A stretch of 64,000 nt of DNA, taken from contig JAUIJU010000013.1 in NCBI GenBank assembly GCA_030431095.1, positions 1 through 64,000 of the forward strand, given 5' to 3'. Of the stretch, positions 1 to 64,000 are shown in pieces (the first letter of the stretch is position 1; the number at the start of each line of letters is the position of its first letter). This DNA is from Gammaproteobacteria bacterium (GTDB lineage Bacteria; Pseudomonadota; Gammaproteobacteria; Xanthomonadales; SZUA-36). The notes under the pieces were generated by a model. That model was not told where the DNA came from. It saw nothing but the letters and a program-made list of their open reading frames with translations, and made no database searches. Made by a program: the position numbers and the translations under genes.

Positions 1-1
1 G

Positions 2-1795
2 CTGCGCGGCGAACTCGAGGCCGATGCCGGCACGGTGCAGTTGCCGGCCGACGCCGTCGTAGCGAGCGTACGCCAGGAAACACCGGCTTCCGCGCGCTCC
101 GCCATCGACACCGTGATCGACGGCGATCCGGAACTGCGCGCCACGCTGGACCGTATCGCACAACTCGAAGCGACCGGGCGCACCGAGGATCTCCAGCCCT
201 TGCTGGAGCGCATGGAACTGATCGACGGGTTCACCGCGGAAACCCGGGCCGCGAAACTGCTGCACGGCCTGGGCTTCGCACCCGGCGACGCCGGCCGGCC
301 GGTCAACGCGTTTTCCGGTGGATGGCGAGTGCGCCTGAACCTGGCCCAGGCGCTGATGTGCCGCTCGGACATCCTGTTGCTGGACGAGCCCACCAACCAC
401 CTCGACCTGCCGGCCATCCTGTGGCTGGAACGCTGGCTGAAACACTACGTCGGCATGGCCATGATCATTTCCCATGACCGGGATTTCCTGGATGCCCTGT
501 GTACCCACGTGGCGCACATCGAGCACCAGCGCATGACGTCCTACACCGGCAACTACAGCCAGTTCGAGGACGTGCGCGCCGAACGCCTGGCGCTGCAACA
601 GGCCCTGTTCGAACGCCAGCAAAAAGAGATTCGTCACATCCAGGGCTACGTCGATCGCTTCCGCTACAAGGCCAGCAAGGCCAAGCAGGCGCAGAGCCGC
701 CTCAAGATGCTCGAACGCATGGAGCGCATCGCGCCAGCGCACGTCGATTCCGAGTTCCACTTCAGCTTTCGCGAGCCGGAACGCCAGCCCACACGCCTGG
801 TCGGGCTCGAACACGCGAACCTGGGGTATGGTGACACCCGGGTGCTGCGAGCGGTGCGGCTGCAGGTCCAGGCCGGTGACCGTATCGGCTTGCTGGGCGT
901 CAACGGCGCCGGCAAATCCACCCTGGTCAAGGCATTGGCCGATGGCGCCACGGTGCTCGGCGGAGAACGCACCGAACACAAGCACACCCGCCTGGGCTAT
1001 TTCGCCCAGCACCAGCTGGATCAGCTCAACATCGCGGAAAGCCCGCGCTGGCACGTACACCAGGTGGAGCCCGCGCTGAAAGAGCAGGAAGTACGCAATT
1101 TCCTCGGGCGGTTCGGGTTCTCCGGCGAGCGCGTGGACGAGCCGGTGGCGCCGTTTTCCGGTGGCGAAAAAGCCCGATTGGTACTGGCCCTGCTGGTGCT
1201 GCGCCGCCCGAACCTGTTGCTGCTGGACGAGCCCACCAACCACCTGGACCTGGACATGCGCCAGGCGCTGTCCATGGCCCTGATGGACTACGAGGGCGCC
1301 CTGGTGGTCATCGCCCATGACCGTCACCTGCTGCGCAGCGTTTGCGAAGACCTCTACATCGTTCACGACGGCGCGGTCGAGCATTTCGAGGACGATATCG
1401 ACCACTATCCGGCGTGGCTTCGCGAACGGGAAAAAAAGGCCGCGAACGCAACCGCGCCGGAGGCGCAACGCCCCCGGCAATATGGTGACGACCGCAAGAC
1501 CGTGCGCCAGGCCAGCGCGAAACGGCGCCAGGCCCTGCGGCCCCACGAACGCCGCGTACAGCGAATCGAGAAGGACCTGGAACAGCAACGCCAGGCGCTG
1601 GCCGAAGTGGAATCCGCCCTGGCCGACACTTCGCTGTATGGTCCGGATGGCCGGGCCACGGACCTGCAACGGCACCTGCAGCGCCAGGGTGAGCTGCGCA
1701 AGTCGATCGAGGACGGCGAATGGGCCTGGCTGGAAGCCAGCGAACAGCTGGAATCCGCCGCCGCCGAACTCGCGTCGGACGCCGACGAGTCCTGA
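2..1795 (+). CDS. yheS: ABC-F family ATPase YheS, 5' end cut by the window
   Basis: This is the C-terminal ~597 residues of an ABC-F protein, a soluble twin-ATPase acting on the ribosome rather than a transporter. The reading frame is open to the first base, so the true start lies upstream; about 40 residues including the first Walker A are missing compared with the ~637-residue family. Visible are the first signature (FSGGWRVRL), Walker B (ILLLDEPTNHLD), the inter-domain linker rich in Arg/Lys/Gln (KASKAKQAQSRLK), the second Walker A (GVNGAGKST), the second signature (FSGGEKARL) and a second LLLLDEPTNHLD. The tail is a charged coiled coil. The GTG at 35 is internal. It ends one base from the convergent next gene. 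The assignment to YheS rather than Uup rests on the linker and overall length. Confidence 0.93.
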   Translation: MRGELEADAGTVQLPADAVVASVRQETPASARSAIDTVIDGDPELRATLDRIAQLEATGRTEDLQPLLERMELIDGFTAETRAAKLLHGLGFAPGDAGRPVNAFSGGWRVRLNLAQALMCRSDILLLDEPTNHLDLPAILWLERWLKHYVGMAMIISHDRDFLDALCTHVAHIEHQRMTSYTGNYSQFEDVRAERLALQQALFERQQKEIRHIQGYVDRFRYKASKAKQAQSRLKMLERMERIAPAHVDSEFHFSFREPERQPTRLVGLEHANLGYGDTRVLRAVRLQVQAGDRIGLLGVNGAGKSTLVKALADGATVLGGERTEHKHTRLGYFAQHQLDQLNIAESPRWHVHQVEPALKEQEVRNFLGRFGFSGERVDEPVAPFSGGEKARLVLALLVLRRPNLLLLDEPTNHLDLDMRQALSMALMDYEGALVVIAHDRHLLRSVCEDLYIVHDGAVEHFEDDIDHYPAWLREREKKAANATAPEAQRPRQYGDDRKTVRQASAKRRQALRPHERRVQRIEKDLEQQRQALAEVESALADTSLYGPDGRATDLQRHLQRQGELRKSIEDGEWAWLEASEQLESAAAELASDADES

Positions 1796-1796
1796 T

Positions 1797-3170
1797 TCAG
1801 AGCATTTTGCCGGGGTTGAGAATGCCTGCCGGGTCCAGGGCACGTTTCAGCCGGCGCATGGTGTCGATTTCCGCCGGACTGCGGCTCAGGTGCAGCCAGG
1901 GCTTCTTTTCCAGCCCGATGCCGTGTTCCGCGGATACCGACCCGCCGATGGACTGCAACGGTTCATAGACGGCCTCTTCCACCCGCCGACGGGTCGACGC
2001 GCTGTCCTCGCCCACGGCCACCACCAGGTGCAGGTTGCCGTCTCCCAGGTGACCGAAGACCCAGGTGTGATTTTCCGGAAAAGCCGCGTCCAGCCGTTCA
2101 CGGACCTTCGCCACGTAACGTTCCATGTCCGAAATGCGCAGGCTGACATCGAAGGTGATGGTGGGACCATGGCTGTTGGTCTGCTCGACGTCGTCGCGCA
2201 AGGCCCACAAGGCGTCACGTTCACGGCCCGAAGCGGCGATGACGGCATCGGCCGCCCAGCCCTGCTCCAGCGCCTCGGCCAGGATGGCCTCGAAACGCGC
2301 TCCGTCATCGTCGCCGCCGCCCAGGGATTCGAGCAGCACGTAGTAGTCGTGGTCCGAGCCCAGCGGCGCGCTGCTGCCGCTGCTCGGCGACGTGACCAGG
2401 CGGTAGAATTCCTGCCACATGACCTCGAAGGAACCCAGGGTTCCGCCCAGCCGCCGGTCCACGTGTTTGAGCAAACAAACCACGTCATCGAGCCGGGCGC
2501 AGCCCAGCAGGGCCGTTTCGCGGCTGCCTGGGAGCTCGCGCAGTCGCAGCACCGCTCGCGTGATCACGCCCAGGGTGCCCTCCGAGCCGATGAACAATTG
2601 CTTGAGGTCCAGTGCGGCATTGTTCTTGATCATGTGGTTCATCGAGGACAGCACCGTGCCGTCGGCCAGGACGACTTCCAGGCCCAGCACCTGCTCGCGC
2701 GCCATGCCATAGCGGATGACCTGGTTGCCACCGGCGTTGGTTGCCAGGTTGCCTCCGATGGTGCAACTGCCGCGTGCACCCAGGTCCAGGGCGAACTTGA
2801 GGCCCGCTTCGGCGGCGGCCTCCTGGACCTTCTGCAGTGGCACGCCGGCCTGTACGGTCATGGTTCGTCCGTCCGGATCGATGGCCTCGATGTCGTTCAT
2901 GCGCTCGGTGGACAGGACCACGTCGTCGGCGGTGGTACGCGCGCCCCCCACCAGGCCGGTCAGTCCGCCATGCGTCACGACGCCTTGCCGGTGTTCGTTG
3001 CACAGGGCCAGTATCCGCGCGACCTGGGCCGTGGTGCGGGGGCGCAGCAGCGCCGCAGCGCGAATCGGCTCAGGATCCCAGATCCCCGCCGCCCGGGCGG
3101 CCAGGTCGTCGCCGACCAGCAGGCCGCCCTCTCCGGCCAGGGACTCCAGGTCTTTGACATTCAGGTTCAC
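1797..3170 (-). CDS. FAD-linked oxidase, D-2-hydroxyacid/2-hydroxyglutarate dehydrogenase type
   Basis: A 457-residue flavoprotein of the GlcD/D2HGDH family. The N-terminal PCMH FAD-binding fold shows HGGLTGLVGGA at residues 67-77 and GGNLATNAGGNQVIRYG further on. The C-terminal oxidase cap has GHLGDGNLHL and SAEHGIGLEKK, the conserved metal and substrate region. Enzymes of this family oxidise D-2-hydroxyacids (D-lactate, glycolate, D-2-hydroxyglutarate) and pass electrons to quinone, cytochrome or ETF; the exact substrate cannot be read here. The GTG start at 3170 overlaps the stop of the upstream symporter gene (GTGA), so the two are probably translationally coupled, and the symporter may import the substrate. 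Confidence 0.85.
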   Translation of the reverse strand: MNLNVKDLESLAGEGGLLVGDDLAARAAGIWDPEPIRAAALLRPRTTAQVARILALCNEHRQGVVTHGGLTGLVGGARTTADDVVLSTERMNDIEAIDPDGRTMTVQAGVPLQKVQEAAAEAGLKFALDLGARGSCTIGGNLATNAGGNQVIRYGMAREQVLGLEVVLADGTVLSSMNHMIKNNAALDLKQLFIGSEGTLGVITRAVLRLRELPGSRETALLGCARLDDVVCLLKHVDRRLGGTLGSFEVMWQEFYRLVTSPSSGSSAPLGSDHDYYVLLESLGGGDDDGARFEAILAEALEQGWAADAVIAASGRERDALWALRDDVEQTNSHGPTITFDVSLRISDMERYVAKVRERLDAAFPENHTWVFGHLGDGNLHLVVAVGEDSASTRRRVEEAVYEPLQSIGGSVSAEHGIGLEKKPWLHLSRSPAEIDTMRRLKRALDPAGILNPGKML

Positions 3171-4570
3171 TGCGTTTTCCTCGTGGCGGCAAGAACGGCC
3201 AGGGCGGCGAAGAATGGTACCAGCCGCTCGAGCACGTCGCCCGGGGTACTCGGCGCCAGGTACAGCCCGACCGCCAGCACGAAGCCGGTAAGCACCGACG
3301 CCAGCACGCCGCCGGGCCGCAAGCTGACGCCAGCCAGGCGCATGAATACCGTGGGTCCGAAGGCGGCGCCCAGCGCTGACCAGGCGAACAGCACGCGGCT
3401 GAAAATTCGCTCGGGCAGCGTCAGTGAAACCCCCACGGCGAATCCGACCAGCAGGACGATCGCCAGGCGCGAATACAGCAGTCGCCGGCGCTCACCGCCC
3501 AACCCCAGGTCATGCGCGATGGCCGAGGCGGCCACCAGCAACTGGCTGTCGGCCGTGGACATGATGGCGGACAGAACGGCGGCCAGCAGCACGGCGCCGA
3601 CCAGGGGTGTGAACAGGCTGCCGGCCAGGGTGAACAGGATGCCTTCGGCGTTGTCGGTGCCGGGAAACAGGATACGTCCCGTGAGACCCAGGAAACACAT
3701 TCCCGTGAACACCACCGCGTACCAGGCCACGGTGATCAGCCGCGCCTGCCGCAGGGCCCGCACGTCGCGCAGCGCCATGAAACGGACCAGCATGTGCGGC
3801 TGGCCGTAGGTACCGAAACCGATGCCCAGGCTGCCGAGTACGAAACCCGCGGCCACCAGCCCCGCTTCGCCGCCGGTCCAGCTCATCTGCGCCGGCGTGC
3901 TGGCCGCTTCAAGGGCGGAGATGAAGTTTCCCGGGCCGCCCGCCTCGACCAGGGCTGCGATCGGCAACAACAAGGCGGTAAAGGCCATCAACAGGCCCTG
4001 CAGCGTGTCGGTCACGCTGACCGCCCAGAACCCACCCAGCAGGGTATAGACCAGGATGATCGCCGCGCCCAGCAGGATGCTCTCGGTCATGCCCAGGCCG
4101 AACGTGCTGTGAAAGGTGTTGCCGGCTCCCTGGAACTGTGCCGCCACGTAGAAGGAGTAGGTGAATACGATGATCAGGGAGGCGGCCACCACGATGGCCC
4201 GTCGCGACCGTCCACTCGCGCCTTCGGCGAGGAAATCCGTCAGCGTCAGCTGCTCCCGCTCGCGGCTGTGACGCAGCAGCCGGGGGCCGATCCAGGTCCA
4301 GGCCACCAGCATGCCGGATATCGAACCCAGCGCCACCCACACCACGCGCAGCCCAAGCACGTAGGCCGCCCCGCTCAACCCGAGCAGGGTCCAGGCCGAG
4401 GATGCGCTGGAGGAGTAACTGATGGCCGCCACCAGGGGGCCCAAACCACGCCCGCCCAGGAAAAAATCCGCTTCGTCCCGGTTGCGCCGGCTGGCCCACA
4501 CACCGATACCGATCAGCACCAGCTTGTACACCACCAGCGTGGCGATGACGACGCTCGCGCGCTCGTTCAC
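3167..4570 (-). CDS. Sodium:solute symporter (SSS family)
   Basis: A 467-residue polytopic membrane protein with about 12-13 hydrophobic helices. It has the SSS/PutP-like pattern, including GGFWAVSVTDTLQG in the middle and the ILFPGTDNAEGILFTL stretch before a helix with SAIMSTADSQLLVAASA, a segment typical of the sodium-binding part of PutP-type carriers. The substrate is unknown; proline is possible, but coupling to the downstream 2-hydroxyacid oxidase suggests an organic acid. The start is a GTG 33 bp after the end of the mechanosensitive channel gene, on the same strand. The protein is slightly shorter than PutP (~500 residues), mainly at the C terminus. Confidence 0.85.
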   Translation of the reverse strand: MNERASVVIATLVVYKLVLIGIGVWASRRNRDEADFFLGGRGLGPLVAAISYSSSASSAWTLLGLSGAAYVLGLRVVWVALGSISGMLVAWTWIGPRLLRHSREREQLTLTDFLAEGASGRSRRAIVVAASLIIVFTYSFYVAAQFQGAGNTFHSTFGLGMTESILLGAAIILVYTLLGGFWAVSVTDTLQGLLMAFTALLLPIAALVEAGGPGNFISALEAASTPAQMSWTGGEAGLVAAGFVLGSLGIGFGTYGQPHMLVRFMALRDVRALRQARLITVAWYAVVFTGMCFLGLTGRILFPGTDNAEGILFTLAGSLFTPLVGAVLLAAVLSAIMSTADSQLLVAASAIAHDLGLGGERRRLLYSRLAIVLLVGFAVGVSLTLPERIFSRVLFAWSALGAAFGPTVFMRLAGVSLRPGGVLASVLTGFVLAVGLYLAPSTPGDVLERLVPFFAALAVLAATRKTQ

Positions 4571-4603
4571 GGGAGCGGAACCCGGAGGCGCCCGTAAGGG
4601 ACG

Positions 4604-5833
4604 TCAGGCATCAGCTGGGGGAATCGCTTTCTCGCTGCCGTCACGGTTGGCGCGGTAGTGCGGCGACAGGATCTCGATTCCGGCCTCGCGGAAACCGTCC
4701 TGGATATTGGCGTGCATGTCCGAGGATATCTTCGCCTTGCCGCTGGGCTTGCGGGTGTAGGCATTGAGCTCGTAGGCGACGTAGTTGTCGTCCAGGCTGG
4801 TCTGCAGCACGAACGGCTCGGGGTCGTCGAGCACCTCCTCGGTCTTTTGCGCTGCGGTCTGCAGCAGCTCGTGAACCTGCGGCCAGGGCACGTCGTAGCC
4901 GATGGTGACCGTGGTGTGCAAAAGTACACCGGCTTCCTTGGCCTGGGCGCTGAAGTTCACGATGTGGTCGTTCATGACCATCGCATTGGGGATGGCGACC
5001 TCCTCGTTCTTGTTGGTGCAGATACGCGTCACGAAGGCGCTGCGCTCGATCACGTCGCCCTCGGTATCGGACAGGCGGACCCGGTCACCCACCTTGAACG
5101 CCCGTGTATAGGTGATCACGATGCCGGCCATGATGTTGGCCACGACCGAGGTGGAACCCAGCGAGACCAGCACACCGAAGAAGATGGACAGTCCCTGGAA
5201 CGCCGGGCTGCTGGAACCGGGCAGGTAGGGAAAGATGATCACCAGGGTCACCGCCACGATCAGCACCTTGGACAATCCGAAGCTGGTGCGGGCCCACTCG
5301 GGATAGAAGCCCGGCAGACTGATGCGTTCGAGCCGGATGCCCTCGAAAAAGGCGTAGACCATGTGGATGACCAACCGGGAAATCATCACCACGACCACGA
5401 TTATGGCCAGGTTCGGCAGATACGAGACAATGGAGTGAACAATCTGGGAGACCAGCGTGACCACGAAACTGACCACGTACAGGGCCACCTCGCGCGACCA
5501 GTCGAACTGGGTGAACACCATGTTCAGCCAGACCAGCAGCAGCAGGATGCGCACCGCCACCCACAGGTAATTGATCGCGCGGTGGAGGAAGCGGGCGATT
5601 TCCCGTTCGGAAAAAATCTGCTGTTCCTGGAAGGTGATCGCGCGAATGCCGCGACCTTCGGCGTCGATCCAGCGGTGCAGTGCTTTGCGCCAGCGGTCCA
5701 GCAGGCGCCAGACCACCCAGATGACCAACGTGGTCAACAGCATGACGACGGCCGTGGCGACCCAGTAGGCCCAATCGCTGCCCCCCAGCCACGCCGTCAG
5801 CAGGTCGTGCAGAGAGTCGGATGAAAAATTCAT
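4604..5833 (-). CDS. MscS-family mechanosensitive ion channel
   Basis: A 409-residue inner-membrane channel. The first ~190 residues hold four hydrophobic segments, then the pore-lining MscS helix (SLGSTSVVANIMAGIVITYTR) followed by the beta domain (FKVGDRVRLSDTEGDVIE, with IPNAMVMNDHIVNFS) and the mixed C-terminal domain. Such channels open on membrane tension and protect against hypo-osmotic shock. I chose the ATG at 5833 (MNFSSDS) because the frame upstream to 5947 gives an implausible Cys/Pro-rich leader. The extra N-terminal helices make it a medium-size MscS relative rather than the 286-residue E. coli MscS. Confidence 0.88.
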   Translation of the reverse strand: MNFSSDSLHDLLTAWLGGSDWAYWVATAVVMLLTTLVIWVVWRLLDRWRKALHRWIDAEGRGIRAITFQEQQIFSEREIARFLHRAINYLWVAVRILLLLVWLNMVFTQFDWSREVALYVVSFVVTLVSQIVHSIVSYLPNLAIIVVVVMISRLVIHMVYAFFEGIRLERISLPGFYPEWARTSFGLSKVLIVAVTLVIIFPYLPGSSSPAFQGLSIFFGVLVSLGSTSVVANIMAGIVITYTRAFKVGDRVRLSDTEGDVIERSAFVTRICTNKNEEVAIPNAMVMNDHIVNFSAQAKEAGVLLHTTVTIGYDVPWPQVHELLQTAAQKTEEVLDDPEPFVLQTSLDDNYVAYELNAYTRKPSGKAKISSDMHANIQDGFREAGIEILSPHYRANRDGSEKAIPPADA

Positions 5834-6092
5834 TGGCTGAATGGTTCCCGCGACCAGGTGCCCCGCAAACCAGAATAGCGCACCGGACGGCGCGAGACAC
5901 GTTGCGGCGGTCGGTCGGACCCCAAGGCATGGCGGGGCGAGCCCCATCCGGCTTGCGAACCCGGCAGTCGCTGCCTATAGTGAATTGGCGCATGGGAAAT
6001 ATCCCTTTTTCCCGGCGTGCCGGGGGGCGACATGCACATTCCGACCTGCCCCCCGCATTCCTCTCACACGAAACCTGATCGGGGGCTTGTCA

Positions 6093-8069
6093 ATGAAAAA
6101 ACTGACCATCAGCGCCGTGGTGGCGCTCGCCTGTCTCGGCAGCGCGGCGCACACCCTGGCCAATGATCCATCGGCTCAGAAACCCAGTTCCGCGAAGCTC
6201 GACGGCCGGCTCAGCGGCATCGCCGCGCATTCCGCATCGCTCAAATCGAAAACGGCGCCCGCCGCCGGCGTGCACAGCAAGGATCTGCCGGTTGGCGGCG
6301 GTTCCCACCCCAGGCTGTCCGCGGCGCCACTGAATCTCATCGATGGTGACAAGGTCGCCGTCGACATCATCGCCAATGGCGATCCGCAGGCGCTGCTGGC
6401 TGAACTGCAGGCCCTGGGCATGACCCATGGCGCGGTGTTCGGCAACATGGTCGGCGGCGTGATGCCCATCAGCCGCCTGGGCGACCTGGAAGGGCTGTCC
6501 GGCGTGACCAGCGTTTCGCCCGTGATGGCCCAGCCACAGGCCGGCCTGGTGACCAGTCGTGGCGACACCGCAATGAACAGCGACGTGGTCAAATCCCTGT
6601 TCGGCATCGACGGCGCCGGGGTCACCGTCGGCACCCTGTCGGATTCCTTCGACTGCACCGGCCAGGCCGGCGGCGCCGCGGCCGACGTGGCCAACGACGA
6701 CCTGCCTGCCGGCATCCAGGTGCTCGAAGACCTGCCTTCGGGCTGTATCGACGAAGGTCGCGCCATGATGCAGATCATTCATGACGTGGCGCCAGGTTCC
6801 TCGCAGGCATTCCACACGGCGTTTCTCAGCACGGCGGACTTCGCCAACGGCATCATCGAACTGCAGGACGCCGGCGCCGACGTGATCGTCGACGACATCA
6901 TTTACTACGCCGAGCCCATGTTCGCCGACGGCATCATCGCTCAGGCGGCGCAGCAGGTGGCCGATAACGGATCGGCCTACTTCTCTTCCGCCGGCAACAA
7001 CGGCTCGGACTCCTACGAGGGCAGTTTCGAGGATTCGGGCGAGCTCGGCATTTTCGGCGGCATCCGGCACGATTTCGATCCTGGCCCCGACGTGGATACC
7101 TTGCAGTCCTTCGCCCTCACGCCAGGGCTCAACACCATCGTGTTCCAGTGGGACCAGCCCTATGCCTCGACCAGCGCGGACTCGCCCGGGTCGGCCTCGG
7201 ACGTGGACATCATTCCGTACCTGACCGACGGGACGCCCCTGTTTTTCCTGGTCAACACCGGCGGCATCAACTTCAACATCGGCGGTGACCCGGTGGAGGT
7301 GTTCCAGGTGGTCCTGGGCGGCACCACGCCGCTGGAAGTCGAAATCGGCCTGGAACTGTTCGACGGACCGGCGCCCGGCTTTATCAAGTACGTGCACTTT
7401 GCCGGCGCCCAGCTCGAACACGTGGTGGAAAGCGGTACCAGCTACGGTCACGCCAACGCGAAAAACGTGGCCGGTGTCGGCGCTTCCGCCTGGTTCAACA
7501 CATCGACCTTCAACCCGGGGGTTTGCGAACCGGCCTGCCTGAACGGCTTCTCCTCGTGGGGTGGCGTGCCGATCCTGTACAAGCCGAACGGCGATCCCAC
7601 CTTCAGATTGCGTCCGCAGCCGCGCTTCGTGGCGCCGGACGGCACCAACACCACGTTCTTTTCCGCGGACCTGTCCTTCCCGGTACCCGGCACCACGGAG
7701 CCGGACGGCTTTCCGAACTTCTTCGGAACCTCGGCCGCCGCACCGCACGCCGCGGCCGTTGCGGCACTGATGCTGGAAACCAATCCGCGCCTGTCGCCGC
7801 GGGAAATCTACGCGATCCTGCAGCTGACCGCCGATGACATGAGAGACGGCCCCGGCGAGAACCGATGGTTTGACTTCGCGTCCGGCTGGGGCTTCATCGA
7901 CGCCGAGGCCGCCGTCGACCGCGCGGCCACACCGTTGTTCCGGCCCTGGAAGCGCTACATCTGCCACAAGTACGGCAAGAACAAGTCGAAACAGAAGACC
8001 AAGACCGTGCCCAAGTGGCGTGTCAGTCACTTTCTCGACAAGGGCGACAAGTTCGGACGCTGTGACTGA
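6093..8069 (+). CDS. Secreted S8/S53-like serine peptidase
   Basis: A 658-residue exported protein. A signal peptide covers about residues 1-24 (MKKLTISAVVALACLGSAAH...). The propeptide-like region is followed by a subtilisin-fold domain with VGTLSDSFD (Asp184), SSAGNNG as the oxyanion-region motif, and the nucleophile in FGTSAAAPHAAA (Ser547). Where subtilisins have HGTH, this protein has DEGRAMMQIIHDVAPGS, putting Glu221 at the usual His position. This is the pattern of the S53-like subgroup inside the subtilisin clan. A large insert (about residues 330-500) separates the two halves, and the C terminus is a short Lys/Cys-containing tail. The start is an ATG 10 bp after a GGGGG run. A terminator follows. 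The target protein is unknown. Confidence 0.85.
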   Translation: MKKLTISAVVALACLGSAAHTLANDPSAQKPSSAKLDGRLSGIAAHSASLKSKTAPAAGVHSKDLPVGGGSHPRLSAAPLNLIDGDKVAVDIIANGDPQALLAELQALGMTHGAVFGNMVGGVMPISRLGDLEGLSGVTSVSPVMAQPQAGLVTSRGDTAMNSDVVKSLFGIDGAGVTVGTLSDSFDCTGQAGGAAADVANDDLPAGIQVLEDLPSGCIDEGRAMMQIIHDVAPGSSQAFHTAFLSTADFANGIIELQDAGADVIVDDIIYYAEPMFADGIIAQAAQQVADNGSAYFSSAGNNGSDSYEGSFEDSGELGIFGGIRHDFDPGPDVDTLQSFALTPGLNTIVFQWDQPYASTSADSPGSASDVDIIPYLTDGTPLFFLVNTGGINFNIGGDPVEVFQVVLGGTTPLEVEIGLELFDGPAPGFIKYVHFAGAQLEHVVESGTSYGHANAKNVAGVGASAWFNTSTFNPGVCEPACLNGFSSWGGVPILYKPNGDPTFRLRPQPRFVAPDGTNTTFFSADLSFPVPGTTEPDGFPNFFGTSAAAPHAAAVAALMLETNPRLSPREIYAILQLTADDMRDGPGENRWFDFASGWGFIDAEAAVDRAATPLFRPWKRYICHKYGKNKSKQKTKTVPKWRVSHFLDKGDKFGRCD

Positions 8070-8092
8070 ATCGCAGCGCCGTTGACCCTTCG

Positions 8093-8121
8093 AGCCCGCT
8101 GCTCCGGCAGCGGGCTTTTTC
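8093..8121 (+). terminator. Rho-independent terminator after the peptidase gene
   Basis: A 10-bp perfect GC-rich stem (AGCCCGCTGC pairing with GCAGCGGGCT), loop TCCG, then TTTTTC. It sits 24 bp after the stop codon of the secreted peptidase gene and ends its transcript before the TPR-sulfotransferase gene. Confidence 0.92.
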
Positions 8122-8173
8122 TTGGCCCGAAATCATTACAATGTCCGCTTTAGCCGGAGCGCGACATCACGCC

Positions 8174-9706
8174 ATGAACCCCTCGCCACATGTCCAGGCC
8201 CTGTTTCAACAGGCCCGCCAGGCCTATTCGGCCGGTCACTACCAGCAAGCCCTGGCGGCCTGCGACCGCCTGATCAGCCTGGGCGGAAAGCGCGAGGAAT
8301 TTCTCAATCTCAAGGCGATGTCGCTGTTGGGAGAAGGACGTGCCGTGGAAGCCGCCTCGCTGATCGACCGCGCCCTGAAGAAAAACCCCCGCTCTACCGG
8401 CATGCTGCTCAACTCGGCGCGCATCGAGCTGGTGCTGGCCAATCGCCGTAACGCGAAGCGTCGCGCCCTGGACGCGGTACGCCTGGCCAGCAACGACCCA
8501 CGGGTGCTGTACCAGGCGGCACTGGCCTGCCGCCAGTGCGGCGACTACGAGCAGGCGCTGCGCCTGATCGAGCGCTGCCAGCAACGTGCCCCTGACCTGG
8601 CCGAAGCGCAGCACCTGGAAGGCTCGATGCGCCTCGACCAGGGCGACCGGGAGGGCGCCGCCAGGGCCTTCGAGGCGGCCCTTCGCATCGCCCCCGACAA
8701 CGCCCGGGCCCTGTCCGACCTGGCCAGAATCCGCGACGACCTGGCCGAAGACGACCCCCTGGTGCAGCAGCTGCAGCACGTCGCGGCGCACGGCCGCAGT
8801 GACTGGGATCGCTCGGCCGCCCTGTTTGCCCTGGCGGATTGGCGGCATCGCGCCGGCGACCACGAACAGGCCGCCGACGCCTATCGCCAGGCCAATACCG
8901 CCGGCGCCCGCGTGAGACCGTTCAACCTGGCCGCCTGGGAGCGCAAACAGGAAGCCACCCTGGCGCGTCACGCCGAATTGGCGCCCGCCGGCGAACCGGG
9001 ACAGGGCGCTGGCGCCAGGCTGGTGTTCCTGGTGGGTATGCCCCGCTCCGGCACCAGTCTCTGCGAACAGGTGCTGGGGGCCGCACCCGGCGCGCTGGCT
9101 TGCGGCGAGCTGACCGCCATGCACGCCATAGAACTGCACAGCGCCCCGGGAGAAAGCAAGGAAGACATGCGGCGGCGCTACCTCGCACATCTGCCGCCGG
9201 ACCACGGCGGTGCGCGCCTGGTGACCGACAAGCTGCCGATGAATTTCGAGCGCGTGGGCCTGATCCACGAACTGTTTCCCGGCGCACGCTTCCTGTACTG
9301 TCGGCGCCACCCGCTGGACACCATCCTGTCGTGCTACCAGCAGGACTTCCAGGCCGGCGTGAAATGGGCTTTCGACCTGGACAGCATTACCCGCGTTTAC
9401 CTGGCCCATGAACGGCTGATGCGTCACTGGTCGGAACGCCTGCCGAGCCACGTTCACACGGTGGACTACGAGCGCATGGTCAATGACCTGCCTGGAGCGG
9501 TCTCGGACATCGCGGCCTTCCTGGACATCGACGTCCACGGCGACATGATGCAACCGCACCGCAGCGCGCGAACGGTGCAGACCGCCAGCCGTCTGCAGGT
9601 CAGGGAATCGGTGTACACCACTTCCGTGGCGCGCTGGCGCCGTTATGAGACCCTGCTTTCGGACGTGGCCGAGCGCCTGCGTCGCGAAGGCCTGCTGGAC
9701 GACTGA
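8174..9706 (+). CDS. TPR-containing sulfotransferase
   Basis: A 510-residue cytoplasmic protein. The N-terminal ~250 residues are TPR-like helical repeats (AYSAGHYQQALAACDRL, YEQALRLIERCQQ). The C-terminal half is a sulfotransferase domain with the PAPS 5'-phosphate loop FLVGMPRSGTSLCEQ, DKLPMNFERVGLIHELFP and the 3'-phosphate-binding CRRHPLDTILSCY. This architecture occurs in bacterial enzymes predicted to sulfate proteins or glycans; the acceptor is unknown. I prefer the ATG at 8174 (MNPSPHVQAL), with GGAG upstream, over the in-frame ATG at 8141, which has no ribosome-binding site. The gene is followed after 3 bp by an MFS gene, so the two probably form an operon. Confidence 0.88.
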   Translation: MNPSPHVQALFQQARQAYSAGHYQQALAACDRLISLGGKREEFLNLKAMSLLGEGRAVEAASLIDRALKKNPRSTGMLLNSARIELVLANRRNAKRRALDAVRLASNDPRVLYQAALACRQCGDYEQALRLIERCQQRAPDLAEAQHLEGSMRLDQGDREGAARAFEAALRIAPDNARALSDLARIRDDLAEDDPLVQQLQHVAAHGRSDWDRSAALFALADWRHRAGDHEQAADAYRQANTAGARVRPFNLAAWERKQEATLARHAELAPAGEPGQGAGARLVFLVGMPRSGTSLCEQVLGAAPGALACGELTAMHAIELHSAPGESKEDMRRRYLAHLPPDHGGARLVTDKLPMNFERVGLIHELFPGARFLYCRRHPLDTILSCYQQDFQAGVKWAFDLDSITRVYLAHERLMRHWSERLPSHVHTVDYERMVNDLPGAVSDIAAFLDIDVHGDMMQPHRSARTVQTASRLQVRESVYTTSVARWRRYETLLSDVAERLRREGLLDD

Positions 9707-9709
9707 GGC

Positions 9710-10915
9710 GTGCCGGCGAACGCCCGTCACCCGCACCGCGGCTTCGACGACTGGCGTTCCATCACGGTCGCCCTGGCCATGACCCTGATTGGCTATGGCG
9801 TCATGGTCGGAATTCCCGTGATCAGCACCGCCTGGGTGGAATTGCTGGGCTTTTCCGAGTCCCAGGTCGGACGCGTCGCCGGCGCCGACCTGGGTGGCCT
9901 GGCGCTGGGTTCGGTGCTCGCGTCGCTGGTGATGGCCCGCTGGAATCGGCGGATGCTGGCCTGGACCGGCCTCGTTCTGGCGGTGTTGGCCAATGGCCTG
10001 TGCACGGTGTTCGTCGACTATGACACGGTGCTCTGGCTGCGCGTCCTGGCGGGGGTCGGCAGCGGCGTGTACACCGCCGTGGCCGTGGCCACACTCGGTG
10101 GCACCAGCAAGCCCGCGCGGGCCTACAACCTGATGTTGTTCGCTTTCGCCTTTTCCCAGGCTGCGGAGATGCAGGCCCTGCCGATGCTGCCGATGAACGG
10201 GATCTACTGGGTGTTCATCGTCGCCTTCCTGCTCAGTGCCCCGTTCATCCTGCTCATTCCCACCCGGCCGAACGCAACCGCCGGTGCACGTCGCGCCCGG
10301 GCGTGCGCGGGCGATGCGCCCCGGCCACCGCGCCTGCTTCCCTGGCTGTGCCTGCTGGCGATATTCTTCACCTACGTGAACATCGGGACCTACTGGACCT
10401 ACATCGAGCTGGCGGCATTGTCGGGCGGACTGGACGGCGAGTGGGTGGGCCGACTGCTGGTCATCGTCTCCCTGGGCAGCTTCGTCGGCTGCCTGGTCGC
10501 CACGGTGCTCAGCGACCGGTTCGGACTGGCCCGTCCTTTGCTCGCCACCCTGGCCCTGATGTCGGTCATCGTGGGGGTACTGGGGGTGCAGATGAATTAC
10601 GCCACCGTGCTGCTCAGCCTGGCCCTGTTCAACTTTCTGTGGATTTTTATCGATGTTTACCAGATGGGCACCGTGGCGGTCATCGACCGCAGCGGCGCAT
10701 TCGCGTCACTGATGCCCGGCGCCCAGGGCCTGGGCCAGATCGTGGGCCCGAACATCGCAGCCACGATGCTGGCGCGTGGCCTGGGCTACGATGCGGTGTT
10801 TTTCCTGTGCGCCGGCGCCGCCTTGCTGGGCTTCGCCACCTATTTCTGGATGATGGTCCGGGTCAGGCGCCAGGTCCCGGAACTGGTGGCGGCCAACGCA
10901 CGACAGGCGACCTGA
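9710..10915 (+). CDS. MFS transporter
   Basis: A 401-residue major facilitator with about 12 hydrophobic segments in two halves separated by a basic central loop (PTRPNATAGARRARACAGD). The sequence around residues 45-80 (AGADLGGLALGSVLASLVMARWNRR) has the small-residue and basic pattern of the MFS loop 2-3 motif. The substrate is unknown. The start is a GTG three bases after the stop of the TPR-sulfotransferase, indicating an operon; a later ATG at 9779 would cut into the first helix. The link to the sulfotransferase suggests export or import of a related metabolite, but that is inference. Confidence 0.82.
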   Translation: MPANARHPHRGFDDWRSITVALAMTLIGYGVMVGIPVISTAWVELLGFSESQVGRVAGADLGGLALGSVLASLVMARWNRRMLAWTGLVLAVLANGLCTVFVDYDTVLWLRVLAGVGSGVYTAVAVATLGGTSKPARAYNLMLFAFAFSQAAEMQALPMLPMNGIYWVFIVAFLLSAPFILLIPTRPNATAGARRARACAGDAPRPPRLLPWLCLLAIFFTYVNIGTYWTYIELAALSGGLDGEWVGRLLVIVSLGSFVGCLVATVLSDRFGLARPLLATLALMSVIVGVLGVQMNYATVLLSLALFNFLWIFIDVYQMGTVAVIDRSGAFASLMPGAQGLGQIVGPNIAATMLARGLGYDAVFFLCAGAALLGFATYFWMMVRVRRQVPELVAANARQAT

Positions 10916-11088
10916 CACGGCCTCCGCGCAAGGGCGCGGCGGCGGACTCGGGTTCGGATTCGGGCTCGCCAGGCCGCGCGTGCTCCAGGGCCTGGAAACG
11001 TCTGGACGTCGTATCGCCCATTCGCGCACCTGAGCCCCCATGCTGATAGAATTTGACACACCCAATCATCGTTATCGGGGGGAATCCG

Positions 11089-12105
11089 ATGCTCAACTTT
11101 CGCCTGTCGACCGCCGCACTGGCGGTACTGCTACTTGCCCTGCCCCTGGCCAGTCTGGCCCAGGATCGGCTTACCATGAAAAACGGAGACGTCCTGACGG
11201 GCAAAATCTCGATTTTTACGGAAAGCACCGTGACCATTCAGCCGGCGTACGCCAGCAACGCCATGGAGATCGATGTGGGCGCGGTCGAAACGATTCACAT
11301 CGAAGAAGGGTACTTCGAAGTGGAACTGGCGGACGGCAGTTCGTTGGAAGGTCGCGTCGCCATGGGCGCCAACGGCAACCAGGTGCTGGTCCTCGAAGAT
11401 GGCACGGAGCGCCCGATCGTGCTGTCGGACATCACCTCGGCGCACGCCCCTGACGCCTACTTCAGTTGGGGCCTGAACGCCGACTTCAACGCCACCATCA
11501 ACGAAGGCAACACCGACTCGCAAAACACCCTGCTGTTCTTCGACGGCAATATGCGCATGGGCGAGCATCGCCATCGCGCCGACCTGACCTTCCGGCGTGA
11601 GGAAATCGATGGCGTCAAGACCAAGGAACAGGACCTGTTTAATTACGCCTACAACTGGATTTTCGCCGACCCCTGGTACATGGGCGGTTCGTTCAGCTAC
11701 GAACGCGACCCCATCCGGGACCTGGACTACCGTTACACGGCCGGCCTGTTGTTCGGACGTGACATCTTCAATGACGACGTGAAGCTTCTGTCCATTTCAC
11801 TGGGCGCCGGTTACTCGGAAGAGGAAATTGGCGGCGTGAAGGAGGACGGCCTCGTCGGCTTGTGGGAACTGCGCTACGAGCACACGCTGCGACAGGGCAT
11901 GCAGTTGTTCCACAACCACCATATCACCCAGCAGTTTTACGGCGAGGACAACCTGATCTTTAAGTCCAATACCGGTATCCGCCTGGACCTGGTCAAGGAC
12001 CTGTATGCCTCGGTCTCCCTGCGCTACGACTACGAAACCGAACCGGCGCCAGGCTCGTCCAAGGACGACACAACACTGGCCATCGGCCTGGGTTACTCCT
12101 TCTGA
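11089..12105 (+). CDS. DUF481 (YdiY-like) outer-membrane beta-barrel protein
   Basis: A 338-residue exported protein. A cleavable signal peptide (MLNFRLSTAALAVLLLALPLASLAQ in sense, cleaved near residue 23) is followed by a short beta-rich periplasmic part (LTMKNGDVLTGKI, then GTERPIVLSDI) and a DUF481 barrel of repeated amphipathic strands ending in an aromatic residue (TTLAIGLGYSF). E. coli YdiY belongs to the same family. The function is not known; some members are salt- or acid-induced. The ATG at 11089 follows GGGGGGAA. The next gene starts 13 bp downstream. Confidence 0.85.
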   Translation: MLNFRLSTAALAVLLLALPLASLAQDRLTMKNGDVLTGKISIFTESTVTIQPAYASNAMEIDVGAVETIHIEEGYFEVELADGSSLEGRVAMGANGNQVLVLEDGTERPIVLSDITSAHAPDAYFSWGLNADFNATINEGNTDSQNTLLFFDGNMRMGEHRHRADLTFRREEIDGVKTKEQDLFNYAYNWIFADPWYMGGSFSYERDPIRDLDYRYTAGLLFGRDIFNDDVKLLSISLGAGYSEEEIGGVKEDGLVGLWELRYEHTLRQGMQLFHNHHITQQFYGEDNLIFKSNTGIRLDLVKDLYASVSLRYDYETEPAPGSSKDDTTLAIGLGYSF

Positions 12106-12118
12106 GGCCGGTGTCGGC

Positions 12119-12538
12119 GTGGCCGGCTACTCAAAACGCCCGCTGCCGGCCAAGCTGGGCCTGAAACCAGGCACACGCGCCTCGCTGTTGGGTGCGCCCG
12201 CAGACTACGAAGATCGGTTGGCGCCCCTGCCCGAGGGCGTCGTCTTGGTCGGCGAACTGTCAGGCGAAGCGTCGTTCATTCAGTTGTTCGCCCGCGACAT
12301 GGCGGCGCTGGAGCGTGACCTGCCTCGCGCGCGCGATGCGCTGGCCCACGACGGCATGCTGTGGATTTCCTGGCCCAAGAAAGCGTCGGGCGTACCCACG
12401 GACCTGGACGGCAATCGGGTTCGCGCCGCCGGCCTGGACGCAGGCCTGGTGGACGTGAAAGTCTGCGCCGTGGACGAGACCTGGTCCGGTCTGAAATTTG
12501 TCTATCGACGCGCCGATCGCCCGGCGACCGGCGCCTGA
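12119..12538 (+). CDS. DUF3052 family protein
   Basis: A small soluble protein of about 139 residues with KLGLKPGTRASLLGAP at the N terminus, a central alternating strand/helix region and DGMLWISWPKKASGVPTDL followed by DVKVCAVDETWSGLKFVYRR. This is the DUF3052 pattern, found in many bacteria and without an established function. The GTG at 12119 is preceded by TGAGG that overlaps the stop of the DUF481 gene, so the genes are likely co-transcribed. It ends 4 bp from the convergent PHB depolymerase gene. Confidence 0.78.
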   Translation: MAGYSKRPLPAKLGLKPGTRASLLGAPADYEDRLAPLPEGVVLVGELSGEASFIQLFARDMAALERDLPRARDALAHDGMLWISWPKKASGVPTDLDGNRVRAAGLDAGLVDVKVCAVDETWSGLKFVYRRADRPATGA

Positions 12539-12542
12539 GGTC

Positions 12543-13526
12543 TCAGTCGGCGAGCAGGGAACGGATCCAGTCCGCCAGCAGGGCCGTCTGTGCGCCGTCG
12601 CGATGCGCGTAGTTGGCGCCGGTGTAGCCCCACCAGTCCCAGCAGGCCAGCGGATTGACGGCCGACGCCACTGCCTGGGGGAAAGCGAGGACGATGCCGT
12701 TGGCATCCGCCCAGCGCAGGTATCCGGCCTGCTCCAGGAACGCGCGGTCCACGTTGCTCACCGATTGCAGGCAACCGTGCAACGCGACGTGCAGGCGGCA
12801 GCCTGATTCGGGGCAGGCGCCGGGCACGTAGAGGAAAGCCCGGGAGTCCATGCCGGCCCCGGCGGCGCCCGCCAGGTCGACTTCACGCCACGTCCCCTCG
12901 GCGTCTTCGTCAGACGGCGCCGCCAGTCCCGGGTACAGGGACCGCAGAATCTCTCCGGCCGCATCGTAGTCACAGGCGCCAAGCCAGGGGGACTCGGACA
13001 CGTCACAGGCACTGCCCGCTTCGAGCGTGGGAAACAGGTGCGCGGCGGGCACGTCGTCCACCCGGTTCAACCGTTCCGCCGGGACCAGGTCGGCGTAAAA
13101 CGCAGCCACGGCATCGGCCACCTTGGCCGGCACGGCCTCGTCCTGGGCCCCGCGAAACAACCAGACGCGGTCGTCGGACAGCAACGACGGGTCGGCCACC
13201 TGGGCCTCCGCGGCCAGCGCCCGGTATCGTTCCAGCATTCGTTCGACCGGCAGTGGGCCGTCTTCCTTACCCACGCACCGACCCAGCGCCAGGCCGAGAT
13301 TGGCCTCGGCGCAATCGAAAGGGATACCGGCAATGATCCCTGCGCCGGAAAACAGGTCGGCGTACGCCAGGTGGAGTTGTTGAGCCATGGCGCCGCCGGA
13401 AGAAATTCCCGAAACGGTCACCGCGTCGGCATCGATTGCAGGCAACCCGTCGTCCGATGCCTGGACGGCGAGGGCGAGCAGGACCCCCAGGCCGGCGGCC
13501 GCGATTCTGGTCTTAATGGTGTTCAC
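12543..13526 (-). CDS. phaZ: Secreted poly(3-hydroxybutyrate) depolymerase, type-II catalytic domain
   Basis: A 327-residue exported esterase. A signal peptide covers about residues 1-23. The catalytic order is lipase box first (GISSGG, Ser42), then Asp129 (FRGAQDEAVP), His163 (AAHLFPT), and the oxyanion His250 (VALHGCLQS) last, with CWDWWGY near the C terminus. That order is the circularly permuted type-II arrangement of extracellular PHB depolymerases. No substrate-binding domain or linker follows the catalytic domain, so it may act on amorphous PHB or soluble oligomers. The GTG start at 13526 has a strong GAGGAG site and overlaps the end of the upstream tetR gene by 14 bp, showing coupling to the regulator. 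It lies next to 3-hydroxybutyrate catabolic genes. Confidence 0.85.
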   Translation of the reverse strand: MNTIKTRIAAAGLGVLLALAVQASDDGLPAIDADAVTVSGISSGGAMAQQLHLAYADLFSGAGIIAGIPFDCAEANLGLALGRCVGKEDGPLPVERMLERYRALAAEAQVADPSLLSDDRVWLFRGAQDEAVPAKVADAVAAFYADLVPAERLNRVDDVPAAHLFPTLEAGSACDVSESPWLGACDYDAAGEILRSLYPGLAAPSDEDAEGTWREVDLAGAAGAGMDSRAFLYVPGACPESGCRLHVALHGCLQSVSNVDRAFLEQAGYLRWADANGIVLAFPQAVASAVNPLACWDWWGYTGANYAHRDGAQTALLADWIRSLLAD

Positions 13527-14166
13527 GATCGTTCTCCTCGTATTTCTGGCACAGCGCGCGAAATCCGGCGCTGATGAAAGGAACCAGGCGCTTGTGTACG
13601 GCCTCGAAATCGGAGGAGTGACACAATCCGCCCGACAGGCCGTCAATTCGCCGGGTGTCGGCGAAGGTCAGCGTCAGCGCACCGGACCAGAAGTGATAGC
13701 ACCAGTACAGGTCGGCCTCGTCACATCCCGGCAGGGCGCGCTTGAGCGCGTCCAGGAAGCGGTGCACCAGCGGATCGAAATGTTTCGACATGGCCCGCCC
13801 ACCCCAGTCGGGATTGTTGTTGACTTGGGCCAGCAGACCGAAATACGAGCGCCAGCTGGGATCCTCGCTCACCACCTTGTTCAGGAGGGTGTGGGTGAAG
13901 GCATCGACCACCTCCTCCACCGGCGCCGGATCATGGCGCTCCAGCACCGCGTCCAGGGCGTCGGAGCGCTCCCGGTTCAGGGCCTTGGCGCGACGACTGA
14001 GCAGTTCGTCGAACAGGCCCTGCTTGTTGCCGAAATGGTACTTCACCAGGGCCACGTCGACACCGGCTTCGTTGGTGATTTCCCTGAGCGATACCCCGTC
14101 GTAGCCGCGCTTGGCGAACAGCCGTTCGGCTTCTTCGAGGATTCGTTCTTTCTTGGGCTTGGGCAT
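13513..14166 (-). CDS. TetR-family transcriptional regulator of the PHB/3-hydroxybutyrate locus
   Basis: A 217-residue regulator. The N-terminal helix-turn-helix (about residues 7-52: RILEEAERLFAKRGYDGVSL through YHFGNKQGLFDELLSRR) is typical of TetR. The C-terminal ligand domain is about 160 residues and contains the PSWRSYFGLLAQ stretch seen in CerR/YbiH-like members. I chose the ATG at 14166 (MPKPKKERI), since the upstream extension to 14199 is atypical. The gene is divergent from a TonB-dependent receptor, and two palindromes of the form TTCAAC-N4-GTTGAA lie in the shared intergenic region. Its gene overlaps the depolymerase gene, so autoregulation would also control the depolymerase. The ligand is unknown; 3-hydroxybutyrate or its CoA ester is a guess. 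Confidence 0.88.
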   Translation of the reverse strand: MPKPKKERILEEAERLFAKRGYDGVSLREITNEAGVDVALVKYHFGNKQGLFDELLSRRAKALNRERSDALDAVLERHDPAPVEEVVDAFTHTLLNKVVSEDPSWRSYFGLLAQVNNNPDWGGRAMSKHFDPLVHRFLDALKRALPGCDEADLYWCYHFWSGALTLTFADTRRIDGLSGGLCHSSDFEAVHKRLVPFISAGFRALCQKYEENDREHH

Positions 14167-14222
14167 GGATTCTGGGTCCTTGCTCCGGGGGGGCCTCATT
14201 GAACACCGCTTTCGGAAACATT

Positions 14223-14238
14223 TTCAACTGGTGTTGAA
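14223..14238. promoter_or_regulatory. Palindromic operator site 1 (tetR-receptor intergenic region)
   Basis: TTCAACTGGTGTTGAA: 6-bp perfect inverted arms TTCAAC/GTTGAA around a 4-bp centre. It overlaps the proposed -35 box of the divergent receptor promoter. Its arms are the same as those of a second palindrome 54 bp away (centre to centre). It is the likely binding site of the adjacent TetR regulator. Confidence 0.7.
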
Positions 14239-14262
14239 ATTTTCGTAAAAAAAGCGAATACT
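14234..14262 (+). promoter_or_regulatory. Putative sigma-70 promoter of the TonB-dependent receptor gene
   Basis: TTGAAA (14234-14239), a 17-bp spacer, then AATACT (14257-14262). This gives a start point near 14269 and a ~55-nt leader before the ATG at 14325. The -35 box lies within palindrome 1, and palindrome 2 covers about +8 to +23, a layout suited to repression. Confidence 0.6.
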
Positions 14263-14276
14263 GCACGGGCTCACAC

Positions 14277-14292
14277 TTCAACAATTGTTGAA
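14277..14292. promoter_or_regulatory. Palindromic operator site 2, perfect 16-bp palindrome
   Basis: TTCAACAATTGTTGAA is a perfect 16-bp palindrome with the same arms as site 1. It lies 33 bp before the receptor start codon, just downstream of the proposed start point. Two matched sites about five helical turns apart suggest cooperative binding or looping by a TetR dimer pair. Confidence 0.75.
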
Positions 14293-14324
14293 TAACGACC
14301 ACAGATACCACTGGGGCTCAAGAC

Positions 14325-16568
14325 ATGAACAACACCCGTACGCTCAGTCAACGCGCGTGCCCGACACGTCGCACCATCGGATTCACCACCCTGGCCGTCG
14401 CCATTTCAGCGGCGCTGGGCCTGCCCCAGCTGTCGCTGGCGCAAAGCCCCGAGCAGGACCTCCTGCTGGAAGAAGTCGTGGTCACGGCCCAGCGCCGTGA
14501 ACAGACGCTGCAGGAAGTGCCCATGGCCATCAGCGCCTTCACGGGCGAACAGCTGCGTGACCTGCAGGCCGACAACCTCGATTCCATCCAGGGCGCGGTG
14601 CCCAACCTGAACCTGGTCCAGGGTCGCGGCTCCAACTCCAGTGTCAACGTCTTCATTCGCGGCGTCGGACAGCCGGACGCCCTGCAATCATTCGACCCCG
14701 CGGTCGGCATCTACCTGGACGATGTGTACATGTCCCGCATCCAGGGCGCGATGTTCAAGCTTTACGACATCGAGCGCATCGAGGTGCTGCGTGGCCCGCA
14801 GGGCACGCTGTACGGCAAGAACACCCCGGGTGGCGCCATCCGCCTGATCACCCGTACCCCGGGCGACGAGTTCGAGGCCGCGGCCAACGTCACCCTGGGT
14901 GACTACGCCCGCGCCCAGGCCAGCGCCTACGTGTCCGGCCCGGTCAGCGAGGACCTCTCACTGGGCCTGAGCGTGCTTCACGACCAGCGCGACGGATTCG
15001 TCACCGATCCCATCGACGGCCGTGAGTACAACGACGAATACACCACGGTCGCCCGCGTGAAGGGCGCCTGGCAGGCCAGCGACAACGTCAGGGTGGTGTT
15101 CTCCGCGGACTACACGAAGGAAGACGTGGCGCTGACCCTCGGACGCGCCGAGGCGCCGCTGATCAGCATCGACCTGGCGACCGGCGCCGCCGTGCCGCGC
15201 TTCATTCCGTCCACCGACGAGTACAACTTCGAGACCAGCACCGACATGGGTGACCTCGGCGGCCAGCGCTCGGACCACTGGGGCGGCAACGTGACCGTGG
15301 CCTGGGACATTAACGACGCACTCACGTTCAAGTCGATCTCGGCTTATCGCGACCTGACGTCCGACCTGTACATCGACATCGACGCCACGACCCTGCAGCT
15401 GGGCAACGTGTTCGTCGGCATCGACCAGGACCAGTTCAGCCAGGAGTTCCAGCTGCTGGGCGACAACGGGGGCAGCGTGACGTGGGTGGCCGGCGCGTAC
15501 TACCTGCGGGAGAACGTGCCGTCCCACCAGGAAGCCTACGCGGATGATTTCCTGCTGTTCGGCGGCTTCCCCATCAGCTTCCTGAGAACCATCGACGACG
15601 ATCTTCAGACCACCAGTTACGCCGCGTTCGGCCAGGTGGACTGGGCCTTCGCCGAAAACTGGAACCTCGGCCTGGGCATTCGCTACACCAAGGAAGAGAA
15701 GGACTACGCCCGAACCACCAGTACCTTCAGTGACCTCCTCGGCAACGCGGACCCCGCCTTCGCATTTTCCGATTCCGACAGCTGGGACGCCTGGACCCCC
15801 ACGCTGACGCTGGACTGGGCCGCCACCGACCACCTGAACTTTTATGGTCGCCTGGCCGAAGGCTTCAAGAGCGGGGGTTTCAACGGTCGCGCCAACAGCG
15901 CCCCCGATGTGTCGACGTTTGATCCGGAAACCGTCTGGACCGCGGAAATCGGCGCCAAGACCACCAGTTCGGACGGCCGCTTCCTGGCCAATGTCGCCGT
16001 GTTCCAGAGCAAGTACGAGGACTTCCAGGCCCGCGTTTCCGTGGGTGACGGAATCGATTTTCGCTTCCCGGTTCTCAACGCCGCGGAGCTGGACATCTCC
16101 GGCGCCGAGGTGGAACTGGCCTGGTTCCCCATCGACCCGCTGCAGCTGACCAGCCAGATCGGCTGGCTGGACAGCGAGTACGGCGCCGGGGGCTTCAGCG
16201 GTTCTGACGGCGTGCCCGACGAACCGGCCTTCTCCCCCGAGTGGACCGCGCGCTTCGGCGCCATCTGGACCGTGGACCTGTCCGGCGGCGCCGCGATCCG
16301 TATCGGCGCCGACGCCAACTACCGCGACGCCATGCAGTTGAGCGTGGAGAACTCGCCGGTGCTGACCGAAGGCGACTACTGGCTGGCCAACGGTTTTGTC
16401 AGCTGGGTCAGCGCCGACCAGCACTGGACCGTGACCGCGGGCATCAAGAACGCCACGGACGAAGTGTACCGGGTCGAAGGCCAGGACTTCCGCAGTGTGG
16501 GTAACATCCAGACCGCCTACTACGGCGACCCGCGCACCTGGACGGTGTCCCTGGACTACCGCTACTGA
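14325..16568 (+). CDS. TonB-dependent outer-membrane receptor, proposed PHB/3HB-oligomer uptake
   Basis: A 747-residue receptor. A long signal peptide (about residues 1-40, with RR before the hydrophobic core and cleavage near LSLAQ) is followed by the TonB box EEVVVTAQRR (49-58), a plug domain (VNVFIRGVGQPD, IEVLRGPQGTLYGKNTPGGAIRLI) and a ~600-residue beta-barrel ending in the aromatic terminal strand TVSLDYRY. Receptors of this class import ligands too large for porins. Its divergent position to the tetR-depolymerase operon and its place before 3HB genes suggest oligomers released by the depolymerase as ligand, rather than iron. A GC hairpin follows the gene. Confidence 0.88.
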   Translation: MNNTRTLSQRACPTRRTIGFTTLAVAISAALGLPQLSLAQSPEQDLLLEEVVVTAQRREQTLQEVPMAISAFTGEQLRDLQADNLDSIQGAVPNLNLVQGRGSNSSVNVFIRGVGQPDALQSFDPAVGIYLDDVYMSRIQGAMFKLYDIERIEVLRGPQGTLYGKNTPGGAIRLITRTPGDEFEAAANVTLGDYARAQASAYVSGPVSEDLSLGLSVLHDQRDGFVTDPIDGREYNDEYTTVARVKGAWQASDNVRVVFSADYTKEDVALTLGRAEAPLISIDLATGAAVPRFIPSTDEYNFETSTDMGDLGGQRSDHWGGNVTVAWDINDALTFKSISAYRDLTSDLYIDIDATTLQLGNVFVGIDQDQFSQEFQLLGDNGGSVTWVAGAYYLRENVPSHQEAYADDFLLFGGFPISFLRTIDDDLQTTSYAAFGQVDWAFAENWNLGLGIRYTKEEKDYARTTSTFSDLLGNADPAFAFSDSDSWDAWTPTLTLDWAATDHLNFYGRLAEGFKSGGFNGRANSAPDVSTFDPETVWTAEIGAKTTSSDGRFLANVAVFQSKYEDFQARVSVGDGIDFRFPVLNAAELDISGAEVELAWFPIDPLQLTSQIGWLDSEYGAGGFSGSDGVPDEPAFSPEWTARFGAIWTVDLSGGAAIRIGADANYRDAMQLSVENSPVLTEGDYWLANGFVSWVSADQHWTVTAGIKNATDEVYRVEGQDFRSVGNIQTAYYGDPRTWTVSLDYRY

Positions 16569-16575
16569 CCGGTTC

Positions 16576-16600
16576 CGGGGGCGGGCCCGGCCCGCCCCCG
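16576..16600. terminator. GC-rich hairpin after the receptor gene
   Basis: An 11-bp perfect stem (CGGGGGCGGGC with GCCCGCCCCCG) and a CCG loop, 7 bp after the stop codon. There is no T run behind it (ATCCCGTCCTTTCG), so it may be a weak terminator or an mRNA 3'-end stabiliser separating the receptor from the downstream catabolic genes. Confidence 0.5.
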
Positions 16601-16654
16601 ATCCCGTCCTTTCGTCCACGGGTCCCTGGGACCCGCCCCGCGTAGAATGCCCGG

Positions 16655-17944
16655 ATGAGCGTCCCGCAGACACCCCCACTGGATCACCCTGCACGACCCG
16701 CCGCCATCGATGGACGCGGCCTGGCCCTGTTCATGCTGGTGGTGGTCTATACCTTCAATTTCATCGACCGCCAGATCGTCGGCATCCTCGCCGTGCCGAT
16801 CAAGGCCGACCTGGGTCTCAGCGACGCGCAACTCGGCCTGATGGGCGGACTGGCCTTCGCCCTGTTCTACACCGGCCTGGGCATTCCCGTCGCCATGCTG
16901 GCCGACCGCCGCAGCCGCACGTGGATCATCACGGGCGCGCTGGCCGTGTGGAGCGCCATGACCGCCGCCTGCGGCCTGGCGCAGAATTTCTGGCAGCTGT
17001 TCCTGGCCCGCCTGGGCGTGGGCGTGGGTGAAGCCGGCGGGGTCACCCCGGCCTATTCCCTGCTCATGGACTACTACCCCCCGGGCGAACGGGCCCGGGC
17101 CGTCAGCCTGTACTCTTTCGGCATTCCCATCGGCAGCGCCCTTGGCATCGTGTTCGGGGGCGTTATCGCCAGCCTGGTGGATTGGCGTTTCGCCTTTTTT
17201 GCCGTCGGCGTCGCCGGCCTGGTGCTGGCGCCGGTGTTCCGCCTGCTGGTGAAGGAACCGCCTCGCGGGCACTACGATCAGGCCGCGACCACCCGGCCGC
17301 CGGGCCTGGGAAGCATCGCCGGCACCCTGGCCCGCAAGCCGAGTTTCTGGCTGCTCTCGGTGGGCGCCTCGTGCTCCTCCATGATGGGATACGGCCTGTT
17401 TTTCTGGATGCCTTCCTTCATCGTGCGCAGTCACGGACTCAGCTTACTGGACGCATCCCTGTTCTATGGCGCCATCCTCCTGGTCGGGGGCATGGCCGGC
17501 ATGTGGGCGGGCGGCTGGCTGGGTGACCGCCTCGGCCAGGTGCGCAAGACCCGCTACGTGACCATCCCGGCCATCGCCTTCCTGATTTCGGTCCCCACCT
17601 ATGTGCTGGGCGTTCTGACCCCGACGCTGGTGCTCGCGTTTTTCGTCATCATGGTGCCGGTGGCGCTGGGCCTGGTCTGGGTCGGACCGGTGATGTCCAC
17701 GGTCCAGCAACTGGTGCCGCCGAACATGCGCGCCACGGCCTCCGCGGTGTTCCTGTTCATCAATAACCTGCTGGGCATCGGCCTGGGCACCTGGGCCATC
17801 GGCGCCCTGTCCGACTTCCTGCAGGGCCAGTACGGCGATGACTCGTTGCGCTGGTCCATCGTCGCCGGTACCGGCTTTTACCTGTTGGCGGCCCTGCTGT
17901 TCCTGCTCGCCTCCCGCTGGCTGGAACGGGACTGGGAGGATTGA
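16655..17944 (+). CDS. MFS transporter (spinster-like), proposed 3-hydroxybutyrate/oligomer carrier
   Basis: A 429-residue inner-membrane carrier with 12 predicted helices. The N terminus shows FNFIDRQIVGILAVPIKADL, the pattern of spinster-like members of the major facilitator superfamily, with the loop motif MLADRRSRTWII between helices 2 and 3 and a symmetrical motif GDRLGQVRKTRYV in the second half. The substrate cannot be read from sequence. The gene begins 86 bp after the receptor and is followed after 1 bp by 3-hydroxybutyrate dehydrogenase, so it probably brings 3HB or short oligomers from the periplasm into the cell. A TAGAAT hexamer 6 bp upstream of the start is too close to be its own promoter. 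Confidence 0.85.
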   Translation: MSVPQTPPLDHPARPAAIDGRGLALFMLVVVYTFNFIDRQIVGILAVPIKADLGLSDAQLGLMGGLAFALFYTGLGIPVAMLADRRSRTWIITGALAVWSAMTAACGLAQNFWQLFLARLGVGVGEAGGVTPAYSLLMDYYPPGERARAVSLYSFGIPIGSALGIVFGGVIASLVDWRFAFFAVGVAGLVLAPVFRLLVKEPPRGHYDQAATTRPPGLGSIAGTLARKPSFWLLSVGASCSSMMGYGLFFWMPSFIVRSHGLSLLDASLFYGAILLVGGMAGMWAGGWLGDRLGQVRKTRYVTIPAIAFLISVPTYVLGVLTPTLVLAFFVIMVPVALGLVWVGPVMSTVQQLVPPNMRATASAVFLFINNLLGIGLGTWAIGALSDFLQGQYGDDSLRWSIVAGTGFYLLAALLFLLASRWLERDWED

Positions 17945-17945
17945 C

Positions 17946-18743
17946 ATGAACACGGATCGTTTTCTGGCGGGGCGCCACGCCCTGGTCACGGGATCCACCT
18001 CGGGCATCGGTCTGGGCATTGCCCGCGCCCTGGCCCGCCGCGGTTGCAGCCTGACGCTGAACGGTTTCGGTGACGCGGACGCAATCGAGACCCACCGGCA
18101 GGAACTCGAACAGCTGGCCGACGCCCCGGTGGCGCACCACCCGGCCGACATGAGCGTCCCCGACGACATCGAGGCCATGATGCACGAGTCGGCGGAAGCC
18201 CGCGGTCAGGTGGACATCCTGGTGAACAATGCCGGCATCCAGCACGTTTCGCCGGTGGCGTCCTTTCCACCGGAACGCTGGGACGCCATCATTGCCATCA
18301 ACCTCTCTTCCGCGTTTCACACGACGCGGCTGGCCTTGCCTTCCATGGTCACTGCCGGCTGGGGGCGCATCGTCAATGTCGCTTCGGCCCATGCGTTGCG
18401 GGCTTCGCCCTTCAAGGCGGCCTACGTGGCGGCCAAGCACGGCATTGCCGGCCTGACCAAGACCGTCGCGCTGGAAACGGCGGAGCACGGGATCACCGTC
18501 AACGCAATCGCCCCCGGCTACGTGGAAACCCCCCTGGTGACCGGCCAGGTCGAGGATACCGCCAGGGCACGCGGCATCAGCGAGGAAGCCGTGTTGCGCG
18601 ACGTGATGCTGCTGGCGCAACCCACACGACGCCTGGTGGCCATCGACGAGGTCGCCGAGTTGGCCGTCTACCTGTGCACGCCGGCCAGTGCGTCCATCAC
18701 CGGCACGGTCCTGCCGGTGGACGGCGGCTGGACCGCCAAGTAG
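17946..18743 (+). CDS. bdhA: D-3-hydroxybutyrate dehydrogenase
   Basis: A 265-residue short-chain dehydrogenase that oxidises D-3-hydroxybutyrate to acetoacetate with NAD+. It shows the dinucleotide motif TGSTSGIGLGIA, NNAGIQHV, and the catalytic Ser147, Tyr160 and Lys164 (AAYVAAKHG). The substrate residues known from the Pseudomonas enzymes (Gln94, His144, Lys152, Gln196, Trp257) are all present here at a constant +5 offset: Gln99, His149, Lys157, Gln201 and Trp262. That makes the substrate call strong. The start codon is 1 bp after the MFS stop, and the next gene begins 8 bp downstream, so it sits in the middle of an operon. Confidence 0.93.
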   Translation: MNTDRFLAGRHALVTGSTSGIGLGIARALARRGCSLTLNGFGDADAIETHRQELEQLADAPVAHHPADMSVPDDIEAMMHESAEARGQVDILVNNAGIQHVSPVASFPPERWDAIIAINLSSAFHTTRLALPSMVTAGWGRIVNVASAHALRASPFKAAYVAAKHGIAGLTKTVALETAEHGITVNAIAPGYVETPLVTGQVEDTARARGISEEAVLRDVMLLAQPTRRLVAIDEVAELAVYLCTPASASITGTVLPVDGGWTAK

Positions 18744-18751
18744 GCGAGCCC

Positions 18752-20329
18752 GTGCCCGGCCCCTGGTTTGATGCCCCGGCCCCGCTGCTGCCGGAATTGC
18801 TGGCGCTGAACGGACGCTGGATGGGCGCCAGGCCCGCGGTGATCTGCGACGGCGAAGCCCTTTCCTGGTCCGACTTTCATGCCCGTGTGTGCCAGCTGGC
18901 CAACGGGCTGCGCGCGGGCGGGCTGGCCACCGGTGACCGGGTGGCCGTGCTGATGGACAACAGCCCGGAAATGTTCATCACGCTGTTCGGCATCATCGCC
19001 GCCGGCGGTGTCACCGTGCCGCTGAACGTGTTCGTGACCGACACCGGGCTGGCCGCCATGATCGAAGACGCCGACGCCCGCGCCGTATTCACCTCCGGCG
19101 ACCACGCAAAACGCCTGGCACCGTTCCGGGAATCCCTGGAGCGGGTCCGGTCGGATGCCTGGATTCAGCACGGGCAACCGGCAGATGGATTCACCGGGTT
19201 CGAATCCTGGCTGGCATGCCAGGACAGCAGCGATCCCGACGTGCCGCTCGCCGACGGCGACGCGTGCAACATCATCTACTCGTCGGGTACCACGGGGGCG
19301 CCCAAGGGCATCGTGCATACCCATCGCCGACGCCTGGACTGGTTCTACGACCTGGCGCTGGCGTTGCGCTACGACCGCGCGACAGTCAACCTGTGCTCGA
19401 TTGGCCTGTTCTCCAACATTTCCTGGGCCGGCATGGGCTGCGCCCTGCTGACCGGCGGTACCGTGGTCATCATGCGCGGTTTCGATGCCGGCGACTGGTT
19501 GTCACTGGTGGCGCGTCACGGCGTCACCCATTCAGCCATGGTGCCGGTGCAGTTCCAGCGCATCCTGGAGCACCCCGACTTCGATCGGACCGACTGCTCG
19601 AGCATCAAGAGCCTGATGTGCTGCGGCTCGCCGCTCCAGGCCTCCCTGAAACAGCGGATCATGTCACGGCTCGCGCCGGCGCTGATCGAACTCTACGGGC
19701 TGACCGAGGGGATCGTCACCACACTGGAGCCGGAAGACGCCCACGGCCGCCTCGCCAGCGTCGGCAAGCCCGTCATGGGGACCGACCTGAAAATTCTCGA
19801 TGACGACGACCGCCCCTGTCCCCCCGGTCAGGCCGGCGAGATCGTCGGGCGCGGGCGCATCCTGATGTCGGGCTATCACGGTCGCGAAGACGCCAACCGG
19901 GATGCGACCTGGATAGACGAGGTCGGGCGGCGCTGGTTGCGCACCGGCGACATCGGCGTGCTCGACGCCGCCGGATTCCTGACGCTGGTCGACCGCAAGA
20001 AGGACCTGATCATATCCGGCGGCATGAACCTTTACCCGGCGGATATCGAGGCCGTGGTGCTCGAGCATCCCCAGGTCGATGAAACCGCGGTGATTGCCAT
20101 CGACAGCGATCGCTGGGGCGAATCCCCCTTCGCCGTCTATGTCGGCGAGGCCGGTCCCGCCGAATTGCTGGACTGGGTCAACCAGCGGGTCGGGCGTCAC
20201 CAGCGCCTGGCAGGCGCCACGGCCCTGGATGAACTGCCGCGCAATCCCAATGGCAAAATACTCAAACGGGAATTGCGTGAACGCTTCCGGGACTGGCTGT
20301 CCCGCCCACCTGCCGAGGACCCGGATTGA
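18752..20329 (+). CDS. Acyl-CoA synthetase (AMP-forming), likely activating a 3HB-derived acid
   Basis: A 525-residue adenylate-forming ligase. The AMP-binding core is visible as IIYSSGTTGAPKGIVHTH, then LIELYGLTEG, and the hinge region TGDIGVLDAAGFLTLVDRKKDLIISGG. Near the C terminus, LPRNPNGKILKRELRE carries the catalytic Lys. These enzymes activate a carboxylic acid to its CoA thioester through an acyl-adenylate. In this operon acetoacetate or 3-hydroxybutyrate is the likely substrate, but the sequence resembles general medium/long-chain acyl-CoA ligases, so this is inferred from context. The GTG start at 18752 is 8 bp after bdhA. Its stop shares one base with the next start codon. Confidence 0.85.
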   Translation: MPGPWFDAPAPLLPELLALNGRWMGARPAVICDGEALSWSDFHARVCQLANGLRAGGLATGDRVAVLMDNSPEMFITLFGIIAAGGVTVPLNVFVTDTGLAAMIEDADARAVFTSGDHAKRLAPFRESLERVRSDAWIQHGQPADGFTGFESWLACQDSSDPDVPLADGDACNIIYSSGTTGAPKGIVHTHRRRLDWFYDLALALRYDRATVNLCSIGLFSNISWAGMGCALLTGGTVVIMRGFDAGDWLSLVARHGVTHSAMVPVQFQRILEHPDFDRTDCSSIKSLMCCGSPLQASLKQRIMSRLAPALIELYGLTEGIVTTLEPEDAHGRLASVGKPVMGTDLKILDDDDRPCPPGQAGEIVGRGRILMSGYHGREDANRDATWIDEVGRRWLRTGDIGVLDAAGFLTLVDRKKDLIISGGMNLYPADIEAVVLEHPQVDETAVIAIDSDRWGESPFAVYVGEAGPAELLDWVNQRVGRHQRLAGATALDELPRNPNGKILKRELRERFRDWLSRPPAEDPD

Positions 20330-21225
20330 TGAACCATACCGAGCACCGCTACACCAGCTTCGATGGCCTGTCCCTCTACTATCGCGTTTACGGTTCGGGC
20401 GACCACGTGGTGCTGTGCCTTCCCGGGCTGACCCGCAACTGCAAGGACTTCGAAAACCTGGCCGGTCACCTGGCACAACGCTACCGGGTGATCACGCCGG
20501 ACCTGCGCGGGCGTGGCGAGTCGGACAACGATCCCAACTGGAAGCAATACATCCCTCCCACCTACGTACGTGACGCCTGGACCTTGCTGGACCGGATACG
20601 GGTGCCGCATTGCACCGTGATCGGAACCTCCCTCGGCGGATTGATGGCGATGATCATGGCCGAGCAGAACCCGGACCGGCTGCAAGGCCTGGTGCTCAAC
20701 GACATTGGTCCCGAGGTGTCGCCCGACGCCCTGGCGCGCATCGCGGAGTACGTGGGCGCCACGCCGCCACAACCCGACTGGAACGGCGCTGCGGACAAGG
20801 CGGAAGCGAATTACGCATTGGCCTACCCCGAGGCGGACCGGGAATTCTGGATGGCGCAAGCACGGGCTTCTTGGCGAGAGCGGAACGACGGGCAGGTAGA
20901 GCCGGCATACGATCCGGCCATCGGCGACGCTGTGCGACATGCGCTCAAGTCCGTCAAGATCATCGGCTGGCTGCGCAGGCTGGGACTACGCCGCATCAAG
21001 GGCATCAACCTCGATCCCTGGGACAATTTCCGAAAGGTCTCCATGCCCTGCCTGGTATTGCGCGGCGATTTGTCCGACGTGATTTCACCGGACACGGTGG
21101 CGCGCATGCGTGCGCTCAAACCAGACCTGGAAGTGGTGGACGTACCGGGTGTCGGACACGCACCGACGCTGGCCGAGCCCGCCGCCATCGCGGCCATCGA
21201 CGACTTTCTCGCTCGCCTGGACTGA
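20329..21225 (+). CDS. Alpha/beta hydrolase, possible 3HB-oligomer hydrolase
   Basis: A 298-residue hydrolase without signal peptide, so cytoplasmic. The nucleophile elbow is GTSLGG (Ser101); the acid is probably Asp250 (RGDLSDVIS) and the histidine His277 (GVGHAPT). HVVLCLPGLTRNCKDF is the oxyanion-loop region. The ATG shares its A with the stop codon of the ligase gene, so translation is coupled. In a locus with an extracellular PHB depolymerase and a 3HB dehydrogenase, cleavage of imported 3HB dimers or oligomers is the natural role, but the family is broad and other esters are possible. Confidence 0.82.
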   Translation: MNHTEHRYTSFDGLSLYYRVYGSGDHVVLCLPGLTRNCKDFENLAGHLAQRYRVITPDLRGRGESDNDPNWKQYIPPTYVRDAWTLLDRIRVPHCTVIGTSLGGLMAMIMAEQNPDRLQGLVLNDIGPEVSPDALARIAEYVGATPPQPDWNGAADKAEANYALAYPEADREFWMAQARASWRERNDGQVEPAYDPAIGDAVRHALKSVKIIGWLRRLGLRRIKGINLDPWDNFRKVSMPCLVLRGDLSDVISPDTVARMRALKPDLEVVDVPGVGHAPTLAEPAAIAAIDDFLARLD

Positions 21226-21289
21226 AGCGCATCGGGAAACCCGACGCGTTCCGATATGATGACCCCGCCACCCGTGCAGGAGCGCGCCC

Positions 21290-21988
21290 ATGCCCACCGC
21301 CGTCATTACCGGCGCCAATCGCGGACTCGGACTGGAATTCGCCCGACAGCTCCTTTCCCGCGAATGGCGCGTACATGCCCTCAACCGGGGCGTTGCCCCG
21401 GCGCTTGCCGACCTGCCTGGCGCGGACCGTCTCGTGGTGCATCGCGGCGACCTGGCCGATCCGGCCGAGCTGCGCCGCCTGTCCGGAGAACTTTCGGCCA
21501 CCCGGATCGACCTGCTGCTGAACAATGCCGGCATCATGAAAACCGATACGCCACGTCACCCGGACCACCAGACACAGGGTCTGCATGATTTCAGCCGTGA
21601 TGAATGGCGCGCCGTGTTCGAGATCAACCTGTTCAGCCCCGCGCAGCTGATCGCGCTGCTGCGCCCTCGACTCGCGGCGGGCGCCCGGGTGGTCACCCTG
21701 TCCAGCGCCATGGCGGGCATCGCCGATAACGAATACGGGGGCTGGTACGCCTATCGCGCCAGCAAGGCGGCCGTGAACAGTCTGATGAAATCCGTGGCGC
21801 TGGAACTGGGCGACGCGGTTATTGCCGTTGCACTGCACCCGGGCTGGGTGCGCACCGACATGGGAGGGCCCGATGCGGACCTCGACGCGGCCACCGCCGT
21901 CGCCGGCATGCTACAGGTCATCGATGACCTGACGCCGGCGGACAGTGGCGCCTTCATCGGCTACGACGGCTCGCGAGCTGCGTACTAG
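21290..21988 (+). CDS. Short-chain dehydrogenase/reductase
   Basis: A 232-residue SDR with TGANRGLGLEFARQL at the N terminus, LLNNAGIM, a serine in LSSAMAG and the catalytic YRASKAA. The C terminus GAFIGYDGSR is typical of the carbonyl-reductase-like (C-factor/csgA-like) group that often acts on small carbonyls. The substrate is unknown. It begins 64 bp after the hydrolase and may be the last gene of the 3HB operon or have its own promoter. It ends 12 bp from the convergent ALDH16 gene. Confidence 0.83.
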   Translation: MPTAVITGANRGLGLEFARQLLSREWRVHALNRGVAPALADLPGADRLVVHRGDLADPAELRRLSGELSATRIDLLLNNAGIMKTDTPRHPDHQTQGLHDFSRDEWRAVFEINLFSPAQLIALLRPRLAAGARVVTLSSAMAGIADNEYGGWYAYRASKAAVNSLMKSVALELGDAVIAVALHPGWVRTDMGGPDADLDAATAVAGMLQVIDDLTPADSGAFIGYDGSRAAY

Positions 21989-22000
21989 CCCGCCCAGCGC

Positions 22001-24391
22001 TTACTCCCCGTAGGGAATCCAGATGTTCTTGATCTCAACGGCGTGGCGGTAGAACGTCTCGCCACCCCCCTGGTCCGCGTCGAACCAGTCGTGGAATCGG
22101 CCATGGCTCACCCAGGTGCGCTTCATGGTGTCAGCGGCCGCTTCTTCGACGAGCCGACTGCCTTCGGCGTCGCCCCAGTACCAGGTCGCCTCGGGACCGT
22201 AGTGGCCCGCCAGGTGCGGCAGCAGGGACGCCTGGTGACCGGTCACGATGTTCAGGGCGCCGGCCGGCAGGTCGGAGGTCTCCAGCACCTGGTAGAAGTC
22301 CGTGGCCAACAGCGCGTAACGCAATGACGGCACCACCACCACGCGGTTGCCCATCGCCAGGGCTGGCATCACGGTAGAAATGAAACCGATGAAACCCGCC
22401 TCTTCCGGCGCCACGATGCCGATCACCCCGAGCGGCTCGCGCATGGCCAGGGTGACGTTGCGGTACGGGGTGGCGTGCACCTGGCCGTCGTACTTGTCGG
22501 CCATGGCGGCGGCGTCGAAGATGCGTCGGACACACAGCGCCAGTTCGGCCCGCGCGCCGTCCACGTCCTGGCCGGACAGCGCCGCGATGCGCCGAGTGAA
22601 ATCCTCGCCTCGGGCGGCCAGGTTCTCGGCAATGTAGAACAGGACCTGGGCCCGGTTGTGGGCCGTGGTCGTGGTCCAGGCCGGCGCCTTGACCGCCGCT
22701 TCCACGGCGTTGCGAATGTCCTTGCGGTTGCCGTCGGGGATTTCGCCCGCCCGGTGACCGGCCGCGTCGTACACGGCGATCGAGTAGCCGCCGTCGGGAC
22801 GGGTCTGCTTGCCGCCGACATACAACTTGGCGGTACGATCGATGGCCGGTGGCGCGTCCGCCTCCGGTTCGCAGGGTTCCGCCGGCACCTGTCCTGGATA
22901 CACGGGCGACCCGGAAAGCGCGGACGCCCAGTTTGGTTTCACGTACGCGTAGAGCCCCTCCCGGCCACCCTCGCGGCCAAACCCGGATTCGCGGTAGCCG
23001 CCAAAACCGGCCGCCGCGTCGAACTGGTTGGTGCAGTTGACCCAAACGGTGCCGGCCTTGAGCGCCGGCGCCACGTCCAGCGCCAGGTTGACGTTTTCTG
23101 TCCACACCGAGGCCGCCAGGCCGTAACGACTGTTGTTGGCCAGCTCCACGGCCTCAGCGGGCGTACGAAAGCTCATGCTCACCAGCACCGGCCCGAAAAT
23201 CTCTTCCTGGGCCAGCGTGGCGGCGGGCTGCACGTCGGTCAGGAGTGTGGGCGGGTAGAAACTGCCGTCTGCCGGCAGCTCGCACGCCGGCTGCCACACG
23301 GTGGCGCCTTCGGATTCTCCCAGCGCGACGAGTTCGCGAATGCGCTCGAGCTGCACCGGGTCCACGACGGCGCCCAGGTCAATGCTCTTGTCCATCGAGT
23401 CCCCCACCACCAGGCGCGCCATGCGTTCGCGCACTTTCTCCAGCAGCGACTCGGCCACGGACTCCTGCACCAGCAGGCGGGACCCGGCACAACAGACCTG
23501 CCCCTGGTTGAACCAGATGGCGTCAACCAGTCCCTCGACCACGCTGTCGAGGTCGGCGTCCTCGTAAACGATGAACGGCGACTTGCCGCCCAGCTCCAGG
23601 GTCAGTTTTTTGCCGGTACCCGCCGTGGCCTTGCGCAGGATTCGCCCGACCTCGGTGGAACCGGTAAAGGCGATCTTGTCCACATCCTCGTGTTCGACCA
23701 GCGCCTGGCCGGCCTTGTGATCGCCCAGCACCAGGTTGAACACCCCCGGCGGCAACCCGACGTCGTGGCAGACCTGGGCCAGCAACGACGCGGTGGTCGG
23801 GGTGAATTCCGCGGGCTTAAGCACCACCGTGTTGCCCATGGCCAGCGCGGGCGCCACCTTCCAGGCCGCCATCAGCAACGGAAAATTCCAGGGAATGATC
23901 TGGCCGGCGACACCCAGGGCCTGAAAACCCGCGAACTCGCGCGCCATCAGCTGCGCCCAGCCCGCGTGGTGATAAAAGTGGCGCGCCACCAGCGGTATGT
24001 CGATGTCGCGCGACTCACGGATGGGTTTGCCGTTGTCCAGGGATTCCAGCGTGGCGAACAGGCGGCTGTGCTTTTGCACGGCCCGCGCGATGGCGTAGAG
24101 ATAACGGGCACGTCCATGGCCGCCCAGCGCCGCCCAGTCCGCCTGCGCCGTGCGCGCCGCGCGCACGGCGCGATCGACGTCCTCGGCATCGCCGTCGGCG
24201 GCCAGCGCCAGCACCGTGCCGCGCGCGGGGCTGCGCGTTTCAAACCAGTTTCCACCGGCCGGCTCGCACCACTGGCCATCGATATAGTGGCGCAGGTGAC
24301 CGTCGCCCTGGGCCAGCCACGCCTCGGCGTGATCCGTGGCTTCCGGCGCCGGGCCGTATTCCAGCGTGTCGAAAATTTCCCGAATGCTCAT
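22001..24391 (-). CDS. ALDH16-type two-domain aldehyde dehydrogenase
   Basis: A 796-residue protein made of two aldehyde dehydrogenase units. The first (about residues 30-500) is complete: PWNFP (Asn169), FTGSTEVGR, Glu266 in LELGGK and the catalytic Cys300 in NQGQVCCAGSR. The second (about 525-796) has the NAD-binding-like part (GVIGIVAPEEAGF, VMPALAMGNRVVVVPS) but lacks the catalytic Cys region, so it is a structural pseudo-domain. This is the architecture of the ALDH16 family. It lies 10 bp downstream of deoxyribose-phosphate aldolase, so oxidation of the acetaldehyde formed by that enzyme is a likely role. Confidence 0.88.
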   Translation of the reverse strand: MSIREIFDTLEYGPAPEATDHAEAWLAQGDGHLRHYIDGQWCEPAGGNWFETRSPARGTVLALAADGDAEDVDRAVRAARTAQADWAALGGHGRARYLYAIARAVQKHSRLFATLESLDNGKPIRESRDIDIPLVARHFYHHAGWAQLMAREFAGFQALGVAGQIIPWNFPLLMAAWKVAPALAMGNTVVLKPAEFTPTTASLLAQVCHDVGLPPGVFNLVLGDHKAGQALVEHEDVDKIAFTGSTEVGRILRKATAGTGKKLTLELGGKSPFIVYEDADLDSVVEGLVDAIWFNQGQVCCAGSRLLVQESVAESLLEKVRERMARLVVGDSMDKSIDLGAVVDPVQLERIRELVALGESEGATVWQPACELPADGSFYPPTLLTDVQPAATLAQEEIFGPVLVSMSFRTPAEAVELANNSRYGLAASVWTENVNLALDVAPALKAGTVWVNCTNQFDAAAGFGGYRESGFGREGGREGLYAYVKPNWASALSGSPVYPGQVPAEPCEPEADAPPAIDRTAKLYVGGKQTRPDGGYSIAVYDAAGHRAGEIPDGNRKDIRNAVEAAVKAPAWTTTTAHNRAQVLFYIAENLAARGEDFTRRIAALSGQDVDGARAELALCVRRIFDAAAMADKYDGQVHATPYRNVTLAMREPLGVIGIVAPEEAGFIGFISTVMPALAMGNRVVVVPSLRYALLATDFYQVLETSDLPAGALNIVTGHQASLLPHLAGHYGPEATWYWGDAEGSRLVEEAAADTMKRTWVSHGRFHDWFDADQGGGETFYRHAVEIKNIWIPYGE

Positions 24392-24401
24392 GCCTGCCTC
24401 G

Positions 24402-25403
24402 TCAGCCCATGGGATGGCGCCAGGCGACGGAATAGCGCCCGGTCACGTGGTGCTCCAGTTGTCGTTCGATGTCGCCGAGAAGGCTGCTGGCGCCGAAACG
24501 GAACAGGTGCGGGTCCAGCCAGTCTCGACCCAGTTCCTCGCGCATCAGCGTGAGGTAAGCCAGGGCCTCCTTCGCCTTGCCGATACCGCCGGCAGGCTTG
24601 TAACCGACCTTGTAACCGGTGAGCCGATGGTAATCGCGGATGGCGCGCACCATGACCAGGCTGACCGGCAGCGTGGCGTTGACGCTTTCCTTCCCCGTAC
24701 TGGTCTTGATGAAGTCGGCGCCGGCCTGCATGCACACCCAGCTGGCGCGCGCCACGTTGGTCAACGTGGCCAGTTCACCGGTGGCGAGGATGGCCTTGAC
24801 GTGCGCCTCGCCACAGGCCTCGCGGTAGGCCCGCATTTCTTCGTACAGGCCCCGCCAGTCGCCGGTCAACACCTTGCCGCGCGAGATCACGATGTCGATC
24901 TCCGTGGCGCCGGCCTTGACCGACTCGCGGACCTGGGCGAGCTTCAGGGCCAGTGGAATCTGGCCGGCGGGAAAACCCGTGGACACGGCGGCGACCGGGA
25001 CCCCGCTGCCGTCGAGTTCACGCACCGCGGTACCGATCAGGTTGTGGTAAACGCAGACAGCACCTGTTTTCAGCGCCAGGTCGCCGACGCCGAGCGCTTC
25101 GAGCAGATCACGCCGGACTGGTCGCATGGCCTTCTGGCACAGGCGCCGGACCTTGCCCGGGGTGTCGTCACCGGCCAGCGTGGTCAGGTCGATACAGCTC
25201 ACGGCCTTGAGCAGCCAGGCGGCCTGGTGTTCCTTCTTGACCGAACGTCGGGCCGGCAACGATGCCGCGCGCCGCTCGACGGCGCTGCGGTTGACCCGCA
25301 GGTGGTCGAACAGCTCGGGCCGGAAGTCCATGCCCGGGTTGCGTTCCAGGCCGTGGTCTTCCGCGCCGGGTTGTTGCAGGGAAAATACGTTGGTCACCGC
25401 CAC
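24402..25403 (-). CDS. deoC: Deoxyribose-phosphate aldolase (long, eukaryote-like form)
   Basis: A ~333-residue class I aldolase that splits 2-deoxyribose-5-phosphate into acetaldehyde and glyceraldehyde-3-phosphate. The Schiff-base lysine lies in FIKTSTGKE (about residue 233), the proton-relay Asp in EIDIVI, and the second active-site Lys in YKPAGG. It has the N-terminal extension with AVERRAASLPARRSVKKE, as in the human enzyme (318 residues) rather than the 259-residue E. coli form. The start is uncertain: GTG at 25403 or 25397 fits a TATACT box at 25430-25435 on the minus strand; an ATG at 25331 is the conservative alternative. It is co-transcribed with the ALDH16 gene. Confidence 0.9.
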   Translation of the reverse strand: MAVTNVFSLQQPGAEDHGLERNPGMDFRPELFDHLRVNRSAVERRAASLPARRSVKKEHQAAWLLKAVSCIDLTTLAGDDTPGKVRRLCQKAMRPVRRDLLEALGVGDLALKTGAVCVYHNLIGTAVRELDGSGVPVAAVSTGFPAGQIPLALKLAQVRESVKAGATEIDIVISRGKVLTGDWRGLYEEMRAYREACGEAHVKAILATGELATLTNVARASWVCMQAGADFIKTSTGKESVNATLPVSLVMVRAIRDYHRLTGYKVGYKPAGGIGKAKEALAYLTLMREELGRDWLDPHLFRFGASSLLGDIERQLEHHVTGRYSVAWRHPMG

Positions 25404-25534
25404 GCACCGTCCATCGACTGGGGTCCGACAGTATATAACGCGACCGCCTGGGCCGCCGCGCCACCTGAGACGCACGCGGTCTGTGGCACAATGCCGTCAT
25501 CGGCGATTGCGGAATGTCTTTTCTAATTATTTAG

Positions 25535-25553
25535 TTTAATTATAATTAATATC
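25535..25553. promoter_or_regulatory. Fur-box-like site in an AT-rich promoter patch
   Basis: TTTAATTATAATTAATATC matches the 19-bp Fur consensus GATAATGATAATCATTATC at 14 of 19 positions and contains the 14-bp perfect palindrome TTAATTATAATTAA. It overlaps a TATAAT hexamer (25541-25546). The surrounding ~60 bp is almost pure A/T in an otherwise GC-rich window. The site lies 50 bp before the start of a TonB-dependent receptor gene, so iron regulation is plausible; AT richness raises the chance of a random match. Confidence 0.5.
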
Positions 25554-25602
25554 ATATTGTTTATTCTGCATTTATTTGGATGTTAACGGTGTCGCTTTGA
25601 CC

Positions 25603-27678
25603 GTGGGCAATCGCGCCGGCACCCTTCAGGTCATCGGGTTCCTCGCCCTGGCGCCGTTGCAGGCTGGGCTTGCCCAGGCGCCGGCGGACGACGCCGTCGA
25701 ACTGGAGACCGTGATCGTTACCGCCACGCGGCGCACGGCGGAGCGACAGGACGTCGCAGGGGCCGTCGACCGAGTGAACGAACAGGAGATCGCTCGCCAG
25801 GCGCCCGACGTGGTGGCCGCGGCTTTGCGCGGGCTTCCCGGCGTATTCTTCCAGCAAACCACCCCCGGGCAGGGCATCCCCATCGTGCGCGGCCTGAAGG
25901 GCTCACAGGTGTTGCACCTGGTGGACGGCGTCCGCCTGAACAACGCCTTTTTCCGTGACGCACCCAATCAGTATCTCGGGCTGGTCGACGCCCTGACGGT
26001 TTCGAGGGTCGAAGTGCTGCGCGGCGCGGCCGGCGGCCTGTATGGCGCCGACGCCATGGGCGGCGTCGTGCAGATGTTCACCCGTGAGACGCAATTCGAC
26101 ACGGACCGGGCCACGTCGCGCTATCGCCTGTATGGCAGCTTCGACACCGTCGATCGGGGCCGGCTGGCCCGCGCCGAAGCCGCGACTGGCAACCGCCACG
26201 GCAGTCTTGCCGGCGGTTTCAGCTGGCAGGCGCTGGGGGACCGGCGCACCGGCAGCGGCGAGACACCGCACCCATCCGGTTTCCGTTCCCGGGCCGGCGA
26301 CCTGAAGCTCCTGCTCGGCGACCCGGCCAGCGGTGCGTGGATGGTGGCCGCCCAGTCACTGGAACAGCCGGCCACGCCACGCGTCGACGAACTGGTTCCC
26401 GGCTACGGGCAATCGGAAGCCTCATCGGCCATCTATCGATTCGAACCCAATCGCCGCGATCTGCTGCACGTCCGATACCGTCGGGGAGATGCGCGACGCG
26501 GCCTTGGCGCACTGGACGTGCACCTGGCCCGGCAGGTCATTACCGACGATCGCTCCACCCAGGACCTGGGCAGCCCGGTCATCAACACGGAACAGAACGA
26601 GAGCACGCTCGACGGCCTGGTGCTGCAGGTGATCCGTTCGTTGTCCCCGGACCTCACCCTGACCTGGGGGGCCGAACTGTACCGCGATGCCGTACGCAGC
26701 GCCCGCCAGGAACGCCTTGCCGAGGGTGGCGCCCCGGTGGACGTCCGTGGTCGTTTTCCCGACCGGTCGCGGCTCGACAGCGACGCGGTGTACCTGGATG
26801 CCGACTGGCGCATCGATGAGCGCTGGCGCCTCGACACCGCGCTGCGTTACAGCCGCTTCGATATCCGCCTGCCGGAAACCACCGCCAACCCGGCGGTGCG
26901 ACTGACCCCGGATGATCTGACCGGTGACCTGCGCCTGCACCTGGCGCTCTCACCGACCGCCGCGCTGGCGGCCAACCTCAGTCGCGGCTTCCGTCCGCCC
27001 AACGTATTCGACCTGGGCACGCTCGGCGCCCGGCCGGGCAACCGCTTCAACGTGGCCAATCCCGAACTGGGTCCGGAAACCGTCTGGAGCTACGACCTGG
27101 GCCTGAAACTGCGCGGCCGCCAGTGGACCCTGGAGGCCTATGCCTTTGCGCTGGACTACCGTGACCGCATCACCTCCGTGGCCACCGGTGACGTCACCCC
27201 CGACGGCCGCGTGGTGGTGCGCAGCGAAAACCTAACCCACGTTGTGATCAGCGGCATCGAACTGGGCGGAACGGCCAAGCTGGCGGCGGGCCTCGAGGCC
27301 AGCCTCGGCGTGAGTTACGCCCGTGGCGAGGAACGCCGCGATGCGTTGCCGGACACGCCGGCGGACCGCATTCCGCCGCTGAACGGTCGTCTCGGCCTGA
27401 CCTGGCACGCCACCGAACGGTGGCGCGTGGAACCCTGGCTGTTGTTCGCGGGCCGGCAGGACCGGCTCAGCCTGCGCGACCGGGAAGACCCGCGCATCGA
27501 TCCTGGCGGCACTGCCGGCTGGTGGACCGCCAACCTGGACCTTGCGTGGCGCGTGCGGCCCGGGCTGGACGTGGGGCTGCGCCTCCACAACCTGCTGGAC
27601 CAACCCTACCGCGAACATGGCTCCGGGCTGGACGCCGCCGGCTTCAATCTGGGGCTGTGGCTGGACGCTTCATTCTGA
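25603..27678 (+). CDS. TonB-dependent receptor, probably iron/heme type
   Basis: A ~691-residue outer-membrane receptor. The signal peptide (TLQVIGFLALAPLQAGLAQA) is followed by the TonB box ETVIVTATRR, a plug with IPIVRGLKGSQVLHLVDGVRL and VEVLRGAAGGLYGADAMGG, then a barrel containing SRGFRPPNVFDLGTL and NPELGPETVWSYDLG and ending in GLWLDASF. The FRPP...NP.L..E pattern is common to heme/hemoglobin and siderophore receptors. A Fur-box-like site upstream supports iron uptake. I chose the GTG at 25603 because it puts the signal peptide at the N terminus; a TTG at 25576 in frame would add nine residues. No exbB/exbD/tonB or ABC genes are next to it. Confidence 0.82.
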   Translation: MGNRAGTLQVIGFLALAPLQAGLAQAPADDAVELETVIVTATRRTAERQDVAGAVDRVNEQEIARQAPDVVAAALRGLPGVFFQQTTPGQGIPIVRGLKGSQVLHLVDGVRLNNAFFRDAPNQYLGLVDALTVSRVEVLRGAAGGLYGADAMGGVVQMFTRETQFDTDRATSRYRLYGSFDTVDRGRLARAEAATGNRHGSLAGGFSWQALGDRRTGSGETPHPSGFRSRAGDLKLLLGDPASGAWMVAAQSLEQPATPRVDELVPGYGQSEASSAIYRFEPNRRDLLHVRYRRGDARRGLGALDVHLARQVITDDRSTQDLGSPVINTEQNESTLDGLVLQVIRSLSPDLTLTWGAELYRDAVRSARQERLAEGGAPVDVRGRFPDRSRLDSDAVYLDADWRIDERWRLDTALRYSRFDIRLPETTANPAVRLTPDDLTGDLRLHLALSPTAALAANLSRGFRPPNVFDLGTLGARPGNRFNVANPELGPETVWSYDLGLKLRGRQWTLEAYAFALDYRDRITSVATGDVTPDGRVVVRSENLTHVVISGIELGGTAKLAAGLEASLGVSYARGEERRDALPDTPADRIPPLNGRLGLTWHATERWRVEPWLLFAGRQDRLSLRDREDPRIDPGGTAGWWTANLDLAWRVRPGLDVGLRLHNLLDQPYREHGSGLDAAGFNLGLWLDASF

Positions 27679-27761
27679 TCCGCGCCAGGCAAGCCGGCTT
27701 GCAAGCCCTGGCTGCATTGACCATGCTTGGGGAAGTCCCAGGCGGTACCTGACTGGCTTCC

Positions 27762-28106
27762 ATGTCCCTGTTTGCCGAATTGAGCCGACGCAATATCTAC
27801 CGGGTCGCACTTGCGTACGTGGTGCTGGGCTGGTTGTTGCTCGAGGGCTGCGCCATGCTGGTGGACTACGCTGGAATACCGGCCTGGATTTACCGTTTTG
27901 CCTTCGCGCTGATGGTGATCGGATTTCCGCTGGCCCTGGTGCTGTCCTGGATTTTCGAGCTGACGCCGGAAGGCCTGCGCCGGGAATTCGAGGTGGAACG
28001 GAACCGTTCCATCACCCGCCAGACCGGCGACCGGTTGCTGCGACTGACCCTGCTGGCGGCGCTGCTCCTGGTCCTGCTGAACCTGTTGCGCTTCGTCCTG
28101 GACTGA
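27762..28106 (+). CDS. Small membrane protein related to the N-terminal module of TPR/cyclase proteins
   Basis: A 114-residue protein with three hydrophobic segments (about 17-35, 42-64 and 93-111). LSRRNIYRVALAYVVLGWLL and LVLSWIFELTPEGLRRE closely follow the membrane module found at the N terminus of larger gammaproteobacterial TPR or adenylate-cyclase-like proteins (usual pattern ELKRRNVYRVA...FELTPEGLK). Here the module stands alone. Its function is unknown. It lies 83 bp after the TonB-dependent receptor and ends 7 bp from the convergent sulfotransferase gene. Confidence 0.75.
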   Translation: MSLFAELSRRNIYRVALAYVVLGWLLLEGCAMLVDYAGIPAWIYRFAFALMVIGFPLALVLSWIFELTPEGLRREFEVERNRSITRQTGDRLLRLTLLAALLLVLLNLLRFVLD

Positions 28107-28113
28107 CCGGTCG

Positions 28114-29580
28114 TCAGGCCTGTGCGCGAAGCGCCTGGTGCACCTCCCGGCAAGCGTCGCTCACGGCCTCCTGCACCTCGGGATCCGGGGCGCGTCCGGG
28201 CGCTGACACCTGGCCCGCGAAGCCTTGCAGCGACCCTTGCTCCAGGTCGAGCCGGTCTTCGAGTTCTTCCAGTACTCCGCGCGGCTCACGGCAGAACCGG
28301 TCGTAATCGAACCATGTCACCTGCTGCCCGTGATGCTCCAGCATATAGCGATACACCGTGGTCCAGTAGTGCACCCAGTAGTCCGGCGCCAGCAGGTCCC
28401 GCGGCGTGCTGGGCACCACGCCCTCGCCGAGTTTGAACGGCAGAAAATTCCGTCCGAATTCATGGTGGCCCAGCCAGTTCATGTACTCACCCGAGAAGGG
28501 GTCCTGGTCGTGGCGCTCGAGGAAACGCCGATGCTGGCGCAGCAGGGACTGGACATGGTCGGCGGGATCACGGAAGGGCGTGATGATGCAGGCATCCGGA
28601 AACGCCTCCAGAAGCCAGGGAATACGAAGCAGGTTGTTGTTGTTCTTGCACAAATAGCGGCGCACTGGCCCATTGCCCGCATCACGCGCCAGGATGCGCT
28701 GCACGTAATTGCGGTAGCGCGCCAGGACCGCCTCGTCGGGGGCGCCGGCCGGGCGCAGACCGTCGACATCCCGGGTTGTCCGACCCGCCCAGGTCGTCCA
28801 GAAGACTTCTTCGAAGGCCTCCGGGCTGTCCACGCTGATTTTCAGGCGATCGCCGTGGGCGCGTTCGCGAAGATCCTGCGACCTGGCGCGACGTGGGCGC
28901 GAAACGGCGCCCCAGGCCCAGGGCGCCATCACGAACGGCATGGCGCGGTACGTCAGCGACGCATACTGCCCCCCCGCGTACAGGGCCTCGAGCAAGACGG
29001 TGGTGCCGGCCCGGGCCAGCGCGGTGACATACACGGGCCGTTTCACCTCAATGCCGGATGCCCGCTTGCCGGCCAGGCGCCGGTCGATGTCATCGCTGAG
29101 CGTACGCATGCCCTCCGAGCCCAGCGCGAGGCGGTGCAGCATCTGGCTGGAGGCGGAATAATCCGAATCCGGTTCATCCCGGCGGCCAAGCCGTGATCGC
29201 ACCACCGCCCAGGCGATACCAGCGCCGAGCAACCACCATTGCACGTCGCCACGATCCAGCGCACCGAGCGCTTCACGCCAGCCACCGGCGGGCCACCATG
29301 CGGTAAGCACCCAGACCCCCGTGAATACCGCCGCACACACCAGCAACAGGCCGCCCAGCCCAAGGCTGGCGCGCAGAATCCGACCCGCATAGCGCGGCAG
29401 AACCTTTTCCTTCCAGTGATCGGAGATCCGTGGCGAACGCACCACGCCCAGCGCTCGCATGGCGCCGGAGTTGACCGCTTCCACCTGGGCCAGGAACGGC
29501 AAGCGGAAGAACAGTTCGACGACAGCTGCGCAGGACAGGAAGATGGCCGGCGCGAGGGCCTGGACCTGGGGGCCGTTCAC
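28114..29580 (-). CDS. Membrane-anchored sulfotransferase
   Basis: A 488-residue protein. The N terminus has a hydrophobic segment at about 9-30 and two more between about 70 and 130, followed by a sulfotransferase domain. The PAPS-binding loop reads VYVTALARAGTTVLLEAL and the 3'-phosphate region is CIITPFRDPADHVQSLLRQH. The residues RYAGRILR and a long cytoplasmic segment lie between the helices. The acceptor is unknown; a lipid or surface glycan is suggested by membrane anchoring. The gene starts 10 bp after a 73-residue membrane protein gene and is the last of a three-gene operon that also has an arylsulfotransferase-like protein. Confidence 0.83.
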   Translation of the reverse strand: MNGPQVQALAPAIFLSCAAVVELFFRLPFLAQVEAVNSGAMRALGVVRSPRISDHWKEKVLPRYAGRILRASLGLGGLLLVCAAVFTGVWVLTAWWPAGGWREALGALDRGDVQWWLLGAGIAWAVVRSRLGRRDEPDSDYSASSQMLHRLALGSEGMRTLSDDIDRRLAGKRASGIEVKRPVYVTALARAGTTVLLEALYAGGQYASLTYRAMPFVMAPWAWGAVSRPRRARSQDLRERAHGDRLKISVDSPEAFEEVFWTTWAGRTTRDVDGLRPAGAPDEAVLARYRNYVQRILARDAGNGPVRRYLCKNNNNLLRIPWLLEAFPDACIITPFRDPADHVQSLLRQHRRFLERHDQDPFSGEYMNWLGHHEFGRNFLPFKLGEGVVPSTPRDLLAPDYWVHYWTTVYRYMLEHHGQQVTWFDYDRFCREPRGVLEELEDRLDLEQGSLQGFAGQVSAPGRAPDPEVQEAVSDACREVHQALRAQA

Positions 29581-29590
29581 GACGGCGACG

Positions 29591-29812
29591 TCAGCCTTTG
29601 GGGTTGGTGTCGGCGGCGCGACGGGCGGCCATGCGCCGCTTGATGGGGTACCAGACGATGGCCAGCACCGCGATCAGGACGGAGATCACGATACCGAGGA
29701 TCACGGCGATGGCGCCAAGGCCCAGTCCCGGGCCGACATAGGCCTGCGCGTGAGCGGTCAGGAACAGGGAAACGATCGCAACGATCGGGGTCAGCGGGTT
29801 CAGCCTTCGCAT
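29591..29812 (-). CDS. Small membrane protein in the sulfotransferase operon
   Basis: A 73-residue protein with a signal-like N-terminal helix (residues 8-24), the short motif AYVGPGLGLGAI, a second helix (about 31-54), then WYPIKRRMAARRAAD at the cytoplasmic end. Similar tiny proteins occur beside sulfotransferase or surface-polysaccharide genes, but I know no defined function. The start overlaps the end of the arylsulfotransferase-like gene by 13 bp. Confidence 0.7.
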   Translation of the reverse strand: MRRLNPLTPIVAIVSLFLTAHAQAYVGPGLGLGAIAVILGIVISVLIAVLAIVWYPIKRRMAARRAADTNPKG

Positions 29813-31152
29813 GACGGAAACTCCTCGAAATAGTCGGTAGGCAGGAAGCGGGCCTCGGACACCACCAGGTGCCCCCCGCCCTGCTGGTAACGGTTGATGA
29901 AGTCGAACACGATCTCGCCCCCGGCGTTGATCTCGAAAGCGCGGCCCTGCTCGGTGGAAGTCACCAGGAAACCGCCGCCCGGAACGGCGTCGTGCTTGCC
30001 TCGATGCCAGGTATAGAACTCGTAGGGTTCACCCGGGACGGGAACGCTGACCTCGAAAGAACGGGGATCGATTTCCTGGATGCGCGAGTAATCCCGGTGC
30101 ATGTTGTTGTCGAAGATGGTGATGGTGCCGCGCTCGTTCCAGTCCGGATCGTGCTGTCGGCGCGTCAGGCCCTGTCGCCACCACTTGACCTCGAGACTGT
30201 CGGGGTCGACCACGGCAACCAGGTTGATGGCGCGCAGGCTGATCAGCAGGTCCCCGGCTTCGAAATCCGCGTAAGCGTCGGCGAACCGCTCGGGCAATGG
30301 GTCCACGTCGTTCACGTGGAACCGGTCAAACAACCAGACGGATCCCGCCGCCTTGTCGTTCTGACGGATGGCGAAGGGGTCGATGCCCGGGTTCTCCGGC
30401 CACACGTGATCCAGGTTGATGGACTGCAGCACGCTGCCGTCGTTCACGGCCACGCGGACCATGTACTCGCCCTTGTTGAACTTGCCGTCAGGATTGCCCC
30501 AGGCCCACACCGAATCGTCGCCCTGGCGTGTGACCGCGTGGTGGAACACGCCCTGCCTGCGCCAGATTTCCTCGCCGCAATATCCGTAGCGCACCAGGGA
30601 CGAACCACCGTCAAACGCTGCGATGATGGAGCCGTCACGCATGATCTCGATGCCGTGCGGGTAAACGTTGGCATCCTCGCGCGGGGCCCACTCGGCGCGC
30701 TCCTGCGACACCGACCATTGCCGCAGCACCTTGCCGTCCGGGTCCAGCAACAACGCGCCGTGCAGCGCGTCGGAAAAGTCGAAGGTGCCATAGAGCAGGC
30801 GATAACCGCGGGGCGCGTCGTCGGACAGGTACATCAGGGGCGCAACGCGCCGATCCTTCAGCATCAGCCCTCCCAGTTCGGGGTAGTCACCGGGAACCGT
30901 GTAACGCCGGTGGCTATCGACGATGTGACGTGCAGGCTTGATGCCGAAGTCGTTCTTCAGCTTCTCCGCCAGCGATGTTGTCTCCTCGGCATCGCCCCGC
31001 GCGAACTGCCAGGCCGCGCGCATCGGCTCGAAGGGCCAGGTTTTCCAGGCGATGGTAATGGCGCCGAACACAAAGGCGCCGAGAAACACCAGCCACAGTA
31101 CGGCCAGGTTCCGTATCCACTTGAAGAGGTCCCGCTCGTTGTTGTCGGTCAT
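29800..31152 (-). CDS. Arylsulfotransferase-like (ASST family) protein
   Basis: A 450-residue protein with one N-terminal membrane anchor (about residues 13-34) and a large outer domain of beta-propeller character. GALLLDPDGKVLRQW, YPHGIEIMRDGSIIAAF and WHRGKHDAVPGGGFLV repeat the strand-turn pattern seen in PAPS-independent aryl sulfotransferases, and the conserved His sits in YPHGIE. Classical ASST enzymes move sulfate between phenolic compounds in the periplasm. The substrate here is unknown. It heads an operon with a small membrane protein and a PAPS-type sulfotransferase and is divergent from a glycosidase-like gene. Confidence 0.75.
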   Translation of the reverse strand: MTDNNERDLFKWIRNLAVLWLVFLGAFVFGAITIAWKTWPFEPMRAAWQFARGDAEETTSLAEKLKNDFGIKPARHIVDSHRRYTVPGDYPELGGLMLKDRRVAPLMYLSDDAPRGYRLLYGTFDFSDALHGALLLDPDGKVLRQWSVSQERAEWAPREDANVYPHGIEIMRDGSIIAAFDGGSSLVRYGYCGEEIWRRQGVFHHAVTRQGDDSVWAWGNPDGKFNKGEYMVRVAVNDGSVLQSINLDHVWPENPGIDPFAIRQNDKAAGSVWLFDRFHVNDVDPLPERFADAYADFEAGDLLISLRAINLVAVVDPDSLEVKWWRQGLTRRQHDPDWNERGTITIFDNNMHRDYSRIQEIDPRSFEVSVPVPGEPYEFYTWHRGKHDAVPGGGFLVTSTEQGRAFEINAGGEIVFDFINRYQQGGGHLVVSEARFLPTDYFEEFPSCEG

Positions 31153-31438
31153 GGGTGTGTGCGCCGGCTCCGGCCGGGCCGGGAAATCCGCAGTGCAGCG
31201 TGGCTCCGCGTCGCCGGCGCCAGGTCAAACGGGCCGGTGGAGCGCCCGGCGCCCGGTCGAGGTTGAAAGATGACGAATTCTAAGGGGCCGGACACCCCCC
31301 GACAACCATTTGCCGCTCTGGCACGGCCCGCGGCCACCGGACCGGCCACCCGGCCTGCGCCCTCGCGGCCCAATCCCGTACAATGCCCCGCTGACCCAGC
31401 GATGCCGTCGCCCGAGGCGGCGCCAGGAAACCAGGAAC
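31153..31438. other. Intergenic region between divergent ASST-like and glycosidase-like genes
   Basis: About 285 bp of GC-rich sequence that should hold both promoters. I see a TTGAAA at 31262-31267 but no well-spaced -10 box on the plus strand, and no strong palindrome or RNA-like structure. Confidence 0.4.
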
Positions 31439-33448
31439 TTGAACAGGAAAACCGGCCTGCTGCTGGCCATCACCCTCTTGCTGATCGCCGCCGCATCATT
31501 CGTGCTCTGGCCACGCCAGGAATCGACCAGCGAGATCACCTGGACCCCACCCGTGTCCGGCCCCGAACCCGTCGGTCCCGGCGCCGGCTACCTGCGCGGC
31601 GCCCACTGGTTCGGCGAAGGCTGGGCGGTGAATTTCTGGAATACCCGGCTGCTCGAACGTGCTGCCGAGGACTTCGCCGCCTTACGCGAAGACGGCTTCA
31701 ACACTGTCGTGCTGGTCATACCCTGGGCGGGCTTCACGCCCACCGCCAGTGACGGACGCCTGGACGCGAACCGGACCCGCAGGCTGGCTGAACTGGTGGA
31801 CCTGGCCGAAGACGCCGGACTCAACGTGGTGCTGCGCCTGGGCTACGCCTGGGATTCATCGGTACCGGGCGCCGGAGCCTGGCTGATGCAGGTGTGGTTG
31901 GACGAAACCGTCCGCCAGGCCTGGTTGCGCCACATCGCCGGTATCTGGCGCGTGGTGGAAGACCGGCCTAACGTCCTGTTCGGCTTCATTTCCTGGGAAG
32001 ACCTCTGGGCCATTACCGGCAGTGGCGCCGGCGACGAGGAAGAGCGACAACGACTCGCTTACCTGACCGGCTACCGGGAGTGGCTGCAGCGCTACAGTGA
32101 CCTCGAAACCGTCAGCGCCCGGTACGGACGTCGTTTTACCGGATGGGAACAGGTCCCCGTGCCACCGCGCACCCACCCGGCCTTCGGCCTGTTTTTCGAC
32201 TTCGTCGACCATGCCTGGATCGAACGCTTTTTCAAACCGGCCCAGGACGTCTTCCCCACCCTCTCCATGGAAGTCCGCATCGACTCCGACCCGGTCTGGA
32301 ATGCACCAGGCGAACTGGCCTACTGGCACAGCCACGAACTGGCCTGGGACCTGCCCGGTGCCCCATGGACCACGGTTTACTGGGCCCCGGCCATGGGCGG
32401 TGAGAACCAGGGCGAAACCCTGTCCCCGGCCACTGCGGCGGAACGACTGGCGTACCAGATGCGACGTCTGCGCCGCGTCACCGGCGACCGGCCCATATTC
32501 ATTGACCAGTTCCTGGTGGAGGACTTCACGCCCGGTTTCGAGATGAACGGCCGACTGGCGCCCGCGGCCATCGACGACTTCCTGCGCGAAGCGGCGCCGG
32601 TGCTGCGCCGATACACGCACGGCTATTCGCTGTGGGCATGGCGAGACTACCGCCACAACGCCGTACCCAGCCCCGACTTCTCGGTGCTGGCGGGCAACTG
32701 GGACGGTGAAGTGGAGGATGCCCCGGACGCGCCTGCCTATCTGCTGGGCCAGGGCGAACGTTTGCAGCGTTCTTTCCACATTCATGAATTTCATGCGCCG
32801 GGCGGCCCGGACAGCGCCGCTCTGTGCGTGAACGCGGTACGGGACGGAGATTCCGCGCCGGATCTGCGGGTCCACAGCAACAATGGCCGCCAACGCGCCG
32901 AGCTGGATGCCAGCGGCACCGGGCACGCCTGCGTGGATATCGATGTTCATGCTACGACCACGGTCGCCCTGGAGGGCCTGGCGGACCTCGAGCTGTTCTC
33001 GGTCAGCCTGTCAGGTTTCACCCAGCCCACCGGCATTCGCGATCTCGAAGGACGGCCCAAGCCGATCGCCGCTGACTGGCGCCATCTCAACCAGGAATTG
33101 GTGCAGGCGACGCCTGCCCCGTTCGAGGCCTTTGACGACGGCTGGATGGGCAAGACACTGAGCGTCAGCTTGCGCGGATATCATGCACAGGGCGGGACAT
33201 TGCACTTTCGGACCAACCGGCCCGACGACTGGCCATATCAGCCGGTGATCGGGATCACGGTCAACGGTCAGCACGTCGCTGAAGCGCCCTGCACGGACGA
33301 CCAGGAACACGAGATTTCGGTGGCGCCCGAACTGCTGGTCCACGGACGGCAGGCCGTGACCCTGACCGTGGACCGCACGTTCCGGCCACGGGGCGATGAA
33401 CGACGCCTGGGTTGCATGGTCAGCGATCTGGAGTTGCACGCCGACTGA
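31439..33448 (+). CDS. Membrane-anchored TIM-barrel glycosidase-like protein
   Basis: A ~669-residue protein with an N-terminal signal anchor (KTGLLLAITLLLIAAASFVLW). The central part looks like a (beta/alpha)8 glycoside hydrolase of the GH5/GH42-like type: LREDGFNTVVLVIPWAGFTP, LNVVLRLGYAWDSS, VLFGFISWEDLW (possible acid/base Glu) and RPIFIDQFLVEDF (possible nucleophile region). About 250 C-terminal residues are beta-rich, like an attached carbohydrate-binding or sandwich domain (LHFRTNRPDDWPYQPVIGI). I chose the TTG at 31439 after AGGAAACCAGGAA; upstream ATGs give unlikely Pro/Arg-rich sequence. The substrate is unknown. Confidence 0.68.
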   Translation: MNRKTGLLLAITLLLIAAASFVLWPRQESTSEITWTPPVSGPEPVGPGAGYLRGAHWFGEGWAVNFWNTRLLERAAEDFAALREDGFNTVVLVIPWAGFTPTASDGRLDANRTRRLAELVDLAEDAGLNVVLRLGYAWDSSVPGAGAWLMQVWLDETVRQAWLRHIAGIWRVVEDRPNVLFGFISWEDLWAITGSGAGDEEERQRLAYLTGYREWLQRYSDLETVSARYGRRFTGWEQVPVPPRTHPAFGLFFDFVDHAWIERFFKPAQDVFPTLSMEVRIDSDPVWNAPGELAYWHSHELAWDLPGAPWTTVYWAPAMGGENQGETLSPATAAERLAYQMRRLRRVTGDRPIFIDQFLVEDFTPGFEMNGRLAPAAIDDFLREAAPVLRRYTHGYSLWAWRDYRHNAVPSPDFSVLAGNWDGEVEDAPDAPAYLLGQGERLQRSFHIHEFHAPGGPDSAALCVNAVRDGDSAPDLRVHSNNGRQRAELDASGTGHACVDIDVHATTTVALEGLADLELFSVSLSGFTQPTGIRDLEGRPKPIAADWRHLNQELVQATPAPFEAFDDGWMGKTLSVSLRGYHAQGGTLHFRTNRPDDWPYQPVIGITVNGQHVAEAPCTDDQEHEISVAPELLVHGRQAVTLTVDRTFRPRGDERRLGCMVSDLELHAD

Positions 33449-33456
33449 ACGTTCCG

Positions 33457-35224
<1,768 letters not shown>

Positions 35225-35228
<4 letters not shown>

Positions 35229-36799
35229 TCCCATTCGATGGTCGCCGGGGGTTTGCCTGAAATGTCATAAACAACACGAGATATACCGTCTATCTCATTG
35301 ATTATTCTTAAGGATACATGCTCCAGAAATTCATGAGACAGGGGCGCCCAACGCGCCGTCATGAAATCCACGGTCTGCACGGCCCGCAGGGCCACCACCC
35401 ACTCGTAGCGCCGCTGGTCACCAACGACGCCCACGGATTTCACCGGCAGGAATACTGCGAAGGCCTGCGATACGTCGTCGTACAGCCCCTGGCGACGCAG
35501 TTCGCCGATGAAAATGTCGTCGGCACGCTGCAGGGGCTCGACGTACTCCGGCCGCACTTCGCCGAGAATACGCACGCCCAGTCCGGGACCCGGAAACGGG
35601 TGGCGGTAGACCATTTCCGAGGGCAGGCCCAACTCGATGCCCAGCTTGCGAACCTCATCCTTGAACAGTTCACGCAGGGGTTCGACCAGGGCCATGTTCA
35701 TGCGCTCCGGCAGGCCGCCCACGTTGTGATGCGACTTGATCACGTGCGCCTTCCCGGTGCGTGAACCGGCACTCTCGATCACGTCCGGGTAGATCGTGCC
35801 CTGGGCCAGCCAGCGGGCGTCACCGCTGGCCTTGGCCTGCTCCTCGAAAATTTCGATGAACAGGTTACCGATGACCTTGCGCTTGGCTTCCGGGTCGTCA
35901 ATCCCGGCAAGACCAGCCAGGAAGCGTTCACCGGCGTCCACGCGAACCACGCGAACGCCCATGTGTTCGGCGAAGGTGGCCATGACCTGGTCACCCTCCC
36001 CCAGGCGCAGCAGGCCCGTATCGACGAAGATGCAGGTCAGCTGGTCGCCGATGGCCTTGTGCAGCAGCGCCGCCACGACGCTGGAATCGACGCCGCCGGA
36101 CAGGCCCAGCAGCACCGGGGCGTCACCGACCTCTTCGCGCACCCGGTTCACCGAGTCGTCGATGATGTTGGCCGCCGTCCACAGTTTTTCGCAGCCACAG
36201 ATGCCGGCCACGAAACGCTCGAGCAGTCGTTCGCCCTGCAGGGTATGGGTCACTTCCGGGTGGAATTGCAATCCGTACCAGCAGCGCTGTTCGTCGGCCA
36301 TGATGGTCATTGGCGCAGAGCCGGTCTCGCCGACGTGCACAAACCCTTCCGGCAGCCGGGTGACCTTGTCGCCGTGGCTCATCCACACGTCCAGGGACCC
36401 CACGCCGTCGGCGTCAACATGGTCTTCGATGCCCCGGGTGAGGGCGCAGTCTTCGACCAGGCGCACGCGGGCGTAACCGAACTCCTTCTCGTCGGAAGGC
36501 TCGACCTGGCCGCCAAGCTGCGCCGCCATGGTGTGCAGGCCGTAGCAGATGCCCAGGATGGGAATATCCAGCTCGAATACCAGCTGCGGTGCGCGTGGAC
36601 CATCGGCCATGGTCACCGACTCCGGTCCACCGGACAGCACCAGGCCGCGAGGCGCGAAGTCGCGGATTTCCTGTTCCGATACGTCCCAGGGATAGATCTC
36701 GCAGTAGACACCGATTTCGCGGATGCGCCGGGCGATCAACTGGGTGTACTGGGAGCCGAAATCCAGGATCAGGATCCGGTGCTGATGAATGTCCTGCAT
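35225..36799 (-). CDS. guaA: GMP synthase (glutamine-hydrolysing)
   Basis: A 524-residue, full-length enzyme that aminates XMP to GMP using glutamine and ATP. The class I amidotransferase domain has the nucleophile Cys85 (GICYGLHT) and its His/Glu partner in [10 protein letters not shown]. The ATP-pyrophosphatase domain has [10 protein letters not shown], and the dimerisation domain ends in PPATIEWE. It lies 42 bp after guaB on the same strand, the usual guaBA order, and overlaps the next gene by 4 bp. Confidence 0.98.
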
Positions 36800-36841
36800 G
36801 TCTTGGCCGCCTTCTGCCTGTCCCGTCCGCGCGCCGCGGCC

Positions 36842-38385
<1,544 letters not shown>

Positions 38386-38428
38386 CCGCCCACCTCGCAG
38401 GCAAAGCCACATGCCGGTCAGGAAATTC

Positions 38429-40174
38429 CTACTCGACTGCGAACACCCGTTCGCCGTCAAGCCAGGTTTCCAGCACCACCATCCGGGGAATCTGCTCCGC
38501 CGGAATGCTCATATAGTCCCGGTCAAGCACCAGGAAATCCGCTCGTTTACCGGCTTCGAGCGAGCCGACGAGATTTTCCATGAAACCGGCGCGTGCAGCG
38601 TCGATGGTGAACCCTCGAAGTGCCGACTCGCGCGTGACCCGCTCCCGGGGTGTCCAGCCACCGGCCGGCGTGCCCTCCAGGTCCATGCGGGTGACCGCGG
38701 CATACAGTCCCAGCCGAGGATCCACCGCCTCGACCGGGAAGTCCGACCCGAAGGCCAGTTGCGCGCCACTGTCGAGCAGGCTGCGCCAGGCGTACGCGAA
38801 ACGGATTCGCTCCGGACCCAGGCGCTGCTCGGCCCAGGGCATGTCGCTGGTGGCATGGGTCGGCTGCATGGACGCCACGAGCCCCAGTTCGGCGAAGCGC
38901 CCGAGGTCGGGGGCGCTGAGCACCTGGGCATGCTCCACGCGGTGCCGGCCCGGGTTGTCCTGGTGCGTGGCCATGCTCGCCGCGAGCGCGTCGATCACCA
39001 CCCGGTTGGCCCGGTCGCCGATGGCGTGAACGGCCACCTGGAACCCACAACCAAGCACCCGGTCGATCTGGGCCTGCATGGCGCCCCGCTCCAGGAACAA
39101 CAGCCCACGGTTGCCCGGGTCGTCACTGTAGTCCGCCAGCAATGCGGCGCCGCGGCTGCCCAGCGCGCCATCTCCATACAGCTTGGTGGCGCGCATGAAC
39201 AGGCGCTCGGACGGGTCGTGCACCGGGCCGTTTTCGCACAGCCAGTCCAGGGTGGCGCCGGTGCCATCGGTCATCGCGTACAGGCGAGTGTGCAGAAGCC
39301 CGCGAGCCAGCTTCCGCTGAAAGCGATCCAGCGCCACGCGATCGATGCCGGGATCGTGCACGCCGGTGAGTCCCACGCTGAGCATGTGCGCAATGGCCTG
39401 GTCGATGGCATCCATGATCGCCGCATCGGAGGTCGGCGGAACCACAGCCTCCACCAGCGCCATGGCGCGATCGATGAAAATGCCCGTTGGATTGCCTTCG
39501 GGATCACGATGAATCATGCCGCCGTCGACCTGCCAGTCACCGGACAGGTCACGATCCGCCTGCGCCAGCGCGGCGCTGTTGGCCCAGGCCGCGTGGCCGT
39601 CAATGCGACGCAGCCACACGGGGCGATCGGGAAAGTGTTCGTCCAGGTCGGCGCGATCGGGAAACTCGGCCACCGGCCAGTCGTTCTGGTCCCAGCCACG
39701 ACCCAGCAACCAGACACCTTCGGCCAGTTCGGCCTCCTGAGCCTTGAGCCGCTCGATGATCTCAGCCCGTGAGGCAGTGCCGGCCAGTTGCGCCCGGGTC
39801 AGGGACAGGGCCAGACCATGCAGATGGCCGTGAGCGTCGATCAGCCCGGGAATCACGGTGCGTCCGGTTCGATCCAGGCGGAGGGCGTCAGGGTACGCGT
39901 CCATCAACTCCACGTCTTCTCCCACCGCGAGGATTTGACCCTGACCGTCGAAGGCCAGGGCTTCCGCCAGGGGGCGTCCCGGGTCCAGGGTGTGAATGGT
40001 GGCTCCATGAACCACGATGACGCCGGCCGGCGCCCCGCGCCCAAGGGCGCCGGGCGCGTTGGGGGCGTCGGGGGCGGATGCGACTTCAACGTGATCACAG
40101 CCCGAGATGACGACAAGGGCAAACAGGGCGACAAATGCGCGCCATGCAGCGCCGGGACAGCGGATCGACATCAT
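38429..40174 (-). CDS. Lipoprotein amidohydrolase, YtcJ-like
   Basis: A ~581-residue metal-dependent hydrolase. The N terminus is a lipoprotein signal peptide with lipobox VVISGC (Cys26), so it is membrane-attached on the periplasmic or outer side. The amidohydrolase fold shows the metal motif GLIDAHGHLHG, then IDGHAAWAN, VAVHAIGDRAN and AFGSDFPVE. Family members act on amides, N-acyl amino acids or similar compounds; the substrate is unknown. The ATG at 40174 follows CGGAG and is itself followed by a second ATG. It is divergent from xseA with only 52 bp between starts. Confidence 0.85.
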   Translation of the reverse strand: MMSIRCPGAAWRAFVALFALVVISGCDHVEVASAPDAPNAPGALGRGAPAGVIVVHGATIHTLDPGRPLAEALAFDGQGQILAVGEDVELMDAYPDALRLDRTGRTVIPGLIDAHGHLHGLALSLTRAQLAGTASRAEIIERLKAQEAELAEGVWLLGRGWDQNDWPVAEFPDRADLDEHFPDRPVWLRRIDGHAAWANSAALAQADRDLSGDWQVDGGMIHRDPEGNPTGIFIDRAMALVEAVVPPTSDAAIMDAIDQAIAHMLSVGLTGVHDPGIDRVALDRFQRKLARGLLHTRLYAMTDGTGATLDWLCENGPVHDPSERLFMRATKLYGDGALGSRGAALLADYSDDPGNRGLLFLERGAMQAQIDRVLGCGFQVAVHAIGDRANRVVIDALAASMATHQDNPGRHRVEHAQVLSAPDLGRFAELGLVASMQPTHATSDMPWAEQRLGPERIRFAYAWRSLLDSGAQLAFGSDFPVEAVDPRLGLYAAVTRMDLEGTPAGGWTPRERVTRESALRGFTIDAARAGFMENLVGSLEAGKRADFLVLDRDYMSIPAEQIPRMVVLETWLDGERVFAVE

Positions 40175-40226
40175 GTATCGGAACTCCGGCACGACTTGGG
40201 GGCGGCGCCAGTTTATCATCGGGGGC

Positions 40227-41519
40227 ATGCGCAACGTGTACACACCCAGCGAACTGAACCGGGAGGTTCGCCTGCACCTCGAAGCGGGTTTCCCACGCCT
40301 GTGGGTTGAGGGGGAAATCAGCAATCTCGCGCGACCTGCCTCCGGCCACCTTTATTTCACCCTGAAAGACGAAAAGGCCCAGCTGCGCTGCGCATTGTTC
40401 CGTTCACAGGCCAGGGGGCTCACCTTCCGTCCGGAGAACGGCCAGCTGGTGCAGGTTCGCGGACGACTCGGGCTGTACGAACCGCGCGGCGAATACCAGA
40501 TGATCGCCGACACGCTCGAGGCCAGCGGCGAAGGCCGTCTGCGGGCTTCCTTCGAGGCCCTCAAACAGGCGCTGGAACAGGAAGGCCTGTTCCGCGCCGA
40601 GCACAAGCGCCCCCTGCCCCGGGCGCCACGACGCATCGCGGTGATCACTTCACCCACCGGCGCGGTGATCCGTGACATCCTGCACGTCCTGGGCCGACGA
40701 TGGCCGCTGGCCAGTGTGCGCCTGTATCCCGTCCCGGTACAGGGGCAGGAGGCACCGCCGGCAATCGTTCGCGCCCTGGCCGCGGCCAATCGACACGGTT
40801 GGGCGCAAACCATCATCCTGGCGCGTGGCGGCGGCTCCCTGGAAGACCTGTGGGCCTTCAATGATGAAACCGTGGCCCGTGCGATTCACGCATCCACCCT
40901 GCCGGTGGTCTCAGCGGTGGGTCACGAAACCGATGTGAGCATCAGCGACTTCGTGGCCGACGTGCGTGCGCCGACACCTTCGGCGGCGGCGGAGTTGGCG
41001 TCGCCCGATCGGGCCGTGCTGCGACGGGGTTTCGGCAGCGCACTTGATCAATTGCAGCGTCGCATGACCGCCCGCCTGCAGGCCCGCGGGCAACGCCTGG
41101 ACGAGCTTTCCGAGCGCCTGCGGGGACAGCATCCCGCTCGGCGTCTCGGCACTCAGCGCGAACAGGTGCTCGCGCTGGAGGGCCGCCTGCACACCAGCGC
41201 CCGCCGCCTGGTGGCAGCGCAACAGCAGCGCCTTGCCCCGGTGGACACCCGTCTTCGCGGTGCATTGCGCAACCTGCTGCCCCGACGCCGTGAAGCGCTC
41301 GCAGCCCTCGGCCGAACCCTGCACGCGGTCAGTCCGCTGCCTACCCTCGACCGGGGATACTCGGTCACGCTGAACGCCGACAGCGGAGAAACCTTGCGCT
41401 CAGTGTCCGAACTCGAACCGGGGCAGACCATCGTGACGCGTCTCGCCGATGGTCGCGCCTGGTCGATGGTGGACCGCCTGTGCCGGGAACCGCGTCCCGA
41501 CGCCATGAAAGACCGCTGA
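40227..41519 (+). CDS. xseA: Exodeoxyribonuclease VII large subunit
   Basis: A 430-residue subunit of the single-strand-specific exonuclease VII. The N-terminal OB fold is visible as LWVEGEISNLARPASGHLYF and the catalytic domain as IAVITSPTGAVIRDILHVL, ILARGGGSLEDLWAFNDE and SAVGHETDVSISDFVAD. A long Arg/Gln/Leu-rich helical region follows, then the C-terminal LDRGYSVTL. The ATG at 40227 has GGGGG 2-7 bp upstream. The small subunit gene xseB is not next to it. Confidence 0.96.
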   Translation: MRNVYTPSELNREVRLHLEAGFPRLWVEGEISNLARPASGHLYFTLKDEKAQLRCALFRSQARGLTFRPENGQLVQVRGRLGLYEPRGEYQMIADTLEASGEGRLRASFEALKQALEQEGLFRAEHKRPLPRAPRRIAVITSPTGAVIRDILHVLGRRWPLASVRLYPVPVQGQEAPPAIVRALAAANRHGWAQTIILARGGGSLEDLWAFNDETVARAIHASTLPVVSAVGHETDVSISDFVADVRAPTPSAAAELASPDRAVLRRGFGSALDQLQRRMTARLQARGQRLDELSERLRGQHPARRLGTQREQVLALEGRLHTSARRLVAAQQQRLAPVDTRLRGALRNLLPRRREALAALGRTLHAVSPLPTLDRGYSVTLNADSGETLRSVSELEPGQTIVTRLADGRAWSMVDRLCREPRPDAMKDR

Positions 41520-41609
41520 CCCCGCAATGGCCTTTCGCGCGTTATTCCGGGTACGGGATCGTACCGCCGGCGCCCTGAAGCCCGCAGGGCAATCCAAACC
41601 CTTCATGCC

Positions 41610-42140
41610 ATGAAAGGAGACAGCGACGAAGCCCTCATGCTCAGCTACGCCAAGGGAAACGCGAAGTCCTTCGAGGCGCTGTACGGGCGCTACCGGCAGC
41701 CCCTGTTCGGGTATTTTCTGCGCCATGTCAGCGACGAAGCCACCGCGAACGACCTTTACCAGGGCTGCTGGGAGAAAGTCATTGCGGCGCGCGGTCGCTA
41801 CCGGCGCCGATCGCCGTTTCGCGCCTGGCTGTTTCGCATCGCGCACAATCATCTCGTGGATCACTATCGCCGGGGTCGCGACGCCTCGCCCCTGCCTCCG
41901 GAGCTTGCCGATCCCGACGCGGACAACCCGGGTGAGGAGATCGACAACCAGGTCCGCAGAACCCGCTTCCTTGCCGCCTTGGCCACGCTTCCCGAAGAGC
42001 AGCGGGACGCCCTGCTGTTGCGCCTGGAAGGCGACCTGGGACTCGACCAGATCGCGGCGGTGACCGGCGTGGGCGCCGAAACCGCCAAGAGTCGCCTGCG
42101 CTATGCAACGAAGAAGCTCAAGGAGGTGTTGGGCGTATGA
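41610..42140 (+). CDS. ECF-type sigma-70 factor
   Basis: A 176-residue sigma factor. Region 2 (about residues 20-95) includes FEALYGRYRQPLFGYF and FRAWLFRIAHNHLVDHYRR. Region 4 (about 120-172) includes LPEEQRDALLLRLEGDLGLDQIA and the helix-turn-helix TGVGAETAKSRLRYATKKL. The linker is Pro/Asp-rich. The gene after it starts within its stop codon and encodes a single-span membrane protein that may be its anti-sigma factor. The regulon is unknown; it is unrelated to the algU gene at 61.4-62.0 kb. Confidence 0.88.
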   Translation: MKGDSDEALMLSYAKGNAKSFEALYGRYRQPLFGYFLRHVSDEATANDLYQGCWEKVIAARGRYRRRSPFRAWLFRIAHNHLVDHYRRGRDASPLPPELADPDADNPGEEIDNQVRRTRFLAALATLPEEQRDALLLRLEGDLGLDQIAAVTGVGAETAKSRLRYATKKLKEVLGV

Positions 42141-42898
42141 GTCCGACTTCCCGGAAACACGAGAAGAACAGGGACCCACTGGTGCCCGATGAAGTCCGTG
42201 CCGCCTGGCGCGAGGCAGGCGCGCCAGAACCGGCGGAACTGGTCGACCGGGCCGTGCTCAACCGGGCCCGCGCGGCGGTGGAATCATCGACGCCGGGCAG
42301 ACCCTGGAGTTTTGGCTGGCCGCACACCGTCACCACGGCCGCCGTCCTGGTGCTGGGCGTGACGCTGTTGCTGCAACTGCGGGACCAGGCCCCCGGTGTT
42401 AGCCAGCCACCGCCGCCTGCGCCCGCGTCGCGGACCGTGCCGGCGGATGCCGTCAGAACCCCACCCGCCCGCGACAGCGTGTCAGCCGACGAACCGGTGC
42501 CGGACAGAATGCTCCGGGCGCCGACGCCGGAGGCCGAAGCGGTGCGGGATGAAATCGACCCGGCTGCGTCGGCGGCGGGCATCTCGCGGCGGCAGGACGT
42601 CATCGAGCAGGATGCCGCGCCGGCGGCGCCGGCTGAACAACAGCCGGCACAGGGGACCCGGCTCCTGGAAGAAGCCCTTCTGAAAAACGAGATCGAAATC
42701 GAAAGCGCGGACGTTGAACATCGCGCACGCCGCAGCCAATCCGAGGAAACCGACCCGGAGCGCCTGCTGGCAGAGATCCGCCGTCTGCTCGATGCGGGTG
42801 AATTCGAGGACGCGCGGGAAGCGCTGGCGCGGTTCCGGCTCGCCTTTCCTGACCATCCCCTGCCCGAAGACCTGGCAACCGCCTTCGACGCGCCATGA
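42137..42898 (+). CDS. Single-span membrane protein, putative anti-sigma partner
   Basis: A 253-residue protein with a soluble N terminus (~60 residues), one membrane helix (about 63-80, TVTTAAVLVLGVTLLLQL), then a long Pro/Ala-rich outer region and a C-terminal helical part with ERLLAEIRRLLDAGEFEDAREALARF. It has no zinc-binding anti-sigma motif and no known domain that I recognise. Its start codon overlaps the sigma factor stop (ATGA), and the membrane layout fits an anti-sigma factor. The C-terminal helices resemble those of small proteins paired with RpoE-like sigma factors. Function is inferred from position only. Confidence 0.6.
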   Translation: MSPTSRKHEKNRDPLVPDEVRAAWREAGAPEPAELVDRAVLNRARAAVESSTPGRPWSFGWPHTVTTAAVLVLGVTLLLQLRDQAPGVSQPPPPAPASRTVPADAVRTPPARDSVSADEPVPDRMLRAPTPEAEAVRDEIDPAASAAGISRRQDVIEQDAAPAAPAEQQPAQGTRLLEEALLKNEIEIESADVEHRARRSQSEETDPERLLAEIRRLLDAGEFEDAREALARFRLAFPDHPLPEDLATAFDAP

Positions 42899-43479
42899 GC
42901 CTGCAGCTGACCGGGCCGTGCTGCTGGGAAGACAGCATCAAGCGCAGCCGATTCGTGGCATACGCCGCGCCCGTGGCGTCTGCGGACGATGCACTGGCCG
43001 TTCTCGACCACGTCGCCGATCACTCTGCGACCCATAACTGCTGGGCCTGGCGTATCGACGCGGGCATACGGTTCAACGACGACGGCGAGCCCGCGGGCAC
43101 CGCGGGACGACCGATCCTGTCGGTGCTGGAGGCTCGCGACCTGGTCGGCGTCATGCTGATCGTCACGCGCTACTACGGGGGCATCAAGCTGGGCGCCGGC
43201 GGACTGGTGCGGGCTTATTCCGGCACGGCGGCCAGGTGCCTGGACCGCGGAAAAGTCGAGCCGAGAATCGTTCTGCAGCAATGCGAGGTGCAGGCAGATT
43301 TCGCCCTGGCCGATCCCCTGCACCAGTTGCTCGAACGCCATGGCGCGGTAAAACACGCGGAACGATACGACGCGCGGGGCGTGACGCTTACGGTGGACGT
43401 GCCGGAAAGCGCCCTGGAGCCCATGCGGGCGGAGCTGGACGAAATCAGTCGGGGCCAGGCCCGTTTCCGGCGTCGCTGA
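42895..43479 (+). CDS. YigZ/IMPACT family protein
   Basis: A 194-residue protein with the family signature DDGEPAGTAGRPIL followed by VGVMLIVTRYYGGIKLG and GGLVRAYSGTAARCL, then a ferredoxin-like C-terminal domain. E. coli YigZ and yeast Yih1 belong to the same family; the bacterial function is not established. The start overlaps the stop of the preceding membrane protein gene (ATGA). The 3' end overlaps the convergent oxidoreductase gene by 35 bp. Confidence 0.88.
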   Translation: MSLQLTGPCCWEDSIKRSRFVAYAAPVASADDALAVLDHVADHSATHNCWAWRIDAGIRFNDDGEPAGTAGRPILSVLEARDLVGVMLIVTRYYGGIKLGAGGLVRAYSGTAARCLDRGKVEPRIVLQQCEVQADFALADPLHQLLERHGAVKHAERYDARGVTLTVDVPESALEPMRAELDEISRGQARFRRR

Positions 43480-44524
43480 CCGGGGAATCCAGGGACAAGG
43501 TGATTCCCGGTAGCGTGGTGGCGAAATCCGGCCCGGCCAGCAGCGATGGTGTGGTGTAACCGCCCGATACGTCGGCGCCGAGTACGCGGGCGACCAGCGC
43601 GAGGCTCGCCGCAACGGTGACGTCGTAGCCATTGGGGCCGCTCAGCGTGCCGTTGACTCGCCGGCCGTCCGCGCTGGTGACTTCGCCCCAGACCTCGACG
43701 CCGGTCCGTTGGCGCGTGGCCTCATCCGGACCCGGGCCCCGCGCATCGATGCGTTTGCGCAGCAGCGCCTGCACCCAACCCCAACGCAGGACCGGTCTCA
43801 GCCTGGCCATCCGGCGCATGCGCGCGATGGTCCGCGGCGCCATGGACAGGTAGACCTCGACATCGGGAATCCCGGTCGAAACCCAGGCAGTGAACACGTC
43901 GCCCCAGGGAATGGTGACCGCCCTGCGCAGGCCGTGGGCGAAGGGAACGTCGCGGGTCTTCCAGGCCATGGGGACGGATTCGAGCTTCCCGTTCTTGCGA
44001 ACACGCCCACCCTGGCCGAGTTTGGCGACACCCGTCAGCGCCGTACCACGGCTGGGACCGCCGCCTGCTTCAAAAGCCAGCACCAGCGCGGTGGCGGCGG
44101 GCAGCGCACGCACCAGGCAGGCGGCGAGGCAGTCCGTGGGCACCACGTCGAATCCGGCCCCGGGGCACAGCAGCACGTCGGCGTGACGGGCGCGCTCGTC
44201 CTGACGCCAGGCATGCTCGAAAACGTCGATCTCGCCGGTGATGTCGAGATAATGGGCGCCGCGGGCAAGGCACCCCTCGATCATGGGCGCACTGGTGTTC
44301 GCAAAGGGTCCTGCGCAGTGCAGTACGAGGCGCAGACCCTCCAGCGAGGAGGCCACGTCGCCTTCGAGGTCAAATACGCGGGTTTCCAGCCCCAGTTCCG
44401 CGCCGAGAGGCGCTATCGCTTCGGCCCGACGGCCGGCCAGGATTGGTGCAAGCCCGCGCCTGGCGGCTTCGTGGGCGATCAGTCGGCCGGTGTACCCGTT
44501 GGCGCCGTAGATCATCCAGTTCAT
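43445..44524 (-). CDS. Saccharopine-dehydrogenase-like / trans-acting enoyl reductase family protein
   Basis: A 359-residue protein with an N-terminal Rossmann motif (MIYGANGYTGRLIAHEA), HCAGPFANTSAPMIEGCL, and YLDITGEIDVFEH. The C terminus contains NGYDVTVAASLALVARVLG. This is the NADP-binding saccharopine dehydrogenase-like family, which includes mycobacterial trans-acting enoyl reductases; in most bacteria the substrate is unknown. It lies 18 bp after a winged-helix gene on the same strand, and its 3' end overlaps yigZ by 35 bp. Confidence 0.8.
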   Translation of the reverse strand: MNWMIYGANGYTGRLIAHEAARRGLAPILAGRRAEAIAPLGAELGLETRVFDLEGDVASSLEGLRLVLHCAGPFANTSAPMIEGCLARGAHYLDITGEIDVFEHAWRQDERARHADVLLCPGAGFDVVPTDCLAACLVRALPAATALVLAFEAGGGPSRGTALTGVAKLGQGGRVRKNGKLESVPMAWKTRDVPFAHGLRRAVTIPWGDVFTAWVSTGIPDVEVYLSMAPRTIARMRRMARLRPVLRWGWVQALLRKRIDARGPGPDEATRQRTGVEVWGEVTSADGRRVNGTLSGPNGYDVTVAASLALVARVLGADVSGGYTTPSLLAGPDFATTLPGITLSLDSPVSDAGNGPGPD

Positions 44525-44542
44525 GCGCCGCCTCCCTGCCGA

Positions 44543-44983
44543 TCAGAACAGGCTGCCCTGGTCACCGCCATCGTCCGGCTCCGGATGCTCCGGCTCCACC
44601 GGCAGGTCGGACAGGGTCTCTTCGGCCGGTGTGACGTGTCGCTCTCGTTGCGGCGCAGGCGGAGGTGACGGCGCTTCGGGTTGCGGCTCCACGACTTCGG
44701 AACCCGGCGCTCGCCGATTGATCATTTTCAGCAGCTCGCCGGTGGTGCAATGCCCTTCGAGCGTGTGTCGCAACGGCTGGTTGGGATGCAGATGGTAACT
44801 GTTGCGACGGCCTTGCTTGGTTACGCTGAGCATGCCGCCTTTTTGCAGATCCCGGACGATTTTCTGTACCGCCCGTTCAGTGATGCCCACCACCTGGGCC
44901 ACGTCTCGCAGACGCGCATCCGGATCGCGCGACAGCACGACCAGCACGTGACCATGGTTGCTGAACAGGGTCCACTTGCTCAT
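44543..44983 (-). CDS. Winged-helix DNA-binding protein with Pro/Glu-rich tail
   Basis: A 146-residue protein. Residues 1-85 form a winged helix: GHVLVVLSRDPDARLRDVA, VGITERAVQKIVRDLQKGG and LSVTKQGRRNSYHL, resembling MarR/ArsR-like regulators. The rest is a low-complexity Pro/Glu/Asp-rich tail that ends exactly in DQGSLF. The final QGSLF resembles the beta-clamp-binding pentapeptide QL(S/D)LF. It is upstream of an oxidoreductase gene that it may regulate. The 155 bp upstream are moderately AT-rich (TTTGCGCC...TTTTTGCAGATAAG) and probably contain its promoter. Confidence 0.75.
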   Translation of the reverse strand: MSKWTLFSNHGHVLVVLSRDPDARLRDVAQVVGITERAVQKIVRDLQKGGMLSVTKQGRRNSYHLHPNQPLRHTLEGHCTTGELLKMINRRAPGSEVVEPQPEAPSPPPAPQRERHVTPAEETLSDLPVEPEHPEPDDGGDQGSLF

Positions 44984-45138
44984 GACAGAGACAATTTGCG
45001 CCGCTTTTTGCAGATAAGCCGAATTGTATTTCGTGTTTAGAGTTTCTTCAAATTCTTATCGTAGGTGGACTGTTGACGGGGGTGGGGGAAGTTGGCATTT
45101 CCGGGGCTCACCCGACCGGGTCAATCACGGACATCTCC

Positions 45139-47900
<2,762 letters not shown>

Positions 47901-47904
47901 GGCG

Positions 47905-48471
47905 CTACTCCTCCTCCAGCGCCATGATGCAATCGAGGTGACGCCATTCCTCGTACGCGTCCATACCGCAGCCGTAGACATAGACATCCGGCACGTCGAG
48001 GCCGACGAAGTCGACGTAATCGCGGGCCAGTCCGCGGTCGTGTTCCTTGCGCACCAGTGCCGCCAGTTTCACGCTGGCCGCCTTGCGCTTTTCCACGGAA
48101 CCGCGGATCGCGGCCAGGGTATTGCCCTCGTCGAAAATGTCGTCGATCACCAGGACATGCTTTCCTTCCAGGTCCAGACGAGGCGGCACGCGGTATTCGA
48201 GTTCGTGACCGTGCAGACCGCCGCGGTATCGCGTGGCATGCACGAAATCCATGGTCAGCGGCATGTCGAGCCGGGTCGCCAGCCAGGCCATGGGCAGGAT
48301 GGCGCCGGTCATGACGCCCACCAGCACGATGGGCTGGTCGCCATAATGCGTGTTGATGGCATCGGCCAGGCGGTCCACGGCGCCCTCCACCGCCTCGCGG
48401 TCGAACAGGACGCGGGACCGACGTAACAGTGACCGGGGATCGGGATGTCCGGCGTGATCGGCTAAGCCCAT
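47905..48471 (-). CDS. hpt: Hypoxanthine-guanine phosphoribosyltransferase
   Basis: A 188-residue type I phosphoribosyltransferase that converts hypoxanthine or guanine to IMP or GMP. The PRPP motif is VLVIDDIFDEGNTL; VGVMTGAILPMAWL is the pyrophosphate loop and DFVHATRYRGG the flexible loop. The ATG at 48471 overlaps the nagZ stop region. Its product works together with the next gene: methylthioinosine phosphorylase releases hypoxanthine, and this enzyme recovers it as IMP. Confidence 0.92.
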   Translation of the reverse strand: MGLADHAGHPDPRSLLRRSRVLFDREAVEGAVDRLADAINTHYGDQPIVLVGVMTGAILPMAWLATRLDMPLTMDFVHATRYRGGLHGHELEYRVPPRLDLEGKHVLVIDDIFDEGNTLAAIRGSVEKRKAASVKLAALVRKEHDRGLARDYVDFVGLDVPDVYVYGCGMDAYEEWRHLDCIMALEEE

Positions 48472-49490
48472 TGTGAGTGCTCCAGTTCTTCGAGGGATTG
48501 TTGCCAGTGCCGCCACTCGCTGACCGTGGCCAGTTCTTCGCGCGAGACGTCGAAGCGACCGTGCAAACGAAGCAAGGCGTCACAGCGGGGCGCGTCGCCA
48601 TCCCAGGTCGCCAGCAGTTCGGCGACTTCGTCCGGCTGACAGACCAGGACCGCATCGCAACCGGCATCGAGGGACAGGCGCGCGCGGTCGGCCAGCTTAC
48701 CAGCGTAGCCCGCCGCATGCATGCCCAGATCGTCCGACAGAATGACCCCCTGGTACCCCAGTTCGCCTCGCAGTATCTCGCCGATCCAGCGCGGCGAATA
48801 CCCGGCTGGCGCGGCATCCACGGCCGGGTAAATGACGTGCGCCATCATCAACGCATCCAGCTCACCGAGCCGATGCACGAAGGGCTGCAGGTCGTGCCTC
48901 CGGATGACATTCAGTTCGCGCTCGTCCACCACGTCGTCGGTGTGGGAGTCGGCGCGCACGGACCCATGGCCGGGAAAGTGCTTGCCGCAAGCCTTCATCC
49001 CCGCGTCGTGCATCCCGGCGAGGTAGTGTTGCGCGAGTTCCGAGACTGCCTCGGCAGTGCCGGCGAACGCGCGGTCACCGATAACGCAACTGTCAAGGTC
49101 CAGGTCGAGCACCGGGGCGAAACTGTGGTCCACGTCGGCCACCAGCAGCTCGGTCGCCATCACGCGACCGTGCCGGTAGGCAAAATCCCGGGCCACGGCG
49201 GGCGCTGTCTGGAACATGCGCCCCAGCAAGCCCAGCGGGGGTAGCCGTGTAAACCCCTCGCGAAAACGTTGTACCCGCCCACCCTCATGGTCCACGCAGA
49301 TCAACATGGGGGCTCGCGCCGTGGCGCGAATGTCGGCGTTGAGCGCCTCCAGCTGGGCGAGGTCGCGAAAATTTCGCGTGAACAGCACCACGCCGCCCAC
49401 CAGGGGGTGGGACAGGTGGGCCCGGTCGCGCTGGCTCAGTTCGGGGCCATCGGTACCGATAAGAATCGGTCCGGGTATGTCATTTGCCAT
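48462..49490 (-). CDS. nagZ: Beta-N-acetylhexosaminidase NagZ
   Basis: A 342-residue cytoplasmic GH3 enzyme of cell-wall recycling that removes GlcNAc from anhydromuropeptides. The family signature KHFPGHGSVRADSH contains the mobile-loop His, and ILSDDLGMHAAGY carries the catalytic Asp. GTDGPELSQRDRAHL and CVDHEGGRVQRF are further family motifs. In bacteria with AmpC this enzyme makes the inducer, though no ampC is seen here. It starts 2 bp after the CYTH gene and overlaps hpt. Confidence 0.96.
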   Translation of the reverse strand: MANDIPGPILIGTDGPELSQRDRAHLSHPLVGGVVLFTRNFRDLAQLEALNADIRATARAPMLICVDHEGGRVQRFREGFTRLPPLGLLGRMFQTAPAVARDFAYRHGRVMATELLVADVDHSFAPVLDLDLDSCVIGDRAFAGTAEAVSELAQHYLAGMHDAGMKACGKHFPGHGSVRADSHTDDVVDERELNVIRRHDLQPFVHRLGELDALMMAHVIYPAVDAAPAGYSPRWIGEILRGELGYQGVILSDDLGMHAAGYAGKLADRARLSLDAGCDAVLVCQPDEVAELLATWDGDAPRCDALLRLHGRFDVSREELATVSEWRHWQQSLEELEHSQWA

Positions 49491-49492
49491 GT

Positions 49493-49963
49493 TCAGGGCG
49501 TCTCCCAGGTATCGAAGGGTTGTATGGACAGGGCGACGTTGTAGTAGCGGTCAACGTCGGTGACCTCGTCGCCGGCCCAGGGGGGCAGTTCCACGGCCTG
49601 CCCCACCATCTCGAGCTCCACTTCAGCCACCACCAGCCCCTGGTTGCGACCTTCAAACTCGTCGATTTCCCACAAGAGACCACCATGGCGTACGTAGTGG
49701 CGGGTTTTCTCTACACGGCCACCACCGGCCAGTTCGAACAGGCGCAACCCGTCCTCCAGCGGCACCGGGTACTCGAATTCCTCGCGCTGCCGACCCAGGC
49801 GCAGCTGCTTGATGTTGATGGTGGCCTGATCGCCGGCCAGGCGGACCCTGATGGACACGCCGTCACCACCCAGGTAGGCCTGCTTCATGGGCACGGAACG
49901 CAGCACGCCGTCGCGCCAGCTTTCATCTCGGGGCAGGAACTTTCGTTCGATCTCCAGCGCCAT
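49493..49963 (-). CDS. CYTH domain protein
   Basis: A 156-residue protein with the CYTH signature EIERKFL at residues 4-10 and alternating charged strands (ATINIKQLRLGRQREEFEYPV, WEIDEFEGRNQGLVVAEVEL) that line a tunnel binding triphosphate and metal. Family members include inorganic triphosphatases and CyaB-type cyclases; a triphosphatase is the most likely activity for a short bacterial stand-alone form. It lies 20 bp after rlmD. Confidence 0.9.
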   Translation of the reverse strand: MALEIERKFLPRDESWRDGVLRSVPMKQAYLGGDGVSIRVRLAGDQATINIKQLRLGRQREEFEYPVPLEDGLRLFELAGGGRVEKTRHYVRHGGLLWEIDEFEGRNQGLVVAEVELEMVGQAVELPPWAGDEVTDVDRYYNVALSIQPFDTWETP

Positions 49964-49983
49964 GGCGGTTCAGGGAAGTCGAT

Positions 49984-51309
49984 TCATACGGGGGATCTGA
50001 CGAACAAGGCCATGGCCTCGATGTGGGGTGTCTGGGGAAACATGTCCATGGCCCCGGCAGCTTCCAGTGAGTAGCCATGCTCGCGCTGCAACACGCACGC
50101 ATCCTCCGCCAGGGTACGCGGATTGCACGAAACATACACCACGCGCCGGGCCCCCGTGGCCGCGATACGGGAGAGCACCGGACCGGCACCGGACCGCGGC
50201 GGATCCAGCAGCACCCGGTCAAATTTCGATGTCGGCCACCGTTCACCGACGTGGTCGTCGTACAGGTTCGCCTCGTCGAAAAAAGCGTTGTCGATGCGGT
50301 TGGCAGAGGCGTTCTCGCGTGCGCGCCTGACCAGGTTCGCGGCGCCTTCCAGGCCGGTCACTGCAGCGCAGCGCCGAGCGATGGGCAGGGTGAAATTGCC
50401 CAGGCCGCAGAACAGGTCCAGGGCGCGGTCTTCCGGTCCGGGCGCCAGCAAGTCCATGGCCTGGTCGATCATCAGTCGATTGAGTTCATTGTTGACCTGG
50501 ACGAAATCCAGCGGTTCGAAGGCCATCAGCAGACCTTCTTCCGGCAGTCGGTACGTCAGTCGCGACGGCCCCGGCGTCAGTGGCGCCACCGTATCCGGGC
50601 CGCCCGGCTGCAGGTAGAGCCGTAAGCCGCTGTCGGTCTCAAACGTGGTCAACGCTACCAGGTCCCGTTCAGAGAGTGGTTCGAGGTGGCGGATGACCAA
50701 CACGGCGTGGTCGTCGCCGCAACTGGCCTCGATCTGGGGAATGGTCGCACGCGCTTCGAGTGACTCGACCAGCGCGACCAGCGCGGGCAGCGCATCGGCC
50801 ACCAGGGGAACCAGCGTGTGGCAGCTGTCCATGTCGGTGACGAATCGACCATCGCGTTCACGAAAGCCCACCAGGACCCGCCCCTTGCCCTTCACGTCCC
50901 GCACCGACAGGCGGGCCTTGCGTCGATAGCGCCAGCGCCCGGCCGTCAGCGGCGGCAGGATGTTGCGCGGCTGCAGACCACTCTGTGCGGAGAGTTCCTG
51001 CAGCAGGCGTTCCTGCTTCCAGGCCAGTTGCTCGGACTCCGACAGATGCTGCACGGCGCAGGCGCTGCAGGTGCCGAAATGCGGGCACGGCGGCGTCACG
51101 CGCTGCGGCGAGGCATCGATGACCTCCAGGGTTTCAGCCTGGCCCCGCATGCGCCTGCCGAACAGGTAACGGGCCAGGACCGTCTCGCCCGGCAGCGCGC
51201 CCCACACCGCCAGGTCGCGACCGTCGTGTTGCGCGCTTCCCGCGCCTTTTTCACCCAGCGATCCGATGATCGTTTCGAAAGGCGCTTCAGGCAGGCGTCG
51301 ACGCGCCAT
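49984..51309 (-). CDS. rlmD: 23S rRNA (uracil-1939 C5) methyltransferase
   Basis: A 441-residue RumA-type enzyme. The TRAM domain is at residues 1-75. The 4Fe-4S Cys motif is CPHFGTCSACAVQH, the SAM site LDLFCGLGNFTLPIA, and the catalytic Cys is in VSCNPRTLAEDA. It methylates U1939 of 23S rRNA. The first ATG is used; there are 31 bp between it and the end of pdxJ on the same strand. Confidence 0.95.
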   Translation of the reverse strand: MARRRLPEAPFETIIGSLGEKGAGSAQHDGRDLAVWGALPGETVLARYLFGRRMRGQAETLEVIDASPQRVTPPCPHFGTCSACAVQHLSESEQLAWKQERLLQELSAQSGLQPRNILPPLTAGRWRYRRKARLSVRDVKGKGRVLVGFRERDGRFVTDMDSCHTLVPLVADALPALVALVESLEARATIPQIEASCGDDHAVLVIRHLEPLSERDLVALTTFETDSGLRLYLQPGGPDTVAPLTPGPSRLTYRLPEEGLLMAFEPLDFVQVNNELNRLMIDQAMDLLAPGPEDRALDLFCGLGNFTLPIARRCAAVTGLEGAANLVRRARENASANRIDNAFFDEANLYDDHVGERWPTSKFDRVLLDPPRSGAGPVLSRIAATGARRVVYVSCNPRTLAEDACVLQREHGYSLEAAGAMDMFPQTPHIEAMALFVRSPV

Positions 51310-51340
51310 CAGCCGGATACCTGCGCCAGGCCGGACGAGG

Positions 51341-52084
51341 TCACGTGCCGCGATTCATGAGAATGCGCATTTCACGTACCGCCGCGCCCAGGCCGACGAA
51401 CAGCGCACGGGCCACGATGGCATGACCGATGTTCAGTTCCACGATCTGGGGAATGTCCACCACGGGATGCACGTTCTGATAGTGCAGGCCGTGTCCCGCG
51501 TTGACCTGCAGACCGAGGTCCTGTCCGATTTCAGCCGCGCGTTGCAGGCGTTGCAATTCCGCGGCCTGCAGTTCCCCCTCGAGTTCCGCGTAGGCGCCGG
51601 TGTGCAACTCCACCACGGGCGCGCCGGAGTCCGCCGCGGCCTGCAGTTGGGCCGGGTCCGGATCGATGAACAGGGAGACGCGAATGCCGGCATCACGCAG
51701 ACGATGGCAGGCGCCGCGAACCCGGGTGAATCCGCCGATCACGTCCAGGCCGCCCTCGGTGGTCAGCTCCTGGCGTTTTTCCGGCACGAGGCAGACGTCG
51801 GCGGGCTGGTTCCTTTCGGCAATGGCCAGCATCTCGTCGGTGACCGCCATTTCCAGGTTGACGCGCGTGGACACCTGCCGACACAAGGCTTCCACCTCGT
51901 CGTCCTGGATGTGTCGCCGGTCTTCACGCAGGTGTACGGTGATGGCATCCGCTCCGGCTTCTTCGGCGACCGCGGCCGCCAACAGTACCGAGGGATAGTC
52001 CGTGCCGCGCGCCTGCCGGATGGTGGCCACGTGGTCGATGTTCACGCCCAGCAACAGGGCGCCGCCGGTCTCGCTTTCATTCAT
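51341..52084 (-). CDS. pdxJ: Pyridoxine 5'-phosphate synthase
   Basis: A 247-residue TIM-barrel enzyme that joins 1-deoxyxylulose-5-phosphate and 3-amino-2-oxopropyl phosphate in vitamin B6 synthesis. [20 protein letters not shown] carries the conserved N-terminal residues, [14 protein letters not shown] the next part, and [16 protein letters not shown] the central loop. ELHTGAYAE and [11 protein letters not shown] complete the phosphate site. I chose the ATG at 52084; it overlaps recO by 8 bp, the usual recO-pdxJ pair. Confidence 0.97.
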
Positions 52085-52847
52085 GTCGTTCCAGGTCCTT
52101 GGCCCCGTCGACGGGGATTTCGTCACGCTTGTGACCAGACGGCCGCACGGCGCGGTACAGGGCCTCGCTGGCCAGCGGGCGATCACCCAGGTGGTGGCGC
52201 AGGACCCGGCGCATCATGGCGCGCAATGACCGCCAGTCGGCCTCGTCCACGTGGCCGGCGTCCAGGGCCAGCAAGACTCGACCGTGCACCACGCCCGGTC
52301 GGCCGTTGCCCGAACCGGACACGCGCACGGGGCCACGCTCGGGTTGGTAATCGTACATGGCCTGAGGTTCGATCGCTGCGCCTCCCCCGTGCTCACGGTC
52401 CAGCATCAGGCCGAAACCCGTGGCCTCGAGCAGTTGCTTCTCGTACAGGCGCAGGCTGGTCTGGAGCGCGGCGCCACCGGCCAGTGCGCCGAGGGTTTCC
52501 CGGTACTGTTCGAACACCTCGGTATTGGGATCGTGACGCATCAAAAGACGCAGCGTCAGCTCATTCACGTACAGTCCGCAGTACAGCGCCTCGCCGATCA
52601 GGGGCGGGGGCGCCGCGACCTGGTCGGCATGGGTCAGCGTGCCAAGGTCTCCGCGCCGTCGCCAGTTCAGCAACAATGGCCGGAACGGCTGCAACACGCC
52701 GCGCAACCGGGACTTCGGTCCGCGCGCGCCGCGGGCCACCAGGCCGACCCTGCCGTGGTCGCGGCTCAGCACCTCCAGCAGGCGGCTGCTTTCGCGAAAT
52801 GGCCGGGCGTGGAGCACGTAAGCGGGCTGGAGTTGAACGTTCTGCAT
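52077..52847 (-). CDS. recO: DNA repair protein RecO
   Basis: A 256-residue protein with an N-terminal OB fold ([39 protein letters not shown]) and a C-terminal helical domain with the [12 protein letters not shown] family stretch. It loads RecA together with RecF/RecR. It lies 66 bp after era and is followed by pdxJ, the common gammaproteobacterial order. The zinc-finger Cys pairs found in some RecO proteins are absent, as in most of this group. Confidence 0.95.
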
Positions 52848-52913
52848 GCGCCCACGATAGGACCTGTTTCAAGGCCGGGCAAGCCTGATGGGACGTCGGC
52901 CCGAACCCCGGGA

Positions 52914-53816
52914 TCAGTCGTCGAATCCCAGGCGTTCCAGGGTTTTGTCACTTCGCGACCAGTCACGGGACACCTTGACCCAGGTCTCGAGATACACCTT
53001 CTCGTCGAACAGCGCTTCCATCGCCTGTCGCGCCTCGCGACCGACCTGTTTCAGCGCCTTGCCGCCCTTGCCGATCACGATCTGCTTCTGGCTCTCGCGC
53101 TCCACCCAAATCACCGCATGAATGCGTACCACGCCGTTCTCGCGCTTGAACCGCTCGATGTCCACGGTGAGGCTGTAGGGCAATTCCTGGTGAAGGCGCA
53201 GGGTGAGCGCCTCGCGCAGAAATTCGGCGGCCAGGAACCGTTCGCTGCGGTCGGTGATCTGGTCCTCGTCGTAAAATGGCATGGAGAACGGCAGCACCTC
53301 GAGCAGGCGATCCTCGACGTCCTGCACGCCGTCACCCTTCAGCGCGGAAACCAGGAACACATCCTCGTAGGGCTGTTGCGCCGTCACTTCGGCGACGTAG
53401 GCCAGCAATTCCTGCTTGTGATCGATGGTATCCACCTTGTTGACCACCAGGAACACCGGCACGTCCACCCGGGTCAACAACCGGGCGATGGCCTTGTCCT
53501 GGCGCGTCCATCGCCCCGCCTCGACCAGGAACAGGATGGCCTCCACGTCCCGGAACGTGGCCTTGGCCACGCGGTTCATATAGCGGTTCAACGCCCGACC
53601 GGCGGATGCATGGATTCCGGGGGTGTCCAGGTACACGACCTGTCCCTGGTCGGTGGTCTTGATCCCCGCCACGCGCTGACGGGTGGTTTGCGGCTTGTAG
53701 GTGACGATGCTGACCTTCCGTCCCAGGATATGGTTCATCAGCGTGGACTTGCCCACGTTGGGGCGGCCGATCAGCGCCACGTAACCGAAACGGAAATCGT
53801 TTTCCGGGGAGGTCAT
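52914..53816 (-). CDS. era: GTPase Era
   Basis: A 300-residue GTPase for 16S rRNA maturation and 30S assembly. G1 is GRPNVGKST, G3 is DTPG, and G4 is NKVD. The C-terminal KH domain has KQIVIGKGGKALKQVGREAR. The ATG at 53816 overlaps the rnc stop (ATGA), which matches the rnc-era coupling of E. coli; the longer open frame upstream is inside rnc. Confidence 0.98.
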   Translation of the reverse strand: MTSPENDFRFGYVALIGRPNVGKSTLMNHILGRKVSIVTYKPQTTRQRVAGIKTTDQGQVVYLDTPGIHASAGRALNRYMNRVAKATFRDVEAILFLVEAGRWTRQDKAIARLLTRVDVPVFLVVNKVDTIDHKQELLAYVAEVTAQQPYEDVFLVSALKGDGVQDVEDRLLEVLPFSMPFYDEDQITDRSERFLAAEFLREALTLRLHQELPYSLTVDIERFKRENGVVRIHAVIWVERESQKQIVIGKGGKALKQVGREARQAMEALFDEKVYLETWVKVSRDWSRSDKTLERLGFDD

Positions 53817-54493
53817 GGTTGGGGAGCCTCGTTGGCCGACAGCACGGCGCCGGCGGCGGCCTGTTCGGCCTTGCGACGACTGGAGCCGGAGGCCTCGGCC
53901 TCGAAACCGGTGTCCTCGAGGCGGCAAATCACGTGAAACCGCTTGGCATGCTCAGCACCCTCTTCTCGCACCAGTTCATACACCGGCAGCGGGCGGCTGC
54001 GCGCCTGCAGCCATTCCTGCAGGCGGGTCTTGGGGTCTTTCAGGGATTCGGCATCCGGCAGCCGATCCACCACCGGTTCAAAGGTCTCACGAATGACCTG
54101 GGCGGCCGCATCGAACCCCGCGTCCAGGTAGATGGCGCCGAGCACCGCCTCCAGGGCGTCGGCCAGCACGGAATCGCGCAGGTAGCCGCCGGACTTGAGC
54201 TCACCCTCGCCCATGCGAAGGTGGTCGCCGAGCTTGAGTCGGCGCGCGACCCGCGCCAGCGTCTCACCGCGAACCACGCGGGACCGCAGGCGGCTCAGGG
54301 AGCCTTCGTTGTCTTCCGGGCGTTGATGGAACAGCTCCGCGGCGATAACGAAATTGAGCACGGCGTCACCGAGGAACTCCAGGCGTTCGTTGTTGGTATT
54401 GGAGTGGCTGCGGTGGGTCAGCGCAGCCCGCAGCAATTCCGGGTCGGCGAAGACATGATCGACACCTGGCAGTTGCGAGTCCGCAGGCGGCAT
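53813..54493 (-). CDS. rnc: Ribonuclease III
   Basis: A 226-residue double-strand-specific RNase. The signature NERLEFLGDAVLN is at residues 35-47 and the second metal site in DALEAVLGAIYLDAG. The C-terminal dsRNA-binding domain (about 155-222) ends in SSRRKAEQAAAGAVL. It processes rRNA and mRNA hairpins. It lies downstream of lepA, lepB and a DUF4845 gene and overlaps era by 4 bp. Confidence 0.98.
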   Translation of the reverse strand: MPPADSQLPGVDHVFADPELLRAALTHRSHSNTNNERLEFLGDAVLNFVIAAELFHQRPEDNEGSLSRLRSRVVRGETLARVARRLKLGDHLRMGEGELKSGGYLRDSVLADALEAVLGAIYLDAGFDAAAQVIRETFEPVVDRLPDAESLKDPKTRLQEWLQARSRPLPVYELVREEGAEHAKRFHVICRLEDTGFEAEASGSSRRKAEQAAAGAVLSANEAPQP

Positions 54494-54543
54494 GTCACGA
54501 CCCCTGGTCCGGGACCCCGCGCGCCACGGGGCCGTCGCCAGGT

Positions 54544-54912
54544 TCAGTCGCCGAGCAGAACCCGTTCATCGAAAGAGGCGATCACGTCCAGGTTACCGAG
54601 CACCGGCTTGCGCACCTCGTACTTGACCTGCAACCAGACGCCGTTGTTGCGCACCACCTTGATGTCCTCGGCGCCCACGTTGCCGTCCGAGTAGCTGATG
54701 TACAGGCGGTTCATGAACTTGTCCTTGATGTCGAACGGTGAATAGCTGGCGCTGCCCGGTTCATCCGCCAGACCGTTCATGGCGCTCTTGACCGAATAGA
54801 ACTCGAGATAAATCGGCGTGATGCGCATCCCCAGGTAAGCGAAAAACACCACCATGGCGAGCACAATGAGAAACCCCACGAGACTCATGCCTTTTTGTTT
54901 TCGCACAATCAT
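54544..54912 (-). CDS. DUF4845 small membrane protein
   Basis: A ~122-residue protein with an N-terminal pilin-like membrane segment (KGMSLVGFLIVLAMVVFFAYLG split here as KGMSLVGFLIVLA and MVVFFAYLG) and a short periplasmic domain (MRITPIYLEFYSVKSAM, LQVKYEVRKPVLG). DUF4845 genes sit between lepB and rnc in many gammaproteobacteria, but the function is not known. The ATG at 54912 has an AGGG site; an upstream ATG at 54927 is possible. The spacing to rnc is 50 bp. Confidence 0.85.
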   Translation of the reverse strand: MIVRKQKGMSLVGFLIVLAMVVFFAYLGMRITPIYLEFYSVKSAMNGLADEPGSASYSPFDIKDKFMNRLYISYSDGNVGAEDIKVVRNNGVWLQVKYEVRKPVLGNLDVIASFDERVLLGD

Positions 54913-55012
54913 GATCCCTGATCTCAATGCTTGTATGTAAGTCTATGATAAACCAGCATGCCGCAGGATGACAGCGCGGACAAGCAATTCGCACCCGGCA
55001 AAGCGCCGAGGC

Positions 55013-55813
55013 CTACTCGATACCGGTGGCCACGCGACTCCAGTCGGCACAGCCCTTGTTCACGTCCAGGTTCAGCCAGATGCCCACCGCGCGTCCCACG
55101 AGGTTGCGCTCCGGCACGAATCCCCACTCGCGCGAGTCGTTGCTGCGGTCGCGGTTGTCGCCCATCATGAAATAGTGCCCTTCCGGCACCACCCACTGCC
55201 CGTTGCGCCCGCGCCGGGATTCGTGAATCAGGATGTCGTGGCGCTTGCTGCCCAGATCCTCACGGTAGCGCACCGCATCGCTGCGCGGCGTTGAGCATTT
55301 CACCTCGCTCGACAGGTACGGCGCGCCACCGGCGTGCGCCATGGTCTCGCCATTGATGAACAGCTGCTTGTCGCGGTACGTCACCGTATCGCCGGGCAGG
55401 CCGATGACACGCTTGATGTAGTTGACCGACGGGTCGTCCGGAAAGCGGAACACCACCACGTCTCCACGCTTCGGATCACCAATTTCGACCACCTTCGTGT
55501 TAAACACCGGCAACCGCAGACCGTAGGAGAATTTGTTCACGACGATGAAATCGCCGATCAGCAATGTCGGAATCATCGAACCGGACGGAATTTTGAACGG
55601 CTCGAAAAGGAAAGACCGGAACAACAACACGATGAACAGGACCGGGAACAGCGAGCGTGAGTACTCGACCAGCACCGGTTCGCGTTCTGGATCCTCCCCG
55701 GCCTGGACCTTGCGGTCCATACGCGACCGCTTGAAGAACAGGCTGTCCAACCCCCAGACCAGGCCGGTCAGCAGGGTAAGGATGACGAGTATCAGGGCGA
55801 AATCGAAATTCAT
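55013..55813 (-). CDS. lepB: Signal peptidase I
   Basis: A 266-residue inner-membrane enzyme that cuts signal peptides from exported proteins. Two N-terminal membrane segments (residues 4-22 and about 55-75) are followed by the catalytic Ser in IPSGSMIPTLL and the catalytic Lys in YIKRVIGLPGD. GDVVVFRFPDDPSV and GDNRDRSNDSREWG are the other family boxes. It lies 28 bp after lepA on the same strand. Confidence 0.97.
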   Translation of the reverse strand: MNFDFALILVILTLLTGLVWGLDSLFFKRSRMDRKVQAGEDPEREPVLVEYSRSLFPVLFIVLLFRSFLFEPFKIPSGSMIPTLLIGDFIVVNKFSYGLRLPVFNTKVVEIGDPKRGDVVVFRFPDDPSVNYIKRVIGLPGDTVTYRDKQLFINGETMAHAGGAPYLSSEVKCSTPRSDAVRYREDLGSKRHDILIHESRRGRNGQWVVPEGHYFMMGDNRDRSNDSREWGFVPERNLVGRAVGIWLNLDVNKGCADWSRVATGIE

Positions 55814-55841
55814 GGGCTGTGCCGATTGTTGTCAGGTCCGT

Positions 55842-57641
55842 CTATTTCTTGTCTTGCTGCAGCACGGCGAGGAACGCTTCCTGCGGAATTTCCACCCTGC
55901 CGACCTGCTTCATGCGCTTTTTACCCGCCTTTTGCTTCTCCAGCAACTTGCGCTTGCGGGTGACGTCGCCCCCGTAGCACTTGGCGGTGACGTTTTTGCG
56001 CAGCGCCTTGACCGTGGTACGGGCGACAATCTGCCCGCCCAGTGCCGCCTGGATGGCTACGTCGAACATTTGTCGCGGAATCAGTTCACGCATGCGCTCG
56101 GCCAGTTCGCGACCGCGGCGCTGGGCGTCGTCGCGGTGCAGGATCACCGACAGGGCATCGACTCGTTCGCCGTTGATCATCAGGTCCACGCGCACGAAAG
56201 GGCCAGCCTCGTAACGCAGGAAATGATAGTCGAACGAGGCATAGCCACGGCTGACGGATTTCAGGCGGTCGAAAAAGTCCAGCACCACTTCGGCCATGGG
56301 CAACTCGTAGCGAACCGTAACCTGCCCGCCCAGGTACTGCATGCCCTTCTGTCGGCCCCGCTTTTCCTCGCACAGGCCGATCACCGCACCGACGTGATCC
56401 TGGGGCACCAGGATATTGGCCTCGATGATGGGCTCGCGAATTTCCGAAATGGTGTTGACCGGTGGCAGGTTGGCTGGGTTCTCCAGTTCGATGACCTCGC
56501 CGTCGGTCCTTTCGATTTCGTAGATCACGGTGGGCGCCGTGGTCACCAGCTCGACACCGTACTCGCGCTCCAGGCGCTCCTGCACGATGTCCATGTGCAG
56601 CATGCCCAGGAAGCCGCATCGAAAACCGAAACCCAGCGCTTCAGACGTCTCCGGCTCGAAATGCAGGGCCGCATCGTTCAGGCGCAACTTTTCCAGCGCG
56701 TCGCGCAGGTCGGCGAAATCATCGGAGTCGGTGGGGAACAGGCCCGCGAACACGCGCGGTTGCATGGCCTGGAAGCCGGGCAACGGCGCGTCCGCCGGGT
56801 TGGCCACCCCGGTGATGGTGTCGCCCACCGGCGCCCCGTGCACGTCCTTGATGCCCGCCACCAGGAAGCCCACCTCGCCGGCGTCGAGGCCGTCGCGCTT
56901 GACACGCTTGGGCGTGAACACGCCGAGTTGCTCGACCTGGTGCTGGTCGCCGCTGGACATCAGTTTGATCTTGTCACGCCGCCGCACCCGACCATCCACC
57001 ACCCGGACCAGTGAAACGATGCCCAGGTAGTTGTCGAACCAGCTATCGATGATCAGGGCCTTGAGGGGCGCGTCAGGGTCGCCGGTGGGCGCCGGTACTT
57101 TGCGCACCAGTTCCTCGAGCACGTCGGGCACGCCGACACCGGTCTTGGCGCTGACCGCGAGCGCGTCCTGCGCCTCGATGCCGATGATGTCCTCGATTTC
57201 GTGCTTGACCTTGTCCGGCTCGGCAGACGGCAGGTCGATCTTGTTCAGCACCGGGATCACTTCCAGGCCGAGCTCGACCGCCGTGTAGCAGTTGGCGACG
57301 CTCTGCGCTTCGACGCCCTGGGCGGCATCGACCACCAGCAGCGCGCCCTCGCAGGCCGACAGCGAACGGGAAACCTCATAGGAAAAGTCAACGTGACCGG
57401 GCGTGTCGATGAAATTGAGCTGGTAGGTCACACCGTCTTCGGCGGTGTAGTCCAGGGTGACGCTCTGTGCCTTGATGGTGATGCCGCGTTCTCGCTCCAG
57501 TTCCATGGAGTCGAGCACCTGCTCGGCCATCTCGCGATCACTCAGGGCCCCGCACAATTGGATGAACCGGTCGGCCAGGGTCGACTTGCCGTGGTCGACA
57601 TGCGCGATGATGGAAAAATTGCGGATGCGGTTCTGTTCCAT
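55842..57641 (-). CDS. lepA: Elongation factor 4 (LepA)
   Basis: A 599-residue ribosome-binding GTPase related to EF-G. G1 is [10 protein letters not shown]3 DTPGHVDF and G4 [11 protein letters not shown]-like domains II, III and V follow, then the LepA-specific C-terminal domain with [20 protein letters not shown]. The ATG at 57641 gives the usual length (about 597-602). A TATAAT box at 57732-57737 and a 34-bp perfect palindrome lie in its upstream region. Confidence 0.98.
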
Positions 57642-57684
57642 GGATCCTGGCCGGGCGCGGGGCAATTCCGGGTCGTGTAAATGT

Positions 57685-57718
57685 CGAGGCCACCCGACCG
57701 ATCGGTCGGGTGGCCTCG
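57685..57718. repeat. 34-bp perfect palindrome between mucD and lepA
   Basis: Two 17-base arms with no loop, centre CCGATCGG, arm start CGAGGCCACC. In the minus-strand RNA it forms a long GC-rich hairpin within the likely leader of lepA and just after mucD. It may be a terminator of the mucD transcript (no T run follows), a regulatory hairpin in the lepA mRNA, or a DNA-binding operator. It is unique in the window as far as I can see. Confidence 0.85.
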
Positions 57719-57731
57719 GAAAGGTGGTCGG

Positions 57732-57737
57732 ATTATA
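57732..57737 (-). promoter_or_regulatory. Possible -10 box of the lepA-lepB-rnc operon
   Basis: Perfect TATAAT on the minus strand, 21 bp past the mucD stop. The -35 region is weak. It would place the start point near 57725, so the palindrome at 57685-57718 would be in the first 40 bases of the transcript. Confidence 0.5.
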
Positions 57738-57757
57738 GCGGAAGTGGCGTTACCGCC

Positions 57758-59185
57758 CTAGCCGAGATCATCCTCCGCGGGCGTGTAGGCGAAGAACGTG
57801 GTCGCCCCTTCGCGCCATACGCGCAGGGCCACCGCCTTGCCGGATTCCAGTTCACCGACGATTTCGCCGAATTCGGTGAGGCCTTCGACCGGGCGATTGT
57901 TGATCATCAGGACGATGTCGCCGGGACGCACCCCGGCGCGCCAGGCCGCGTCACTCTCCACGCGCGTCACGAGGACCCCGCCATCGGGCGCCTCCAGCTG
58001 GCTGCGGCGGTCCGCGCCAACACCCTCGACGGCCAGGCCGAGCGCGTTGCTGCTTCCGCCCTCGCCTTCCTCGGCCGCCAGCTGCTCCTCTTCTTCCGGC
58101 TCGAGGGCGTCCAGCACCACGTCGAACTCGCGACGTTCGCCGTTACGGCTGACCACCACCTCGGCGCGTTTGCCGGGCGGGTTGGCGCCGACCAGCGGCG
58201 GCAGGTCGTTCCATGTCACCACCGGCTGGTCATCGAAGGACAGGATGATGTCGCCTGGTTCGATACCGGCGCGCTCGGCAGCGCCGCCGTCCGACACGTC
58301 GTTGACCAGCGCCCCGGTGGGTCGGTCCAGCTGCATGGCCTCGGCCAGTTCACGGGTCACCTCGCCCACGGCCACGCCCAGCAGCCCGCGGCGCACGGTG
58401 CCGGTCTCGCGCAGCTGGCTGACCGTGCTCATGACCACCTCGGCGGGAATGGAAAAGGACAGGCCGATGTAGCCGCCGCCTGAGGTCAGGATCCATGAAT
58501 TGACCCCGACCACCTTGCCGTCCATGTCCAGCAGCGGACCTCCCGAGTTGCCCCGGTTGATGGCCACGTCGGACTGAATGAAAGGTACGTACTGTTGTGC
58601 GCCGTTGGAGCGCCCCGTGGCGCTCACGATGCCCGCGGTGACCGTCTGGTCGAAGTTGAACGGGGAACCGATGGCCATCACCCACTCGCCCTGCTCAAGG
58701 TTGACCGATTCACCGAACTCCAGCGCCGGAAGGTTGATTTCGTCGATCTTCAACAGGGCGATGTCGCTCTGCTCGTCGCTGCCCACCAGCTCTGCCACGT
58801 ATTCACGCCGATCGGCCAGGCGCACGACGATCTGGTCTGCGCCGTCCACCACGTGGGCATTGGTCACCACGTAGCCGGCGCTGTCAATGATAAAGCCGGA
58901 ACCGGCCCCCTGCCGGTCGCGCGGAACGTTGGGGCCTTCGAAGAATCGACGGAAATATTCCGGAATCTCACCGTCGAACGGGGGTTGGCCTTCCGGCCCG
59001 GTAATGTCGCCGCCGGCCCGTTCACCGTACTGGGTGACCCGGATGTTCACCACGGCCGGGGCGGCCTCGGTCACCAGGTCGGTGAAATCGGGCAAGCCGG
59101 TTACACGCGCCAGCACCGTGGGTGACGCAATGGCCGTCAGCAGCAGCGCCAGCGCGGCCAGGAAGGTTCGGTTCAGGTTCAGCAT
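57758..59185 (-). CDS. mucD: Periplasmic serine protease MucD/DegP family
   Basis: A 475-residue protease with a signal peptide (residues 1-26). The trypsin-like domain has its catalytic His in VVTNAHVVDGAD, Asp in SDIALLKI and Ser in GNSGGPLLDMDG. Two PDZ domains follow (LVNDVSDGGAAERAGIEPGD and VTRVESDAAWRAGVRPGD). It degrades misfolded envelope proteins and is part of the AlgU stress response, downstream of rseC here. The ATG at 59185 is the natural start; a possible sigma-E-like promoter lies at 59256-59282. Confidence 0.96.
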   Translation of the reverse strand: MLNLNRTFLAALALLLTAIASPTVLARVTGLPDFTDLVTEAAPAVVNIRVTQYGERAGGDITGPEGQPPFDGEIPEYFRRFFEGPNVPRDRQGAGSGFIIDSAGYVVTNAHVVDGADQIVVRLADRREYVAELVGSDEQSDIALLKIDEINLPALEFGESVNLEQGEWVMAIGSPFNFDQTVTAGIVSATGRSNGAQQYVPFIQSDVAINRGNSGGPLLDMDGKVVGVNSWILTSGGGYIGLSFSIPAEVVMSTVSQLRETGTVRRGLLGVAVGEVTRELAEAMQLDRPTGALVNDVSDGGAAERAGIEPGDIILSFDDQPVVTWNDLPPLVGANPPGKRAEVVVSRNGERREFDVVLDALEPEEEEQLAAEEGEGGSSNALGLAVEGVGADRRSQLEAPDGGVLVTRVESDAAWRAGVRPGDIVLMINNRPVEGLTEFGEIVGELESGKAVALRVWREGATTFFAYTPAEDDLG

Positions 59186-59255
59186 GCTTTCCTCGTCGTT
59201 CTCAGTCGCCGCCGCGGCGAAGCCGCGTATGGCGGGGTCAAATCGAATACAGGTC

Positions 59256-59282
59256 AATGACCCGGAAGACGCCGCAAGGTTC
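59256..59282 (-). promoter_or_regulatory. Candidate sigma-E (AlgU) promoter before mucD
   Basis: On the minus strand GAACCT, 16 bp, TCATT. It matches the GAACTT-N16-TCnnA pattern at 5 of 6 bases of the -35 but lacks the final A of the -10. It lies between rseC and mucD, so mucD could be transcribed apart from the sigma factor operon. Confidence 0.35.
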
Positions 59283-59302
59283 CATGCGGTGCCGTCCGTT
59301 CC

Positions 59303-59788
59303 CTATTCAGTGCGGTCGATGGAGGCACAATCAAGTCGGGACGCTGATTCGGTCATCTCCAGGGACAGGTCACCGAACCGTCCCGCCAGGCTGTTTCGCG
59401 CCAGCACCAGGACCACGCCACCCATGGTCAGCGCGGCCAGGCCTGCCGCCGCGTCGACCACCCAGCCCGGCACACCGGTCACCATCGAGAGCAGCGCCAC
59501 CGCAACGCCGGCGCCGACGAGCCCGGCGGCCAGGGGCCAGCCATAGAGACGCATGACCAGGGAGAGATAGTCGGTTTCGCGCAGGCCCAGCACCACGCCA
59601 TCTCCAGGGTGCGCGCGCAACCGATTGACCACGCGAACCTGCGCATCACCTCGGCGCAACAGGCGCCCAAACAGGCCCGCGCCGCAGCCCCGACCCTCGT
59701 CACAGGCTGGACACCCGGACTGGCCACCGACCCGCACGACGGCATTCTCACCGTCCAGCCCGATCACCACGCCACGTTGTTCGATCAC
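59303..59788 (-). CDS. rseC: RseC/MucC-family positive regulator of sigma-E
   Basis: A 161-residue inner-membrane protein with an N-terminal Cys-rich soluble part (SGCPACDEGRGCGAGLFGRLL), two membrane helices (about 79-98 and 102-126), and a cytoplasmic tail. RseC/MucC proteins modulate the RseA/MucA anti-sigma system and share the fold with RnfC-linked SoxR-reducing proteins. The GTG start is 10 bp after the mucB stop. Confidence 0.9.
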   Translation of the reverse strand: MIEQRGVVIGLDGENAVVRVGGQSGCPACDEGRGCGAGLFGRLLRRGDAQVRVVNRLRAHPGDGVVLGLRETDYLSLVMRLYGWPLAAGLVGAGVAVALLSMVTGVPGWVVDAAAGLAALTMGGVVLVLARNSLAGRFGDLSLEMTESASRLDCASIDRTE

Positions 59789-59798
59789 CTGACGCGCC

Positions 59799-60779
59799 CT
59801 ACTCGGCGGCCTTGGTCGGCAGGAAGGCGTGGCCGATCACCTTCAAAGTGATCGGCGGCACTTCGCCGATGGCGGTTACCCGACGTTCCTGGCGCGAACG
59901 CGACCAGGCGTTGGTGGTGCCCATACGACTCAGACCCGGCGGAATACCCCCTTCGCCACCGGCCGGTTCCAGGTACACCGACACCGAGGCCAGGCCGTCG
60001 CTGTAGACCAGGTGTTCGTATGCCGGGTTCTCGACATGGCTCGCGTGCGCCGCCAGTCGGAACCCCGGCGGCAGGTGTCGCGGCGTGAGCGCGTGCCCAC
60101 CGGTGGGCGCACCGGGCGCGTCCAGTTGGGGTGCTGCCGACTCGATGGTGATGAAGCGCCCGGCCGGCGCCTCGGAACGCAGCCCTGCCGGATCCACCTT
60201 GTCGCCGGTGACCAGGTCGGTGAACATCAATTTGGCCAGCGGGCGGCGGTCCGCGTCGTACAGCACCCAGCGCAGCAGCAACGCGGACTCCGTGTCCAGC
60301 CACAACTCGTAACCGTAGCGATACTTGTCTCGCGGAACGATGGAAATCCTGCGCCCCTCGTGACCGGCGACACGGCCGACGCCACCGATCTCGAACAGGT
60401 AGCGACCGCGGGCACGCTCCAGGGCGGCCACCGAAAAGTCGGGGAACACGGCCCCGGTCAGCAGCGGATCCTGCAGGGGTCGTTCCTGTTCGCCAATGAT
60501 GGCGCGCACGCCCTCGCCGTCACGGACGATTTCGCGCAGGGGGCCGGATACGGCGACCATGCGTTCGTGCACCACGCCGTCCCGACGCATGTGCGTCAGA
60601 CGGATGGTCTCGATATCGGCGCCGCGGACGTAGACGAATGTGCCCTGGTAATCATGTTCCTGCATGCCCCTGGCCATGCGCTCCAGCCAGTCGCGGGCCT
60701 CGTCGAACTGGTCGGCCGCGACGGACCCCGCCAGCAGGAGCATCAGTACCCCGCAGGCCAGCCGATGAACGCGGTGCAC
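59799..60779 (-). CDS. mucB: Sigma-E regulatory protein MucB/RseB
   Basis: A 326-residue periplasmic protein with a signal peptide (residues 5-22). Two lipoprotein-carrier-like beta domains are visible (HDYQGTFVYVRGADIETIRL, and LPPGFRLAAHAS near the C-terminal part). It binds the periplasmic part of MucA/RseA and shields it from DegS until mislocalised LPS or lipoproteins pull it off. The start is GTG at 60779, 11 bp after mucA. Confidence 0.94.
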   Translation of the reverse strand: MHRVHRLACGVLMLLLAGSVAADQFDEARDWLERMARGMQEHDYQGTFVYVRGADIETIRLTHMRRDGVVHERMVAVSGPLREIVRDGEGVRAIIGEQERPLQDPLLTGAVFPDFSVAALERARGRYLFEIGGVGRVAGHEGRRISIVPRDKYRYGYELWLDTESALLLRWVLYDADRRPLAKLMFTDLVTGDKVDPAGLRSEAPAGRFITIESAAPQLDAPGAPTGGHALTPRHLPPGFRLAAHASHVENPAYEHLVYSDGLASVSVYLEPAGGEGGIPPGLSRMGTTNAWSRSRQERRVTAIGEVPPITLKVIGHAFLPTKAAE

Positions 60780-60790
60780 CAGCGGCGCCC

Positions 60791-61402
60791 TCAGCGTTCG
60801 ACGTCAGTGTCGCCCGGTTCCTCGTCGTCGCCGGTGTCGCCTTGTTCGATGATCTGGACGGGAGTCGCGGAGGACGCGATGGGCCCAAACGAAACGAAGC
60901 CCTGCTGACCCACGGCGCCGGCCGCCTGGTTGTGGCGCAGGATGTAGCGATTCAGGCTGCGCTGGGAATCTGCCGTACCCGCTCTCAGGCTGGCTGGCTG
61001 GGAGACGGGCGACAGGCCGGCGCTGTTGGGACTCGCAAAGGGCTCAGCGGGATCGTCCGCCGTCGGCGCGCCCAGGTTCAGGGTCACCATCACAACGGCC
61101 GCGGCGACCGAGGCGGCAATCGCGCCACCAGCCACCGGCTTTAGCCAGCCCGGCAAGGCGCCACGCATGCGCCCGTCCGGCGCATTGTCCATGGCGTCCA
61201 CCTGGTCCAGGTCGATCGACAGGCGAGTCAGCGAGAAGGATTCGCCGGGCCGCCGCAGGCAATCGCGGATCAGGTGATAACGCTGCCAGGTACCACCCAG
61301 CGATTCGTCTGAGCCCATGCGCCTGGCGAGAAATCGCCCGGCTTCGGACGACAGCTCGCCGTCCATGAGACAGGAAAGATGTTCACGTGTGTCTTTGGTC
61401 AT
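60791..61402 (-). CDS. mucA: Anti-sigma factor MucA/RseA
   Basis: A 203-residue single-span inner-membrane protein. The N terminus (LSCLMDGELSSEAGRFLARR) binds sigma-E in the cytoplasm; the helix is at about 91-110 (VAGGAIAASVAAAVVMVTL); the outer part ends in an acidic Asp/Glu tail. It is cut by DegS-type and RseP proteases during envelope stress. It follows algU by 43 bp. Confidence 0.94.
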   Translation of the reverse strand: MTKDTREHLSCLMDGELSSEAGRFLARRMGSDESLGGTWQRYHLIRDCLRRPGESFSLTRLSIDLDQVDAMDNAPDGRMRGALPGWLKPVAGGAIAASVAAAVVMVTLNLGAPTADDPAEPFASPNSAGLSPVSQPASLRAGTADSQRSLNRYILRHNQAAGAVGQQGFVSFGPIASSATPVQIIEQGDTGDDEEPGDTDVER

Positions 61403-61445
61403 TCAACTGTACCCGTGCCTGGGGTGTTCTCTGCAGCCCCGTCAA

Positions 61446-62030
61446 TCATTGTGGACCGTCGAGAAGGGGTTTAAGTTTCTCGTCGATCGCTTCCCGAGCG
61501 CGAAAAATTCGCGAGCGCACCGTACCGATGGGACATTCCATGGTGGTGGCGATTTCTTCGTAACTCATGCCGTCGATTTCGCGCAGCATGATGGCCGTGC
61601 GCAGATCGTCCGGCAACGCCGCGATGGCGTCGTACACCGTTTTCTCGATTTCCTCGCGCAACAACTCGTTTTCCGGCGTGCCCCGTTCTTTCAGCCGGCT
61701 GTCGATGTCGTACTGCTCCGCGTCGACGGCGTCGATATCACTGGAGGGCGGACGCCGGTTGCGCGCCACCAGCCAGTTCTTGGCGGTATTGATCGCGATG
61801 CGATAGAGCCAGGTGTAGAACGCACTGTCGCCGCGGAATTTGCCCAGCGCCCGGTAGGCCTTGATAAAGGCTTCCTGGGCCACGTCCTGTGCCTCCGAGG
61901 GGTCGGCCACGTAGCGTGAGACCAGGCTGACGATGCGGTGCTGATATTTTCGGATCAGCAGGTCGAAGGCGGCCTTGTCGCCCTTCTGCACCCGCTCCAC
62001 CAGCATCTGGTCGACCTGGGCTTCGCCCAT
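61446..62030 (-). CDS. algU: Envelope-stress sigma factor AlgU/RpoE
   Basis: A 194-residue ECF sigma factor very close to E. coli RpoE and P. aeruginosa AlgU: VERVQKGDKAAFDLL in region 1/2, YRALGKFRGDSAFYTWLYRIA, NRRPPSSDIDAVDAE, and region 4 LREIDGMSYEEIATTMECP followed by VRSRIFRAREAID. I chose the ATG at 62030 (MGEAQVDQ), which has GGGGGA 7 bp upstream and matches family length. An upstream ATG at 62087 with GAGGGAG would add 19 residues. The GAACTT-N16-TCATA promoter at 62272-62298 suggests autoregulation. Confidence 0.96.
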   Translation of the reverse strand: MGEAQVDQMLVERVQKGDKAAFDLLIRKYQHRIVSLVSRYVADPSEAQDVAQEAFIKAYRALGKFRGDSAFYTWLYRIAINTAKNWLVARNRRPPSSDIDAVDAEQYDIDSRLKERGTPENELLREEIEKTVYDAIAALPDDLRTAIMLREIDGMSYEEIATTMECPIGTVRSRIFRAREAIDEKLKPLLDGPQ

Positions 62031-62383
62031 GCGCTTGTCCCCCGTCGCGTCACTGGCCTGGCGTTCGGCGCGCGAACTGCCGGTCATGTCAGATGGCTCC
62101 CTCGCGGGCCGGGCCCGCCGGTCGATGTTCAATGCGCTGACACTCACGGCGCGCACCACTGAAGTTTCGAGCATATCATGTCGATTCGTTGTCCCTGCGG
62201 CTTGGAGCCCCTCGTCCCGTTCTCCCCGGGTCGCCGAAACGGGTCCGCGAATCCTCCGGGTCGTTGCCTGATATGACAGGGTCCGTGCGGCCAAGTTCCC
62301 GGGGTTTTTTCCCGTGATTACCCTGCATTGCGCCGCCATGAATGCGATAATGGCGCGCTTTCCCACAGCAGCGGACTCATACC
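62031..62383. other. Intergenic region between divergent algU and ALDH7 genes
   Basis: About 353 bp. It holds the sigma-E-type promoter of algU and a ~235-nt algU leader that stays open in frame with algU. Near 62345 GATAAT is a possible -10 for the plus-strand ALDH gene, without a good -35. I see no tRNA or terminator. Confidence 0.5.
62272..62298 (-). promoter_or_regulatory. Sigma-E (AlgU)-type promoter of the algU operon
   Basis: Minus-strand GAACTT at 62293-62298, a 16-bp spacer, and TCATA at 62272-62276. This fits the AlgU/RpoE consensus GAACTT-N16-17-TCnnA. It implies that AlgU drives its own operon with mucA, mucB and rseC. Confidence 0.75.
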
Positions 62384-63901
62384 ATGGATTTCCTCGAACG
62401 CCTTGGCATCCGGGACACCAATCCCGGCGCCTGTTTTGGACCGGACGCGTGGTCGACGACCACCGACACCGCCCTCCTCGACTGTATCGACCCCAGTACC
62501 GGCAATGTCATCGCGCAGGTCCATTCGGCCTCGGAAGCCGACTACGAGCGCGTGATGGAGACCGCCCGCGAGGTCGCCGCCGAGTGGCGTAACGTGCCGG
62601 CCCCGGTGCGCGGTGAAGCCGTGCGGCTATGTACCGACGCCCTGCGCGAGCACAAGGACGCCCTGGGCAGCCTGGTCACGCTGGAAATGGGCAAGATCAA
62701 GGCCGAGGGCGACGGCGAAGTCCAGGAGATGATTGACATTGGTGACTTCGCGCTGGGCCAGTCGCGCATGCTGTACGGCAACACCATGCATTCGGAACGT
62801 CCGCAGCACCGCATGTACGAGCAGTGGCATCCGCTGGGTGTGGTCGGCGTGATTTCCGCCTTCAATTTTCCGGTCGCCGTGTGGTCCTGGAATGCCTTCA
62901 TCGCCGCGGTCTGCGGCAACGTCACGGTGTGGAAGCCCTCCCCCAAGGGCGCCCTGTGCTGCCTGGCGGTTCAGAACATCTGCAACGAGGCGCTGAAGAA
63001 AGGGGGCTTTCCGCCCATTTTTCTGAGCTTCATCGAGGACGGTCACGCGCTGGCCGAGCGCTTCGTCGACGACGCGCGTGTCGACCTGATGTCCTTCACC
63101 GGCTCCACGCAGGTCGGCAGGCAGGTCGGCGCCCGGGTCGCGTCGCGCATGGGCAAGAGCCTGCTGGAGCTGGGCGGCAACAACGCCATCATTCTCGACC
63201 GTAGCGCGGATTTGAAAATGGCCATTCCCGGTATCGTGTTCGGCGCCGTCGGCACTGCCGGCCAGCGTTGCACGAGCACGCGCCGCCTGTTCGTGCACGA
63301 CAGCATGATGGACGAGGTCTGTGACACCCTGGTCAATGCGTACCAGCAGGTCCGCATCGGCAATCCTGCCGATGCGGACACCCTGATGGGGCCGCTGACG
63401 GACGAAGCCTCCGTGCAACGCTTCGAGGCGGCCGTCGCCGCCGCCGTGGCGGCCGGCGGCGAAGTGTTGACCGGTGGCGAACGGGTGGAAGGCCCAGGCA
63501 GTTTCGTGAAGCCGACGGTCATCCGCGCCCGGAACGAGTGGGACATCGTGCAAAGCGAAACCTTTGCACCGATCCTGTACGTCATCCCCTACGGCGACCT
63601 CGACGAGGCCATCGCGATGCAGAATGACGTCGCGCAGGGCCTGTCCTCGGCGATCTTCACGAACGACATGCGCAGCGCGGAGCGGTACCTCTCCGCCGGC
63701 GGATCGGACTGCGGTATCGCCAATGTGAACATCGGTACTTCCGGCGCGGAGATCGGCGGCGCGTTCGGTGGCGAAAAGGAAACCGGCGGCGGCCGCGAAT
63801 CCGGTTCGGATGCCTGGAAGGCTTACATGCGCCGCCAGACCAACACCATCAACTGGGGCACGGATCTGCCCCTTGCGCAGGGCATCAAGTTCGACCTGTG
63901 A
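62384..63901 (+). CDS. Aldehyde dehydrogenase, ALDH7 (aminoadipate semialdehyde dehydrogenase) type
   Basis: A 505-residue NAD-dependent dehydrogenase. The active site shows [10 protein letters not shown] (Asn), [10 protein letters not shown] (Glu) and [14 protein letters not shown] (catalytic Cys); the latter string is characteristic of the ALDH7/antiquitin group, which oxidises alpha-aminoadipate semialdehyde in lysine catabolism. [20 protein letters not shown] near the C terminus is also typical. The first ATG at 62384 is used. No other lysine-degradation gene is near, so the substrate is inferred from family resemblance. It is followed by pyrD after 28 bp. Confidence 0.88.
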
Positions 63902-63929
63902 TGCCCGGCGTCACGGTGGTTTCGGCCTG

Positions 63930-64000
63930 ATGTTCGGTCTTCTGCGCAGGGCCCTGTTTAAAGCGCCGCCCGAGGCGGCGCACGAATTTGCCCTGGAAAG
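63930..64000 (+). CDS. pyrD: Dihydroorotate dehydrogenase (quinone), N-terminal fragment
   Basis: The last 71 bases start an open frame MFGLLRRALFKAPPEAAHEF that runs off the window. It resembles the N-terminal membrane-binding helix of class 2 PyrD (E. coli [21 protein letters not shown] in alignment: RKALF...P..AHEF). Only ~23 residues are visible, so the call depends on this match. Confidence 0.65.
   Translation, partial: MFGLLRRALFKAPPEAAHEFALE

Follow-up and report, generated by a model that had tools for sequence, protein, structure and literature searches.

TonB-dependent carbohydrate utilization (CUT) loci are known in Xanthomonas and Caulobacter, and Bacteroidota take up glycans through the polysaccharide utilization loci that carry SusC and SusD. 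For the products of the polyester PHB, the usual assumption is that monomer and dimer enter passively; to our knowledge, how Gram-negative PHB degraders take up these products is not settled. A precedent for a TonB receptor serving an organic carbon source other than a sugar, and not a siderophore, is DdvT, shown experimentally to be the receptor for a lignin-derived biphenyl (PMC6874591). Unlike the case described here, DdvT has been demonstrated by experiment, and its substrate is an aromatic compound rather than a polyester. In the open-access literature searched (including PMC12542648, PMC5979037, PMC10882806, PMC6874591 and PMC7029141), no paper was found that links a TonB receptor with the uptake of PHB or 3-hydroxybutyrate (3HB) oligomers.

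Within the window, a stretch of 64,000 nucleotides of gammaproteobacterial DNA, the open reading frames at 12543-21225 form a seven-gene cluster, and all seven genes lie where a first-pass annotation had put them and in the same order: a depolymerase gene and a TetR gene, divergent from genes for a TonB receptor, an MFS carrier, a dehydrogenase, a synthetase and a hydrolase. As in CUT loci, a receptor, a predicted exported depolymerizing enzyme, a local repressor, an inner-membrane carrier and catabolic genes stand together, but here the polymer-cutting enzyme and the dehydrogenase would act on a polyester and not on a glycan. The way in which an exported enzyme, a TonB receptor and enzymes inside the cell would share the work also recalls the Bacteroidota loci, whereas neither SusD nor a carbohydrate-active enzyme is found among the seven locus proteins (Pfam), which places the locus outside that class. 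With its recurrent association of receptor, polymer-degrading enzyme, carrier and regulator, it falls among TonB-dependent nutrient loci in the wide sense. Its features are as follows.

12543..13526, minus strand: type-2 short-chain-length PHA depolymerase (NF050059, 2d80, catalytic residues)
13513..14199, minus strand: TetR-family regulator with a TetR_C_30 domain, PsrA-like (Pfam, NCBIfam)
14223..14238, no strand: palindrome TTCAACTGGTGTTGAA, candidate TetR operator 1, overlapping the -35-like TTGAAA
14234..14262, plus strand: promoter-like site TTGAAA-17-AATACT, amid both palindromes (1 found against 1.1 expected, weak alone)
14277..14292, no strand: palindrome TTCAACAATTGTTGAA, candidate TetR operator 2; some relatives have the motif between TetR and receptor as well
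14325..16568, plus strand: TonB-dependent receptor with plug and barrel, proposed 3HB-oligomer importer (PF07715, PF00593, subclade linkage)
16569..16654, plus strand: 86-bp gap with a G+C-rich hairpin between the receptor and MFS genes (hairpin z -1.67, not significant)
16655..17944, plus strand: MFS carrier, proposed to import 3HB or short oligomers across the inner membrane (PF07690)
17946..18743, plus strand: 3-hydroxybutyrate dehydrogenase (TIGR01963, 3v2h, substrate residues)
18740..20329, plus strand: AMP-forming acyl-CoA synthetase (PF00501, PF13193)
20329..21225, plus strand: alpha/beta hydrolase, proposed intracellular 3HB-oligomer hydrolase (PF00561, 3bwx)

The genes and a proposed pathway

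The overlapping or 1-8 bp spacing first described for the genes on the plus strand applies to the three junctions downstream of the MFS gene (a 1-bp gap, a 4-bp overlap and a 1-bp overlap) and not to the receptor-MFS junction, where 86 bp intervene; on the minus strand, the depolymerase and TetR genes overlap by 14 bp. The receptor passes the plug (PF07715) and barrel (PF00593) models that define a TonB-dependent receptor; its matches to solved receptors are weak (best E 2.3e-22), and its sequence alone names no substrate. The dehydrogenase passes TIGR01963 with 358.3 bits (cut-off 307.05) and matches the solved chain 3v2h at E 4.6e-95. All five substrate residues noted at the first pass (Gln94, His144, Lys152, Gln196 and Trp257 of 1wmb) are indeed kept, together with Ser142, Tyr155 and Lys159, while Trp187 is replaced by Tyr.

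The acyl-CoA synthetase carries the PF00501 and PF13193 domains, and the 25 NCBIfam models shown for it all stay below their cut-offs. That it is the required activator of acetoacetate was rejected, because all six genomes of the genus encode elsewhere an acetoacetyl-CoA synthetase scoring over its cut-off; a PF01144 CoA transferase was found in none of the six. The alpha/beta hydrolase (PF00561; nearest solved chain 3bwx, E 5.9e-55) appears by eye to lack a signal peptide. It would take the place of the 3HB-oligomer hydrolase (PF10605), which together with 3HB dehydrogenase serves the same metabolic step and occurs near relatives of the window receptor, but which has no match among the seven locus proteins, the hydrolase found there being unrelated. 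Homologues of the MFS carrier adjoin the dehydrogenase gene in two genome stretches without a depolymerase (L193, L194), the first of which also holds the receptor.

The regulator combines TetR_N with TetR_C_30 (E 2e-34); PsrA is its best NCBIfam model, at 102.8 bits well below the cut-off of 300 for that family, and it is classed here as PsrA-like. The operator motif is enriched near the receptor start (13 matches in 49.6 kb vs 11 in 1,467 kb), and is absent near the receptor in 21 of the 29 named loci with a TetR homologue. The window's own genome has the two locus sites and only one other match, within an ORF recognized by eye as TetR-like; a genome-wide regulon was rejected on that count.

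On balance we consider it probable that the locus directs the TetR-controlled use of extracellular PHB, or of 3HB oligomers released by others, as a polyester counterpart of a TonB-dependent carbohydrate locus. The exported depolymerase would cut PHB or its oligomers, which the TonB receptor likely moves inward over the outer membrane; the MFS carrier would bring 3HB or short oligomers over the inner membrane, and the cytoplasmic alpha/beta hydrolase would complete the cleavage. The dehydrogenase would then yield acetoacetate, to be activated by the acetoacetyl-CoA synthetase encoded elsewhere, and the local synthetase may directly activate 3HB or longer hydroxyacids. TetR would repress both arms through the two palindromes at the putative receptor promoter, with an acyl ligand presumably relieving the repression. 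A role in the use of intracellular storage PHB was rejected, because PhaC_N (PHB synthase) has no match in the six genus genomes; in the control, 1 of 14 genomes matched (Caulobacter vibrioides).

The depolymerase and its location

The depolymerase passes the NCBIfam model NF050059 (302.6 bits, cut-off 280) and matches the solved PHB depolymerase 2d80/2d81 at E 1.2e-46; a Pfam search with it returned no family at E 0.001 or better. Counted from its GTG start at 13526, which GAGGAG precedes, the proposed catalytic residues Ser42, Asp129, His163 and His250 turned out to be invariant across 13 aligned homologues, Ser42 aligning with the serine whose place is taken by Ala in 2d81. Cleavage of PHB is its predicted function, and a plain signal peptide, judged by eye, suggests that it is exported.

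In score and catalytic residues the enzyme resembles the extracellular type-2 depolymerases; it differs from them in its linkage to a receptor and in having neither linker nor substrate-binding domain, since the chain stops 2 residues past the catalytic domain. Such extensions are common in secreted PHB depolymerases. The family model does not require one (58 of the 66 depolymerases compared are without). A C-terminal extension is present in 0/36 receptor-linked depolymerases vs 8/30 unlinked ones, and a lipobox pattern in 13/36 (12 when L084 is discounted) vs 1/30.

A single-domain enzyme without a substrate-binding domain would also suit a PHB/3HB locus with a periplasmic depolymerase that works on what the receptor has let in, in a cell that scavenges oligomers released by other bacteria and does not itself attack PHB. 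Five loci (L085, L090, L096, L098 and L103) could be read in the same way, as they keep homologues of the receptor, the 3HB-oligomer hydrolase and the dehydrogenase and show no type-2 depolymerase match; in L085, from Luteimonas padinae, the dehydrogenase lies over the NF009093 cut-off and under that of TIGR01963 (282.9 vs 307.05). The plain signal peptide of the window enzyme does not tell its place, but the lipobox, commoner in the receptor-linked depolymerases of other lineages, fits an outward-facing surface enzyme, and we regard the periplasmic arrangement as somewhat unlikely.

Linkage of receptor and depolymerase across genomes

The co-occurrence of receptor and depolymerase in other genomes, put forward earlier as a check on the locus, proved to be recurrent. 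In 19 of 23 genomes of the order (the window's and related families), a TonB receptor is encoded no more than 7 kb from the depolymerase, where about 3.2 would be expected, a comparison in which P is only a guide because the genomes are related. The linked cases comprise 14 of the 18 family members and, outside the family, all 5 genomes of the order that gave a strong match, and 3 of the 4 misses are contigs of 3.7-10 kb. The receptor subclade of the window is depolymerase-linked in all 8 tree rows. Within the genus, at the thresholds used, depolymerase, receptor and dehydrogenase are all present in 4 genomes and all absent from 2 (99-100% complete).

The pairing extends to other lineages. In family f150 a different receptor clade adjoins the depolymerase in 8 of 9 loci, 7 of which also have a dehydrogenase-like gene (the 3 tested all pass TIGR01963); L175 of the same family is a depolymerase locus without a receptor. 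Marinicella pacifica has a receptor relative followed by a 3HB-oligomer hydrolase and a 3HB dehydrogenase, and in G801 the receptor and depolymerase matches are 83 bp apart. Among the best 80 of 155 receptor relatives, homologues of the 3HB-oligomer hydrolase occur on 11 named loci (5 were run against Pfam, and all pass), and 61 adjoin neither this hydrolase nor a depolymerase. The objection that the receptor family might occur mostly beside unrelated genes thus applies to the broad family and not to the subclade of the window. With that restriction, gene linkage strongly supports the originally proposed PHB/3HB utilization locus with its own, predicted receptor, the order, Marinicella and 7 of the 9 f150 loci all pointing the same way.

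Either partner also occurs alone. In 30 genomes such a receptor has no depolymerase beside it (24 with neither enzyme near the receptor, 6 with the 3HB-oligomer hydrolase), and none of them was found to have a type-2 depolymerase elsewhere. Three f3 genomes (G038, G049 and G058) have a receptor 52-53% alike and no depolymerase match, and no 3HB-oligomer hydrolase in their dehydrogenase stretches (L190-L192). Conversely, the depolymerase occurs without a receptor of this kind in 24 of 33 other genomes from the class and phylum (26 of 35 places, short contigs among them), two of these cases (L157, L173) with a 3HB-oligomer hydrolase homologue. In G017 a depolymerase that carries a long extension and a dehydrogenase-MFS pair lie in separate stretches, neither of which has a receptor of this kind.

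In Alphaproteobacteria without a depolymerase, the receptor is accompanied by homologues of the TetR, MFS or hydrolase genes, and many f1 genomes have a variant of the locus in which the TetR and the synthetase are different ones; the one annotated (L041) also encodes a KAS III-like enzyme (PRK06840) and a different hydrolase. Relatives of PsrA, moreover, sense fatty acids. These observations would agree with a receptor family that imports a different ester, or a hydroxy or fatty acid, the 3HB genes then making downstream or parallel use of that regulator. We judge this unlikely, since linkage to the depolymerase or to 3HB dehydrogenase is seen for two separate receptor clades and in several families, and since the linkage in the window's own subclade is complete. 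A chance neighbourhood in a TonB-rich genome (36 first-look receptor candidates), rejected on the linkage count in the order, or a receptor for iron or another micronutrient, to which the similarity to the siderophore-receptor model TIGR01783 might point (165.9, below the cut-off of 223.5), is highly improbable given that count, the recurrence with different receptor clades and with the 3HB-oligomer hydrolase, and the joint presence or absence of the genes within the genus.

Returning to the PHB/3HB utilization locus, the recurrence of the pairing in other lineages suggests that polyester fragments are taken up by some bacteria in much the way that sugar chains are by others. More tentatively, and with somewhat less than even confidence, we propose that in several gammaproteobacterial lineages a single-domain depolymerase, in some probably lipid-anchored, passes 3HB oligomers to a TonB receptor dedicated to them, in a polyester counterpart of selfish polysaccharide uptake; that at least two receptor clades have been recruited; and that some bacteria, such as Luteimonas species, keep the receptor, oligomer hydrolase and dehydrogenase without a type-2 depolymerase and live on the oligomers of others. 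If true, TonB-dependent uptake would extend to a polyester, which would explain how a PHB degrader keeps its products from competitors and would provide a gene by which PHB consumers could be recognized in metagenomes. The uptake step is directly testable in named relatives (Marinicella, Luteimonas).

Some isolated occurrences were also seen. On a Sphingobium plasmid (L202), a type-2 depolymerase gene stands beside genes that by eye resemble peptide or amide hydrolases; a long ORF there, for which the receptor HMM gave no match, may be another kind of TonB receptor. Methylomagnum has a split depolymerase copy amid transposases, and a Phenylobacterium plasmid carries a receptor about 32% alike.

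Gene content and predicted function of the locus

The locus very probably serves the utilization of PHB and 3-hydroxybutyrate (3HB), and the chance that its TonB-dependent receptor imports 3HB oligomers is somewhat better than even. Its mode of working resembles that of TonB-dependent polymer utilization loci, but it is not a Sus-type PUL; no description of a locus of this kind was found in the open-access literature searched. The positions of the seven genes in the first-pass annotation were confirmed:

12543-13526, minus strand: type-2 short-chain PHA depolymerase (NF050059 over cut-off; nearest solved chain 2d80)
13513-14199, minus strand: TetR gene (TetR_N and TetR_C_30 domains)
14325-16568, plus strand: TonB receptor (plug and barrel domains)
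16655-17944, plus strand: MFS carrier (MFS_1)
17946-18743, plus strand: 3HB dehydrogenase (TIGR01963 over cut-off; nearest solved chain 3v2h)
18740-20329, plus strand: acyl-CoA synthetase (AMP-binding)
20329-21225, plus strand: alpha/beta hydrolase (Abhydrolase_1; nearest solved chain 3bwx)

The depolymerase and TetR genes overlap by 14 bp. The plus-strand genes had been described as overlapping or 1-8 bp apart, but 86 bp separate the receptor and MFS genes. The catalytic residues proposed for the depolymerase (Ser42, Asp129, His163 and His250) were correct and are invariant across 13 homologues; the enzyme has a plain signal peptide, judged by eye, and may thus be periplasmic or released. In the 3HB dehydrogenase a single substrate-pocket residue differs (Trp187 to Tyr). 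The PDB chain 3bwx, nearest to the hydrolase, is named no more than an alpha/beta hydrolase; the gene context in the window predicts a 3HB oligomer or similar ester as its substrate. PHB synthase and PF01144 CoA transferase were found in none of six genus members, and acetoacetyl-CoA synthetase is above cut-off in all six, with which the route from external PHB through 3HB and acetoacetate to acetoacetyl-CoA would, judging from gene content, be complete without the local acyl-CoA synthetase. A second, distant TonB-receptor-like gene (window 25576-27678) lies 12 kb from the depolymerase.

Linkage of the depolymerase to TonB receptors

The linkage between depolymerase and receptor is real. Among 61 related genomes searched, 27 carry the depolymerase, 23 with strong matches; the four weak matches (near E 1e-6 to 1e-8) were excluded from the linkage count. 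Gene maps of the surrounding stretches show a TonB receptor no more than 7 kb away in 14 of the 18 genomes from the window's family and in all five other genomes of the order. In all, 19 of 23 genomes are linked, versus 3.2 expected from receptor density (taken per genome from an upper-bound count); significance is only a guide because the genomes are related. Genome G017 has no such receptor nearby, and the other three unlinked cases (G009, G034, G035) are on contigs of 6.2, 10.0 and 3.7 kb. Within the genus, four genomes have depolymerase, receptor and dehydrogenase, and two members that are 99-100% complete yielded none of the three at the search thresholds.

Two receptor types share the family's 14 linked loci. 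The window's type occurs in seven, the window among them, the other six being 67-88% identical to it; the remaining seven have a second type, whose identity to it is no more than about 30-32%. Among 105 receptors placed in a tree, all eight rows of the window receptor's subclade are depolymerase-linked; a wider clade of 47 rows includes 16 depolymerase-linked receptors and seven others near a 3HB-oligomer hydrolase, and a clade of 38 rows has neither enzyme nearby. The window-type rows, except L161, came from receptor searches and not via depolymerases; those of the second type (20 rows) were picked via their depolymerases, and their uniform depolymerase label therefore carries no evidential weight.

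Depolymerases drawn from the class and phylum added 35 places in 33 genomes. Such a receptor was found near nine, eight of them among the nine loci of family f150 and one in family f12; these counts are lower bounds, because divergent receptors may escape the receptor HMM and a number of the stretches are short. In seven of the nine f150 loci the depolymerase has a dehydrogenase-like gene as its neighbour, and the three tested all pass TIGR01963. In the f12 genome (G801) the receptor is 50% identical to the window's, its match lies 83 bp from that of the depolymerase, and a 3HB-oligomer hydrolase follows farther along. At the other 26 places no such receptor was found; two of them (L157, L173) have a 3HB-oligomer hydrolase homologue.

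Receptor-linked depolymerases also differ in architecture: C-terminal extensions of at least 60 residues occur in 0 of 36 linked versus 8 of 30 unlinked enzymes (Fisher P 0.001; the rows are not independent, and three of the unlinked ones come from short contigs), and an N-terminal lipobox pattern in 13 of 36 (L084 among them discounted) versus 1 of 30. In G017 (stretch L038, 7457-10456 and 10636-12012), a depolymerase frame with 677 residues beyond the catalytic domain lies beside an IPTL-CTERM sorting-motif gene, and no receptor of either type was found in this stretch.

The dehydrogenase-MFS pair recurs in stretches without a depolymerase, in G040 (with a second-type receptor) and G017, a pattern that links this MFS family with 3HB. 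Homologues of 3HB-oligomer hydrolase are present in both control stretches taken around other dehydrogenases (L200, L201), and one of the two also has a receptor some 7 kb off. Many genomes of the window's family have a variant locus (L041:5101-11098; alike in order in L044, L046, L047, L048, L049 and L050). The annotated example, L041, combines depolymerase, receptor and MFS genes with another TetR gene, a FabG-like reductase, a KAS III-like enzyme (PRK06840), and a synthetase and an alpha/beta hydrolase that differ from the window's; an enoyl-CoA hydratase is present in L043.

Receptor relatives in other lineages

Named genomes were scanned with the receptor alignment, and the best 80 of 155 loci were analysed. 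Among these 80, a depolymerase lies within 7 kb in 12, four of which (L066, L067, L068, L079) are seemingly records of genomes already in the order count; six of the 12 have their receptor and depolymerase matches separated by 55-117 bp. Homologues of 3HB-oligomer hydrolase occur on 11 of the 80 (all five checked against Pfam pass: L073, L075, L085, L098, L105), and one or other enzyme on 19. In Marinicella pacifica, genes for a 3HB-oligomer hydrolase (PF10605, 477 bits) and a dehydrogenase that exceeds the TIGR01963 cut-off come after the receptor gene (51%), and a TetR gene is divergent to this set; together with the other 3HB-oligomer hydrolase neighbours, this arrangement is an independent pointer to oligomers.

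Most of the relatives speak against this: 61 of these best 80 loci have neither enzyme nearby. Nor was a type-2 depolymerase found anywhere in 30 receptor genomes lacking a local one (24 with neither enzyme, six with 3HB-oligomer hydrolase; 17 alphaproteobacterial, judged by title); control genomes in this search gave no match, and the same model recovers the window's own genome in the class and phylum searches. In Alphaproteobacteria the receptor often has TetR, MFS or hydrolase homologues next to it. Three genomes of family f3 (G038, G049, G058) contain both a dehydrogenase and a receptor 52-53% alike, but none gave a match to the depolymerase, and the surroundings of the dehydrogenase hold no 3HB-oligomer hydrolase. 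The receptor family is therefore either broader than PHB use or serves the use of PHB products independently of these neighbours.

Several neighbourhoods recur. In Luteimonas and relatives (L080:12314-15739, L085:12374-15718; 17 loci in the cluster), a gene for a large hybrid sensor kinase resembling CbrA/CrbS comes after that of the receptor; its PAS, HATPase and receiver domains were identified in L080. In Brevundimonas and other Caulobacterales (L106, L111, L118, L138 and others), receptor and TetR genes, often with an MFS gene, adjoin sucC-sucD-sucA-like genes (named by eye). Aldehyde dehydrogenase and DeoC-like aldolase genes adjoin both the window's locus (22001-25475) and the TetR-receptor pair of M. 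pacifica (L073:5845-9177), with 55% and 67% identity.

A candidate operator

The TetR-receptor interval contains two copies of a candidate operator palindrome, TTCAAC-N4-GTTGAA, which occurs twice in the related genome G004 and once each in G001, G005 and G051, the last from another family. In the best 80 of 155 named loci, allowing at most two mismatches, it was counted 13 times across 49.6 kb near receptor starts versus 11 times in 1,467 kb elsewhere; it was found in 8 of the 29 loci whose receptor has a TetR homologue as neighbour, being missing in 21, and in 2 of the 51 without TetR. The sole promoter-like site found in the region sits between the two palindromes, a position that would fit repression, although the scan itself (one found, 1.1 expected) is not evidence. 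The only further match in the window's own genome (G000:C90:63641-63656; L035:9642) lies within a TetR-like ORF, and the acetoacetyl-CoA synthetase gene is about 7 kb away.
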